DNA of 64,000 bases from Galdieria sulphuraria (lineage: Eukaryota; Rhodophyta; Bangiophyceae; Galdieriales; Galdieriaceae), in assembly GCF_000341285.1 (NCBI RefSeq), contig NW_005178419.1:32376-96375 (forward strand), read 5' to 3'. Shown here in pieces: positions 1 to 64,000 of the stretch (the stretch's first letter is position 1; each line of letters begins with the position of its first letter). The position numbers and the translations under genes are program-made. The notes beneath the pieces are model-generated. The model was given only the letters and a program-made list of their open reading frames with translations, was not told the DNA's origin and ran no database searches.

Positions 1-933
1 CTTTATAAAATCCCAGAAATTGATCAAGTAGGAAGCAATATTTTGAGATTCTTAAGTAACTTCAATTATATGATAGGTATCTTTGAGCATGCCAAATATT
101 CACTATCTGCCAGCCAATTTGGAAGTTTTCTCAAACCATGGAATTGCGTTTGAAAATGATATTTATATCCCTACAGATGAGCCACATGGAATAATTCACG
201 CAACTGTAACGAGAATTGCTCTTTCCAAGCTGTAAAATGATTCATTTGAGAATATATGGTGTTGACTCTGTTATTCCTTCTCTGTGAAGAACCCTTTCCA
301 ATCCTGTCTATTACCTCTTTTTAAATTTGACTAACACAGAGTGCAATAACCATCGTAAGTCTTATACCAGGGCAGATAGTGCCATTCATGACAATGCCCA
401 AAATGTCACCAGAAGCAAAGAAGAGAGCACATAAACAGACCTTTCTTTGTTTCAAAGAAATTTGCCGTATCACGAATGGCGAAGCAATATGAAATAGAAA
501 CTTCAACTGTTGCTTGAACCGTGTTATCATTTTCGACATTTGGAAATACAATCGGTAAACATTGTAAGCAGAACTCCCTTGATATGAAACATATGTCTAG
601 ACAAAGCACCCAGTTGTTGTGTCCAAAAATTTTTACAGAGTTTCGACCTGTCCAATGACGATCCACAAGAATGGCTTTGGACATTGTGAAAATGATTGGC
701 CAGAATAGAGAGCGATGGGTCGGTATTATCGAACACATTGGATTCAGGACGGAGAGATTCATTAGACAATTATGCAGTCGCGAGGGACGTCTATGCGAAC
801 CAGTAAGCATGTCGTGTAAATTACTGTTTCACTCAACAGTCTCAACATCAAAAGAGTTTTGGGGTGCTTGTAGGGACTGGCTGAACTTTTGAGTAGTTAA
901 GCTTCAAAATTTGGGAAATAGAGAAGAATAGAA
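1..933. other. No recognised gene; AT-rich flank
   Basis: No reading frame here resembles a family I know. The longest is a minus-strand frame at 406-810 (134 codons), rich in Cys and aromatic residues, which ends at a stop and is followed by another short open frame at 321-551 in a different phase. This could be a decayed gene or chance. The last 40 bases are the leader of the next gene. Confidence 0.4.
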
Positions 934-1374
934 ATGTTTATCAGCTTGAAAGTAGCTCTTCTAGTTGGTTTGTTTCTTACTCAGTTTACAATTCCTTGCA
1001 TTTCAAAGGTGACTGCTGTTCCCACTGACATTCTTGTTCCTGGCAATGAAGCAGGCGTGATTGAGAGTTTGGAAAAGTCCGTCTTTGAGTTTCTAAATCT
1101 CACAGGTCTTGACCAAAGTTCAGTTTTGAAAATAGGGGACTTAGCGGTGGGTTCTTTGCAAGTACTCGGTCTTCTTTTGCAACATCGAGAAACTGGAGTG
1201 AACGAAACCTTTTCTACTCCTGGCGGTCTTCCCTGCAACACCCTTCAAAGGGCAGTTTGCTATTTTCATTTTGGAGCTGACATATGTTCAACTTTGGGCA
1301 GCTGTGGTCGATTTACTGGAGGAATTTGTAGCAATGACTATTTCATTGCCTGCGGTTTTTGCGTTTGTGGTTAA
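934..1374 (+). CDS. Small secreted cysteine-rich protein
   Basis: Encodes 146 residues in one exon. Residues 1-25 form a clear signal peptide: a short start, a hydrophobic core (VALLVGLFLTQF) and a small-residue cleavage region. A mature region with NLT and NET glycosylation sequons follows. The last 45 residues carry eight cysteines, ending GFCVCG, which suggests a disulfide-bonded secreted domain. I do not recognise the family. The pattern is loosely that of small secreted eukaryotic proteins such as hydrophobin-like polypeptides, but the usual CC pairs are absent. The layout of signal peptide followed by a Cys-rich tail supports a real gene despite its isolation. Confidence 0.6.
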   Translation: MFISLKVALLVGLFLTQFTIPCISKVTAVPTDILVPGNEAGVIESLEKSVFEFLNLTGLDQSSVLKIGDLAVGSLQVLGLLLQHRETGVNETFSTPGGLPCNTLQRAVCYFHFGADICSTLGSCGRFTGGICSNDYFIACGFCVCG

Positions 1375-3357
1375 AATACTGTTACTCCGTGTATTTCATT
1401 TGTGCTTGCTTTATAATGTTGTTTTAAAATTCGTTGGTTCTGTTTTATTGCAACATTTATTTCATATTACAATGATGTCCTATGGAAGAACAAGAGCGCA
1501 ATTGGGAAAGAAACATAGACCAGAAAGAGAACCTCTCATAGAGGAGCTCACCATCTTTGGGTCTGTAGATAAGCGGCAAATAGACAAGTTTGGAAAATAG
1601 TATTGATATAGCTTATTACACCATAATTCTAGATGAATTACTATGCCTAACAAAAGGGTCACATTCCTAGACCATGTTACCCAAGCTTTGCTTTCTTAAG
1701 CTATGGAGTCTTGCTGACAACATCTTTCAGGTTCTTGACTTTGAAGACGAATTTGAATCAGATTACCTTGAAGGCTATTTGTTTTATGGAAAATAAAAAC
1801 AAGTTACAGCTTCTTCGGCGAATATAAATAAATATATACATATATATATTCAAAATTTCCCAAGTATTCTTTTATTAAACTTGTAGGCTTTCATATTCTA
1901 ATAAGCTATTCTGGTGACTTAAAAGAGTTCTTAATCTTGCCTAGATTTGTACGGTTGCGCAAAGTCTGTTTGTCGAGGACTACTTGTACTCTGGGACGCA
2001 AACTCTCGGATACAACATACTAACCTGTAAACACTACTTTTGGAGAAAGTTTTGCTCTTTTCTTAATCAGTAGAGTGAGATACATGTCTTGGATAGTGTA
2101 ACAGAGATAAAGGAAAACTTGCTGAGCTGTTTTGTCTTCACTGTTTCACTGCTATCAATGATGAGACTGTTACAACCTATCTCCGCAAAATAACAAATAA
2201 GAGTTGAAGGCGGATTGTTAACAAAAGTTTCTAGTCGATCAAACTCCGACACTGCTGGACAAAGGCCATGTTTTTGAAGGACTTCCAGAAAGTCATACTC
2301 TTAAACTATTCAGTTTTGGTGAAATCGAACCCATCGTCAGCAAACCCAATCTTGAGAGACTGAAAAAAGCCTTTAAGAGTCTACCAGAAACTTGGAATAA
2401 AGATTATTCTTGACAGGAGTTAGTTTCTGTACCCGTTCCATATTTTCTTCGTTTGATTCCTACTTCACTATTGTATTAGAAAAAGAAGTTTGACAAGCAC
2501 TTGAGATTCTCACATACAACTTCAGAGTCTGCATAAGCTCACCTCAAGGTTTTCCATTCTTTTATCAAAAAAGGAGTCTCGTTTAGAAAAAATTCCCTTT
2601 TATTGGAGTCTCGCAGAAGTCATAGGTCTTCAAACTGAACCCAAAAGTTCAGCAAAGAGATAGGCTCAACCTACAAAAGTGTGACCAAGATAGACACTCT
2701 TTAGAACCTTGAAAGGTGTGAGCTTGCAACGTTGAATTCTAAGAACAGTGATTTCTTAGTAAACGTATAAGATCTTTTGTATCCATAGCCTTACGTAAAA
2801 ACTTTTGTAGATTTGTTGCTATATCCAGCTATCGAATTCTTTTTTTGTCTGATTCTTTGGACAACTCCTGGAAGTGCTTCAACTGTAAGCAGAGGAATAG
2901 TTCATAAGAGGCAATGGCAATATGACAGTGAAACAAAGACTTGAAGACCACAAGTCTCTGAAACATATTCAGAAGAAATAACCAACACCATCAAGCGAGA
3001 CTAAAGAGTGGTTAAGACAAATGTGCCAAAAGCACTCCCATTTCGACATTATTAACCATGGATAAGTTCATTCTCAGACCTTGTGTCAACAAGGATTTTC
3101 TACACAAGTCTGTGAGTTTTTTGCGATTCCCTTCTATTTTAGAACCAATGCAGTGTGTGCAATGTCACATCCTACTCTAGTTTCACTCTATTGAAATAGG
3201 AACATTGTATGAGGAAAAAAATTTTAACAAACAGATTTCGACAAAAGAAGCCACGATACACATCAAGGTTTATAACAAGCAAATGAAACATTCCCATCAA
3301 ACAACAACTACGGCATAAGAAGGGCAAGGCAACAAGATCTCACATTTCCTCTCTCAA
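1375..3357. other. Long stretch without a recognised gene
   Basis: Nearly 2 kb with stops in all frames and no family I recognise. An overlapping frame at 1271-1600 has a hydrophobic middle and a charged tail but starts inside the previous gene. A plus-strand stretch at 2222-2413 stays open for 63 codons with coding-like composition but has no start and no splice context. This may be decayed coding DNA, because the neighbouring aldehyde dehydrogenase is also decayed. Otherwise only AT-rich sequence is visible. Confidence 0.4.
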
Positions 3358-4745
3358 TTAAAATAAACCAGTAGGCTGAGGCGAGTAGCTAATGATGATA
3401 TTCTTCAACTGTTGATAGTGTTCCAGAGTCAACTTGTGACATTCGCGACCGAATCCAGACTTTTTATAACCTCCAAATGCTGCATGAGAAGGATATTCAT
3501 GATAGCAGTTGACCCAAACACGACCAGCTTTGATTGCTCGCGATACTCGATAAGCTTTCATAATATCTCGAGTCCATAGTCCAGCACCTAAACCATAAGA
3601 AGTATCGTTGGCAATTTGAATAGCTTCCTCCTCCGTACGGAATGTTGTTACACTCAATACTCGTTCAAATATCTTTTCTTGGAAGATTCTCATCTTATTG
3701 TCTTCTTTGAATATCGTTGGCTCAATATAATAACCACCTTCTAGTTCACCTCCAATTGCTTTCTTTCCACTTGCTCCAACAATACATTATGCACCTTCCT
3801 TCTTTCCCAGTTCAACATAGTGAAGTATGTTGTCCACCTGTTCAGTAGAAACCTGAGCATGCTTAACTTTGCCAAGTCTCTGAACTACTTTCCCAATAAA
3901 CTTGTGATAGATAGAATCATAGACAAGGCCCTTGATGGAAAAGTACAAACTTTCTCCTCAAACACAACGCAACCTTCTACAGCCTTTTCAAGGAATTCAT
4001 CATTTTCATTTGCACCCAATTCTAAGGTGACTGGAATGATATTTTGGGAAGCCTATTGCATGATCAGCTGCTCTGTTGTGGTCTCAATCGTAAATGCTAT
4101 TTTTGCAATTCGAGGACTGCATGCTAAAGTTTTCCTGTTTCAGGCCCATAACCAGTAACAGCGTTGATAACACCCTGTGCTACAATATTGACCCATACTT
4201 CCATCAGCACTATAATAGAAGCTGGAGTTTGTTCTGTTGGTTTAATAATGATGCAGTTGGCTCCGGCAAGTGCTGGAGATAACTTTAAATAGCCATTAAT
4301 ATGGGAAAATTCCAAGGAATGATGACTCCCACAACATGATAGGCAATCGTATTTTTCTTATGCTCGGTAATAAAACCTTTTAGAGTTCTAAAGCTGAAGC
4401 AAAATATCTCAAGTGTTTCTCTGCCAAAGGAATATCTACAGCAAGAGCAAATTTCTCCAATTTTGTTCTGCAGTATCTGCCATAAGAATCAATTACTTTG
4501 CTTTCTGTTCTCAAAAGTTGTTGCATCAAACTTGTCCTTTGCAGCGTGGGCAACATTCAAGTCCAGTTCATTTTCTTCGGTAGTTGCACTTTTGCAGAAT
4601 ATTTTTCCATTCACAGGGGACACGTTGTCACAGTGTTGACCTCGACAGAAGGAACCCATTTACCACCAATAAAGTTTTCATACTGTGACTTGACAGGGCA
4701 ACCATGTTCTCCTGGTCTTGGATAACTTTTAGGGGAATCATTCAT
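3358..4745 (-). pseudogene. Decayed NAD(P)-dependent aldehyde dehydrogenase
   Basis: Read on the minus strand, this follows the aldehyde dehydrogenase family almost end to end but in several frames. The N-terminus (ENFIGGKWV) lies near 4680. The cofactor-binding stretch (KLSPALAGANCIIIKPTEQTP) is near 4250, the helix with KIAFT near 4100, and the general-base ELG near 4030. A VCT stretch matching the catalytic Cys loop is near 3950, and an intact C-terminal third (GGELEGGYYIEPT, SGFGREC) lies at 3358-3780. At least three in-frame stops occur: in the ELGKKEGA segment near 3787, before the VTLELG segment near 4055, and after GPETGKL near 4125. Two or more frame changes also occur, and no GT-AG intron removes them. 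The highly conserved IFGP motif reads IFER. I infer a host gene lost fairly recently, because most residues are still readable. Confidence 0.85.
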
Positions 4746-5482
4746 TCTATTCAATCCACTAAACAGATTTGGTTCTAAATGCAGAATGAAGAAACGTGAA
4801 ATTATTTTAAATATTCTCTTACCAATGAATATTCCTAGTCCAGAAGATTCTTGAAAGTGGGATTGTCCGTGTTGAATATCTGATATAATTCTCAAGTTGA
4901 TATGGGACACTGAATATCTGCATAGAGTGTCATAAACAGAGAACTATCTAGTAGTGATGAAGTTGTAGAAACTTGTAAACCTCACGAGAAAGTTTTAAAA
5001 TGAAGAGGACTCCTAAGATAAATATACTAACTGCTGTATCTCTAGAATTTACTTGACAAACATGAATTTGTCTGCAAGGATTGATACGGAGTCTGCTATA
5101 CTTTAGAAGACTACTAGGAAGAGAACATTTTCCCAAATTTATTGTCTTGCCACTTAAAACGAGTAAATAAATTTTATCTTCAGTATAGTATATTCTTGTT
5201 AAAGTCTTTCCAGTTGCATGCTTTCTAAACGAATGGTTAATAAAGATAGATTTCTGAGCACAGCTTGGCGACGACTGGTAACAATGAGATTCGCTTTACT
5301 TCTAGAAGCTGCAAGAGTCAACCTTAGGGAACAAAACTTGGTCCATAAACGACACTTTCTTCTACAGAAAAACAAAACTCGGTTTCTTCAACTTCTTATT
5401 ACACATGTCATTCTAAATAAAAGAATCTTGTCAGTTTCATTAGACAAACTTTTTGATGGATAGAACAAAGTAAAGCAAGAGT
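4746..5482. other. Intergenic between ALDH remnant and photolyase
   Basis: About 740 bp between two divergent genes. A plus-strand frame at 5218-5463 codes for 81 very basic residues (MLSKRMVNKD start) with no family resemblance. It could be an upstream reading frame on the photolyase transcript or chance. No promoter motif stands out. Confidence 0.35.
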
Positions 5483-7283
5483 ATGTCTATTTTCCTAAAT
5501 CTTTCCAGTAATTTCTATTTGTCAGCAAAAGGGAATTTCACTCATCGAATGAATTTGTGGTGGTGGCGTTGGTGCTCGAGGAATATCACCCAATTCAGTA
5601 CTTTAAGTTTTCAAACTCTCTTCTTTCCTTTCCCTCGTAAAAGAACTTCTTGCCATTCCATTGCAATGAATTGTCCTGTGTCCAATCAACGTGTTCGTGT
5701 ATTAAATAATAAACCTGTTCAAGAGAGCAGAGAGTTTGTATTGTATTGGATGCAAGCAGCTGTTCGTTTAACCTACAACTACGCCTTACAATATGCAGTA
5801 TTTAGTGCGAATCAGTTGGGAAAACCTTTGTTGATATGTTTTGGTCTGACAGAATCTTTTCCTGAAGCAAACGCTCGTCACTATGCATTCTTATTGGAAG
5901 GCTTGCAAGACGTACAACGACAATTGGCGGAAAGAAAGTTGTCAATGGTAGTGTTTCATTCAGAGCCCGAACAAATGGTTGAAAAGTTATTCCATAAAGC
6001 GGTACAAGTAGTAGTGGACATGAACTATCTTCGAGTAACCAAGAATTGGCGCCAACGCGTTGCAAGTAATATCGACTGCAGTTTTATTCAAGTGGAAACT
6101 GAGTGTGTCGTTCCAGTGGAATTGGTTACTGACAAAGAAGAGTATGCTGCTAGGACAATTCGACCTAAACTATGGAAACATGCCAACAAGTTTCTTATTC
6201 CTTGGGCAGACACTATTCATGTTGAGAACCAGTTGGTGGATATTCCTCAGATAGATGAGTTGACTGTTTTGGATTTGCAAGGAGAAGCCAAAGAACTAGT
6301 TGAACGATTGAATGTAGATAAGACTGTGCCACCCGTATCCCATTTTGTCGGAGGGGAAACGGAAGCCAAAAGAAGACTTGCAGAGTTTTGTCGATCCAAG
6401 TTACGAGATTACGAGAAGAAAAGGAACGATCCTAGTTTGAATTGTGGTAAGGTAGTATTTCTTGTATTTGTTTGTTGGAGAGCAAAGTATCTTTGTCTAG
6501 TGAGTCATATGTCTCCTTATTTGCATTTTGGTCATATTTCTCCTGTTGAAATTGTATGTCAAGTACAACAAGCTCAAGCATCAAAAACTTGCAAAGATGC
6601 CTTTATAGAAGAAGTATTTATTCGAAGAGAACTTAGTTTCAATTTCTGTTACTACTGTGACAAGTATGATGCCTTTGACTGTTTGCCTACTTGGGCCAAA
6701 CAGACCATGAGTGAACACTCCAAAGACCCGAGACAGTTTTCTTATACTTTGGAGCAGTTGGAAACAGCAGTTACTCACGACCCCTATTGGAATGCAGCAC
6801 AACTTGAAATGGTGCAAACAGGAAAGATGCACAATTATATGCGGTACGTAATAGGATTGAGAAGTATATTTGTTATTAAGTGTGAGAGAAAAGTATGTAC
6901 TGGGGAAAGAAGGTCATTGAGTGGACAACAAATCCTGAAGAGGCATTTCGAATATTGCTTTATTTGAATAATAAATACGAGTTGGATGGAAGAGACCCCA
7001 ACAGCTTTACAGGAGTTGCTTGGTGTTTTGGAAAAGTATGATTTCTTCTTTGGAAAAAAAGAGATTGTCTTACATTGATATATAGCATGATAGAGCTCAT
7101 ATGGAGCGTCCTATTACTGGCAAGTTGAGATATATGTCTGCAGAAGGATTGAGAAGAAAATTCAATATCGAGTCATATGTAAGACAATATCTAACATCCA
7201 ACCAACAGAACAAGATACTTTCAGTTTTCTACGGTAATAATAATAATAATAATCCACATAAAAGAAAGAGAACTACGAAATAG
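5483..7283 (+). CDS. PHR: Class II CPD photolyase (deoxyribodipyrimidine photolyase)
   Basis: Light-driven flavoenzyme that repairs cyclobutane pyrimidine dimers. Four exons: 5483-6446, 6501-6843, 6894-7035 and 7086-7283. The introns are 54, 50 and 50 bp, and the first keeps the frame open if unspliced. The protein has 548 residues. Class II hallmarks are RVRVLN then VLYWMQ near residues 70-90, [38 protein letters not shown], and [11 protein letters not shown] followed by the [11 protein letters not shown] block. The 60 residues before RVRVLN are rich in Ser, Phe and Arg and look like a targeting extension. A second ATG (residue 62) would give a protein without it. The C-terminus has an Asn run from an AAT repeat and then KRKR. 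The 3' end lies 21 bp from the convergent bZIP gene. Confidence 0.93.
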
Positions 7284-7304
7284 GGAAATTTTTCATAAAA
7301 GTCT

Positions 7305-8900
7305 TCAAAGATATTCCGTATCTTCTGAGGAGAACGGAAATAAGTCGGAAAAATTTCTATCTTCATTGCAAACCATGCGTAAACGTTCGTTCTCCATTCG
7401 AAGTCGATCCAACTCACGAACGAGCATCTCATTCTCCATTTTCAAGGATTGGTTTTCGGCTTCCAACTGATCTAGACGTGCCTATTCACAGAGCAATCAA
7501 TACAATCATATTGCAGAAATCATCCATACCTTTCGCCTATTGTATGACTCTCTCGCATATTCACGATTACGAATCTTTTTTCTCAACTTCTTATCCTCAA
7601 ATGGCATTCGAACTTTTAGACTGAAAGAATTCTCTTCATCATTGACTGACTCTAAATAAGATACAGGAAATGATGTTTGAAGTGAAGAACTATTTTCATC
7701 TTTCCGTTTACTCTTCTTCCCTCTTTCTCTCTTTTGTCTTCTTGCTAATAATACTTCTCTTCTCATCTTACGATTCCTGGCAGCCTCGGAAACTACAGGG
7801 ATCTCCAACTCTGCGTCATTATTCGTCTGTTTTAAACTGCTGCTATGCGAAAAAGTAGATGAACTTGACTGTAATAATCTTGAAATGCCTAATGAAGCTA
7901 ATAATAATTGAACCATTCGATGCGATAAGAATGCAAACGTTGGTTTCGGCATTTCTCTTACAACCATCTCAGAAGAGATAGAGACTTCCAACTGTGGACA
8001 AGATAATGGGTCAAATTTTAAACCAAGAGAAGAATAATGCTTTCCACCATAATGTCTTAAACTACAGCGAAAGTTTCCAAAATGAATGGCCCTTAAAATG
8101 TCAAAAGGAATCTCCAACGAAAGACTTGCACCGGTAGATAGAGATGAAATAAACGAGTGTTTGGTGACCAACTCATTGAATCGTTTATGACAACGACAAT
8201 GTGAACCAGGCAACCCACAAAAACCACAAACAGCACGTTCTAAAATAAGCTTCGTACTTTCCAGAAACTTTCCTGGGGTTCTGTCTTCATAATTGGCAGC
8301 AAATATGAAAGCATGATAGAATTGCTGGCAAAGCGTCAGAAATCTGGCATAATTGAGAACCACAATTCCGTTTTGGTACCAAATACACTACGCAATAATA
8401 GGGTGTTCAATATTCCACAAAACATACTCCCAAACATACCTCAAGAACTTCTCCACTTTCAATATCATAAACAGATCGTTTACAAAAGGGTTCAAACTCA
8501 CGTCGCACGTAACGTGACGGACTTACAAGGTACAATTCGCCAAAGACCTAGTGCAATTTGGGTTGGTAAAAGTACAGTTCGTTCAAGCTGTTCAACCTAC
8601 AAAGTTGAAAAGAAATCCATCCTCAAAATGACTAGGAACTAATAACTTTAGGCAGTTTTCGCCATTTGAACTGGAATGAAGTTGGACACGTAAGTTTCGT
8701 CCGTCTCGTTTGGACTTGACATCATCCAGTCGAGGAGGGTGCATTTCGACTGCAACACAAGACTTCTTAAACCCTTCCACAAAGAAACCTTCTTCGGGGA
8801 CATTATGGAAGAGCCATTTTCGAACTCTCGGAAACGAGAGAAACCTTTGGACTGGCTTGAACTCTTCCAAGACTAGCTCTGTATCACAAGGATCTTGCAT
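7305..8900 (-). CDS. bZIP transcription factor with an unrecognised N-terminal region
   Basis: Four exons on the minus strand: 8900-8601, 8547-8440, 8387-7530 and 7481-7305, with introns of 53, 52 and 48 bp and 480 residues. The DNA-binding part is C-terminal. A basic region near residues 405-422 (NREYARESYNRRK, matching the NxxxAxxSxxRK pattern) is split from the zipper by the last intron. Residues 423-455 then carry Leu or Met heptads (LDQLEAENQSL and onwards). Upstream is a Lys/Arg/Ser-rich stretch that may act as a nuclear signal. Residues 1-200 contain no domain I recognise, but they look globular and end in CGFCGLPGSHCRC (Cys 190, 193, 200, 202), a possible small metal-binding knuckle. 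The first ATG is 8900. The first intron has a GTAGGT donor. Confidence 0.82.
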
Positions 8901-9196
8901 GCCCAAATAAAAAAAATCCAATTAATGGCAAAAGTGATTTATCCCTTCCAGAGCAATAAACTCTTTAAACCAAGGTTTCCTACTGCCATAATGCACATTT
9001 TTAAGACCACTTCCTCTAAAAGTATAGAATCTAACAAGACTTTGGTGTCAATATCAAAGAAATATATGAAAGTATCAATCAGATAAAATCATCCATCCTT
9101 TTATTTCATAGAACCCTGATAATACATGAGGGCGCGTTTTTGGCTTGAAAAGACATTTTATTTACGTCGACAGAAAGAATTGATGGGCTTTTCTTT

Positions 9197-10585
9197 ATGT
9201 GTGTGAATTTTATGAATCTATCAAGTGGAAAGGTCTTTTGTTTTGACAACTATAGAGAAAGAATTTCCGAAGAGAAACTTGAGAAAATTTTTAGTGAATA
9301 CTTTCAAAAGGTTGATAAGAATGAAGTGGTGGAAGTAAGGCTTGGTGGGAAAAGTTTTGACTTGGAAGCGGCACAACTGGCTGCCGAAATTCTACCAACT
9401 TTGGTCAATCTGAGAGTAGTCTCTTTTGCAGATGTGATAGCAGGAAGAAAGGAGGAAGAGGGACACGGTGTGCTAAGAGTTTTGAGTTCGTCGCTGGAAA
9501 GTGACCAACTTTATGAACTGGACCTGAGCGATAATGCGTTGGGCGCAAAGGGAATAGAGGCTTGCAAAAAAATTCTAAGGCAGCAGAAGAAACTCCAAGT
9601 TATCCGTTTTTGTAACAACGGTCTAGCTGCAGACGCTATTCAACTGCTGGTGAGTTACTTGTTGGAAGGTGGAGGTCCTACAAGTCTCAAGACTATTCAC
9701 TTCTTCAATAATCTGATGGAATCAGAAGGTGCAAAAAACGTAGTGCCTTTGTTAGAATTTTCTCCGGAATTGGAAGATTTGAAGCTTGCCTCACTTCGAG
9801 TTGGGGAGGAAGGTATCGAACCTGTTATACGAGCCTTGAAAAATACTACTCTTCTGAGAGTCCTCGACCTTTCAGATAACATATTGGCAAATAGAGGAGC
9901 TAATTGTCTTGGTCGAATGTTTCCTTTACTCTCAAATTTAGAAACTCTGATTCTTCGTGATACTTCGTTGGGTGATAAGGGCGCCACAACAATCTTGCAG
10001 TGCTTGGAAAGAAGCGAAATTCGTCTCAAGGTTCTTGACATTTCTTGCAACGAACTTACTGCTGAATCTTGCAAAAATTTGGCCAAACTTGTTGAGCAGC
10101 AAACTTGCTTAGAACGCTTACTAGTTGAAGAGAATGACATTGGGTCTAAGGGTGTGGCCATGTTAGCCAAAGCTCTTTCTTCCGGTGCTCACTCTCGACT
10201 GGTTGAGTTGAATCTTGCAGAAAATTCTATTGGAACTGCCGGTGCAAAGGCCTTGTTTAGTGTCTTAATTAAGCTTGTATCATTAAGGAACGTTAACCTT
10301 TCTGGAAATTGGATAAAGCAAGTTGTTGTCGAAGAACTTGAGGATGCATTGTCTCAGATAAATAGAACAGAATTGACTGTATCCTTTAGTGACAATGAAT
10401 CGGAAGAGGAAGAAACTGAAGAATATGAAGAAGAGGACGAAGATGATATTAGCTTGAATAACTCTGTTGATGCCGACGTGGATGCGACATTAGAAACTCG
10501 TAATCATTCGAGGAATGAAGATATTAATGCGCTTAAAGATGAGTTTGCCAAAATCTCGGTTGAGAAACAAGCTGATGAGAAGTGA
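9197..10585 (+). CDS. RANGAP1: Ran GTPase-activating protein (leucine-rich repeat RanGAP)
   Basis: Single exon, 462 residues. It stimulates GTP hydrolysis by Ran in the cytoplasm and so maintains the gradient that drives nuclear transport. A block reading VSFADVIAGRKEEE near residue 80 matches the RanGAP catalytic-loop neighbourhood. It is followed by roughly ten ribonuclease-inhibitor-type leucine-rich repeats (LYELDLSDNALGAKG, LRVLDLSDNILANRG, LVELNLAENSIGTAG). An acidic tract at about 399-420 (EEEETEEYEEEDEDD) is typical after the repeats. There is no plant-type WPP membrane-targeting domain at the N-terminus. A second Met lies 5 codons downstream and could be the start. It is convergent with the cyclin gene, 252 bp away. 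Confidence 0.92.
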   Translation: MCVNFMNLSSGKVFCFDNYRERISEEKLEKIFSEYFQKVDKNEVVEVRLGGKSFDLEAAQLAAEILPTLVNLRVVSFADVIAGRKEEEGHGVLRVLSSSLESDQLYELDLSDNALGAKGIEACKKILRQQKKLQVIRFCNNGLAADAIQLLVSYLLEGGGPTSLKTIHFFNNLMESEGAKNVVPLLEFSPELEDLKLASLRVGEEGIEPVIRALKNTTLLRVLDLSDNILANRGANCLGRMFPLLSNLETLILRDTSLGDKGATTILQCLERSEIRLKVLDISCNELTAESCKNLAKLVEQQTCLERLLVEENDIGSKGVAMLAKALSSGAHSRLVELNLAENSIGTAGAKALFSVLIKLVSLRNVNLSGNWIKQVVVEELEDALSQINRTELTVSFSDNESEEEETEEYEEEDEDDISLNNSVDADVDATLETRNHSRNEDINALKDEFAKISVEKQADEK

Positions 10586-10837
10586 AAAACATGCGACACC
10601 TTGGAAGTGCTTTGGTAAAATACGATACGAATCAGGGAGTCTGTGGAGTTTTCTAAAAACTTGATAGTGATGTGTATATTCTTTACTAGGGACTTTGCAG
10701 CAGTTTTAGAATACCTATAAAGTTTTGAATTTTCTCAATCACTTCCTGTTTATCTGTTTGAGAATGAGAAACAAGAAACGAGACTCACATCGGGGACTAA
10801 ATGTCTTCTCATCTGACACTATTGCTAGTAAAACTAT

Positions 10838-12035
10838 TCATTTTTCTCGTTCAATTGAATTGGCTGTATCAGTTATGCTTGTTGGACTGGTGATACTTTC
10901 ATCTAAATCGTTGTTACGTAAGATTTTTCTAGAGACTGTTTTCAATAGACTTTCAAATTCATCCAATTGCGTCGGTTTGACATTTAGAATGACAGAGATT
11001 TTCTCTATTTCGGAAGTCAGACTAGCCTTGGAGAAACTTCCGTCTTCTACAAAGGCAGAACGAAATTGCTTTCTACGGAGAGCCATCGCAACGGAACAAA
11101 CTGCCAAAGTAGAGGGTGAAAGTCTAAGCATAGAATACTCTATGTCAGAATAAGATACGTATTAAGAACAAATTTTCCAGCCACTTGAAAGAAATTCTCA
11201 CCTGTGATATAAATTTGTAGCAAAGTGGAAGCATGTACTGCCCAGCAGTTATCATTAGCTTGAAAATATTCAATGCATGCACAAAGGATGTCATATGCGC
11301 TAGGAATGGCGAGTTCCCATTTAAGAACTTGTAATAATAAAATTTCAAATTTAAGTAGTAGACAAAGCTCATCACCGAATCCTAAATAGAATGAGGAACA
11401 AGTCATTTTCGTTCAAGACATTATCTTGTACCTAATTTGCTACGACAAAGTAGTTGCTTTGAAGAAGGGGGATTGCATTCCATGAATTTGGCAGCTACAA
11501 AAAGACAAGCGCGAGATAGTACTGGTATAAACTGGATTTTCACTTTCACCTTTGATAGAAAGCGATCAAAATAACCAATTGCAAGGAAGGCAGTATTGTA
11601 TGAAAGTTTCAAATCTTCTACAACGCGAAAGAACCATTTTGCAACCATCTCTCTTGTGAATGGGCCTTGTTTGCTTTTCTGAACCACTTCAAAATAATCC
11701 GGCCTAGGTAATGCACCATCCTTTTGAATCCAACGACCGAAAACGCTCAGCAGCTTGGCGTTGTCGTCATTTCTTGTTGCTTTTGAAGAGACTTGCTGGC
11801 AAAAACTTATTTCAGCTTGTTCATACACAGCATTGTCGTTTGACCTGAACTTTGCAGGTGAGCGACTGAAGTTAGTAATGTCATTTAGAGCTATTCTTTT
11901 CAGCCTTGGATTTGACTCATTACAATTATTTCTCTTTTTTGAATTCACTTTTTTAACACATCCACACTCAATATTAAGACAACGATGACTTGTTGCAAAT
12001 TCTCCCGTTGACCTATTCCTAAACTTCTCATCCAT
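10838..12035 (-). CDS. D-type-like cyclin
   Basis: Three exons: 12035-11432, 11381-11202 and 11139-10838, with introns of 50 and 62 bp and 361 residues. The cyclin N-terminal fold is clear: FTREMVAKWFFRVVEDLKL, then FLAIGYFDRFLS and RACLFVAAKFMEC. It continues through LLLQVLKWELAIPSAYD into a C-terminal cyclin box whose last exon has MLRLSPSTLAVCSVAMAL. The LKW...P(S/T) arrangement and FDRFLS point to the D/CYCD group, activators of CDK4/6- or CDKA-type kinases at G1/S. I see no LxCxE retinoblastoma-binding motif in the N-terminal 100 residues; a CLNIECGC segment is the nearest. The first in-frame ATG is 12035, and the frame is open further upstream without an ATG. Confidence 0.85.
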
Positions 12036-12255
12036 GAGAAGTAGTAGTTTCCAGAGTTTTGGAGTTAAAAAAATTTCATTCAACCGAAAACTTCTATATA
12101 TTAAAGTAATAACACATACAACGTCAGACCGTCAACTTCCAAGAAACTACAAAGTCCAACTCTGGATTTGATGGTTCCATCCAATTTTAAATTCAAGATT
12201 GGGCGGGCCCCTTGTGGATCGATTATATTCAATGCTTTAATCCTTTCCTTACTTT

Positions 12256-12313
<58 letters not shown>

Positions 12314-12533
12314 ACTGTGTCATGGCTTCATTTACTACATAGCCCTGCCATTGTAACATGACCGATAGTTGAGGAAAAGTAGTTTGCCTTTTTTCCATAC
12401 TTCTCGATGCTTGAAATTTCTCTTGACCCTTTACCAGTATAAAGTTTGACTCTAGGAACATATTTTATACTTAAGAACAAGGTAAAAAGTTTTTTTACAC
12501 TCTATATCACTTGTTCTTGCATTGGACAAATGG
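12036..12533. other. Intergenic spacer with a compound microsatellite
   Basis: About 500 bp between two minus-strand genes, holding the cyclin promoter and the alcohol dehydrogenase 3' side. Apart from the CT/AT repeat at 12257-12310 and one GC-rich island near 12201-12225 (GGGCGGGCCCC), I see nothing in it. Confidence 0.5.
12257..12310. repeat. (CT)n-(AT)n compound microsatellite
   Basis: About 11 CT units run straight into about 15 AT units, 50-odd bases in all. The tract lies between the cyclin promoter and the alcohol dehydrogenase 3' end. Its length makes it likely to vary between strains. Confidence 0.95.
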
Positions 12534-13703
12534 TCACTTCTCGTCCTTCAAATTAACCATTAACCGGATAACTTCACCTCTTTCCAACATATCGAATCCT
12601 TCGTTTATCTGACTAAGTTGGATTGTTCCGGAGATTAACTTCTCCAGTGGCAGAGCACCTTTCTTATAAAGTTCTACATATCTAGGGAGGTCTCGAATAG
12701 CAACACCACTTCCCAAATAGGAACCAATGAGAGTGCGTTCTTCTGCTGTTATTGAAACTTGCTGTATACTCAAGTCAACTTCTGGGTCAGGCAAGCCAAT
12801 GGTAACAGTCGTTCCACCCGGCTTAGTAATCCCGTAGGCAATTTGTAGGGCGGGTCCATTACCAGCCATTTCTATTGCATAATCTACTGCTCCGGCAAAT
12901 GGGCCAATCATTTGGCGAATATTCTCCACCGTTTTCGATAGAGAATCATTCTTTTGGACTAGATAGGTATGCGTCGCACCAAATTCCTTCGCTTTCGCCA
13001 GTTTTCGTTCTTCCAAATCTATTGCAAGAATCAAACTGGCACCGCAAGCCTTTGCTCCCAACAGGCCGCACAATCCTACACCACCTAAACCTACTATGGC
13101 AACACTCGATCCAAAGGCAACTTTTGCAGAGTTTGTTACTGCACCTACACCAGTAATAACACCACAACCGAGTAACGCTGCACACTGGGGTGGCATACTT
13201 GGATCGACTTGTATGACTGAATGTTTCGAAAGGACCGCGTGAGTAGCAAAACCTGAAGTTCCACCCATATGATAGACTGGCTGTCTCCCTGTATCTCTGG
13301 TACGAAACAAATGCGTCTTTCCACATAGAAGCATGCCTCGCCTATTGGCTTCTGCTCCTGGAATACAAGTGGTAGGTCTACCAATACGACAACCTTCGCA
13401 TTGTCCGCAACCAGGTACGAAAATACAAGATACCAAGTCTCCTACTCTTACGTTATCAACACCAGGACCTATTTGAAGTACTTGACCCATAGCTTCGTGA
13501 CCCAAAACCATGGGTGTTGGTCTGGGTCTGCTACCGTTGATAACAGACAGATCTGAGTGGCAAAGTCCAACATACCACATCTTCACAAGTACTTCATCCT
13601 GTTCTGGTTCTTCCAAAGTCAACTCTTCTATGGTAAGTGGCTTGGAAACAGAATATGGCAAAGGTTTCCCCATTTGTTCCAAAACTGCAGCGCGAATCTT
13701 CAT
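12534..13703 (-). CDS. Zinc-dependent medium-chain alcohol dehydrogenase
   Basis: Single exon, 389 residues from the ATG at 13703. The frame is open a little further without an ATG. It oxidises alcohols or reduces aldehydes with NAD(P). Catalytic zinc ligands are in GLCHSD and GHEA. The structural-zinc loop CGQCEGCRIGRPTTC has four cysteines. The Rossmann motif is GLGGVG, followed by an acidic Asp (AIDLEE) that favours NAD over NADP. The sequence resembles bacterial and class III-like ADHs more than plant ADH1, and it has no intron although most neighbours do. An origin by transfer is therefore possible but unproved. The substrate cannot be told from sequence. Confidence 0.92.
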   Translation of the reverse strand: MKIRAAVLEQMGKPLPYSVSKPLTIEELTLEEPEQDEVLVKMWYVGLCHSDLSVINGSRPRPTPMVLGHEAMGQVLQIGPGVDNVRVGDLVSCIFVPGCGQCEGCRIGRPTTCIPGAEANRRGMLLCGKTHLFRTRDTGRQPVYHMGGTSGFATHAVLSKHSVIQVDPSMPPQCAALLGCGVITGVGAVTNSAKVAFGSSVAIVGLGGVGLCGLLGAKACGASLILAIDLEERKLAKAKEFGATHTYLVQKNDSLSKTVENIRQMIGPFAGAVDYAIEMAGNGPALQIAYGITKPGGTTVTIGLPDPEVDLSIQQVSITAEERTLIGSYLGSGVAIRDLPRYVELYKKGALPLEKLISGTIQLSQINEGFDMLERGEVIRLMVNLKDEK

Positions 13704-14178
13704 GTTTCCACAAATACTTGTAACAAAGCAAAGAAATTCCAAAACGGGTATAAAACTACTACAATCTATCTGGAACTAGGCGTAGAAATTTCAACTCAGA
13801 TTGTTCGATTGAGAATTTTTCCGCATCTGATAATTCTCGTAGTTTTCATCATTTCTTCCTCTGAAATAATTTCATACCCACTATCGATTATAGAGCTTGT
13901 TGAAATGACAAAGCTGAATTTGTTTTATATGCTGTATCAAGGTTGAGAATCATGATAATGTGAGTAGAAGAGGAATGATAGTTGTATCTGCTTTCTTTCG
14001 CATTCATTGAATGACATATCACCTTTGGAAACCTTTCTCTTTTTGCAGGTTTTGTATATCAATAAACAAAAAGTTTCTATTCTTATATATAAACCGAGTC
14101 GTCACTCGAACGAAATATTACATGAGCTCGGTTCCAAATAATCCCATTATCTTATGAGAATGTGTTGGAGGCCGAAAG
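13704..14178. other. Divergent promoter region
   Basis: 475 bp between the ADH gene (minus) and the next gene (plus). A TATA-like string (CTTATATATAAAC) lies near 14080-14092, about 90 bp before the plus-strand ATG. No other motif was recognised. Confidence 0.45.
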
Positions 14179-14877
14179 ATGTGGAGACTTGTTAGAGTAG
14201 GCTTGCAAGTTGTTGAACAACTGAAAATTCCCAAAAGCAGCTATTTTCGTCGTGGACTCTCTGAGAAGTTTTTTTCTTTGACTCGAGACACAAATAATTC
14301 TCGTAAATTGGTTCCACTTATAACAGAGGTTTCGGATCCTAGACTGTTTCCTAGTATCAGAAGGAGTTCTGCCTCGTTTTGGGAAGATATAAAACAACGT
14401 ATTGAAAAATATTCGACAAGAGTAGAGTTTTACAGGGATTTGTTTGCCTCTCCGAGGGCGAAGTTAGCGTTGAAAAAATTTGGTTATTTTATTGCCGGCT
14501 TCAATGGAATGTTCATCTACATGTCCCTCGAATATGGAAATTGGGACTTTGCTTATGACTTGAATGCAACCTATGCTGACATTGATCACGTAGTAGATCT
14601 TATTTGGGATCCCACGTTGGTGGTATGTACCCCAGTTAAGTTTTCTATATGCATCTCAGAATACTTTATCTAGGAATATTATATGGCCTTGAGGAAGACT
14701 CTGAATGAAATGGAGAATGGTTTGGATTGGCTACTGTTTGCCACTTATTTCGAGAAAACAGGAGACACGAACATTGCTTATGAAGCCAAGGCCATGGCGT
14801 ATTTAGTTGAAGGAGGAAAGTTGGAAGAGTTCGGTAACCTTGTTGTGAAAAGTCCCGTTCCACAAAGACCGCAATAA
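14179..14877 (+). CDS. Unknown protein, probably organellar
   Basis: Two exons (14179-14622, 14674-14877) with one 51 bp intron, 215 residues. The first 50 residues are basic with few acids and many Arg, Ser and Phe (for example SYFRRGLSEKFFSL), like a mitochondrial or plastid targeting peptide. Residues about 95-118 (LALKKFGYFIAGFNGMFIYM) form a hydrophobic, probably membrane-associated segment. This is weakly reminiscent of the FAM210/DUF1279 segment but too little to name it. The C-terminal 90 residues are helical and charged. I do not recognise the family. Clean splicing, with frame kept in both exons, argues it is real. Confidence 0.68.
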
Positions 14878-15094
14878 CTTCCATTTCTTTTGAATGTATA
14901 TGTTAGTCTATCAAAAGATTTCGACATTGGCAGTTATGTCACCTCGTTCTCTTTGGTATAGAGTGTCTTTTTTCCCAACTTGAACCATTTCCTCTTTTTG
15001 GAATAAGTGTTTATATCAAATATTTCAAGCTATCTCTACATACAAGGAAAAGGTTGCTAGTATGTATCATCGTATATATAGTAGGAGGGAAAAA

Positions 15095-16606
15095 TCATTT
15101 TCGCATTAATAAAGTTGTCAACACTTGTGCCGAATGTACCAAATGTTCGTCTTCTCCAGCAGGTGCAACAAGCTGAATTCCAATAGGAAGGCCTCTCGGT
15201 CCTCTACCGATAGGAATATTGATAGCTGGACAGTGTAAGAGTGTCCAGCCTCTTTGAAATAGAGAGTCTCCTGTAGTGCCAGGTTTGCCTCCAAAAGAAG
15301 CCCTTTGAGAACCAAGTACTGGGGATAGTGTACCTGAACTTTCCAAGGAATCCACTGCCTCTTGTGAAACGGGAGGAGCTTCGCCTGACGTAGAAGGACA
15401 AAGAATCAATTCATTCCTGTACAACAATCCATCTCCCTCTTCTGCTGGACGCTTCATTACTTGTCTTAGCAAAGATGCTGTTCTTAAGACACATCGATAG
15501 GCATCTTCTCCATAGTTGTGAGCAAGTTGTGGAATAGAACGAACAAATTGACCAACTGTAGCGCCTGCAGGCCATCTATTGTCTTTTTCGAGCTGCTCCA
15601 ACTCGCGAAACACTTGAGTCACCTCCCAAAGCATAACATGACTGTGATTTTCGAAAACAGTGACAAAAGGTTCTGGTAAAACAAGATCCCGTACTTTAGC
15701 TTGCACTCTCAATTGATCTACTGTCCTCAGAATAGCTTTGGTATAATACTCAGGAAGACTGTCCCAAAAAGGAGTTTTACAAAAGGCGAGGAGCAAATTG
15801 TCTCTTGTTAGAGTGGTAACCTGACTAGAGAATGAAGTATCTTCAAGTACCGTATCAATTCCTTCTTCATTCCAAGCTCCAATGCTCTTCATAATAATAG
15901 GTATATCTTCTAAACTCCTCACGAAAACACCCAAGGCATCGATAGAAGGTGCGACTGGACGAATACCGTCAAGTGGGAGTTTTTCATAGCTGGTTTTGTA
16001 GCCAAATATTCCACAAAATGCTGCGGGTCGAATAACTGAACCTGCAGTTTGAGCTCCAAAGGCAAAAGGAACCATTCCGTCTGCAACTGCAGCTGCAGAG
16101 CCACTAGATGAACCTCCTGGTGAAAAAGATATATTATTGGGATTTCTCGTAACAGGAGCATCCATAGAAACTCCAAATTCTGTGGATACTGTTTTGCCTA
16201 AAATTATAGCTCCAGCTTTTTTCAATCGTTTAACAAGATCTGCATCCTTTGTCTTTTTATGAGCAATTGTTCGCTGCTTGTTTGAAATATATTCTGGTGA
16301 ACACCCATAGTTAGTTGGCATATCTTCTGTTTCAACAATATCCTTCAATGCTACTGGAATTCCATGTATCCAGCTTCTTCCGCGATATCCAGAGGCAGAC
16401 TGCTCTGAGCAACTCTGCAACTCAGTGTCAAGTACTTGTGCTTCTTGGAGCAGGGTTTCCTTGTCGTTCAAGAAAGCCCAAGCGTGAATTTGTTCTTCTC
16501 TCTCTTGTATCCTCCTCCAACAGGCCTCCACTAGTTCCTTGCAAGTTATTTTGCCACTTTGAAGTTCTTGTGAAAGTTCAACTACACTTTGCCAGTTGCA
16601 TTCCAT
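15095..16606 (-). CDS. Amidase signature family hydrolase
   Basis: Single exon, 503 residues, full length for the family. It hydrolyses a carboxylic amide; the natural substrate cannot be told. The Ser-cisSer-Lys triad is visible: Lys88 in PVALKDIVE, the Gly/Ser-rich GGSSSGS at 164-170 that supplies the cis-Ser, and the nucleophile Ser190 in QTAGSVIRPAA. The C-terminal part has the usual PAINIPIG segment. It looks more like bacterial stand-alone amidases than GatA, since no GatB or GatC gene is nearby. It has no intron and no obvious targeting peptide, so it is probably cytosolic. Transfer from bacteria is a reasonable suspicion for this kind of enzyme. Confidence 0.9.
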   Translation of the reverse strand: MECNWQSVVELSQELQSGKITCKELVEACWRRIQEREEQIHAWAFLNDKETLLQEAQVLDTELQSCSEQSASGYRGRSWIHGIPVALKDIVETEDMPTNYGCSPEYISNKQRTIAHKKTKDADLVKRLKKAGAIILGKTVSTEFGVSMDAPVTRNPNNISFSPGGSSSGSAAAVADGMVPFAFGAQTAGSVIRPAAFCGIFGYKTSYEKLPLDGIRPVAPSIDALGVFVRSLEDIPIIMKSIGAWNEEGIDTVLEDTSFSSQVTTLTRDNLLLAFCKTPFWDSLPEYYTKAILRTVDQLRVQAKVRDLVLPEPFVTVFENHSHVMLWEVTQVFRELEQLEKDNRWPAGATVGQFVRSIPQLAHNYGEDAYRCVLRTASLLRQVMKRPAEEGDGLLYRNELILCPSTSGEAPPVSQEAVDSLESSGTLSPVLGSQRASFGGKPGTTGDSLFQRGWTLLHCPAINIPIGRGPRGLPIGIQLVAPAGEDEHLVHSAQVLTTLLMRK

Positions 16607-16853
16607 AAGTTGCCCAAACCAATCTTAAATCTTATTTCTACCGAGTTTTTGAGTTTCTACAGATCAAGTCTACAGGACATGAAAACGTCAAAAGTTTACT
16701 AGTCTCAATAACTATATATAAAAGAATTCTGGTTTGGAATATAACAAAATCTTCTAAAATGTGCATAAGACTTTTCCACTTTTCACATTTTTGATTGCTT
16801 TTCCCAGAAATGGGAACTTCAGTTATTGTTGGTCTGCAACATAGAAGACTGTT

Positions 16854-19800
16854 ATGAATGACCAACTCATACCCAAGGTTTCCTTAGCAAGACTAATTCG
16901 ATACACTACAAGAAACTGTTACAAGGAATTACAGAAACTTGTGGAAAACTGCCTGGACGAAGAAGGTACTGTAGCTAAGGTGTTGTTATATGAGTTTTTG
17001 TTGTCAGAGCGGTAAGTTTTGCGCCAAAAAGTAAAATTTTTTCTTACTCACTTTCATTAGTTATCGGTTTACACGTTTGTTAGTCTTGTTAAAGTGGTAT
17101 TGTCGATATGGAGGAGCTGATGAGTTTTGTGAAGAGAAGATTGCCGAATCCTCGAGTTTATTGGCTTTGTATGAATCGTCGGCAGATGGACTTTGGACAG
17201 TGCACAATAAACTTAGCGACGCTTGTCTTCCGCTGATACCCATTCAAAGCGCCACGGAAATTCTCACTACTGGGGGCTACTCTAGACTACCAAGTATCGT
17301 TTATAGGAATTTTGTAAGCAAGGAATTCCTCCTATCTTTAGATGAAGGCAAAACTTCTCCCAGCGTTATGCAGAACAATGATTGGATGGGTCTTGTTTCC
17401 AGAGCTCTTCTCCAGTCTTGTCTTTCAAAGGAGAATGACTTGCGTATCTTTAATTGGAAGGACAAACAAAGGGAACAGGCTGTTGAAGTTGGTAATAGGC
17501 GTGGCGGTTGGTCTTTGGTGTTAATGGCGACAAGGATTGGTGATCACTTTAGTTGGAAACTGCTTCAAGTCCGAGTGTATATTAGAGGTGCTTCACTTGG
17601 AGGAACTACAGATCGACAAAGTAATCAAGTTTCACAGTCTGTACTGTCGAAGGAACAAGAATCATATTTGCGTGGAATCTGTCAACACATATTGGAACAG
17701 AATTGTGGTTCAGAAGAAGAGTCTAGATTGTATATCTCTCAAGCAATTGCAGAATCGGGAAAGTTTTTGGAAGAAAAGATCTGTGTTCCTTTGGCATTGG
17801 ATATCTTAAGACTTCAGGCATTTAGACTTTCTAAGAATCCTTTGTTCCTTTTCAAAATTCAAAAGGATATAGATGCAGTTTTATTAAGGTTTTGGGAAGA
17901 TCCACTATCGAGTTGTACCGAAATTAGGATTTCTTCATTGAAAGAAGATGATGATATGAAGGATGAGAATATATCACAACAAATTGTGGAATATCAGAAT
18001 GGTTGTTCTATTTTCGTTGTAAGGAGATGGCCTTTTTGTATATACATGAGTCTGATGGATTCGAAGCAAAGGTCTGATTCCTCCAAAGACTCACTTCTTC
18101 GTCAGGTTGTTATGAACAAGAAATCCACCAAAATATTGTCAAAGACAATATCAGAGCAAATACTAGACATTTCTGTTCAAAAAATTTCCATTGAATCTAT
18201 TTTATTTCAGTTGTTAGCTTTCAAGTGTCAATTTCTGTTGGAAAGACTGAAGGATGACCTTACAAGTCGACAAGGTCAGGAATTGGATGCGAAACAAATT
18301 TCTCTTGAGTATGAGAGCGTTTATCTTGGTGATAGAGAAGAGGCTGTCAAAGTAGCCTATCTAATAGTTGAGATTTCAAAAAGTCTTGTCATTCGAATAC
18401 AAATGAGTCTGATTTCGGGAAAGCTTTGCTGCTATACGTACGAAGGATATGCTTGGATTAAGGATAAACGTCGTTCTACTGGATATACAGAATTCTCTTC
18501 CATGGACTACTCTGGTATTGTGCAGTTTATCATTGATCATCAAAAGTGTATTGTGAGAACTTCCACGTATTGTCAAACGAAAGCAGTCTCTTTGGTGATA
18601 AAGGAAGATTATTTCACTCCACGGTCTCTCAATGAAAAGCTGATGAACGCAGTGTGGGATAAATATGGATTATCTTGTTATGCAGACTTAGATACATGTA
18701 TAGCACTCTCCCCGATTGGTTGGTTTGGAACAAATGAAAGTAAGCGCTCTCTTAGAAGCGAAGGTTATGAGTTTTACTGCGACACTTTGACTCCATATAA
18801 TCTTTTCTTTGTCTATCAAAAGGATTTTCATAGTAGTTGGTTGCTAACTCACAGTTTAAATGCTTGTTTGGGTGCTCGATGGTTGGCAATCATAGAGACA
18901 AGAAAAAGACAACGTGAACTAGAGACGGTCTTGGAAGTTGCTCCATTAGAATGGAGTTTTCAACAACAGCTGTTTGATAGCAATGTAAAGGATAATTGCC
19001 ATAATGGCTTTTCATATCCTGTAGAAGAAAACAGCATGCGAAACATTCATGTAATGAGGCCATTAAGTATCCCTGCGGAAAAGGGAGTATTTTATAACAG
19101 TAGCTCGGGTATTCGTAGGATTTGGTTCGACTTGGCTTTTTCGTTATTAGATGAAGGTTATGGCTTAAGTTGGAAGCGTTTATTACGACGCTTTTCCGAG
19201 GTGCCATGGCCGGAGAATCAAGGTGTTCGTTTATGGCACTTTGGGGGACAAAACTTGAAAGCCAGTCTAATACTGACATACGCACACGGTCATGTATGTT
19301 TGAGACGCGTTACTGGAGATATTTTTATCGCTCAACAGATGTCTAAACTTATTAGAAGAATATCTGCTTACCCAAGTCAGTTTATGGATTTAGTGTGGAA
19401 GAATTGGCGAGAATTAGTGGTCGTGAGCAGGCCATTGTGTAAGAATATAACTTTGTCCAGTGCAAGTACAGGGCTAATGAAGCAAATCCCTTCAGTATAT
19501 ATCAGGGTTGACTTGAGACGTCAACATACTTCCCGTTCGATGATGATTGGTACTGAACAAGTGAAAGGAGAAGGAAGGACTATTGCTGATTTCAAGGCTA
19601 ATAACAAAGTGAATTCGACTGAAGCCAAATTGCAACGTCAACGAATGTTATCACAGAGCATACAGCATGAGTTGCCTTTGCCAACCATCCAAATTTTTCC
19701 GCTCACACAGTTCTCCAAAGATGCATGTGAACTTTTGGAAGAAGTCTTGTCCTGGAGCCCGAATCATATGGACCATTATTTAGACATACTCTTAGACCAT

Positions 19801-20369
19801 ATTTGTTTTATAGTTGCATGTCTCATGTTGCTTGGCAATCGATGTTTCATTTCTTGGTCTTCTTTGTTTCGATTCGAAATATCTCTACCCATCATAAAAG
19901 AGGTAAGTGAGCAGCTAAACAAAAGGAATTCATTCCAGTCTGATAGGAACATAATGAAAGAAAGAACGTGTAATGTTTTGTGGCTTCGAAGTAGGCTGTG
20001 AAGAGTCGCCCAAGTCTATTCTTTTGAAGAATCTTGGTCACTATATGAAATCTCCAAACGTCGGAGGGCCAGCAACAACAAACAAAGACAAGGTAGAATT
20101 TTTTTTAACAGCTGGAAAAAAGTTTTGACTTTTATTTATAGCCAAGTGGCGGTAGTAGTGGGAGGGTGCCGGTTAACGTTAATCGAGCTTCTCTACTATG
20201 GAGTGGACTTCAGTATATCATTTCTACCAGCAAAGATGAACTTTCCGTAACAGTTCCTAAAGATGATCAAATACTATTGAGAAAAGAAGATTTGCCTATC
20301 ATTTTTGAAAGACTTGTTCGTTTTCTAGAACAGAATAAAGCAACCTCCACTGCAATGAGAGGTCGATAA
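16854..20369 (+). CDS. MED14: Mediator complex subunit 14 (Rgr1/MED14)
   Basis: Four exons: 16854-17011, 17061-19902, 19961-20092 and 20142-20369, with introns of 49, 58 and 49 bp and 1119 residues. MED14 is the scaffold joining the Mediator head, middle and tail. The N-terminus carries the family signature: SLARLIRYTTRNCYKELQKLVE, then a short helix and YRFTRLLVLLKWYCRYG, the last two parts joined only after the first intron is removed. The rest is long, poorly conserved alpha/beta sequence, as expected for MED14. The acceptor of intron 2 was chosen to keep the frame (reading FCGFEVGCEESPKS) and is the least certain junction. The first intron holds an E2F-like TTTTTGGCGC on the minus strand (17017-17030). 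Confidence 0.84.
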
Positions 20370-20391
20370 AATTGTCTAGTCAAAAAGGTTC

Positions 20392-21841
20392 ATGTGGATT
20401 CCTGCTTTTATAGAGAACTTGGGCTTTCCACTCTACTTTTGTGAGAAGTTCTTGGGAAAAGACCACTATTTCTTTGTTGGTGGTGGTGGTGGTGCTGCTC
20501 AGACTGGTGTACCTAACTATATAGTAAGTTGTCTAGTTTTCCTCATACAAGAAGCATTTGACCAGGGCTTCTCGAAAAGAAAGTAGTAGATTGGAGAGAT
20601 GACCGTTGTATGATTGTCGATGAAAAGCAATTAGTTGATGTTCCAACTAGTGCTTGTGTCTTCAAGGTAAAATTTCAAGTTTCATAGTTGACTTCAGTTG
20701 ATCTTTTATTAGAATTATCTTTGTGTCGTCGTGGGTCCAGACATTTGCTTCTTTTCAGTCACAAAAGAGTATGTTGAAGAATAGTACATGAAATGAATGT
20801 AGGATTGATTTACATAAAACTCTGTAGGAATACTTTGTGTTGGCAAAACAAGTTTCAACCTGACAGCAATTTGCAAGTTCGGCAGGTAGTTGAGGTTTTG
20901 TTGTCGGCGAAGAATTTTTTACTTTAAAATAGACAATTGTTTCTTGTAGTGTCGTATCCAATCTATTGGCGGTGGGCAATGATGAAGGCCGTATTAGAAT
21001 ATATTCTTTAGATTCAACCTGGACGGATTGTCGACCTCCTCAGACGGTGTTGGTGCATCAGAAGAGTGTAGCTGATATCCATTTCTCACAAGACGGTTCT
21101 CTTCTTGTCAGCGTTTCTTTGGACCGCAGCTGTTGTGTTTGGAATAGTCGAACTGGTGCCAAGATTATCACTTTGGATAGTCCACCGGTACGTCGTTATG
21201 GTATCAAAGCTCACTTTCGTTGTTGTCAGTTTTCATGTGTTTCTGTTGTTGAACCCGGTTTATTATATACTGTCGATGTCTCATTGGATAGCGGTTCTTT
21301 TATAAGTGGTTGGAGAATGGATACTTGGCAACCCTTATTTTGTAGAAAGGTCTCACGTGATCCTGTTACTTTTATGTCGACATGTTCTGTATCAGGACTT
21401 GAATACATTGCAGTGGGTACCAATGAAGGAGATGTTATGATTTGGATTCACAATCCCTATCAAGTTCAAGGTCTTTTGAGAGACGCAAGTGAACCCAAAA
21501 GAACAAGCTCATTAGTTATCATTGAAAAAGACAATATCTCCACTCAAGGATGGTTATCTCTTATCAATACGACACAAGTTTCAAATCTATCACTTTATCG
21601 CTTTTATAGAAAACATCCGTTGCAATTTTTGCCAGTGACTGGTTTGAGTTGGTCAACCTCTCATCAGAAAAACTCCAAGTCATCTATAGCAACGTTGCTG
21701 GTGACTTGTGCCGATGGTTATTTGAGGATATTTGAAATATTTCCGCAACGAAATGACTCAATGACAAATGTATACTGGCTATTGTTACCATTTTGTGTAT
21801 TCCTGTTGGCTCTCTTTTATTCATTATTGTGGTCGCTATGA
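20392..21841 (+). CDS. SEC12: Sec12/PREB-like WD40 guanine nucleotide exchange factor for Sar1
   Basis: Predicted ER membrane protein that loads Sar1 with GTP to start COPII coats. The N-terminus matches the family: GFPLYFCEKFL then VGGGGGAAQTGVPN. WD40-type blades follow (LLAVGNDEGRIRIYSLD, LLVSVSLDRSCCVWNSRTG, YIAVGTNEGDVMIWI), and a single C-terminal membrane anchor (WLLLPFCVFLLALFYSLLW) sits at the end. My exon model is 20392-20527, 20566-20666, 20713-20768, 20828-20885 and 20933-21841, giving 419 residues. Three introns fit well. The first needs a weak GTTGTC donor and is only 38 bp, because the obvious GTAAGT donor 4 bases earlier leaves the frame wrong. The N-terminal ATG lies 22 bp after the MED14 stop. 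Confidence 0.82.
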
Positions 21842-21912
21842 CAATATTCTTCTGGAATAATAAACAATAGTTCAAACCGTATTTATATATTCATATCTAA
21901 CATAGGAAACTT

Positions 21913-22614
21913 TCATCCTTCTATATGATTTTCCCTTAAGAATGCATGTAACAAAACTACAACCGTAATATAAAGTGTAAAATTGAATAGTATAGTAGCC
22001 ATATGACCCAATAAAAGTCCTAATAAGACAGTCACTCCTAATACAACTAGTTTGCCATTCATATCCAAATGAACCGCATTCGTAATAACAATAGGCTCCT
22101 GTTTCCATAGAAAGAAATAGACAGCTATCAAGATACAGACCATCAAAGAGAATACTTGAATAGGGTGAACAAAGAGAAACACAAATAGAAAACAACAACA
22201 GCTGATAAGGTAATTGTAAAAGAAATTTTCCAAATTAGTCTTCACTCTAGCAACACCGTTCTCTCCTTGAGTGGGGAAACGAAACTTTCGAATATCAAAA
22301 AATTCAGACCAAGGACGAGCACAACCCCATATTTGCAATAGCCTGTCTTGTAGTGTCAGATCTGAAAAGAGTTGAAGTGGAGCAGTATACACCGCAAAGT
22401 CTTGGTTTGGGATGGAGTTGAGTGCTTCCTTCAACCACGGCCTTGAACTAGAACTAGCACTTCCTTTCTCTACGTCCTCTGTGGAAACATTTCTAGTATC
22501 CAGTCCAGGTACATAAGTTTGATAATCTCCTGTTTGTTTATCTTTGTCGTTTTTAGAGTATTGATAAGGATGAATACCTGTGGGTAAGTCTTCATCAATG
22601 GGCTGATAATTCAT
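21913..22614 (-). CDS. PRA1 family protein (prenylated Rab acceptor)
   Basis: Single exon, 233 residues from the ATG at 22614. A soluble N-terminal half is followed by the PRA1 domain: ARPWSEFFDIRKFRFP, then VKTNLENFFYNYLI. Four hydrophobic segments in two hairpins then run from about residue 135 to 225 (FLFVFLFVHPIQVFSLMV, VVLGVTVLLGLLLGHMATI). PRA1/Yip3 proteins sit in Golgi, ER or endosomal membranes and bind prenylated Rab GTPases. The gene is convergent with the Sec12-like gene, with 71 bp between stops. Confidence 0.87.
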   Translation of the reverse strand: MNYQPIDEDLPTGIHPYQYSKNDKDKQTGDYQTYVPGLDTRNVSTEDVEKGSASSSSRPWLKEALNSIPNQDFAVYTAPLQLFSDLTLQDRLLQIWGCARPWSEFFDIRKFRFPTQGENGVARVKTNLENFFYNYLISCCCFLFVFLFVHPIQVFSLMVCILIAVYFFLWKQEPIVITNAVHLDMNGKLVVLGVTVLLGLLLGHMATILFNFTLYITVVVLLHAFLRENHIEG

Positions 22615-23258
22615 TTTCAAAAAAAAATAAGAAGCTCATGGTGGCCCTAAATAACTCTAATAGTATCTTTCTTAAGCACATTTCATGTTGGAAGTTGTAA
22701 TAGGAACAGGACATTTGAAATCTTCAATAGCTCTTGAAAATATGGGACTTCAAACCTGTTATAACACTTTTAGACGAAAGCATTCTGATTTTCAAGATGT
22801 TAAGTGTCCATTATTAATATATATATATATCGACGGCCGATTGTGGGAGGACGACTCCGATTGGTGGTGGTTGGGAAGAACAAGGCTATTGTGGTTTAAA
22901 AAAGAAAAAAGAACTTTATGGACATTGTATGGAACACGTGATATAATGGAATAAAGCCCAGTCGTAACTTTTGATAGTCCTAGTTGTAATATGAAAAGCT
23001 CTCACTAGTCACTTTGTTGTCTTCTCCGACTAAGAGTCAGTGTCTTGTCTTTGTGGCAATCCGCTGCTAAATAGTCGGTACATAAATTAGTAAGACTACT
23101 ACTGGAACTCAACAAATATGAGTCGCAGATAATATATATCTTACTTACACTCGTCGACTGGATTAGTGCCCATAAATAAATAGATCGGTATCCCCCTCTC
23201 TTCCTTTTCACAAAATACATCCCTTTTTGGGTATTTGGAAAATACGGATATATTCATC
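22615..23258. other. Divergent intergenic region
   Basis: 644 bp between the PRA1 gene (minus) and the ACT-domain gene (plus). A plus-strand frame at 22685-22954 (89 codons, Trp-rich, ending GTRDIME) starts with ATG but has no family resemblance and contains a small TA repeat. I do not call it a gene. Nothing else is visible. Confidence 0.4.
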
Positions 23259-24231
23259 ATGTCTTTGCTATTTGTTCCATCTTTGGGTTTCAAGGTGGGT
23301 GAGGGTTTTTTGAAACTTTCAAGGTTTTATTATTCGCGCGCTAGCATTTCCTTCAACTCTCTTGTTTTCAAAAACAACGTAGTTTTAGTCTAGGACCTTG
23401 CAAGTATAGTCTTTACCAAGTCAAACCTATTATTTGGAAGGTGAATAGAAGCGTTGCCTGTGTAGATGTGCCTCTTAAAAAGGCTTCTGAAAGACAAACT
23501 GGAGTGGCAGATACTTTGTATCACAATGCAGAGGCTTTGGAAACTAAAATTGTTATTGACAACGAAAAGGACTTTTATCACAGTATTATTTCTGTCAGGT
23601 GTAAAGATAGGCCAGGTCTATTGAAAGACTTGACTTATTGCCTAGAGACGGCTGGAATAACAGTAGAACGAGCCTTGGTAAAAACAGAAAGTCAATTAGC
23701 GTTAGACACTTTCTTTGTAACGGATAGCGGTTCTAAAATAGCAGAAGAAGATTTTGAAAAGGTAATACTTGGGAAAATGTCCATCACTGAAGTTCTAATT
23801 GTGTCAAATAGATTGAACACATAATCACACAGACGCTTGAAAGCAAAAAGGGTGCGAATACTACGATAAATTGGGTTCCTTTGGCAGGAAAGAAAGTTTA
23901 TGTGCAGAATAGAAACAAGTATGTTGATCATGAACGTGGTATAGCAGTTGTAACAGATAATTCATCAAGTCCATTATATACAACAGTGACTTTGACAGCT
24001 CCTAATATTCCCGGTATTGTATCTCAATTTCTTGCCAATTTGGCTTATTTGGAGTTGAATGTTTCTTTCGCATCTTTGGCTTGTGTTTCTTCTCAAGGAA
24101 ATACTCGTCAAGACGTCTTTCATGTGACTAGTATGGAAGGCAAACAACTTGATGAAGCAACTTGCAATGAAATAGTGAACATGGCATATTTTATGCTTTC
24201 TACACCTCAAGTGGAAGAAGATTCTTATTAG
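23259..24231 (+). CDS. Plastid-type protein with two ACT domains
   Basis: Three exons: 23259-23294, 23345-23761 and 23812-24231, with two 50 bp introns and 290 residues. ACT domain 1 (about residues 90-165) reads ISVRCKDRPGLLKDLTYCLE and continues with TVERALVKTESQ. ACT domain 2 (about 200-280) reads TVTLTAPNIPGIVSQFLANL. Two ACT modules with no catalytic domain resemble the plant ACR11/ACR12 group of amino-acid-binding regulators. The first about 55 residues are Ser, Phe and Lys rich with few acids and are probably a plastid transit peptide. They are only seen when intron 1, with its GTGGGT donor, is removed. The ligand and partner are unknown. Confidence 0.8.
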
Positions 24232-24371
24232 AACTTGTATATACTTTAGTAGTTGTTTTTTGGGGGAAATAGCGTTTCATTTTCCTTTTAAATTGTGTTT
24301 TCATTTCTTTGTTGTTTTGGCATTACTGTGGTTGCCAACTTGTGTCCATTACTTTTAATATCTTTTAGCAA

Positions 24372-25369
24372 ATGGCAGATCCTGAAAGTGAAAGTTCTAG
24401 TTTTAATCACTCTGCTAACCAACCCACCAGTTCTTCTCCTACTGTTGATGACCTTCTTGGTGGACAGTCTCCGTCAACCGACGACCAACTTACAAAGAGA
24501 GTAAGTGCAAAAGGCAGTTCTGACATTTTTGGAGAATACAGTACTACAAGTTCTGCTCCTAAAATGACTCCCATACCGCTGGCTCCATCTTTTATTTCAG
24601 GCAGAGGTAGGGTTGTGGTCTCCAATGAGATTTGGGGTTCCCGTAATAGACTTGTTTTTCATAAGAGCTTAAAAGTGTTTTGTAGCTGCTGAACTCATTT
24701 ATTGGAGAAATATGTTCGTTTCGACAGTTGTATTTGTAGTTGGCAACATATTCTTTCTTGCCATCACCGTCGGGAAAAAATCAGTAATATCGGTGCTTTC
24801 ATATGCGTTTATGATTCAATTGGCTCTTTCATTTGTGTATGTCAACTTTTCAAAGTTATTTGTTGGTTTTCTAGGTCCAGATTTTGTTGGGACTCCTACA
24901 CTTGGAAAACCATATGTAACCAAAGAGTCATTGTCCAAATACTTGGAAACAAGTAGCCAATTGATCAACAGCTCAATAGATCAAGTCAAGATTGCTTTGT
25001 TTTGCGTAGATAATATGTTTACTTTGAAATTATTGGCGTTTTTCTATTTCCTTTCGTTGTTAGGCAGATTGATTAGTACTTCAACTCTGGGATATCTTGT
25101 TTTCTTGTATACATTTACTGTTCCAGTTATTTACGAACACTTCAATAAGGAGATTGATGAGTTTGTTGTGTTGGTCAAAACTCGTATTTATGAGGTTGGT
25201 CATTGAGAAACCGAGTCTGTAACCCAATATCATAATCATTTGTGGATAGGTTGTGAAGCCTCTACGTCAAAAAGTTCAACAACATTTGAAACAGTTGACA
25301 GATCGATGTCCTCCTCGTATTCGACCACATTTGCAGCGTGCCTTGGGTATGAATGTAAAAGTGGAGTAG
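24372..25369 (+). CDS. Reticulon-like ER-shaping protein
   Basis: Three exons: 24372-24606, 24686-25194 and 25250-25369, with introns of 79 and 55 bp and 287 residues. After a Ser/Thr/Asp-rich cytosolic N-terminus comes the reticulon homology domain, opening AAELIYWRNMFVSTVV and holding two long hydrophobic hairpins (residues about 85-135 and 185-225). These would bend ER tubules. I add a third exon not obvious from the main frame: after a GTTGGT donor the frame continues VVKPLRQKVQQHLKQL and runs 40 codons to a stop. Its amphipathic basic sequence and matching phase support it, but the donor is non-standard. Without it the protein ends EVGH. A TTTTAG just before the ATG suggests a 5'UTR intron. 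Confidence 0.82.
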
Positions 25370-25526
25370 ACAAAGAGCTGGTCATCAGAGACATTCTTAG
25401 AATCAGTAAGATGGAAAAGACGAGTCTGGTTTTCGTGATTTGTGTTTGTTTTTGTGTGTAACTTGTGTTCAATGAGTTGAATAAAAACTTCAAAAACTTC
25501 GATGAGCAAAAATACATGATCACCTT

Positions 25527-26973
25527 TTACTTGTCTTCGATAAAAAAAACCAAATGAGGTCCTTGATCTATTTCACAGAGTTTCCAATGGCCATCTTTTG
25601 TGTAGTCAAAACGACGTTTCGGAAAGTTACAAACGAGACAGATCTTATCAATATCAATGCCACGGGTATCCACCCAATCAAAGACTTGCCGAATAGTATT
25701 CTCCTTTCTAAACCGTCTCTCCATTCGACTACCATCCGACTGTCTAATTGCTATAGTAACCGTATCGCTATCGCCCTTCACTGCCTCCTCTTCTATCTCT
25801 CGTAACTTGAGCTGTCGTCGTCTTTCTAAGCGCTCTCTTTCCAACTCCGCTTCTTCTTTCTCTCGTTCTAAACGGACTTGTTCTTCCTTACGAGCTGCTT
25901 CCGCTTGTGCTGCAGCTTCAAGTCTCGCTCTATCTTCTTCTATAGCTCGTTGAAAAGCAACGTCTTGTTCTTCACGAATTTGCCTTGTTTCTAGATGACG
26001 CTGTTGTTCCAAACGTGCACTATTCAATATTTCCCCATGTCTCTCCAAAGTTTGTACAAGAAACTCTGTCAACTCATCACTCTCCATAGCACCTTGCCTC
26101 GACTCCAAAACTTGTGCATTTCTTCTTCCTTGAGCAACTGTGACAATAGCGATATACGGAAAATCAGTAGCACGAAAAGAAACTTGCAAATGACGACCTT
26201 CTGCACTGTCCACAGAACACGCCCAAAAAATAAAGTTTTCGTTAATAAAACCAACAAGTTGTTCATTCGTCAATACATCCCTGCAAAAATCTGGAGTTAA
26301 ATAGTGACGGTCTGCATGTAAATACACCATAACAAACTACAATAAAGAGAAAGCATAAAAAAGTACATCATGTAAGTCTACCTACCTTGAACTGCTGTTT
26401 TGCATAATTTAAGGCATCTAAAAAACAACCCTGAAAGAATGTGGGATGAATGCTGCCATATTCACTTTCAAACTGCTGTGCAAACTCTCTTGCTGCTCTT
26501 CGGGCAACTTCTATACGAGGTCGACTCACCGAACGAGGACCAACAAATAGAAAACGAAGCAATGAAGCAGCAGCCTTAATTAACGCTCTCAAAGGAGCCA
26601 AAAAGAACGATATTGTCATTTGAAACAGAGTGGACGGGCGGGATCTCGACGAAGCGGTATTGCTACCGGTCTGTTCAATCACACCAGTACCTATTTCTTG
26701 TCGTGGTATTGTCGGGTTTTCACGTACGCCATTCTCTGAATTATTTGGCGGTCTATTAACAGGAAAAGATTCTCCACTGATATGTAGGTCAACTGCGCGT
26801 TCCAAGTCCCAACCCACGCTTGCCAATCTATCAACAGCTTCTTCCACTGACTGACAACGAGTAACACTTATAAATGTCTCCACAGACTCCTTCTTGTCTT
26901 GTGGAAGGTTGTTCAACAGGGCAGCATTTGCTTCTGACTCTGTTTCCAGGCTTTCGCCACCTGGTTCGCTCAT
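25527..26973 (-). CDS. UBXD8/FAF2-like protein (UBA, hairpin, UAS and UBX domains)
   Basis: Two exons, 26973-26386 and 26336-25527, with a 49 bp intron and 465 residues. Domain order: a UBA-like helix bundle (residues about 25-65, ETFISVTRCQSVEEAVDRL), a hydrophobic hairpin (about 115-140, TISFFLAPLRALIKAAASLLRF) that would embed in ER or lipid-droplet membrane, and a thioredoxin-like UAS domain (MVYLHADRHYLTPDFCRD, INENFIFWACSV). A long charged coiled coil and a C-terminal UBX domain (RRFRKENTIRQVFDWVD) follow. The family recruits Cdc48/p97 to ER-associated degradation. The ATG at 26973 was chosen because upstream codons lack an ATG until a hydrophobic stretch that does not fit the family. 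Confidence 0.9.
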
Positions 26974-27375
26974 TAATCTATTCTTTGCCTGTTCACAATA
27001 GGAAAGTGCCCAATCAAATGTTGCAAATAGAAGAATTGTGAGAAACAGAGAAATAAATAGACAACTCTTTATTTCTGAACTCTCATTGTGGAGTTGTTTG
27101 AAACAAGTTATCTTGGATTGATAATACCACACGTCTCAGCACATGTTGTTGAAATTTGTTTTGCCCTTGCTAAAAGAACAGAATATAAAGTATGCCAAAG
27201 TAGGAAACAATGACGCATTTGTTTCTGTCAAACACTATACCAAAAGGTTATTGTAAGTAGCGCCGTGGATCATTTGGAAAAAAAAATATTGCCTTGGCGC
27301 CAAAAATTATTCCGAATACCTCTTATTTGAGGAATTGTGGATAAGTACAACTCAGAATTGTTGAAGACGACAGAG
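26974..27375. other. Divergent promoter region of UBXD8-like and GME genes
   Basis: 402 bp between two start codons. It includes a palindromic GGCGCC core at 27294-27305, listed separately. No other motif was recognised. A minus-strand frame stays open into 27132 but lacks family resemblance. Confidence 0.45.
27294..27305. promoter_or_regulatory. E2F-like palindrome TTGGCGCCAAAA
   Basis: TTGGCGCCAAAA lies 71 bp upstream of the GME ATG. Read on the minus strand it is TTTTGGCGCC, matching the established E2F/DP consensus TTTSGCGC. Function is inferred from the motif only. Confidence 0.4.
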
Positions 27376-28598
27376 ATGAGCTTGGCGAAAGAACAAAAGC
27401 AGTTGCGTGTTCTCGTTACAGGTACCAGACTCACTTATTTGCTCACTTTTCACATCAACTATTCTTATTGTAACTAGGTGCTGGAGGCTTTATCGGCTCC
27501 CATCTTGCTAAGAAGTTGAAAGAAAAGGGCCAGTACGTTATCGCAGCGGACTGGAAAGAAAATGAGTATTTTAAACAGGAAGATTTTTGTGATGAGTTTT
27601 TGCTAGTAGACCTTAGAGAGCTTCAAAACTGCTTGAAAGCTTCCAAGGTGGGTCGTCGGAAACTTGAACAACTTTTCGATTGTTGACTTATATTTTAGGA
27701 CTGTGACCATGTTTACAATTTGGCTGCAGATATGGGTGGTATGGGTTTTATCCAATCGAATCACTCCGTGATTCTGTATAACAACACCATGATTTCGTTT
27801 AATATGCTGGAGGCAGCCAGAAGAAACAATGTGAAGAGATACTTCTATGCATCTTCTGCTTGCATATATCCAGAAAACAAGCAATTAGACCCTAAGAACC
27901 CAGGGCTGAAGGAGTCGGATGCATGGCCTGCACAACCACAGGTATATTATTCGTAATATAGTTTGGAAATGACTAAGTTATCGTAGGACGCGTATGGATT
28001 GGAAAAGCTTGCATCAGAAGAAATGGCTATTCATTACGGTAGAGATTTCAAGATGGAGACGAGAATCGGACGGTTTCATAATATATATGGACCCTATGGC
28101 ACTTGGAAAGGTGGACGTGAGAAAGCTCCAGCTGCATTTTGTCGCAAATGTATTGTTTCTGACACTGAGTTTGAAATGTGGGGAGATGGCGAACAGACTC
28201 GTTCATTTTGCTATATCGATGATGCTGTCGAAGGAGTAATTCGCTTGATGGAATCCGACTTCGCTGAACCCTTGAATATCGGTTCCGAAGAAATGATATC
28301 TATGAATGACATGGCCAAGCTTATAATGAAATTTGAAAACAAAGAATTGAAAATCAAGCATATTCCTGGTCCTGAAGGTGTTCGAGGCAGAAATAGCAAT
28401 AATGATCTTTGCAGGAAAGTTCTTGGATGGGAGCCTAAAGTTGATCTTGCAGAAGGTCTAAAAAGGACATATATCTGGATAAAGAGTCAAATTGAGGAAG
28501 AAAGTGCTCAAGGAAAAAAGAATGACGAATACAAAACCTCGAAAGTTGTGCCTACTCATTCTCCAACAGACTCTGTTGCAGCAAAACGCCGTGATTAG
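27376..28598 (+). CDS. GME: GDP-mannose 3,5-epimerase
   Basis: Four exons: 27376-27421, 27478-27647, 27699-27941 and 27987-28598, with introns of 56, 51 and 45 bp and 356 residues. It converts GDP-D-mannose to GDP-L-galactose, the branch point to ascorbate and L-galactose-containing polysaccharides. An extended SDR fold is evident: Rossmann motif TGAGGFIGSHL split by intron 1, NLAADMGGMGFIQSN, and the catalytic SSACIYPE and YGLEK pair. GRFHNIYGPYGTWKGGREK is a GME-specific substrate block. The C-terminal 30 residues after the conserved domain are Lys/Ser rich and specific to this protein. There is no targeting peptide, so it should be cytosolic. Confidence 0.95.
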
Positions 28599-28965
28599 AT
28601 TAGGTATTCTATGGAAGTATTAGCCGGGGAACGATTGAGTGATACTCGAGTGTTGCAGCTTTCAATAAAGCTTTGTGGATTTTACTTTGTTTCTAGAGTT
28701 GCAGGAATAGCTCGAGCATTAGTCTTTTCAATAGGTTTATTAGAAATATGTAGAGGTCTGTTTACTGTACCCTTCCAGCTCAAGACTTTGAAACCTTTCC
28801 AATCTATTATATATATCCCAGTGTCTTTTACGAGGCACCATCTCTTCATTCATCAACTCATATCTTTATTATTCCATAATCTATTTTACTCTTCAACTGT
28901 CTGCAGAAGTAAAGCGTGACACGGATTCCATCAAATCACTCCTTTGAAAGCGGCGACACTCTTCA

Positions 28966-28973
28966 TTTGGCGC
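28966..28973 (+). promoter_or_regulatory. E2F-like site TTTGGCGC
   Basis: Exact match to the TTTSGCGC consensus, about 85 bp before a TATA-like element and upstream of ornithine decarboxylase, a growth-linked gene in other eukaryotes. Motif evidence only. Confidence 0.35.
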
Positions 28974-29187
28974 AATTTTGGGTATTCTCGTTCGTCGTTG
29001 TTGTTCGTGTGTTTGGTTTTTGTTGCCTTGTTTAAGTCTTTGCATACTTTCTTTATATATAAGCATTAGTTGAATATATTTAGTTTCGGTGTCAAGTTTC
29101 TTTTACGCAAGTGAACCTGTTTTTTGGTCGAGCAACTTGTCTAGTGGCCGGTGGAAGTGGACCGGTCGTGGGGATGTTTGGTTTCCT

Positions 29188-29286
29188 ATGCTCTCGAAAC
29201 TGATTGTTTTTGCCGCTGTGCGTAATTTTGTTAGTTGTACAACCACAAGGAAACTCCCGCCTCCACTTATACCTGAAGAAGATTGA
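29188..29286 (+). promoter_or_regulatory. Upstream open reading frame(s) before ornithine decarboxylase
   Basis: ATG 29188 opens a 32-residue frame (MLSKLIVFAAVRNF start). ATG 29174, 14 bases earlier in another frame, opens a 9-residue frame. Both lie on the likely leader of the decarboxylase mRNA and would be met first by scanning ribosomes. uORFs are known translational controls of polyamine genes in other eukaryotes; whether they act here is inference. Confidence 0.4.
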
Positions 29287-29521
29287 TATTGTTGAACTCG
29301 ATATCTTGACAACCATAGTTTCGTGATCCTGTTGGACATCCTCTGTTATTTGGTACAGTATTGGCAGATTGGGAAACATAGCGTTTGTCTGTGATAGTTT
29401 TCGTTATAGTTGTCGTACATCTCAACTTTTTAGAGGCAGAAACTGTAGCCGACAAGTTATCTTCAAAAATTGCTCTTTTGTCCGTAGAGACTTGTTAAGT
29501 TTCCAGCCCTACTTGTCAAGT

Positions 29522-31072
29522 ATGACTTTAGAAAGTCAGCAGTGTTACTCCCACTCATCGGTTTCGTGCCAGTTCGAAGCCTTACCTTCAGCTGTCTCAG
29601 AAGTTGATGAGGACTGCAAGGTTCAAAACCAAGTCTCACAAGTACGCGATGATTCTCATTGGTTTGAAAATTATTCCTGCAGTGTCTTATCTCGTACCTT
29701 TTCTGAAAGTGTGAACAGTGAAGATACATTGTCTATTGAGTTGCGACAAGACAAGCAAAGAGAAAATTTATCAGCTGACTTAGAACGAAGTGTTGTAGAA
29801 GAGTCTCACAAGTCGAGTAGTGGATATTCTGTTGTCAAACCAAGTTGTTGCAAAATGGTGGAAAGTCTTTTGAAAAATTTGCCCAGTAAGGTGTATCGAG
29901 TGCCATCGGGAACTGATCTGGAGTGGATTGCCAGTAAATTTATACATCGGGGAGAAGAGCAAGCTTTTTATGTCATCGATATTGGAGCTGTAGAGAAGAA
30001 GTACCTCGAGTTTGTCCGTCAACTTCCTCGTGTACATCCTTATTTTGCAGTCAAATGCAATCCAGATCCGGTAATTGTACGTTTACTTGCAGCACTTGGT
30101 TGCAACTTCGATTGTGCGTCGAAATCGGAGATTAAACTTGTCAGTGCATCTGGAGTATCAGGCGATCGAGTTATCTATGCCAATCCTTGTAAGCCACAGC
30201 ATCATCTTTCCTACGCAGTGGAAAAGGGAGTTACTTTGGTTACCTTTGATAATAGAGATGAACTATACAAGTTGCGTCAACTTGGTTCCCATGTTCGAGC
30301 CATATTGCGTATCGCAACTGAAGACGAAGATTCTTTGTGTCCATTGAGTTCCAAGTTTGGAGCATTTATGGAAGAAGTTCCTAGTCTTTTAAGTATTGCA
30401 CAGACACTCAATGTACGTGTTGTAGGAGTTGCATTTCATGTTGGTTCGGGATGTCGTTGTGTGAAATCTTATATTTCTTCTATCGAAAATGCACGTCGAG
30501 TTTTTGATATAGCTGAAAGCATGGGATTGCCTCCCATGACGATTTTAGATATTGGTGGTGGATTTCCTGGATTTGACGGAGAGTCTTCCATTACTTTTGA
30601 GGAAATTGCGAAAGGAATTCGAGGACACTTGGACAAACTGTTTCCTGAAGAGCAACAAGTGGAGATTATTGCCGAGCCTGGTCGTTATTTTGTTGGCTCT
30701 AGTCATACTTTGATGACTCGTGTGAACGGACGTCGACATCGTTTGCGTGGAGATGAAGCTGGTTCAAGAGAAGATTGTGTGGATTATTATATAGATGATG
30801 GCGTTTATGGTTCCTTTAGAGATGTTTTGACGCTTGGCATTACTTTTTATCCCAATTGTTTTCCTCACTGTTCCAATCGACGCATATTGAAGAGTACTAT
30901 CTTTGGTCCAACCTGTGACTCTATTGATTGTATCATTCGTGATTATCCGCTGCGAGAGTTGGATGTTGGAGATTGGATTTATTTCAAAGATATGGGTGCC
31001 TACACCATCAGCTTGGCAAGTAGCTTCAATGGATTCCATAAGCCGTCTTGCAAATATATCTATGGCATGTAG
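29522..31072 (+). CDS. ODC: Ornithine decarboxylase (PLP, group IV)
   Basis: Single exon, 516 residues from ATG 29522. It makes putrescine from ornithine, the first step of polyamine synthesis. The PLP lysine is Lys178 in YFAVKCNPDP. Other hallmarks are FDCASKSEI, the FHVGSGC loop, the Gly-rich DIGGGFPG and EPGRYFV. The active-site cysteine is Cys465 in FGPTCDSID, and YIDDGVYGSF is the closing motif. The FGPTCDSID and DDGVYGSF wording favours ornithine over lysine or diaminopimelate. An N-terminal extension of about 110 residues precedes the conserved part. It is Ser and Glu rich with low complexity, does not look like a transit peptide, and could carry regulation. Convergent with the CXC-domain gene. 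Confidence 0.92.
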   Translation: MTLESQQCYSHSSVSCQFEALPSAVSEVDEDCKVQNQVSQVRDDSHWFENYSCSVLSRTFSESVNSEDTLSIELRQDKQRENLSADLERSVVEESHKSSSGYSVVKPSCCKMVESLLKNLPSKVYRVPSGTDLEWIASKFIHRGEEQAFYVIDIGAVEKKYLEFVRQLPRVHPYFAVKCNPDPVIVRLLAALGCNFDCASKSEIKLVSASGVSGDRVIYANPCKPQHHLSYAVEKGVTLVTFDNRDELYKLRQLGSHVRAILRIATEDEDSLCPLSSKFGAFMEEVPSLLSIAQTLNVRVVGVAFHVGSGCRCVKSYISSIENARRVFDIAESMGLPPMTILDIGGGFPGFDGESSITFEEIAKGIRGHLDKLFPEEQQVEIIAEPGRYFVGSSHTLMTRVNGRRHRLRGDEAGSREDCVDYYIDDGVYGSFRDVLTLGITFYPNCFPHCSNRRILKSTIFGPTCDSIDCIIRDYPLRELDVGDWIYFKDMGAYTISLASSFNGFHKPSCKYIYGM

Positions 31073-31404
31073 TTCAAGTCTTGTTGTGGGGGGAACCAGT
31101 CGATATTCTATCTGATTTGTGTTGTGTTTTTCTCGTATAGTTCCATTTTATTTGTGTCGTTGGATAAATGGAAAGTATTTTTGTTTGGTTGGCGACTAGT
31201 TCATCTCATGAAGTTTGTAACATCAATTCCTGAAATATTCAATCGGGTGGTTTCCATGAATGAGTCCACGTTTCTTTTTGCCTGTCCATCCATTGTTTTC
31301 TATACTGTTGTAGTATTGCAGCACATTCTTCTAAAAGCAAGTTCATTACGCAATGATCCAGCTCTCTATTTGTTTTTGAAACATTTTGTGTAATTTCACT
31401 TTCC
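31073..31404. other. Convergent 3' spacer
   Basis: 332 bp between the stops of the decarboxylase and the CXC protein, T-rich on the plus strand. A short plus-strand frame at 31124-31393 has no family resemblance. No hairpin terminator is expected in a eukaryote, and I see nothing else. Confidence 0.45.
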
Positions 31405-32310
31405 TCACACAACAACAAAGCTTCTTCTTCTTCTTCTTCTTCTTCTGTCCGCTTTATCTTTCTGACTATTTGTACCCATTTGCTTCTTTTTATCTTTGGC
31501 CAACGAAACAAGTGAAGCAGCATCCACTCGCAACTCGGACAACGATAGAATACCCAACCATGGACTCAACTTTTTCTTGGGTTGATCCAAAGACTTTCGA
31601 AAATATAGAGGCTGTTGAACAGAAAAATTAACAGGTTGAATAGTCATTGTGTTTACACCGTGCGAGTGGTCTAATCCAGTGGATGGACTGGGATCACATT
31701 CTCTGTCTTCTACAGTATCCAAACTATTCTGTGACAACGTTTTGTGGGATTCCAGCAGTTCCTTTTTATCTGCAATATTAGGATGACTTGCACTTGAAGA
31801 AGCAAACGTAGTTTGTCCCTTGAAGGGACCCTCCTGTGAAGAACTTGTTCCACTTACTCGAACGTTGTGCAACTCCAAAGAACCTTCAAAATTCTTACAC
31901 CCCGAACACTTACATAGTTCTGAACAAAGCACCCCACTCTGAAAGCACTCACAATATTTCTTAAGGCAAGCTGTCTTCCGACAATTGCAACCTTTGTTAT
32001 GCTTCACAATCAGCCCTCCCTAAATAAACATAAAATACGATATCCTTCTCAAATATTACTACAATCATACCGAGTCTCTAAAAGTGGCAACCTTGGGTTG
32101 AAATGCGTCCGGATTCTTCTCTAATACCGACTTTATTGCAGCTTCTCTCTCCACTTGATGTTGTTCGTTATTATAACATCCAACACAAATACAATGACGA
32201 CCACAATACACGCCCGAGTTGAAACAGTCGCAGTACATTTTAAGACACTTGCTTTTGCCACATTTGCAGCCTTTCACTACATCTGTTTTGGTCGAACTAT
32301 TTTCTTCCAT
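31405..32310 (-). CDS. CXC-domain protein of the LIN54/Tesmin/TSO1 (TCX) family
   Basis: Two exons, 32310-32071 and 32019-31405, with a 51 bp intron and 284 residues. Both CXC repeats are complete: [20 protein letters not shown] in exon 1 and [20 protein letters not shown] in exon 2, each followed by its second Cys cluster. Between them is the family linker [10 protein letters not shown] (consensus RNPxAFxPK). These domains bind the CHR element TTYRAA in cell-cycle promoters; LIN54 is the DNA-binding subunit of DREAM/MuvB, and plant TCX proteins act similarly. The rest is unstructured and Ser-rich. The C-terminus has an Arg run encoded by a CTT/AAG-type repeat. Start ATG 32310; the frame is open upstream only with a TTG. 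Confidence 0.9.
31421..31446. repeat. (CTT)n trinucleotide repeat in coding sequence
   Basis: About nine CTT units (plus strand) inside the last exon of the CXC protein. Read in frame on the minus strand they encode a run of Arg (AGA codons) just before the stop. Confidence 0.9.
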
Positions 32311-32557
32311 AATATTCGGTTGGTTCCGAGTTAAACGAATGGAACCCCTCAAAGTACTCAAGAAAAAGAGAGTTTCTCAAGGTAGCAGTTGATACAACTT
32401 GTAGGCAGTCCTTCAACACTCTATATTTTCTTTCGTGCCAACCAACCTATGCTTACCCTACAAGTCCACTTTGTAAAAACATGAAAGACATTGACAAGTC
32501 AAACTTCACAAATAAATAATCATCAGTTACACATTTCATTGGAGGGATTGATTGGTC

Positions 32558-32932
32558 ATGTTGGACTCGGTTGGAAAGGCTGCACAAAAACTTTTTGACA
32601 AGACTTTAGGGAAAAGGAAAGTATTGGAAAGCACCAAGTTTTTCATATATTTTGCGTTTCCTGTTGGAATGGTTTATTTCTTTGGGTCAGGTCGATATGG
32701 ATTGTTGGATAAATTTATTGAAAAGGTGAGAACTTTCGTTGTTCCAAGAATTTCAATTGAATTCTTCCCCATCACTTAGCATCCTTATATTGTGTATCCT
32801 CCTGAAGCGCCTAGAATTGATCACGACCAACTTCGTTTGGAACTGAGAGAATTGAGAAGACAAAAGGAACAACAATCCTTAAGGGACGAAAATGAAGCAA
32901 ACAAGCCCAACTTATCTAGCTCCTTAGGATAA
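32558..32932 (+). CDS. PET100: PET100-like cytochrome c oxidase assembly protein
   Basis: Two exons, 32558-32725 and 32780-32932, with a 54 bp intron and 106 residues. PET100 is a small inner-membrane mitochondrial protein needed for complex IV assembly. The single membrane segment FFIYFAFPVGMVYFFG near residues 25-42 matches the family (YxxFPVxMxxxF). It is followed by a short charged linker, then YPPEAPRIDHDQLRLELREL and a basic coiled coil, as in known PET100 proteins where the tail faces the intermembrane space. The ATG is 32558. It is divergent from the CXC gene (247 bp). Short length makes the call less than certain, but topology and motif agree. Confidence 0.75.
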
Positions 32933-33107
32933 CAACCGCTTCTTGTATCTTGCGAATAGAACTTATATAAATACTACTCGTGTAAAATGAATAACTCAAA
33001 GTTTCACGAGTCTTGATGCTTTTGACCAAAAATGTTTCCGGTTGGTTTACTCTTGTCTCATTCTGTTATGTTTCCGATATACAAAAAGGGAATAGAAAAT
33101 GCAACTC

Positions 33108-33548
33108 TTATTCTGGCAACTCTGTCCACTTCCATCTTCCTTCCAAAGGTGTTTGGGTTAAAGGATCGAAATTCCATCTAGCCTTAAAAACTTCTACTTT
33201 CTTGTGTTGAATTTGTCGCAAAAGTTGTAACAACTCTTCATGAAAAGACTCTTTTTCTCTTGATTGTAGCTGATCCTCCCCTTCATCTTCCCATAACGGA
33301 ACTTGATACAACAAAGACTCTCGATATTGTTCTCTTTCCGGAAACAAAAGCCTGCGTACTCTCCTCAGCCATAAATTGTGGTTCCTTTCTGAATAGTTTT
33401 TCTTTCTTTTGTTGATAACCTGACTGTTATTGGTAGCTTCAACTGGTTGCTTGTGGTCGTTTACTGATTCCTCGTTGATGCCTTTTACAGAACAATGAAA
33501 AACAGCTCTAGTATTGTCTTGTGAGTTTCTACAAGTGGTATGTGACAT
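33108..33548 (-). CDS. CIP/KIP/KRP-type cyclin-dependent kinase inhibitor
   Basis: Single exon, 146 residues from ATG 33548. The C-terminus carries the CDK-inhibitory domain: WNFDPL at 125-130 and PLEGRWKW at 134-141, equal to the KWNFDF...PLEGKYEW of p27Kip1 and the YNFD...PLEGRYEW of plant KRPs. As in plant KRPs the protein ends just after this block. RRLLF at 65-69 fits the cyclin-binding RxLF motif of animal CIP/KIP proteins. Between the two is an acidic then helical stretch of about 55 residues, longer than the roughly 30 of p27. A basic KRKK at 47-50 may be a nuclear signal. The N-terminus is disordered. An E2F-like palindrome lies 121 bp upstream. Confidence 0.82.
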   Translation of the reverse strand: MSHTTCRNSQDNTRAVFHCSVKGINEESVNDHKQPVEATNNSQVINKRKKNYSERNHNLWLRRVRRLLFPEREQYRESLLYQVPLWEDEGEDQLQSREKESFHEELLQLLRQIQHKKVEVFKARWNFDPLTQTPLEGRWKWTELPE

Positions 33549-33668
33549 TATGCTAGTTGGATTTGGCAAAATGGATAAGCGGCAATCCTCAAACTTCCAG
33601 AAGTCTTCGCGGCGCTATTTGTGGTGAGAAACTCAACCGTTGGTGGAAAATTCCAGATTCTCTATTTC

Positions 33669-33680
33669 TTTTGGCGCCAA
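33669..33680. promoter_or_regulatory. E2F-like palindrome TTTTGGCGCCAA
   Basis: Matches TTTSGCGC and contains the symmetric GGCGCC core. It lies upstream of the CDK-inhibitor start codon and within the 183 bp between that gene and the end of the WD40 gene. It is the longest E2F-type match in the window. Inference from motif and position. Confidence 0.5.
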
Positions 33681-33731
33681 TTTACGTGGCATTTTTTTCC
33701 TGAATTTATTTTGCATGCGTTGATAATTCTT

Positions 33732-35311
33732 TTACATGCGAAAATCTAATACACAAACCATATTACTTGACAAACAAGCTGCAATCTGGTCACCACTCGG
33801 ACTCCAACAAACTTCAAAGATACCTCCATCCGCTCGAAATGAACGTACAACTCTACCTTCTCGAATACTCCAGACATGTATATATTTATCCAAGGAACCA
33901 GATGCAATATATTCTCCATCAGGGGAAAAGGAAACCGAATAAACTGGCTCCGTATGCTTGGATAATGTCCACTGACAAATACCAGACTGAATATCCCACA
34001 ACTTGACAGTATGGTCAAACGATGCACTAGCTAGTAACAAGGCCTTGTTCGGATTCTCCGTACCCGGACCACTTGGACTCCAGCGAACAGCATAAACATC
34101 GCGAGAATGTTCACGAAAATCATATAGACAACTAGTAGATTGACCATTGACTTGTCGAGTCTCTAAACTCCAAACTTTCACGGTTCGATCATCTGAACAA
34201 GATGCCAACATGCTACCACTCGGGTCCCATCTCACAGTATTGATTTCATCTTCGTGACCGTGAAATACTCTTAACGGAGCATCTTCATCTACTCTACAAA
34301 TATATATTGTCTTATCTGTAGAACACGAAGCAAAACTAGTGTCATCACGCCAATCCACATCTAGAGTTGGACCCGTATGAAATGAAAACCGCTTCAAGAG
34401 ACGATCTAAACAATATATTCTTACAGTATATCAAAATGACAAGAAAAAGACGCTTACTTTGTGCAACATCGTATACTGCACAGGTCTTATCTACGCTACC
34501 ACTTAACAAAAAGTTTCCTCTACGGTTCCATTCTACTGCAAAAATAGGTCCTGTATGAGTTTCTACTGCGCTATGAAGTTGACCTTCATCGCTCCATAGT
34601 CTAATCTGTCCATCATAACAACCAGTAGCCAAAAGAGAGCCGTCTCCATTCCAATCCAAGGCAGTAACATCTTTATCTTGCAACGGAGGCGAACCATGTT
34701 TAAGTTCAATCGATTCAACTGCTCCTTCCATAGCTCCTTTGGAGTTTCCAGAAAGTTTCCATAAACGAACTGTAGCATCCGCAGAACCAGACGCAAGTAA
34801 CGGTTTTTTGGGATGCCAAGCGCAGGTAAACACTTCCTTCTGATGTCCCGTCAAAATGGTTACCTCCGCTTCAGTAAATTCTGTTTCGGGGCCTTTTGAA
34901 GGCTCCTCTCCAGTAGCAGCATTGTTTATACGTTTTCTATTTGCCAAAGCTTTGTGTGCTTCCAATAAGGAGACGTGTCCGTTGGTTACATATTCACTTC
35001 CCTATGAAAGTCATTCAAACAAGTATTATAACCAAAGGATTGCATACTGAGCTAATATTAAGTTTGCTCTCTATTTGAACGTAACTTATGCCGCGTTGGA
35101 GAAACGAAATGAGAGCACCAGGTGGTATGAGAGAACTATCTATGGTCGTCTTGTTGATGTGACTTTCATAACCAAAAGCAAAGGCGGTATGAATATATCC
35201 TTTCAACGTAAACTCAAGTGAAAAAAAAAGAATTATTGGAAGCCTACCAGACTCTTGAAGATAACGGAAGATGAGATAGTTTACCTCTTCCGTTGTAAGA
35301 ATGTTACTCAT
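33732..35311 (-). CDS. TBL1/HOS15-like LisH-WD40 corepressor
   Basis: Four exons: 35311-35248, 35199-35048, 35001-34458 and 34405-33732, with introns of 48, 46 and 52 bp and 477 residues. The N-terminal LisH motif is TTEEVNYLIFRYLQESG, followed by the family block TAFAFGYESHINKTTIDSSLIPPGALISFLQ, read here in two parts across intron 1. A short linker leads to eight WD40 blades (LTGHQKEVFTCAWHP, LASASFDHTVKLWDI, IASGSLDKYIHVWSI). TBL1/TBLR1 and plant HOS15 are subunits of histone-deacetylase corepressor complexes (NCoR/SMRT type) in the nucleus. Start ATG 35311 precedes LTTEEVN directly, as expected. Intron 1 preserves the frame if retained (48 bp). Confidence 0.93.
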
Positions 35312-35393
35312 CAGAACGAGGCACCCCCAATGAGAAAAATTACTGCAATTATTATTCGAGTAATTGAGTTGAAAAGAGAATAACGAGGAAGCC

Positions 35394-35416
35394 TATATAT
35401 ATATATATATATATAT
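35394..35416. repeat. (TA)n tract running into the Snu114 start codon
   Basis: About 11 TA units directly upstream of and partly forming the ATG at 35415. The repeat sits in the leader of the plus-strand gene and about 80 bp upstream of the divergent TBL1-like start. Confidence 0.9.
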
Positions 35417-38400
35417 GGACCAAGAGTGGTATGATGAGTTTGGGAATTATATAGGACCAGAAGTGGAAGAGTCAAGTGCGGAATCAGAAGATGAAAACGA
35501 CCGTGACTTTGCTCCAGCGTCACCACAGTTGGAACAAGCTCCTGAAGAGAACGGAGAAGTGGAGACAACGCAAACTTTTGAGTCGCAAATTGTTCTGGCA
35601 GAAGACAAGAAATACTATCCTACTCCAATGGAAGTTTACGGTGAAGAAGTTGAAACTATTGTACAAGAAGAAGATACTCAACCCCTTTCCCAGTCTATAA
35701 TCGAGCCGGTGAAAATGAAGCTGTTTGAAAGAGTGGAAAGAGAAATTCCCAAAACAACCTATAGCAAAGAATATCTTGCGAATGTAGCGGGAAACGCTTC
35801 CCTAGTTCGTAACGTTGCAGTTGTTGGGCATCTTCATCACGGCAAGACAAGTTTATTGGATACTTTGATCAGACAGACACATGAAATCCAATGGAAAGAT
35901 AAACAAGGAAGACCCTTGAAATATACAGACACTCGAAAAGATGAAGTAGAGAGGGCTATTAGTTTGAAGGCGACTCCAATGACTATCTTACTTCCGACTA
36001 TGACTGGAAAGAATTATGCCGTTCACTTTATGGACGTTCCGGGACACGTGAATTTCTTTGATGAAGTAGTGACTTCTTTAAGAATAGCTGACGGTATTCT
36101 TTTAGTAGTCGATGTTGTAGAAGGTCTCATGTCGGGAACTGAATTGGTTTTAAAACATGCACTAATGGAAGGTCTAGCCATAACTTTGGTTTTGAACAAA
36201 ATGGATAGACTCATTTTAGAACTTCGGTTGCCCCCATCAGACGCATATTTTAAGATTTTACATACGTTGGACGATATTAACTCCACAATTCGTAAATATG
36301 TCGAACAATTCCGTTTGGAGAATTTTCCGATTCTTTCACCAGAACGTGGAAATGTTGCATTTGCTTCGGCTCTTCAAGGATGGTCTTTTACTCTTGCACA
36401 ATTTGCCAACCATTACTTGATGGAATATCCGGAATGTCCTTTACCTTTAGAAGCATTAGTTTCTAGACTGTGGGGAGATATATATTATGAGAAAGAAAAC
36501 CGTAAATTTGTTAATCAACCATCTTCATCACAAGACGAAGAAGTTTTTCGTACATTTGTATCCTTCATATTGGAGCCTTTGTATAAATTGACATCTGCAG
36601 TCGTGTCTTGTAAAGTAGAGGATTTGAAGAAAATCATGCAATCCTTAGGACTCCATTTTAAGAATAAGGAGTATATGTCAGACGTTAAGCCTCTTTTACA
36701 GCATTGCCTTTCATCATTTATGGGTCCTTCAACAGGTTTAGTATCCATGCTCGTTGATTGCATTCCCTCTCCTTTGTACAGTTCGAAACATAAAGTACAA
36801 TCCTTTTACACAGGTCCTATGGATTCAGAGGTTGTAGAATATATGATGAACTGTGATAGTCAAGGGCCACTCGTGGTATTGGTGACTAAGTTGATACCTA
36901 ATCCCAGCTTTGAAAGATTTTATGCATTGGGAAGAATCATGAGTGGACGTATTCAACCTGGACAAAAAGTTCGAATACTTGGAGACAACTATGATCCAGA
37001 ATTTGACGATGAAGACCAAGCTGAAGATAGAGTTTCGCATATATACATTCCAGGTGGCAGATATAAATTGGAAGTGACGGCAGCTTATGCAGGTTCCTGG
37101 ATACTTATAGAAGGCATAGATGACTCGATATTTAAAAGTGCAACTGTTATAACTTCGGAATATGAATCTTGGAAGGATATGCATATATTTCAGCCAGCAA
37201 CATCCATTTTAGGAACTGGAGTCAGTTGTCCAGTTGTAAGAGTTGCCATTGAACCATTGAGACCTTCAGAGTTACCAAAAATGGTTGATGGCTTAAGAAA
37301 ATGCAATAAGAGCTATCCAGCATTGCAAACCAAAGTTGAAGAAAGTGGAGAACATGTCATCTTAGGAACAGGAGAATTATATCTCGACTGTGTTTTATAT
37401 GACTTGAGAACCACTTTTGCTGAAATAGAAGTGAAAGTATCCGACCCTTCGGTTCCTTTTTGTGAGACGGTTTCTGATACTTCATCTATAAAGTAATTGA
37501 TATTGCAATACTTGTTTGTATCAACTAACATTCTCTCTATTTTTTAGATGTTTTGCGGAAACTTCCAACAAGAAAAACAAGATTACAATGATTGCTGAGC
37601 CATTAGAAAGTGGATTGGCGGAAGAGATTGAAAGTGGTTCATTCTCCTTGGACAACAATAGAGAAAGATTTGAGAAGATGGTTCGTGAGCAGTATGACTG
37701 GGATATTCTGGCAGCTCGTGGTTTATGGACATTTGGACCGAGCTCCTTAAATGGTCCCAATGCCTTGTTAGATGATACGTTACCTGGTGGAGATACGGTA
37801 AGTTATTCTTTGAATCCCAATCAATCATTTGATGGCAAGCAGGATAAAAGTTTATTGTATCAAGTACGTGATTCCATCATACAAGGCTTTCAATGGGCAG
37901 TTCGAGAAGGTCCTTTATGCGATGAGCCAGTTCGTGGAGTGAAATTTCGTTTGTTACACGCACTCATAGCCAATGATCTAGTTGCTCGTAATCCAGCACA
38001 ATTGATACCAGCAACTAGAAGAGTTTGTTATTCTTCGATGTTAACTGCAAGTCCTCGACTTATGGAACCTATTTATTCAGTGGAAATTATTTGTCCAGCA
38101 GATTGTGTTGCAGCAGTGTATACATTATTAGCTCGACGTCGAGGTCATGTAACAGAAGATGCTCCAAAACCTGCAAGTCCTTTATTTACTTTGAAGGCTT
38201 TTATTCCAGTTTTGGATTCTTTTGGATTTGAAGTTGACCTTCGTACTTTTACGCAAGGCCAAGCATTTTGTCTTTCTATGTTTGATCATTGGGAGATGAT
38301 GCCAGGTGACCCACTCGATCAGAATATCATTCTCAAGCCTTTGGAACCTTCTCCAGCATCGGCACTAGCCAGAGAATGCCTTGTGAAAACAAGAAGACGT

Positions 38401-38493
38401 AAAGGGCTCAGTGAGGATGTATCTATAGTCAAGTATTTTGATGATCCATGGTTACTAGAACTTGTTAGAACCCAATTAGAGAATACGGATTGA
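35415..38493 (+). CDS. SNU114: U5 snRNP GTPase Snu114/EFTUD2
   Basis: Two exons, 35415-37492 and 37548-38493, with a 55 bp intron and 1007 residues. Spliceosomal EF-2-like GTPase that controls U4/U6 unwinding and spliceosome disassembly with Brr2 and Prp8. It opens with the family-specific acidic N-terminus ([10 protein letters not shown]), then the GTPase domain: G1 [10 protein letters not shown]3 DVPGH, G4 NKMD. Domain II follows, and domain IV/V reads [19 protein letters not shown]. The junction of the two exons falls at [14 protein letters not shown], exactly in the conserved block, so the intron is well placed. The length is normal. Its presence fits the intron-rich genes around it. Confidence 0.97.
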
Positions 38494-38557
38494 AGAATCG
38501 TCCTACCATCATCATAAATCTTGAGAAAATACATTTTTCTTCTTCTGTAGATTGCTT

Positions 38558-39206
38558 TCATTCAGATGGCAGATTATCTTCACCAAGTATAGGTTTGGAA
38601 CCTTGTAACACATAACTTTGGTTCCATTGTTCATCCTGACTAGCCCATAAACGTTCCTTTTCCAGTCTACGTAAAGTGGAAGAAATGTTGCCTCTAGGAA
38701 GAAATACTTTTTCCTGTGAGTCTTTCTCTTCAGAAGATATCGAATCGGTAGAAGAAGAACCCGATGGGTGACTTTGTACTGGTTCCGCAGAACGAACTTT
38801 CCGCAACTTCTTCTTCCTCCATCTCCTTCTTTGACTCTTGCTAGGTTTCTTTGTAGATTGTGGTGTTGTTTCTTCATCTTGTAACTTCTTTTTCCGGTTT
38901 TCAAGCTGTAAAAGATATCCAAAGTGATTTGTTCAATGTGGACTATTCCTACTCACCTCGGCAAGAAGACTCTCATCATTCCCAACAGCGTATCGAATCC
39001 CATCATTCGTACTTTCCACCGTCTGCTGTCTCTGTGCTGATGCTTGTTCTACCACTACTTCTTCTTCATTGATCAACAAATCCAGGTCCTTATGTACAAC
39101 CCAACGTCCATTTCACAGTGACGGAAAGCAAAGCACTTACCTCAAACTCTGGCAAAACACCACCTTTTAATAACAACAAAGGGCGACTTTTCAGTTTATA
39201 TTTTCT
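38558..39206 (-). CDS. Unknown basic protein, 5' part at an assembly gap
   Basis: Minus-strand exons 39206-39141, 39088-38957 and 38905-38558, with introns of 52 and 51 bp. Together they give 181 codons plus a stop, and the frame is open up to the gap. The encoded part begins RKYKLKSRPLLLLKGG, then an acidic segment (DLDLLINEEEVVVEQ), a Lys/Arg-rich stretch (KSQRRRWRKKKLRKVRS) likely to direct nuclear or nucleolar location, and ends LGEDNLPSE. I do not recognise the family. It is either the 3' part of the prefoldin-like gene across the gap or a separate gene whose start is missing. If the 20 unknown bases are the true gap length, the frames on the two sides match. Confidence 0.6.
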
Positions 39207-39226
39207 NNNNNNNNNNNNNNNNNNNN
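39207..39226. other. Assembly gap (20 N)
   Basis: Twenty undetermined bases. The flanks are both coding on the minus strand. The real size may differ from 20. Confidence 1.
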
Positions 39227-39603
39227 CACGTTGTTTTTCACTTCTACGTAGTCCTATTCGCTCTTCAATACACTATCTGTCTAACCATCTCTTTTTCCGC
39301 CTACCTGTGTTACCATAACAGGACCTACCAACTTGTAAATAGTTGCTGACTCATCCAACAAATCCACTTCCTATTATACGTGCACATGATCATAAACTGG
39401 ACAACTTCTCTCTTCTTACTCACCGCTTTGACAAGTTCGTTTTCTCTCAACTGTGCTGTTAGTATTTGTTTGTTATTAAAAAGTTTTCCTATATCTGATA
39501 AAACTTTACACCATGGTCTCGGTTTTTAACAACGAGTTTGAATACCTTTGTGTACCTTTTGCAATTCTTGATAAGCTGTTTGTACGGAACTAGATGATGA
39601 CAT
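39227..39603 (-). CDS. PFDN6: Prefoldin subunit 6 (beta-type), 3' end lost in the gap
   Basis: Minus-strand exons 39603-39546, 39494-39424 and 39370-39305, with introns of 51 and 53 bp. After a further very short intron (39273-39304, 32 bp) a fourth exon seems to run into the gap. The product begins MSSSSSVQTAYQELQKVHK and goes through ILTAQLRENELVKAEVDLLDES to IYKLVGPVMVTQ, the beta-prefoldin coiled coil and hairpin. Prefoldin hands unfolded actin and tubulin to the CCT chaperonin. After VTQ the expected second helix would be about 45 residues; only CIEERIGLRRSEKQR is seen before the unknown bases. The 32 bp intron is unusually short, so the end of this gene is uncertain. Confidence 0.78.
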
Positions 39604-39651
39604 TTTCTATTTTCCCACAACACAAATAAGAAGATTGTTTGGAGGAGGGGG

Positions 39652-41004
39652 ATGTGGATAGGATCTCCTTGCTGGTTTTGTGGTGCTAGTGACAAAGGAG
39701 CTCATAAAAAGTTGCATGGATCTACTGCAAAAATTCCTTGGAAAGTTGATTGTAATAGAAACTTGAAGAGAAGAGGTAGGTTACGTATGTATGGGATTCA
39801 AGTTTTATCTTACTCGTTTCTATAGGAAAATATCGCTCATGGGTGTACATGACGCTTGACCAAAGAGGTAAGGCGACAGTTTATTTCCTTTGTTATATTC
39901 TAACCAAAACGAATAGAAACAAAGACGAAACAAAAGGAAGATTTTAGCAAAGGTTCGTTATCCCTACCTCAGAGACCGAGAAGAAATAGAAAATCCGATG
40001 CCATTCGTTCCTTAACCAGAGAAACCATACTCTTGCCTCAACACCTGGTCTATCCCATCTTTATTCACGCTGACTCATATGTGAAACCCATTCCTTCCAT
40101 GCCAGACTGCCAAGTGCATAGTATATCTTCCATGCTTGAACAAGTTGATATGGCGTATCGTTGGGGAGTACAGAACGTGATTCTTTTTCCAAAAATAGAT
40201 GTGAAACTCAAGTCTAATACAGCAAGTGAATGTTATAACCCGAATGGATTGGTACCTCAAGCAATCAGTGAGATCAAGAGCAAGTTTCCCAAAGTAATGG
40301 TTTGGACAGACATTGCCTTGGATCCTTATTCAAGTATGGGTCATGATGGTATGGTAGGAGATATTGTTCAAGGAAAACAGAAACAATCCGTCATATTGAA
40401 TGACGAAACGGTACAACAATTGTGTAGACAAGCACTATGTCATGCAGCAGCAGGAGCGGATGTCGTAGCACCTTCTGATATGATGGATGGAAGAATCGGA
40501 GCTATTCGTATGGCATTGGATGAAAAGGGATATACTTACGTCAGCATTTGTTCTTATACTGCAAAGTATGCTTCTTCATTTTACGGTCCTTTTCGAGATG
40601 CTTTGGATTCTGCTCCAGTAGATATTCCAGGAGTACCTAAAGATAAGAAGACTTATCAAATGGATCCAGGAAATGCTTTGGAAGCTCTGAGGGAAATGGA
40701 ATTGGATGAACATGAAGGTGCAGACATGCTCATGGTCAAACCAGGATTGCCTTATTTGGATATCATTCGATTGATTCGAGAAAATACTACGCTGCCAGTT
40801 GTGGTTTATCAAGTATCTGGAGAGTATGCAATGATTAAAGCTGCAACACAACAAGGTTGGTTGGATGAAAAACAATGTGTCATGGAAAGTTTGTTATGCT
40901 TTCGACGTGCAGGTGCCAACGCAATTCTTACTTACTTTGCGAAAGATGCTGCACAATGGTTGGTTGAACAAGATGATATTGCTCGCAAAAGTTTTTTGCA
41001 ATAA
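39652..41004 (+). CDS. hemB: Porphobilinogen synthase (delta-aminolevulinate dehydratase), plastid
   Basis: Condenses two 5-aminolevulinates to porphobilinogen for haem, chlorophyll and bilins. The conserved body starts RPRRNRKSDAIRSLTRE near 39970 and runs to 41004. Schiff-base lysines are Lys264 (YTAKYASSFYGPFRD) and Lys322 (MLMVKPGLPY). The metal loop DIALDPYSSMGHDG has Asp instead of the zinc-binding cysteines, the plant/algal Mg-type. No in-frame ATG directly precedes the body. My model adds exons 39652-39775 and 39826-39867 (introns of 50 and 73 bp), giving a 409-residue precursor with a basic Trp/Lys-rich transit-like start. The second intron's acceptor is uncertain: a stronger-looking TTTTAG at 39947 gives a different frame that soon stops. 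The ATG is only 48 bp from the opposite prefoldin start. Confidence 0.85.
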
Positions 41005-41043
41005 GAAGGATTCAAAGGTAGTTTTACAACGTGTCAGGGACAT

Positions 41044-42535
41044 CTAAACATTCCTTCTCTTTCCTTCCATTTCTAGCCTTACTAGAATTCTTTTCAATTG
41101 CTCCACTACGATATCAGCTACAACATAAGGATTATACTTGGTCAAAATCTGCTCGCGAGCGTATTTTGCTTTTTTCAAGCTTTCAATTGGATGATCCATC
41201 ACGTATCTGAAAAGCTTTCGCAAATGACTTGCACTCGGTCTAGCCCAACGCTGACCACCAAACATTTGTTGGTCTGCTGCTTCTAACTCTCCAGATAAAC
41301 AATCTTCGAGACGTTCCACTGAAATCGGATATCCAGTATCGTCTCGTAAGAATTCGGTAGTTCCACTCCAATTGGTTGCAATAACTGGTACATTCATAAG
41401 CATTGCTTCCATCAAAGGTCGACCCCAGCCTTCGCCTCTCGAGGGTAACACAAAAGCATTTGCTCTACGATATAAACTTGGCATTAAATCTGTCGGTAAA
41501 CTTGGTTCTAATACTAAAAACTTTGCTCGATTGTATAAAGGAATTCCCAAGCTATCCACATATCGAGATATCTTTTGCGTAAATACAGAAGAGTTGCTAT
41601 TTCCTTTTCTGGTGAGTATTACCAAACATACAGGGTCCGAAGCGTCAAACTCTCTAAAATATGCATCCAACAAAATATCGATTCCTTTCCTTGGTTCCCA
41701 CTTGAAAACAGAAAGAAAAACAAAATCCTTATCCGTCACCGGAGCAGGCAGCTTCAAAGGCAAAACAGTAGGTAAGTCATACGCATATTGCGTTATTGCT
41801 TGAGGCACAATATGCAAGCGACTAGGATCCACACCGGAACGTGAAAAGGTCTCGAAATTAAATTGAGAAGGTATCCATATTTCATCCACATAGTTCAAGT
41901 GCGTTTGCCACATCTTTGGAATACCGTCGGTTTCAAACATAGTCCTACCGACACGATATAAACCATTCTTATACAGGTGAGGTTGCCAAGCGTGGGCAAC
42001 ACTGTGAAACACTATGACGTCATACATTTTGGAGTTTTTCTTTCGGGAGTTTGATTTACTTTCCTCGTCCTCCATCCAATGGCGCACTATCAGTTTTTTG
42101 GCTTCTGCGTTCAAATTGCGCACGTAGTCTTCGTGAATTTCGCCATCAAACTGATAAATATCAATATCTGTTACCCGTTCTTGCAAACCTTCCAGAAAAG
42201 CAAATGCTTCCGTACTAAAACCTGTCGCGCTCTATAGGTTTGCGATGAGAAAAGAAGTTGTCAAGGGGGAAACAAGAACGTACCTTGAACTGACTCAACC
42301 ATAAAAGTGACATATTCAGTTTCTCTCGAGAACTTGCACTGTAGTCTGAACTGGAAGCTTGTCTTCTCCCCTGTGATAGTAATCTTTGTCGTTCCCTTTC
42401 AAAACTATACACTTCTCTCGGTTCCCATGACCAAAATATAACCAAAGTGAACATTAAGCTACAGCAGATCAAAACGGCTTTTATATTTCCACAACTGCGC
42501 TTGAGTCGATGGAAAAACTTCACTGGAGTTTCCAT
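41044..42535 (-). CDS. Membrane-anchored GT4-family glycosyltransferase
   Basis: Two exons, 42535-42284 and 42231-41044, with a 52 bp intron and 479 residues. A type II anchor near residues 20-37 (VLICCSLMFTLVIFWSW) follows a short basic cytosolic tail, as in Golgi transferases. The catalytic domain is GT-B: an N-terminal half with DVIVFHSVAHAWQPHL and DEIWIPSQFNFETF, then FVFLSVFKWEPRKGIDILL and the donor site SRGEGWGRPLMEAMLMNVPVI with the EX7E pattern of GT4. The donor and acceptor sugars are unknown. The stop lies 40 bp from the convergent HemB stop. Confidence 0.87.
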
Positions 42536-42882
42536 CTGTGGTATTTGTTCACAAAAGTTTTTGAAAGCTTACTAAAGTTTCCCAATACAGGTCATCACAA
42601 TTTCAAGGAGAAAAAAGTAAGTTGGCGCCATTTTCGGTTGATTTGCTGTAATGAATCGATTTCAACCGAATGATGTTTTCAAATGCGATGAAATTGGTAT
42701 AGTTTATGTTTATTTCTGGAAAACTTGCAAATAGGTAAAATAATATGATGACATATAGTCATGAGGAATGGATGAACAGGAAATGATGCCATCCGTTTGT
42801 GAAGAAATTGAATTTCTGCTTGAAGGATACACGACTGGTAACTTTCGACGCATACACACGAGCATATTGAGTTTCGGTTTCC
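42536..42882. other. Divergent promoter region with a GGCGCC motif
   Basis: 347 bp between the glycosyltransferase and nicotinate phosphoribosyltransferase start codons. It holds TTGGCGCCATTTTCGG at 42622-42637, an E2F-like element. Nothing else was recognised. Confidence 0.45.
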
Positions 42883-44685
42883 ATGAATACCAACCAGGAC
42901 TCTTTCAGCAATTGTAACCCTAAGTTTTTTCACGAGCTAAAGCCTACCAATCACTTTGTAAACGCTTTGTTGACGGATCTTTATCAGTTAACGATGGCTT
43001 ATTGTTACTGGAAACAAGGCCGACATGAAGACCAGGCCGTGTTTGACTTGTTTTTCAGAAAATGCCCGTTCGATGGAGAGTTTGCGGCAAGTGAATTTTT
43101 AAAGCCGAGAAAACACAATCTAACGAACTCGTCAGATTTTTGCAGGTCTCGAGGAATGCGTTCGTTTCTTAGCAACCTTTCAATTTACTGAAAGTGATAT
43201 TCAGTTTCTTAAAAACGTTATACAGGCAGAAGAAGAGTTCTTTGATTGGCTTAGAAATCTAGATGTTTCTCAAGTTGTAGTCTATGGAGTTGTGGAAGGC
43301 AGTGTTGTCTTTCCTTTGGTGCCCCTACTTCGCGTGGAAGGACCACTCGCCGTTTGTCAACTTTTGGAAACAACACTATTGAACCTCATCAATTATGCTT
43401 CCCTAGTTGCCACGAATGCTGCTCGTTTTCGACTAGCAGTAGGTGAGAAATCCCTTTTGGAGTTTGGTTTGCGTCGTGCACAAGGTGCAGATGGGGGAAT
43501 GTCAGCTTCTCGATATACTTATTTGGGTGGTTTTGATGCAACGAGCAATGTTCTCGCTAGTAAACTCTTTGCAATTCCATGTAGTGGTACCCATGCCCAT
43601 TCATTCGTACAAACCTTCTCTGATTGTAGCCAACTCATTACTACGAAGCTGTTAGATTCCAATCGAAACGAAAGAGAAGTAAGTAAAATGCTATTCATCA
43701 TATATTGCCACTGGACATTGGCTTTAGTTTGTTCAGTTAGTATTAGAAACTCGAGAAAAGCTAGGCTACTCTACCAACCAAGGAGAGTTGGCAGCTTTTA
43801 TATCTTATGCTCAATGTTTCCCTGATAAGTTTTTGGTGCTCGTGGATACATATGATACTTTGGGTTCTGGAGTTCCCAATTTTATTTGTGTTGCATTATG
43901 TCTTCTGGAATTTGGTTATAAGCCTTTGGGAATTCGTTTGGATTCTGGCGATCTTTCGTATCTATCCAAAGCGGCTAGGAAAGAAATTTCAAGAATATCA
44001 AGGCTTACGGGGAAAAGCGAGTTGAATCAGGTCAAAATTGCTGCTAGCAACGATCTTAACGAGGCAACGTTATTGTCATTGCAACAACAGGGGCATGAGA
44101 TTGATATTTTTGGTATCGGTACTCATTTGGTAACTTGTCAACAACAGCCAGCGTTAGGCTGTGTGTATAAATTGGTTGAAATCAATCGACAACCCCGTAT
44201 CAAAGTATCAGAAGATATTTCGAAGCTTACTATTCCTTGTTCCAAAAATGCTTATCGTTTATATGGCAAGGAGGGATATCCACTAGTTGATTTGCTGACA
44301 CTTGAAACGGAAGAAGCACCGAAGGTGGGAGATAAGATACTTTGTAGACATCCTTATGTGGAAAGGAAACGTTGTCTTATAGTCCCTACACGTATTGAGC
44401 CTTTATTGAAAATGGTACGTGATCAATTTTTGTATATTTTCTGGAAATGAGCAAGTGAATGACATGAATAATGGACGATAGATTTGGAATGGGAAGCCCG
44501 TTGAGCCTTGTTTGTATCCTCTTTCACAACTACGAGAATTTTGCAAACAAGAAATGAGTTGTCTTCGAGAAGATCATCGTCGATTTCTGAATCCTACTCC
44601 ATACAAAGTATCGGTTTCTCAGACGTTGTTTGATTTCATTCATCGCTTATGGTTGGAAGAAACTCCCATTCCAGAATTGATATGA
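42883..44685 (+). CDS. NAPRT: Nicotinate phosphoribosyltransferase
   Basis: Four exons: 42883-43090, 43146-43678, 43737-44414 and 44482-44685, with introns of 55, 58 and 67 bp and 540 residues. It salvages nicotinate into nicotinate mononucleotide (Preiss-Handler route to NAD). Markers are [19 protein letters not shown] at the start, [34 protein letters not shown], and [12 protein letters not shown] around the His that is phosphorylated in the family. [27 protein letters not shown] and [12 protein letters not shown] follow. The first intron uses a GTGAAT donor; a GC donor nearby gives the wrong frame. No targeting peptide is evident, so it is probably cytosolic. The 3' exon ends [10 protein letters not shown]. 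Confidence 0.95.
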
Positions 44686-45062
44686 TTTCTTGTAAAGGAT
44701 GAGGTAAAGAGAATCCACTCTGTGGATCTTATATAGTATGAAACAAGACTTTGCAGTTTTCTAAATGAAGAGACCAAAAAGTGAAGTTAATTGTGTGACG
44801 TGGTCATTCATTGAGAGCTGTTCAAGAATACTTTTCAGTTGGACAGTTGTCTACATGTAGGAAGAAAAAGATAAAATGGCGGAAGGGAAAAGTCTTTTGA
44901 TGGAAAGTAATTGTCTTATAAGAACTGTTTTGATTGTTTCCACTCGATGGAGTTTGATTATCTTTTGTACTTTTCAAAACACGAAATATAGGGTGTGGAA
45001 AGAGGAATGCTATCCATGCAATATCCTTCAATTCCATTCGGTCGTTGAGAGAATTGTTGGAC
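44686..45062. other. Intergenic, no gene recognised
   Basis: 377 bp between two plus-strand genes, serving as 3' end of one and promoter/leader of the PPR gene. ATG 44876 opens a 78-codon frame without family resemblance that overlaps the PPR start in another frame; it could act as a uORF. The PPR frame itself is open back to about 44965 without an ATG. Confidence 0.4.
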
Positions 45063-46625
45063 ATGTGGCCGATGACTCAAGTTTTGATATCGGCTTTTGC
45101 TTATGGAAATAATGTGAACTCTCGCAACCTTAGACGGGGACGTGCTTTATCCTTTCCTCGTTTTTGGTCTGTTCAGTGGAAACCAAGTTTATGTCGGAGA
45201 CTTTCTGTTTATCGTGTAAAAGACAACACTGTAGCGTCGAGTTCTTTATATTCCCTGTATCACGTGCAAAGAGAAGAAAGTACTCCCTTCAACGTTCCCA
45301 ACACTGCTAAAGAACCACCAACAGAAAATCACAGTTCTCCGGAAGGTACGCTTAAAAAGTTAGAAGAGAAGGCTTCCCAAGGTAGTACTGGAGTCAAAGT
45401 GCAGAAGAACAAAAGGTCGCAATATGCAGAAAAAGATACAAAGCTCCCACCTCCAGGAGTATCTCCTACTTCTTGGTACAATTCGAGAATACGTGAATGT
45501 GTTGGAAGAAAGGATATCAAAACAATACTTGCTATTCTAGAAAAGATGCGGTCAGCAGAAGGAGTTGTGCTCAATGCAGTGACTTTTGCCACTGCACTCA
45601 GTTGTTGTTCCAAATTGCGTGATATGGAGTCGGCAAAAGTTATCTGGAAGATGTACGAAGAAGAGAGAATCCCTCCTAGCAACTATGTCTTTAGTTCTAT
45701 GATTGCTGTATGTTCAAGAGCACAACCACCACATGTGGACTTGGCTTTAAAACTATTTCATACTTTGTTAGAAACAGGTATCCAACCGAACAGGATAGTA
45801 TACAATGCCACGATTGATATTTGTTCTCGAACCATGAGATATCGTGAGGCATTGGAGTTGTTTGAAAACTTTCACATGAGTGGGGATGCTCCGGATGCTT
45901 ATACATATAATGCTATTCTACGAATATTTGCTTCCAAAGGAGATATTGAAGGAACAAGAAAGATGTTTCGCAAGATGTTGTCGACTCATATATCTCCCAG
46001 TGTCATCACTTTTAGTATCATTATGGAAGCTTTTGGAAGGCTTCGTCGTTTGGATTATGTCTTGGAATTTTTTCATGAAATGCAGAATCATTGTGTGGAA
46101 CCGAATGCCGTTACCTATAATATCTTAATAAGTGCTTGTGCTCATTCTAGAGAATATAACAAAGCATTAGGATTTGCAGCGGAAATGTCAACCAAAGGGT
46201 TATTAAAAGATCGTTATACTTATAATGGATTGATGCACGCTTCCGTTGCTGCGAAACAGTATACTGCAACTTTGGAGTGGTTCGATACTATGCTAGAGAA
46301 TAACATTGTTCCCAATAATGTTACATTTCGTTATCTTTTTGAAGCTGGAGGTGGTTTGGTACGCTTTCAAGTGATTGAGTTGGGTTTAAAACATATGGAA
46401 AAGATGGGATTGAGTCTCAATGTGTATACTTTTGCTGCTTTGGTTGCAGCTTGTATTCATTGCAAGGAATTTGAAGCAGGTCAGAATTATCAGAAACAAG
46501 CTCAATATTTGTTAAAAAGGCAAGGCAAAATCTTTTATGAACAGTTGGCCAACATATTACAAGGCTTTGGTGATTCTGTTCGTGCCAATAAGATATTTGC
46601 CAAATTGCAACTTTATGAGCAATAA
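45063..46625 (+). CDS. Pentatricopeptide repeat (PPR) protein
   Basis: Single exon, 520 residues from ATG 45063. About ten 35-residue P-type PPR motifs run from residue about 140 to 480, for example TYNAILRIFASKGDIEGTRKMF, TYNILISACAHSREYNKALGF and TYNGLMHASVAAKQYTATLEW. Each motif pairs two helices that read one RNA base. No E, DYW, LAGLIDADG or SMR domain is present, so a role in organellar RNA stability, processing or translation is more likely than editing. The first 60 residues are basic, with many Arg, Ser and Phe, and read like a mitochondrial or plastid presequence. The RNA target is unknown. Confidence 0.9.
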   Translation: MWPMTQVLISAFAYGNNVNSRNLRRGRALSFPRFWSVQWKPSLCRRLSVYRVKDNTVASSSLYSLYHVQREESTPFNVPNTAKEPPTENHSSPEGTLKKLEEKASQGSTGVKVQKNKRSQYAEKDTKLPPPGVSPTSWYNSRIRECVGRKDIKTILAILEKMRSAEGVVLNAVTFATALSCCSKLRDMESAKVIWKMYEEERIPPSNYVFSSMIAVCSRAQPPHVDLALKLFHTLLETGIQPNRIVYNATIDICSRTMRYREALELFENFHMSGDAPDAYTYNAILRIFASKGDIEGTRKMFRKMLSTHISPSVITFSIIMEAFGRLRRLDYVLEFFHEMQNHCVEPNAVTYNILISACAHSREYNKALGFAAEMSTKGLLKDRYTYNGLMHASVAAKQYTATLEWFDTMLENNIVPNNVTFRYLFEAGGGLVRFQVIELGLKHMEKMGLSLNVYTFAALVAACIHCKEFEAGQNYQKQAQYLLKRQGKIFYEQLANILQGFGDSVRANKIFAKLQLYEQ

Positions 46626-46818
46626 TAAGATATAACAAAGGAGACTGAAATGGATACAAATAGGTTGCTTTCTCTTTAACACAAAAAAAGAGAGAGTAAA
46701 AGTTTTCCAGTTGTTGAAGATTGGAGAAAACAACATTTTATATGTTACTATGAAGATGATTTGACTAACAAAGACTTGTAAAGAAAACCATATACGATTC
46801 CATCAACCCTCTTTCATC

Positions 46819-48114
46819 TTATAAACTACTCAAGTTATCCCACATATGCATATCTTCTCTATCAACTCGTGACATTCCATATACTTGCAGAAATTCTTCG
46901 ATATCTGCTGGAGAACCTAATATAAGAGGCTTCCTTTCGTGAATATCTTTTGGTGTCAAATCTAAAATATTTTCTATTCCCGTGGTTGCTTTACCTCCTG
47001 CTTGTTCAACCAAATATGCCATCGGTGCACATTCATATACCAATCTCAATTTACCAGAGACATTCTTTTTATCTGCTGGATAACCAAATATTCCGCCATA
47101 CAATATTGTACGATGTACATCAGCAACCATGGAGCCAACATATCTTGCGGAATAACGACAATTTGTTTGATTGTTTCCTTTTTTTAACCTCTCTATATAA
47201 TCTTGAACTCCTTTATCCCATTGATAAAAGTTGGACTCGTTGAAAGAATAAATATTACCTCTTTGTGGAATTTGGATGTTAGCACGAGTCAATACAAATT
47301 CACCAACTTCCGTATCCAAAGTAAAACAATGAAGACCATTACCCAATGAGAGTACCAACATGGTAGAAGAAGAATAGATACAATATCCAGCGGCAATCAA
47401 TCTACGTCCTGGTTGTAAAGTGTTTTGTAAACAAGCCAATTCCATGTTATCGATGGACTCCTCATAGTCATGAATGAGACACGAGAATTGTTGTTGAAAC
47501 ACTCCAAATATAGTTCCAGTAGGCAATCCAGCATCCAAATTGGAAGAACCATCTAATGGATCAAACACGACTACATAGTTACCGGAATAACTTTCTTCTA
47601 CCATGATAGGAACGTCTTCTTCTTCCGAAGCTATGACAGCCATTTTTCCCGAATATTTGAGAGCGTTCTTCAATACTTCATTAGAAAGAACATCCAACTT
47701 TTTCTGTTCTTCTCCGTGAACGTTGACTATGCCTTGTTGATAGATTCCCATCAAGTCAGTGACCCCTGCTTTACCAACCAATGAAGCTATCTTTTTGCAA
47801 GCAAATTGAATACCGTTTATCAATGCCACCATATCTCCCATATCCTTATTTTGTTTGGCTACTTCCAACAAGTAACGAGTGAGTGAAGTTGGTGTGTCTT
47901 GTGAGGTTTGTAAATATTCTGCTACGGGAGTCTTTTTGGGTTGGGGTTGAACAGCTATCATCTTATAAGGAAGATATCTTTTGCAGTGGTTATTTCTTGA
48001 CACTCTTCTTTGTAAAGATATAGTAGGTTTGATGGATATCCATACTTGAATAAAGTATACTTGCACATCTTTCATGTGATCAAGAGAAGAAAATCTCAGG
48101 GTTTTGTCATCCAT
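46819..48114 (-). CDS. FBP: Fructose-1,6-bisphosphatase, plastid-like
   Basis: Single exon, 431 residues. It removes the 1-phosphate of fructose-1,6-bisphosphate in the Calvin cycle or gluconeogenesis. Catalytic markers are ASEEEDVPI, VVFDPLDGSSNLDAG, CRYSARYVGSMVADVHRT, and GKLRLVYECAPMAYLVEQAGG. After the metal site an insertion FSCLIHDYEESIDNMELACLQ holds two cysteines about 16 residues apart. This is the position of the thioredoxin-regulated loop of plastid enzymes (pea Cys153/Cys173); the third plastid cysteine (178) is Thr here. The first 50 residues (QRRVSRNNHCKRYLPYK) are basic and fit a transit peptide. I therefore favour a plastid location, with moderate confidence. Confidence 0.94.
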   Translation of the reverse strand: MDDKTLRFSSLDHMKDVQVYFIQVWISIKPTISLQRRVSRNNHCKRYLPYKMIAVQPQPKKTPVAEYLQTSQDTPTSLTRYLLEVAKQNKDMGDMVALINGIQFACKKIASLVGKAGVTDLMGIYQQGIVNVHGEEQKKLDVLSNEVLKNALKYSGKMAVIASEEEDVPIMVEESYSGNYVVVFDPLDGSSNLDAGLPTGTIFGVFQQQFSCLIHDYEESIDNMELACLQNTLQPGRRLIAAGYCIYSSSTMLVLSLGNGLHCFTLDTEVGEFVLTRANIQIPQRGNIYSFNESNFYQWDKGVQDYIERLKKGNNQTNCRYSARYVGSMVADVHRTILYGGIFGYPADKKNVSGKLRLVYECAPMAYLVEQAGGKATTGIENILDLTPKDIHERKPLILGSPADIEEFLQVYGMSRVDREDMHMWDNLSSL

Positions 48115-48186
48115 TCTACTCCACTCTCTTCTTTAGGAGAGAAAAGTGAATCGATGTTCCATTCATTTTGTGTAGAAATACAAACT

Positions 48187-49416
48187 TTATGCATCACAAC
48201 ATCTCGTTGACTTGATAACCTTGGAAAGACATTCACTAAAGACACGAATATTATAACCTACTAAACCCCAATTGGAATCCAATATTTCTCCTCTCGCCAT
48301 CAAAACCAAACAAAGATAATGTCCAACACTTTTCATATGTAATACTATTCCATTTCCTAAACGTATGGTGCACCAACAACTCGAGTCTTGAAAAAAGTAA
48401 CCACAAGACGAAGAAATATTCCAGTGATCCAAAATAAAAGACTCTTCTCCAACGGGATGACTATCTTGAATAGAATCCTCCTTTGTATGGTTTCTAGGGT
48501 TTCCAAAACTATAAATTCCACTAATGTCTATAGCTACTTCAATCATATCTGAACAAAGCTCAAAGTCATTTCCATGAACTGGTGAAGAATCCGTTGCTAC
48601 AACTAATTTAGAAACAGCATCAAATAGAAAAGCATTCTCTATGCCACTATAACCAACAAAAGTATCTAAAAGTCGTTCCAAAAGACAAGTCTGTGGATGC
48701 AACTTCTCAAGGACTTGAGAAAATGCTTCATAAATGGAATGATCAAATATGGAAGTAAGGCGATAAGATACTTGACTAACCACTCGATCCAATCCAATAT
48801 CTCGTAACTCCCCATCCACATGTTCCTGAATCTCTCTTTGAAAGGATAACTTTTGTTCATCCGATAGAACATCTGTCTTATGAATAAATACTTCCATATG
48901 AATTTGCGGATTGACATTATAGCACCTGACGATAGTTTGATGAAGTAACTGCAAAGTCTCATCTGGAGTTTCTGTAGTAGTATCCAAGACAAATATAAGA
49001 GCTGAACAAATACTAACTATATCTTCCAAAGAAGGAGAACTTTCTGAATCACTTTGTAAAAGTTCAGGAGGTAAATCCCAAAGTTCCAACTGACAAAAGG
49101 GGCTATGACTGACAACATGTTTTACAATACGACCCGTGCTTTCTAAGAATAGAGTTTCGTGTGGAGAAATCTTGTGGAAAATAACACTATGAATGCTCGT
49201 TTTACCTGATCTTGCTAAACCTCCCAAAGCTATATTACACTTGTTTGTAGACGAAGGAGATGCTTTGCTTGACTGTGAAAGGGCAGAAAGAGAACTTTCA
49301 GTTATCACATTGCCCTTCACTTTTTCTTCTTCCGGTACTGAATAGGGACCCAAGTCTTTAGCATACTTTGTATAGGAACTCACAGTTGCTTTTAAACTAT
49401 GCGTATCTCGGTCCAT
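48187..49416 (-). CDS. Rag-type small GTPase (RagC/D, Gtr2-like)
   Basis: Single exon, 409 residues. Rag GTPases form A/B-C/D heterodimers that bring TORC1 to the lysosome or vacuole in response to amino acids. The P-loop is GLARSGKTSI, the switch region HKISPHETLFLESTGRI is diagnostic of RagC/Gtr2, G3 is WDLPPE, and G4 is HKTD. The C-terminal roadblock domain opens at AFLFDAVSKLVVATDSSP. A 60-residue Ser-rich N-terminus precedes the GTPase. No partner RagA gene is in the window. It lies just upstream of FBPase on the same strand with 72 bp between them. Confidence 0.9.
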   Translation of the reverse strand: MDRDTHSLKATVSSYTKYAKDLGPYSVPEEEKVKGNVITESSLSALSQSSKASPSSTNKCNIALGGLARSGKTSIHSVIFHKISPHETLFLESTGRIVKHVVSHSPFCQLELWDLPPELLQSDSESSPSLEDIVSICSALIFVLDTTTETPDETLQLLHQTIVRCYNVNPQIHMEVFIHKTDVLSDEQKLSFQREIQEHVDGELRDIGLDRVVSQVSYRLTSIFDHSIYEAFSQVLEKLHPQTCLLERLLDTFVGYSGIENAFLFDAVSKLVVATDSSPVHGNDFELCSDMIEVAIDISGIYSFGNPRNHTKEDSIQDSHPVGEESFILDHWNISSSCGYFFQDSSCWCTIRLGNGIVLHMKSVGHYLCLVLMARGEILDSNWGLVGYNIRVFSECLSKVIKSTRCCDA

Positions 49417-49519
49417 CGTTGTTCAGGAATAACAGTTTACAAATCCATCATTATTGATGATGGAAATGTATATCTCATTCGTCTTTATATAATCGACTAA
49501 CAAAAAAAAATTGAAATCG

Positions 49520-50407
49520 CTACAAGTTATGAATAGCCCAGTAACCAAACCAAACAAGCGCTATGGAAAAACCGAGAGCTACGGCAATCATCCAACGATC
49601 ATCACTCATCCTCGCTACTACCTTGTTGCCTTGCTTTTTAAAAAATCTGCGTTTAGGAGATCCACAGAGAGGGCATCTAAAGAGAAAAGAACTTGAAACA
49701 TATGACGTGAATGATAAGGAAAAACTTACCTCCAGTTATCAGGCAAGTTTTCAAAAGCTATAGAAGCATCATCAGGGTAAACATATCCACAATCCATACA
49801 AACCCATTTTCCTTCTACAAATACAACTGGCTCTCCTTCGGCTCTAGCTTTGGCAACTGCTCTCGGCATTCTTGGCTTGGGAAAACTATTGTTATTATTA
49901 TTATTACTACTGGATATCGAACTTGAAGAATGATGAGTAGAGCTCTATGCAGATAGGTAAAAAACTGGATATTCATTATATTGTTCAAATACACACCTGG
50001 CTACGTTCCTTTTCTTCTGAAGAGAAACCATCTTGTTCACTCAATATTTGAAGAGAATTCCTAGAATGGCTGGTATGAAACTCAATATTTGGTGAAAAGA
50101 TAAAGCACGGTGTGAAAGAAGCTTTCTCTACATGAATACTTCCACTAGTCCAATCTTTTCTGCAAACAAAGCGTTGGTTCTTCAGCAAATGATTAGACTT
50201 GCTTCTCTGGTACCCAACAAAATAATAATACTGGTTACTAATCTGATTATTCGGCAGAATAGCAGTTCTATTTGCACTATTTTTTCGTGTAGCGTAAATA
50301 CAACCACGACAGGAAATACTAGGTACATAAAAATATTTTCTATTCGTCAATATTAGCTGTGAAGAAGTTGGAGTAACTACAAAACTTGCAACGTCCATAC
50401 AATTCAT
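49520..50407 (-). CDS. RBD1: Plastid membrane-anchored rubredoxin (RBD1/RubA-like)
   Basis: Three exons: 50407-49997, 49944-49730 and 49676-49520, with introns of 52 and 53 bp and 260 residues. The rubredoxin iron site is split by the second intron: WVCMDCGYVYP in exon 2 and RCPLCGSPKRRFF in exon 3, four Cys in two CxxC knuckles. A single C-terminal membrane segment (MIAVALGFSIALVWFGYWAI) follows. This rubredoxin-plus-tail layout is that of RubA/RBD1, needed for photosystem II assembly in cyanobacteria and plastids. The first about 60 residues are plastid-transit-like. A long Ser/Asn-rich linker with an AAT-type codon repeat separates the transit from the rubredoxin. Neighbour of PGR5 on the same strand. 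Confidence 0.9.
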
Positions 50408-50569
50408 CTACAAATAATAATGAATGGTTAAAAATGAATCATTCATTTGATTCTAAAAGAGCGATTTTCTTTGATGGAATGTGACCCATCCATAAAAATA
50501 AACGTGTCTTCAACAAAATGTTTTTATAAACAATCCATGTATCTTTCTTCTCACAGGTCCTCTTTTATT

Positions 50570-51007
50570 TTAAGATAGAAAACCAAGCTTGCTACCATTC
50601 GTCTTTGCTAAACGAATCAGTCCTTGCCTCAGCCTTGCATCCATACCCACATACTTACAAAACTCAGTGATTACCTATTCATATCATGGTTAACTTGTTC
50701 CACGAAAGACTGTGACACTAACTTGAGAGTGGAGAGCAATGGCCCTTCCTCTTATCTTGTTGAATCTATCCTTCCCTAGTACCCACCTAGTCACGTATAC
50801 AACTGGAGTAAAAGGACCAAAGTTGGAAACCTTTCCCATATATACTTCGATAGCAGATTGCTTAATTCTTCGGCGACCAACTAATATGCCTTTGTTGACT
50901 CTCAACGTATGCGGACAGCAACTAGAAGAAAATTGCGAACTAAGCAAGAAAATAGAACGAATAGAGTCCTTAACGGCAAAAGTCGATATAAAATTACAGT
51001 ACGACAT
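50570..51007 (-). CDS. PGR5: PGR5 (proton gradient regulation 5), plastid
   Basis: Two exons, 51007-50723 and 50674-50570, with a 48 bp intron and 129 residues. PGR5 is a small stromal/thylakoid-surface protein required for antimycin-sensitive cyclic electron flow around photosystem I. The mature part matches throughout: FNKIRGRAIALHSQ, joined across the intron to VITEFCKYVG, then RQGLIRLAKTNGSKLGFL. Without splicing the frame stops soon after the donor, so the intron is firm; the donor is GTTAGT. The first about 60 residues are Ser, Arg and Phe rich and are a transit peptide. Its usual partner PGRL1 is not in the window. Confidence 0.95.
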
Positions 51008-51991
51008 GTATTCAATGAAAATTATTTTTTGTAGAGGATAAAGTCAATAGAATAAACAAAAACACACTGCAGCACAATACCAGTCGCGTCTGAGATTAAA
51101 GAAAACCTCCAAAAATGCCTTTCAAATTAAGGCCATAGATCCCATGTAGAGTAGAAGTTCTATAGCATACTGATTGCAAAAATAGTTTTTGACTAAACTA
51201 GAAAAAATATAAAAGACAAAAAAATTTTATTCAAAATATTATGAGGAGCCAAATTACCAGTAAATATCGATAAATACAAAAAAAACAAACATAAAAATCA
51301 TCTAGAGAGAAATTTCAGCTTGTAAATGTTTTCGCCTTTTATTTTATCAAAAGTCAATATTTTAAGCGAAGTCAATACGCTAAAATAGAGTAAACGCAAT
51401 TTACAACGTAAAAATCCAACAAAAAATTAAATTTTGATGCCATAACCAAGCTTTTCACGGAAAGCATAAAAATTTAAAATAATTGACCAAAATAAAATCA
51501 CAATTCAAACGAATTATCTTTTACTTGAAACAACAATGATCTGCATAAATGTTAGTATTATGATAAAAAAACTCTATCTGAAAATGATCTTTGTCGTCTT
51601 GGAAGAATACTCCAACTAAACGATTATGGGGAATTTTAAGTTTTTTCTTGATATTTTCAAGCTAACAAGTCATATTTATTTTTTTTAAGTTTTTGGTGTT
51701 TCGGTACACAAGGTCTAATTTCGATCATAGTGAGGCATGGTTCTTGAGCTTAATTTTATGTTTGCTAATTAATTTTTTTATGAATAATTTTTCAAGACTT
51801 AATCATAAGAGTGTATTTTTCTTATTTTCGACAAAAGTTTGTGGATTCACTTGAAGTTTTGATTGCATTTTCAGATAATATTTTATTATTCTCTTTTGCG
51901 TTAGCTTTGATTGTTTTTGGATTTAATCTCCTGTTTAATCTCAACGTGTTGATTTTCTATTTTTCAGGACGCATGTGACTTAGTTTGTCCT
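51008..51991. other. Long AT-rich region with a base-composition switch
   Basis: 984 bp, the longest clearly empty stretch in the gene-dense part. The first half (to about 51560) is A-rich on the plus strand with few T runs. The second half (51600-51960) is strongly T-rich. No coding frame, tRNA or repeat unit was recognised. The T-rich part ends in a good acceptor (TTTTTCAG at about 51960-51967), so part of it is probably a 5' intron or leader of the methyltransferase gene; its frame is open from that point to the ATG. Confidence 0.5.
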
Positions 51992-54159
51992 ATGGGGAAG
52001 GTTAAACGTGGTGAAGATGCCGATTTTGAACTAGCTCTTTCTATTCATCGGGAGGAGAAGTAAGTAATTCCTCATGTTCGAAATACTTTCTTTTGAAGCT
52101 TCACAGCTCTCGTGACACACGTTTCCGAAGCAGAGAGGCAAAAAATGTGTCTTCTCCTGGTAGTAGGCTCTATTCTTCTTATATTTTCTGGCTATTCACA
52201 AGTATGCAGGTGGATCTCTGTTGGAACAGTCATGGAGTAGTGGTACCTTAAAAGGTCAATACGTGGAGGACGATATCGATCTGAGTGCTCTCCAAAACGT
52301 GGTTATTTATCACAGAGAAAAAGAGTTCTTTAGTTTCCTAGATACTGCGAACGAAACAGCAGTTGATCAGAGGTTTCGCGATGGTGCATATATTAATTGT
52401 GACTTACGTTACTTTAATTTACGCTATCTTCGCGAGAAATTGGGAAGTTTTGATGTGGTTTTAGCGGATCCGCCTTGGCGTATACGTGGAGCTGAAAAGA
52501 AATGTTCTAGCGATGGTATCATGAACACCATGTTTAGCAACAGTCGTTGGCAGGTTGTAATGGATTTTAGTTGAAGTGAAAAAGTGAAACTGTTTATGTC
52601 ATAGTTGGAATATCGTACTCTTTCGTTTCAAGATATTAGAGATATGGATATTGGTTGTCTTTCAGATGAAGGGTTTCTTTTTCTTTGGGTTGTCAAGTCA
52701 CAAGTAGCTGCAGGGTTGGAATGCCTTGGTAAATGGGGTTATGATTATGTGGACCTCATTACTTGGGTAAAGACGGTAATAAAGTTATATAGATTAGTCG
52801 AACAGGATAACTATGGTTAACTTGCATTCGTGATTTTTAGAGAAATCGCAAATTACATATCAGTCATGGATATCATATTCTTCATTCTACCGAATTGTGT
52901 TTAGTTGGTTTGAAAAGTGGACCCAATACTCGATTTCGTTATGTAGGAAAGGTTGCCAACGATGTTATTATTTCGAGTGTTCGAGAACGAAGCAGAAAAC
53001 CGGATCAGTTGTATCATATCATCGAAGCCATGGTAAATGACCTTTTGTAACAACACATTGACAGTTGGTTATGTTTTGTAGTTTCCAGGTTCTCAAAAGA
53101 TAGAGTTGTTTGCGAGGAACCATAATATTCGTCCTGGTTGGCTTAGTCTTGGAAACGAGTTGGGTGAGAATTATGTTTATTGGCACAACGAGTTTACTTG
53201 TGATCGTTGCCAGAGACGTATTACGACAGGACGAAGGCGTTACAAGTCACGAATTAAGGCCAATTATGATATTTGTGAAATTTGTTGGCCAGCATATTTA
53301 TCCGAACATGCACAAGATGGAATAGCAAGTCAAGAAGCTCATTTTTTTGCTTTGGAAAATGTTGTCGAGGAGGCTGTTTATCACGAGTATTTTGAATGCA
53401 ATATGTGCAAAGTTGGTAAAGTTACTTTTTCAGTATAACTTTCTGTTGTTCTTTAGGTGACTCCTATTTGGGGTGTTCGTTTTAGTTGCCAAAATTGTGA
53501 AGAATATGATTTGTGTGAAGCTTGTTTCGATAAGAGTCTTTTGCATGAAGAAGGAAAAAAGCATTCGCTATTGCATACTTGGAAAGCTTATGAGCTTCCT
53601 CAGAGTGCGGGCGACCTTCCCGTCCATCGAGGAGCTCGTTGTCAAGGATGCTTACAATATCCAATCATTGGATATCGCTTTCACTGTTTGGAATGTGTTC
53701 CTACAGTTGACTTGTGTCAAAAATGTTTCTTTGCCATGAAACTTCCGCGTTCTCATACTTTTCAACATGAAATGGAAGCTATCATAACTCCTTCTGCCTC
53801 AGAGTTTCGTCGACATACTGCTTGTGCTGGATGCAAAATGAAACCTATTGGGTAAGTAATATTCTTCTTTGTTCAGTGGAAATGGGTCATTATAAGAAAT
53901 GGTTCACAGAGGAAATTACTGGAAATGTGATAGCTGTTTCAGTTTCGAACTGTGCGATGAATGTTATCAAAACAAAGTAGTTACTTGGAGCTATCCTGGA
54001 CATAAGGCACATCACAGTTTTTCGATGGTGATCCAACAAGAGGGAAATAGCGCTGCTGCTTTACAATTGAAAGAGTCTCCCTTGTTAGAACAAGAAACGA
54101 CTTCACCAGTAGTAACACCCACATCGTCCAACTGGATAAACACCCCAACCAACGAATGA
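51992..54159 (+). CDS. MT-A70 N6-adenine methyltransferase fused to four ZZ-type zinc fingers
   Basis: Eight exons: 51992-52059, 52107-52159, 52210-52553, 52605-52775, 52841-53032, 53082-53411, 53457-53851 and 53910-54159. Introns are 45-65 bp, all phases match, and the product has 600 residues. The MT-A70 domain spans about residues 100-310: YINCDLRYFNLRYL, then catalytic DPPW at 127-130, DEGFLFLWVVKS, WGYDYVDLITWVKT, ELCLVGLKSG, RKPDQLYHIIEAM, and KIELFARNHNIRPGWLSLGNE. This is the METTL3/MTA-like SAM fold acting on adenine N6 in RNA or DNA. Four ZZ-type fingers follow: Cys316-344, 382-409, 448-476 and 509-536. The last three have the full CxxC...CxxC...DLCxxC pattern; the first lacks its middle pair. 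The C-terminal tail is low complexity. The ATG may be preceded by a 5' intron. Confidence 0.88.
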
Positions 54160-54253
54160 CAACTCTATTCAACGATGTTCAATGAAAAAGCCACAAGGTT
54201 ACAAATAAAGCTTCTTCTTTTCGATTCCAACGAGGTTCATCCAACAAGGTTCT

Positions 54254-54824
54254 TTAATCTTGCTTTGCAAATAGCACTGTATACATCTTCGCAACAGAAC
54301 GAAAGCCACGCAAGTCACCAGCTCTCAATAAGTTACCAGCGTCACAATTGAGAGGACTGTCAGGTTCTGGATGAGACAGCAATACCAAAATGGCACGACA
54401 AACAGACTGTAACGTCCATGCAGGACTCCAAGTGGTTTTTAGAATATCCAAACAGATTTCTCCAGTCTAAAAAAGGTATGAACACGGCTTCCAAGAGGTT
54501 AACGGTAAGGCTGTGAAACTTACTTTGGCGTGAATGTTGGGATGAAATATCTTAGTTTTCAGTCGAACGGTGGGTGCTGATAAAGGGTAATTGTTGGGAA
54601 TACGAATTTCCAAAACAAAAGTTCCACCCTGAAACAAAACCTGTTGGGTTTCCTCAAGGATATACTATATTTCTTACCTCATAAGGTGAGTCGACAGGAC
54701 CTTTCAACTTTGCTTGCCAGTGCAACAAATTATCGTCAGTTGGATAAAGAAAGATATCAGGGTCTTGTTTCTTAGCTTTTTCCAACTCTTCCCATTCTTT
54801 ATATAAACGACGAGATGGCGCCAT
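54254..54824 (-). CDS. PEX4: Peroxisomal ubiquitin-conjugating enzyme PEX4 (UBC21-like E2)
   Basis: Three exons: 54824-54678, 54628-54524 and 54466-54254, with introns of 49 and 57 bp and 154 residues, the usual E2 core length. The E2 fold is complete: RRLYKEWEELEKAKKQDPDI, then PYEGGTFVLEIRIP and FHPNIHAKTGEICLDILKTTW with the catalytic Cys. The block WSPAWTLQSVCRAILVLL and HPEPDSPLNCDAGNLLR is diagnostic of PEX4 rather than other E2s. PEX4 monoubiquitinates the import receptor PEX5 so it can be recycled. The ATG at 54824 sits in the palindrome ATGGCGCCAT. Upstream codons in frame begin only at a TTG. 87 bp separate it from the divergent AHA1 start. Confidence 0.93.
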
Positions 54825-54911
54825 TCCACAACTTTTTTCTCCCAATTTGAGGAATTCTTATCTAGAAATTTCTGCAATTGTTTGCAAGTTTGCTTTCTTC
54901 CTTAGAACACT

Positions 54912-56163
54912 ATGGCCCTGCGTGGTCAAGGTGATAAAAGATGGATTGTAGAAGAAAGAGAAGATGGAACCAACGTGAATCATTGGCACTGGAACGAATA
55001 CGACGTTAGTAGTTGGGCTGCCAAACGTTTGAAGGAAATGCTTTCTGGTAGCAGTTGTCCACTTGTTTCACCTTGGTACTTCCGAATCAATTCTACAGAG
55101 CAAGTACATGGAGAAGCTACGGTATATGTACGAAAAGGACGCGTGAAGAGTTTATGTGATTTGGAAATAACAGGACAGTGGTCCGTTGTGCAGGCCAAAT
55201 GTTCGGAAGACGAAGAGTGTGTACAAGGCACTTTTTCCATTGAATTGTTATCAGGAGAACCAGAGGTAGGTATTGTTATTTTTCGTAAGGAAGATGAGGT
55301 TGACATATGATTGAATAGATAAGTTTGACAGCGACGACAGGGGATAGACAGAAATGGGAAACTTCTAATTGGGAAGTAGAAGCAAAGAATTGGTTGAGAC
55401 AGGTTTTGGTAGACTTTATCGAACAGTTAGGTGCAGGTGCTAATTTGTCCATATCCAAAAATAGAAACATGTCGGAGGACGAAGTTGTAGTTGGACAACC
55501 ACGTGCTCAAAGTAACGACAACACTATCAGGAACCAGGCAGAAACAATCGTTCAGCCAAAAGTAGAAGAGGAATCCTCCGTACTTGCGTCAAAGGACCAC
55601 GTTCACGATCAACTATCGAGTAGAGGAGTCGCTATTAAAAAATTGGAACTTTGGGATAAGTTTCGTGCTTCACCCAAAGATCTGTATGACTGTTTTGTTT
55701 TAGCACCCAAGATACAAGCTTATACGAGACAACATGCCGAAATATCTCCCCAAGTGAATTGTGCCTTCTCACTTTTACAAGGTATTCGTGTCAGATGTTA
55801 CTTGTAACAATGTTAACTTGATGACAGGTCAAATTACTGGTACGATTGTATCTTTAGAACCTGAAAAACGAATCGTCCAAGAATGGAGAATGAAAGATTG
55901 GCCTTCAGGTCATTATTCACGAGTAACAATAGAACTTCAATCTAAGGTACGTTTGAAGGAATACAAGTTTTCTTCTTGTAACTCGTTTTCTTATGGTACA
56001 TTCATTGATCTGTACATAGGCAGAAGAGGGATTGACTCGTCTTCATTTGATTCAAGAAAGTGTTCCTGAAGACTATGCCCAACAAACAGAACAAGGTTGG
56101 AGACAGCATATCTTTTTACCCATCAAAGTAGTTTTTGGTTATGCTCCGGAAATTCCTTTTTGA
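54912..56163 (+). CDS. AHA1: AHA1, activator of Hsp90 ATPase
   Basis: Four exons: 54912-55265, 55319-55781, 55828-55946 and 56020-56163, with introns of 53, 46 and 73 bp and 359 residues. The co-chaperone binds the Hsp90 middle domain and stimulates its ATPase. The N-terminal domain reads KRWIVEEREDGTNVNHWHW, with the NxNNWHW motif needed for Hsp90 activation. The C-terminal AHSA1 (START-like) domain starts LWDKFRASPKDLYDCFV. It continues FSLLQ across intron 2 into GQITGTIVSLEPEKRIVQEWR and WPSGHYSRVTIEL, ending EQGWRQHIFLPIKVVFGYAPE. A charged linker lies between. Splice sites are supported by the conserved sequence joining exactly. Confidence 0.95.
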
Positions 56164-56181
56164 ATATATAAAATATCTTTT

Positions 56182-57495
56182 TCATTCCATTTCGTCGTTA
56201 GGAGTACTATACTCTACTTGGATAGTATTGGATAACGACATTTGTTGTTGCCATGTCAAATAAAGAGCGACAAGAAGATTGAGAAAACAAACAGCGGCAA
56301 TTCCGACGATATCTATAGTAAATGAGCCAGTTTGTGTCTTGACTATTCCACCCATCATGGAACCTATAGCAGAACCTAAATAATGCAAAGCTGACAAGGA
56401 GTTTTGAGAAAACCCTAAATGACCGGTTCCAATATAAAAAGGAACAAGTGCATACAAATTATTCCATAGACTTCCTGAACCCAAACCAAATAAGATAGAA
56501 AAAGAAACCAGTTGTCCTATCCGATTCGTCATTGTCCAATACGGTTTCTCTTCTTTGCCAGTAGATTGTCTTTGTAACAAACACAAAACCCCCATCAACA
56601 TAAGAAATGAACTGGCCAACAATGTTTTGAATCGACTTGAATAATCTCCAATTATACCACCTAACAATTTACTAACAACTGCACAAGCATTCATAATGGA
56701 TAAGAATATTGTTGCTTTTTCATATGTAAATGATGCATCTTCATGAAGATATGTCACCAGATAATCGAATGGAAAACTTTGAGAGTAAGCCAAGGAGAAA
56801 TATTCAAAGCCCAATAGCCAAAAAGAAGGCGAAAGCAATAGTGATTTAAAGTCAGTTGCTGAAACCAAATTAGTATTGATAGAATGATGGACGGAAGAAG
56901 ATGCAGTATCTTCATTCATAGAAGAAACTAGAGTCCCTTGTTGCAAAGTCAAATATGCCAAAGGTACAATAATCAAAACGAAGAACAAAAAGGAGAAAAA
57001 CACAGTAGTTCTCCAACCAAACCATTCCAAAAGGGTCCCCAAACCTACAGGAAATAACACACCAGCCAAACTGAAACCTGATAAAACCAGTCCTATTGCT
57101 GTTCCTAAGCCATCTCGAAACCATGAAGAGACCAAAACGACAAATGCAGCAGTTCCACACAACGCATTGCATAGAGCATATCCAATATTTATGCATACAA
57201 GTTGCCATACACTGGTTATCCAACTATAACAAAAGGATAAAATGCAAGTAAAACATAAACCGGTGAGAATACACTTTCTACAACCATATCGATCCAATAA
57301 CAACCCTGCAAAAGGTAAGAATAACAGGTTTGCCACTTTATAAGTGTTTAAAGGCAACACTACCAGGGAAACCGATAAATGCAAATCTTCACGTACAGAG
57401 GATAATATTACACTAGGCAATATGTATACCAAGCCAATAAAAAAAGCGTGACATATCGTAGCACCCAAAGTAACGTTCCAACGAGAGCTGTACAT
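56182..57495 (-). CDS. Major facilitator superfamily transporter
   Basis: Single exon, 437 residues with 12 predicted membrane segments in two groups of six and a central cytosolic loop (about 195-225). The MFS signature between helices 2 and 3 is GLLLDRYGCRKC; helix 5 has the SWFRDGLGTAIGL pattern and the second half has GGIIGDYSSRFK. This wording resembles the oxalate/formate or monocarboxylate-type carriers rather than sugar porters. The substrate cannot be told. Intron-free, unlike most neighbours, which leaves room for acquisition from a prokaryote. The end lies 18 bp from the convergent AHA1 stop. Confidence 0.88.
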   Translation of the reverse strand: MYSSRWNVTLGATICHAFFIGLVYILPSVILSSVREDLHLSVSLVVLPLNTYKVANLLFLPFAGLLLDRYGCRKCILTGLCFTCILSFCYSWITSVWQLVCINIGYALCNALCGTAAFVVLVSSWFRDGLGTAIGLVLSGFSLAGVLFPVGLGTLLEWFGWRTTVFFSFLFFVLIIVPLAYLTLQQGTLVSSMNEDTASSSVHHSINTNLVSATDFKSLLLSPSFWLLGFEYFSLAYSQSFPFDYLVTYLHEDASFTYEKATIFLSIMNACAVVSKLLGGIIGDYSSRFKTLLASSFLMLMGVLCLLQRQSTGKEEKPYWTMTNRIGQLVSFSILFGLGSGSLWNNLYALVPFYIGTGHLGFSQNSLSALHYLGSAIGSMMGGIVKTQTGSFTIDIVGIAAVCFLNLLVALYLTWQQQMSLSNTIQVEYSTPNDEME

Positions 57496-57931
57496 ATCAA
57501 CTATCTCTCTCTACACAAATCCACTAAAATTTCAGAAATGGATTAGGTCTTCACTTATCGGAATAGTCATTGAAATTTCTAGTGTCTATGAATATCATTT
57601 AATACTTATGATGAAGAAAGAATGGAGAATGATATTCGTTATTTATTCTTATGTTGACGTTCTTCATTATCTCGCAATAGTGATGAATGATGAAGGGATT
57701 GAATTGTCATCTTATTATCATCTCGATAAAAGTACAGTGCTGTACTAGTATCAACTTTCCCAACAAGAGTAATTTACCAATATTGTTAAGAATATAATTC
57801 ATTCTTTGAAAAAGTTTGTTGTTCAACAGTTTGTCTCTTTTTATATGAATAATTTATGAAGAAAAATGCCAAGTACTAAATTGTACTAGTGCGCCACTTT
57901 TCAGTGGAGATTGTGTGTGATAAATATTCTC
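57496..57931. other. Divergent promoter region
   Basis: 436 bp between the MFS and methylmalonyl-CoA mutase starts. TACTAG occurs twice (near 57742 and 57884). Nothing else was recognised. Confidence 0.4.
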
Positions 57932-60627
57932 ATGTGGAAAACAAGTATTTTTCAAAGATACAGGAATCGAATCGCAAGTTGGAAGTATTTCTTTTCTACA
58001 ACTTCAAGGGAAAGTAGCAACAATAATAGTAAGGATATCCAAGCAGGACATACCATGAAGAACCCCCCTGGAGAACGACCTCTACCAAAGCAATGGTTAC
58101 AAGTTGCAGCAAAAGAATTGAAATGTTCAGAAGAAGAAGTTATGAAGAAGTTGGTTTTGACATATCCAGAAGGTATTCACGTTAAACCAATTTATACTGC
58201 AGAGGATATCGATTGGGATGCGGTGAAGAGTCAGTTACCCGGTTTTTATCCTTTTACTAGAGGCATTCACGCCTCCATGTATACAAACAAACCTTGGACT
58301 ATTCGACAATATGCGGGTTTTAGTACTGCTGAAGAAAGTAATCGATTCTACAAACAGGCTCTTGCAGCTGGACAAAAAGGTCTGAGTGTTGCTTTTGATT
58401 TGGCCACTCATCGAGGTTATGATTCGGTGAGTGCTTTGTTTTAGGAAGTTTGGTGATATGAATATAAGGATACATATTGATGGTAGGATCATCCACGCGT
58501 CAAAGGAGATGTAGGAATGGCTGGAGTAGCCATTGACAGTGTAGAAGATATGAAACTCTTATTCGATAGCATTCCGTTGGACCAAGTAACCGTATCCATG
58601 ACCATGAATGGAGCAGTATTACCCGTTTTAGCTTTCTATATTGTAAGAAAATGAAATAGTTTTAAAAAGTAACAGTAAATGAGAAATTCTTCGTAGGTTG
58701 CGGCTGAAGAACAGGGAGTAGCTAAAGAAAAACTCTCAGGAACCATTCAGAACGATATTTTGAAAGAGTTTATGGTCCGAAACACTTTTATATTTCCTCC
58801 ACAGCCGTCAATGCGTACTATTGGAGATATAATGCAATATTGCGCACAAAACATGCCAAAATACAACACGATTTCTGTTTCTGGTTATCATATGCAAGAA
58901 GCAGGTGCAAATGCTGCATTAGAATTAGGATTTACTATTGCAGATGGAATAGAATATTTGAGAACTGGGATCCAAGCAGGCCTTTCAGTAGACCAAGTAG
59001 CTCCAAGAGTATCTTTTTTCTTTGGTATTGGTATGAACTTTTATGTAGAAATAGCCAAATTGAGAGCTGCTCGGAAATTGTGGGCGAATCTAGTGAAGGA
59101 GAAGTTTCAACCCAAGAATCCCAAGTCTCTACTTCTTAGAACACATTGTCAGACTAGTGGTTATTCACTCACTGAACAGGAACCATACAATAACGTGATT
59201 CGGTAGGTATTGAATGCCATGAAGAATGAGGATACTGAATAGATTGACTAGAACCACTATTGAAGCACTTTCTGCAGTTTTAGGTGGTACACAAAGTCTC
59301 CATACCAATTCTTTGGATGAAGCCATTGCATTACCTTCGGCTTTTTCTGCACGCTTGGCTAGAAATACTCAATTGATTTTACAGTTGGAAACAGGTATAC
59401 CGAATGTTGCAGATCCCTGGGGAGGTTCTTTTATGATGGAAGCATTGACAGATGAACTCGCTTCTAGAGCAGAATATATTATACAAGAGGTAAGAGAGAA
59501 GGAAATGCTAATCAATCATTTGTTGCTTATTAGAAAAGGTGGAAAAATCAGGTGGAATGGCTAAGGCAGTTGCTCAAGGTTGGCCAAAGTTGTGGATAGA
59601 AGAGAGTGCTGCTCGTAAACAAGCTCGTATTGATTCGGGTGAAGAAGTCATTGTTGGAGTTAACAAATATCGGTTGGAGAGCTCATCTTCTGATACAGAT
59701 TTCTCGAATCAACAGTCTGAAGAGTTGGAAATTTTAAAAATTGATGCTCAGCGAGTACGAGACTCTCAAATAGAGAGAATAAAAAAGGTTAAGAGCAGTA
59801 GAGATGAAGAGAAAGTAAAACAGTGTCTTGCTGATTTGGAAATGGCTGCGAAGGATACTAGTAAGAATCTATTGGAAGCTTCAGTAAATGCAGCTAGAGC
59901 CAGATGTACTTTGGGAGAGATTTGTGGCTCTTTGGAAAAAGTGTGGGGCAGACATGTTCCTAAGGATGATGTTGTTAGTGGCGCCTATCGAGGTTCTTAT
60001 CGCGGAATGAAGAAAGATGCCGGATCGAAACAGGAAGGATATGATTTAGAACAAGTCATTGAGCATGTTGTTCAGTTTGAAGAGCGAATGGGTCGTCGAC
60101 CACGTATTTTAGTAGCTAAGATGGGACAGGATGGACATGATCGAGGCGCCAAAGTTATAGCTTCAGGATTTGCTGGTATGTAAGAATACTTTAGACTCGA
60201 GAGGCTGTTGAATATATGTTTGAATAGATTTGGGTTTTGATGTTGATATTGGTCCTTTGTTTTCGACGCCTCAAGAAGTTGCCAAACAAGCCATTGAAGC
60301 AGATGTTCATTGTATTGGTGTTTCTAGTTTGGCAGCTGCTCATTTGACTTTGGTGAGAGAATCATTTTGAGTTGCAAAACAATTCATTATCTCTTTGGTT
60401 AGGTTCCTGAACTTATGGAAGAACTACAAAAGCAGTCTGCAACCCATATCAAAGTCATAGTTGGTGGAGTCATTCCATATACAGATTATGACTTTCTAAA
60501 GAAGATTGGTATCAAAGTCATTTGTGGACCAGGAACTCGTATTCCAGATGCCGCTATGCAAGTACTGAAAGCTATCGAAGACGAACCTATCAATGGAACG
60601 AATAATGGAGTAGAACAAACATCTTAA
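57932..60627 (+). CDS. MUT: Methylmalonyl-CoA mutase, mitochondrial, B12-dependent
   Basis: Seven exons: 57932-58426, 58487-58642, 58697-59202, 59252-59489, 59539-60175, 60228-60352 and 60403-60627, with introns of 49-60 bp and 793 residues. It isomerises methylmalonyl-CoA to succinyl-CoA in propionate, odd-chain and branched amino-acid breakdown. The N-terminus ([20 protein letters not shown]) is a mitochondrial presequence. The barrel domain has [38 protein letters not shown] and [15 protein letters not shown]. The C-terminal cobalamin domain has [13 protein letters not shown], whose DxHxxG motif supplies the cobalt-binding His, and [15 protein letters not shown]. The acceptor of intron 3 is chosen so that conserved RTTIEAL is restored. 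The enzyme needs adenosylcobalamin. Confidence 0.96.
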
Positions 60628-60709
60628 TGTTCTTGGTCATGATTAAAACAGTGTTTAGTTTTCCAACATATCGTTTCATAAAAACTATGACGATCAACCC
60701 ACAATAGAA

Positions 60710-61613
60710 TCATGCACGACTAGTATTATTATCAGTTCTTTTCTTTTTCTTTTTAGGTAATTCTTCTTCTTCCTGTTGACTAGACCAACTCTCCAAGTTA
60801 TCCAGTCGTTGTACAATGCTCTCCACCAGTCTATCCTTATCTTGTTCTTCCTCCCTTATTTGCAACAAACTGGCTGATTCTCTCACTTTGTCCAAATCCC
60901 ATTGTTTCAATTTACTTTCCAAACGTTGCAGACTGAAAGCATCCAACGGTTGACGAATAGAAAAATTCAACAGTCTATCTTTGAGTCCATTTACATCGGT
61001 TACACTACTACTTTCCACTCCGAACAATTCACATAACAACAACAATTTCTCTCGACCACTTTCCCCTTGAATAATGGAATATACTGAGGAAAAGTCTCGC
61101 AAACAACTGGAAGAACAAGGGCTAGACTTCACCAAAGTATCTAGAGAAGATATTCAAAGATTCTTTTACGACAAGTTGTTGAATATCGTTACCTTTCTGT
61201 TTTCTCACAACTGGTTCTACTTTATAGCTGCGCCGTTGTTGGTGTGTTTCTCCTAACCATTCCTCACTTTGAATAATACCCTCTTTATTGCCATTTGTAT
61301 AGTCAACGGTAGGATAGGCTTCCACCACAACAGTGTCTTGGTCAAATAGTTCTTCTCTTTTGTCTGGTTCTGTGTAACTTTCTGCTTCAACGAGTTCTTC
61401 GGGTGATCCCACGGTCGGTTTTCCGTATTTACAATTCACCGTGTGCATTCTGGAGGATGCTATAGGAATACTTACTGTGGGTTCATTTTCACACAACACT
61501 ACACGAGTGAATGGGGCCACATACAGTTTCCTAGAGGCTATACTTACATAAAGAACTTTCATAAAGACTGTCTTCGTCTCCATTTTCAGTTTTCGAAGAA
61601 ACATGTCCTTCAT
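60710..61613 (-). CDS. DEK-like or other basic-tailed nuclear protein (tentative)
   Basis: Two exons, 61613-61133 and 61083-60710, with a 49 bp intron and 284 residues. The N-terminal half has no family resemblance (MFLRKLKMETKTVFMKVLY start, then an acidic stretch). The middle (LLLLCELFGVESSSVTDVNGLKDRLLNF) resembles the helical SAP-like module of DEK chromatin proteins, where a short leucine-rich repeat is followed by RILNFL. The C-terminus is helical and ends in a Lys run (PKKKKKR), a probable nuclear signal. The intron is needed to join the two open frames. The identification as DEK is weak; treat it as an uncharacterised nuclear protein. Confidence 0.55.
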
Positions 61614-61934
61614 ATTCCAGCTCCATTAAGTTGGGGTGTTTTGAACAATACTCGAAAAGTATGTCTCTCTTATGCCAACAACTCAATCAATTCTCTTGTA
61701 CCCCACTTATCACCAACCAATCATCATCGATTCTACATGATATGTTCTTCTGATGGATCTTATATTCTTATTATTTATGAGAGTCGGCGCTTTGATAGGA
61801 TTGGAAACAATAGCGTAGAAGATGACATATGTATCTTTCAAAGCAATGAATGACCTCTCTATCTGTTGTGATTCTAGAAGAACGAGAAATTTCCTCATTT
61901 CCCTCATCGTTTTCTGTTCGTTGACTGAATCATC
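61614..61934. other. Divergent intergenic region before the Deg protease
   Basis: 321 bp. On the plus strand the frame is open through much of it in a Ser/Pro/Asn-rich reading (LSWGVLNNTRKVCLSYAN near 61640), which might be a spliced transit peptide for the protease downstream, but I could not find a convincing donor/acceptor pair. Nothing else was recognised. Confidence 0.35.
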
Positions 61935-63116
61935 ATGCTCCATTCTACTCCTTGGATTACAAAACCTTTGGCTATACCTTGGAAACTCAACCATCACCAC
62001 ACAGACCCAAAGTGTAATGCTTCACAATTGGAAAACAGCACTCAAGAGTCACTTACTCCAGAAGAGTTATCAGTTGTTGAAATATTTAAGCAAGCCAGGC
62101 TCTCCGTAGTCCACATCATAGCGTTGGAGTCAGCAAGAGACTTGCTTAAAAAGGAATGGGAAGGAATATTTGGGCTTCCAGGAGAAGAACAAAACCCGAG
62201 AGGTGCAGGAACGGGTTTCGTTTGGGATAACCAACACGTGGTAACCAACCATCACGTCATGGCGGGTTCCAAAGAAGCCAAAGTGAGGTTTTTTGACTCG
62301 ACCGAGGAACTGGAGGCAAAACTGGTGGGTACAGATCCCGACCACGATATTGCATTGTTGCGTTTGGTTCAGTTGCCAGAGATGGGTATGGTGCCTTTGA
62401 CGAGAGGCATTTCAGAAAACCTATTGGTAGGTCAACGTGTCTATGCCATCGGAAATCCTTTTGGGTTGGAGTATACACTAACAACAGGAGTTATTTCGGG
62501 ATTGGGAAGAGAAATTGCTTCGAGAGTGGGTAGACCTATGTTTAATATCATCCAAACAGATGCTGCTATCAATCCTGGCAATTCAGGAGGACCACTGTTG
62601 GATTCTCGAGGAAGACTGATTGGTGTGAATTGTGCCATTGCTTCTCCTTCAGGAGCTTTTGCTGGTATAGGATTTGCTATTCCTGTGGATACTGTAAAAA
62701 AAGTAGTGGAACAGATTAAGCAGTATGGAAGAGCTATTCGACCTTCTTTAGGAATTTTCTTTGCACCAGAACAACTTGGAAGAAGATTAGGTTTAGAGAA
62801 AGGTCTTTTAATTCTCTATTTACGACCCGATGGTCCTGCACAGAAAGCTGGTTTATTAGCAACGAAGAGAGAAAAAGGTTCTGGAAGACTTATCTTGGGA
62901 GATATCGTAACCAGTATTGATAAGCATTCAGTGAATCGTGCTGTTGATATATATCGAGTGCTGGAAACTATGAATGTTGGAGATGAAGTTGTTTTGGAAA
63001 TTATTCGGGATGGTCAAAGGATAGAGAAGAAACTAACTTTGGAAGAAATGGTCGAAGATAATAAGCAAAAGGGTTCCGAATGGTTTCATAGACGACAGTT
63101 GACTAGTCGTTTATAA
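61935..63116 (+). CDS. DEG1: Deg/HtrA serine protease (Deg1-like, with PDZ domain)
   Basis: Single exon, 393 residues from ATG 61935. ATP-independent trypsin-fold protease. The triad is His107 in VTNHHVMAG, Asp138 in DHDIALLRL, and Ser217 in NPGNSGGPLL. The sensor and specificity loops (TLTTGVISGLGRE, IGFAIPVDTVKKVV) fit Deg1, the thylakoid-lumen member that helps repair photosystem II. One PDZ domain occupies about residues 255-365, with carboxylate-binding LGLEKGLLILYL. A targeting peptide is expected, but the first 40 residues are short and mixed, so a 5' exon may be missing. The gene is divergent from the DEK-like gene. Confidence 0.9.
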   Translation: MLHSTPWITKPLAIPWKLNHHHTDPKCNASQLENSTQESLTPEELSVVEIFKQARLSVVHIIALESARDLLKKEWEGIFGLPGEEQNPRGAGTGFVWDNQHVVTNHHVMAGSKEAKVRFFDSTEELEAKLVGTDPDHDIALLRLVQLPEMGMVPLTRGISENLLVGQRVYAIGNPFGLEYTLTTGVISGLGREIASRVGRPMFNIIQTDAAINPGNSGGPLLDSRGRLIGVNCAIASPSGAFAGIGFAIPVDTVKKVVEQIKQYGRAIRPSLGIFFAPEQLGRRLGLEKGLLILYLRPDGPAQKAGLLATKREKGSGRLILGDIVTSIDKHSVNRAVDIYRVLETMNVGDEVVLEIIRDGQRIEKKLTLEEMVEDNKQKGSEWFHRRQLTSRL

Positions 63117-63173
63117 TTTTATTTGCGAAATAAATCATAGATGTGTTGTACAGCCGTCTTGTTGTCTTAAAAA

Positions 63174-64000
63174 TTATTCTAATTGGAACAAGTTACAAGT
63201 TTGTAGAAAATGTAACCACTCATTCACTCTTGAATGATTTTCCTGTTTCCAGTCCTGAAGCAAAAAGTACAAAGTATAGTAAAATGTTTGGCATCGAGTA
63301 TCCGAAATATTTTCCTTGAGCAATACCAACAAGTCATCATGACAACGATTTTTAGCCTTTTCTAAGATAAGATAAAGCAACGTTCTCAAAGAAGGAGTAA
63401 AATGGGATAAATTCGGTAAAACTCGGAAACAAGATATCGACATCGTTCTTTCGAATATTAGTTCTCCTATGTAACTTGACAAGTTTTTCAATGGAGTGGA
63501 TGACCATTTCTCTCCTTGTTCCATTCTCTTCCAAATTTGCCATAATGAAAATTGAAAAGCTTTCTTATATCTCGACGAATAAACACATAAACGCTTAGTC
63601 AGTGCCACATAAAAGGTATTGAATTGTCGTTCATGACAACATCCGAATATCACCATATTGGCAATTTCAAGTAATAATGATTTCCTTTTTCCTCCATAGG
63701 CAACGAGTCTATGTTCAGCATCAACGACGTCTTCAGATGTCATGATCATTCGAAATATATTGCGACGTGTATCCGTATTCAGTCTTTGCAATCTAACAAA
63801 TTGATCAACAGAATCCTTTTCCTCTTGCTTGATTTGGCTAATCTCCTCCTCTTTCTTGATGGAAAGCTTCGGACAGTCAGCTTTCAAAAGATCTTTCTCC
63901 TCTTTACTCTTGTCGTTATAAAGTATGCGACCATCTTGCAACTCTTTCAAGGAAAATTGAAGACGACGATCAGTACGAAAAGATGACGAGGCTATCAGAC
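63174..64000 (-). CDS. NOM1: NOM1/Sgd1-like protein, C-terminal part (gene continues past the window)
   Basis: Open minus-strand frame of about 275 codons running off the right edge, so the 5' part is outside. The visible part holds the end of the MIF4G domain (DRRLQFSLKELQDGR), a charged linker, then the MA3 domain starting LQRLNTDTRRNIFRMIMTSED. The linker-to-MA3 wording TDTRRNIF...IMTSEDV is diagnostic for NOM1/Sgd1, a nucleolar 18S-rRNA biogenesis factor, rather than eIF4G or PDCD4. It ends at a stop at 63174 after CNLFQLE. No intron is visible in this part. Confidence 0.88.
   Translation of the reverse strand, partial: LIASSSFRTDRRLQFSLKELQDGRILYNDKSKEEKDLLKADCPKLSIKKEEEISQIKQEEKDSVDQFVRLQRLNTDTRRNIFRMIMTSEDVVDAEHRLVAYGGKRKSLLLEIANMVIFGCCHERQFNTFYVALTKRLCVYSSRYKKAFQFSLWQIWKRMEQGEKWSSTPLKNLSSYIGELIFERTMSISCFRVLPNLSHFTPSLRTLLYLILEKAKNRCHDDLLVLLKENISDTRCQTFYYTLYFLLQDWKQENHSRVNEWLHFLQTCNLFQLE

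Follow-up and report, generated by a model that had tools for sequence, protein, structure and literature searches.

Background

Which kind of methyltransferase is encoded where, in Galdieria DNA, an MT-A70 adenine methyltransferase domain runs into an array of ZZ-type zinc fingers, and does any described family have the same layout? The locus lies in a 64-kb window, the whole stretch of DNA that was analysed, which has a G+C content of 38.6%. A sequence-only reading of this DNA had suggested that no described protein combines MT-A70 with ZZ fingers, and that the combination would point to methylation directed to chromatin.

Six MT-A70 families are recognised in eukaryotes, namely AMT1, AMT6/7, AMT2/5, METTL3, METTL14 and METTL4, and the duplications that produced them are inferred to predate the last eukaryotic common ancestor (PMC12695648, in the part available). 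The same portion of that source describes C-terminal ZZ zinc fingers as exceptional to AMT2/5 among the six families, gives their function as 'unknown', and reports that AMT2/5 often co-occurs with AMT1. ZZ fingers are likewise given as the feature that distinguishes AMT2 and AMT5 in the accessible text of PMC8265677. In Tetrahymena, de novo 6mA on the DNA of the new macronucleus reportedly depends on AMT2 and AMT5 (excerpt of PMC13297926, citing Sci Adv eadq4623), and two putative DNA methyltransferase homologs resembling AMT2 have been reported from a ciliate (excerpt of PMC11441545).

The layout has therefore been published as AMT2/5 (PMC12695648 and PMC8265677, in the parts available); the claim that no such protein had been described was wrong, and a novel architecture was rejected. 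The sequence-only reading had also considered that the architecture might prove to be both described and common: it is described, and the accessible part of PMC12695648 calls AMT2/5 less common. The available portions of PMC8885841 and PMC11760949 hold nothing further on AMT2/5. A literature search returned no paper dealing jointly with Galdieria and MT-A70, although published tables may still hold the gene. For Galdieria and 6mA, among the matches listed, PMC9861306 names Galdieria in its reference list only, and PMC12633428 mentions it when commenting on transformation and in one cited reference.

Results and discussion

Gene structure

Counted from its first ATG up to and including the stop codon, the coding region occupies positions 51992 to 54159 of the forward strand, exactly as the sequence-only reading had placed it. 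With splice sites inferred from the sequence, the gene model consists of eight exons separated by seven GT-AG introns and gives one open frame of 600 amino acids. Exon 1 (51992-52059) begins with the first ATG and is followed by the short exon 2 (52107-52159), with GT-AG introns on either side and the frame kept. Exon 3 (52210-52553) codes for the N-terminal region and the start of MT-A70, with the DPPW motif at 52467-52478, exon 4 (52605-52775) for the MT-A70 core, and exon 5 (52841-53032) for a further part of MT-A70 that includes the residues equivalent to METTL3 E481 and K513. The uninterrupted exon 6 (53082-53411) carries the conserved end of MT-A70, ELFARNHNIRPGWLSLGNE, together with ZZ1 and the start of ZZ2. 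The remainder of ZZ2, ZZ3 and the start of ZZ4 are found in exon 7 (53457-53851), and the end of ZZ4 in exon 8 (53910-54159), which also encodes a C-terminal tail with no Pfam match and ends in the stop codon TGA (54157-54159).

The introns measure, in order, 47, 50, 51, 65, 49, 45 and 58 nucleotides (range 45-65), and the frame is kept at every junction. Whichever of the seven is retained, the frame is shifted, meets a stop codon, or suffers both; five are not multiples of three, and introns 3 and 6, which are, both contain in-frame stops. The donor is of the GTTG type in these last two introns (52554-52604 and 53412-53456) and of the GTA type in the other five.

Other models were tried and rejected. 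A single first intron of 150 nucleotides lost the frame, which was restored by the short exon 52107-52159 and corrected junctions. The extra loop that follows DPPW was inspected by eye for an overlooked intron whose splicing would take it out, and the only in-phase donor found there was the one already used. Read-through past the intron before exon 4 is stopped by a TAG just 5' of that exon.

It might be argued that the model joins two neighbouring genes or contains a mis-splice, considering that its splice sites were deduced rather than observed and that two introns have GTTG donors. Against this, the end of MT-A70 and ZZ1 are encoded in one exon without a stop (53082-53411), all junctions are in frame whereas retention of any intron disrupts the reading, and we regard a joining of this kind as almost certainly wrong. 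Since the end of MT-A70 and ZZ1 share an exon, the fusion is independent of splicing. A split into separate transcripts near 53100, named in the sequence-only reading as the result that would count against it, is very unlikely, as position 53100 lies inside that exon.

The start of the protein is uncertain because the frame of exon 1 is open 5' of the ATG as far as 51953. The N-terminus may be longer, and a further upstream coding exon or an intron in the 5' untranslated region is possible. An acceptor-like TTTTTCAG occurs at 51960-51967.

Genomic surroundings

A survey of the window gave 57 open reading frames (ORFs) of at least 130 amino acids, and 28 of these plus two shorter ones were scanned with Pfam at E values up to 0.001. 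Ordinary cellular protein families were matched by 25 of the 28 and by both short ORFs, while three of the 28 matched none; no MT-A70 match occurred among these 30 ORFs. The remaining 29 of the 57, outside the Pfam survey, include two exons of the MT-A70/ZZ gene itself. Exons of a ubiquitin-conjugating enzyme (UQ_con, 54470-54857, reverse strand) adjoin the 3' end of the gene and are followed by an Aha1-type gene; neither neighbour suggests a pathway in common with the methyltransferase. Farther away are exons of the methylmalonyl-CoA mutase family (57890-60180, forward strand) and a pyridoxal-dependent decarboxylase (Orn_Arg_deC_N, 29327-31069). In the latter, the model of the C-terminal sheet domain matches amino acids 214-557, a span that surrounds the pyridoxal-binding domain (220-457).

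Domain content

The domain search proposed in the sequence-only reading was carried out on the spliced 600-residue protein and returned both expected domains. MT-A70 (PF05063) gave one match, at amino acids 121-302 (E 7.1e-37), and ZZ (PF00569) matched four stretches C-terminal to it (E 3.7e-32). Scanned singly, ZZ1 to ZZ4 scored 30.3, 50.1, 39.7 and 30.8 bits, all above the curated Pfam cut-off of 21.4 bits. Beyond MT-A70 and ZZ, no Pfam family exceeded its cut-off in the whole protein, and no CCCH finger was matched at E values up to 1 in these 600 residues, the N-terminus of which may be incomplete. The description of an MT-A70 domain with DPPW followed by four ZZ fingers in one spliced frame was thus borne out by Pfam and by the eight-exon frame, with the correction that ZZ1 is degenerate.

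State of the catalytic domain

When the whole protein was compared with solved structures (best 60 of 82 matched sequences, with five alignments, all to METTL3), METTL3 scored 143 bits (E 9e-41) and was followed at 122 bits by chains entered as 'MT-a70 family protein', then by METTL14 (63 bits) and MTA9 (26 bits). The 122-bit chains are presumably Tetrahymena MTA1. Among the matches listed, the nearest solved relative by sequence is therefore human METTL3, an RNA enzyme. The scores of METTL3 and the MT-a70 chains set against those of METTL14 and MTA9 indicate a closer resemblance to active subunits than to inactive partners.

Ten METTL3 positions were compared, of which all but E481 and K513 are ones that we take to be pocket residues. 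E481 and K513 are described as adenosine contacts in the substrate pocket (PMC10441475, in the part available). By alignment and a check of the numbering, eight of the ten are kept (D395, E481, K513, E532, R536, H538, N539 and N549) and two are changed (H512 to Arg and Q550 to Glu). The conservation of eight positions makes it likely that the protein is an active methyltransferase. In the alignment with METTL3, 20 additional residues separate DPPW from the next conserved block. A long segment at this place is also seen in some MT-A70-like proteins of viral contigs.

METTL14 has a degenerate catalytic motif, and no such motif of the METTL14 or AMT6/7 type is found here, DPPW being present and eight of the ten positions kept. 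This bears on the proposal that the protein has a non-catalytic or scaffold role in which the ZZ array is the working part. The existence of METTL14 and AMT6/7, MT-A70 paralogues that serve as partners and do not themselves catalyse (PMC12695648, in the part available), lends the proposal some plausibility, as do the two changed pocket positions, but the intact DPPW and remaining positions, and a METTL14 match far weaker than that to METTL3 (63 versus 143 bits), make it distinctly improbable.

The same comparison raises the question of an RNA m6A methyltransferase with METTL3-like function, in which ZZ fingers would take over from the CCCH fingers and the partners that such enzymes usually have. 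The best solved match being to METTL3, with its E481 and K513 kept, agrees with such a role. It is nevertheless unlikely: CCCH fingers went undetected in the 600-residue protein, whose N-terminus may be incomplete, and ZZ fingers are, in the accessible text of PMC12695648 and PMC8265677, the mark of AMT2/5 and not of METTL3.

Searches for relatives

Searches with exact short peptides of the whole protein, a method that reaches close relatives only, gave one stretch with a peptide-pattern match in viral contigs and seven stretches in prokaryote genomes, and no relative in either set. In phage records, 262 matches were obtained to the first 303 residues, the ZZ array having been left out of the query; among the 20 of these 262 that were listed, identity was 26-36% and none covered 80% of the query. 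Since MT-A70-type domains of phages match these residues, the family cannot be assigned from the catalytic domain by itself.

A pattern for the end of MT-A70 found 10 loci in viral contigs. When L005 is left out, eight of the nine ORFs look like MT-A70 by motif rather than by Pfam, and in three of these eight DPPW is replaced by DPNW or DPAW; a ZZ-like cysteine pattern was present in none of the ORFs from these nine of the 10 loci. At L004 the ORF is read out of register with the pattern match. The proteins of L003 and L009 are near-identical, as are those of L006 and L008. L002 and L010, on two large IMG/VR contigs (349 and 452 kb), encode the same MT-A70-like protein of 244 amino acids and the same separate downstream cysteine-rich ORF of 70 amino acids with a three-pair cysteine motif.

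Membership of the AMT2/5 family

The published hallmarks of AMT2/5, an MT-A70 catalytic domain (PF05063) and several C-terminal ZZ fingers (PF00569), are both present. Membership of this family is very probable, as judged from its rare layout and not from a tree. That basis, together with the phage domains that resemble the first 303 residues, also gives room to the idea that a member of another MT-A70 family acquired ZZ fingers independently in this lineage, which would make the protein AMT2/5-like in layout only. We consider such a fusion quite unlikely. This uncommon combination of domains, arranged identically, occurs in a family placed by the available part of PMC12695648 among those ancestral to eukaryotes, and common descent is simpler than independent fusion because the layout is already assigned to that ancestral family.

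The ZZ fingers

The four fingers differ in state. ZZ1 (53184-53309, forward strand) is degenerate: its first zinc site is kept, and Ser and Lys stand where the second CxxC pair belongs, so that the third and fourth zinc-ligand cysteines, those of the second zinc site, are gone. ZZ2 (53382-53537), split by the intron 53412-53456, ZZ3 (53625-53747) and ZZ4 (53817-53976), split by the intron 53852-53909, all on the forward strand, are complete, each with three CxxC pairs and downstream histidines. The array is thus read from the sequence as three complete fingers and one degenerate finger. The matches of ZZ1 to the ZZ domains of p62 and HERC2 are no more than weak (18.3 bits, E 0.025). For ZZ2, ZZ3 and ZZ4 the nearest solved ZZ is that of HERC2 (40.1, 38.7 and 33.8 bits, respectively), with the ZZ of PRT1 also among the closest to ZZ3.

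Some ZZ fingers of other proteins bind protein N-termini. In ZZZ3, D824 and D848 hold the N-terminus of histone H3; all H3-binding ZZ domains are said to carry Asp where ZZZ3 has D848 and either Asp or Asn where it has D824, and ZZ domains that do not bind did not become binders when given acidic residues (PMC6138639, in the part available). In p62, D129, D147 and D149 are needed to bind arginylated N-termini (excerpt of PMC6197226). By our own count along the ZZ alignments, the residue pairs corresponding to D824 and D848 are D/D in the zinc-degenerate ZZ1, N/D in ZZ2, Q/D in ZZ3 and A/E in ZZ4. The published rule for the H3 cage is hence fitted by one of the three complete fingers, ZZ2, which has Asn and Asp at the two positions, and not by ZZ3 or ZZ4. 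ZZ2 is accordingly predicted to be the best candidate to bind proteins by a free N-terminus, for example histone H3. The idea of a histone reader is weakened for most of the array because ZZ3 and ZZ4 lack the cage residues.

Proposed function

We favour as probable the reading that the gene encodes a DNA 6mA writer of the AMT2/5 class whose ZZ array docks on proteins. The MT-A70 domain would methylate adenine in DNA, and the C-terminal array would anchor the enzyme to proteins, probably to chromatin or to a partner, with ZZ2 as the candidate binder of a free N-terminus such as that of histone H3. For this mechanism, considered apart from family membership, the case is evenly balanced. Methylation directed to chromatin, as the sequence-only reading had envisaged, is plausible.

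A more far-reaching version can be imagined, in which an AMT2/5 writer has been kept without AMT1 and the ZZ array, chiefly ZZ2, replaces p1/p2 and places 6mA by reading histone tails, giving a reader and writer in one protein; this is speculative and we would not expect it to hold.

The gene is best regarded as a further AMT2/5 member and opens no new kind of system. For a family in which the role of the ZZ fingers is published as unknown, it provides one more AMT2/5-type gene whose exons and individual fingers have been described, and if the prediction for ZZ2 is true it would provide a residue-level test of histone-tail guidance of AMT2/5.

Comparison with known systems

METTL3 (IME4) provides the nearest solved catalytic domain, at 143 bits and with eight of 10 pocket positions conserved. 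It has N-terminal CCCH zinc fingers, whereas the Galdieria protein has none detected, carries 20 extra residues after DPPW and has added ZZ fingers. The ZZ of HERC2, the structures of which come from fusions with SUMO1 and histone H3.1, is the closest solved relative of ZZ2 to ZZ4, although HERC2 is otherwise unrelated and the Asp that follows its first cysteine is Asn, Gln and Ala in ZZ2, ZZ3 and ZZ4, respectively. Ciliate AMT1/MTA1, responsible for maintenance 6mA, has an active-type MT-A70 domain in common with the Galdieria protein (122 bits to the 'MT-a70 family protein' chains), but ZZ fingers are ascribed among the six families to AMT2/5 only, and AMT1 works with AMT6/7, p1 and p2 (PMC12695648, in the part available). 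With AMT2/5, represented by Tetrahymena AMT2 and AMT5 and compared here through their published description rather than their sequences, the Galdieria protein shares an MT-A70 domain that has several ZZ fingers C-terminal to it, and it differs in that the first of its fingers is degenerate.
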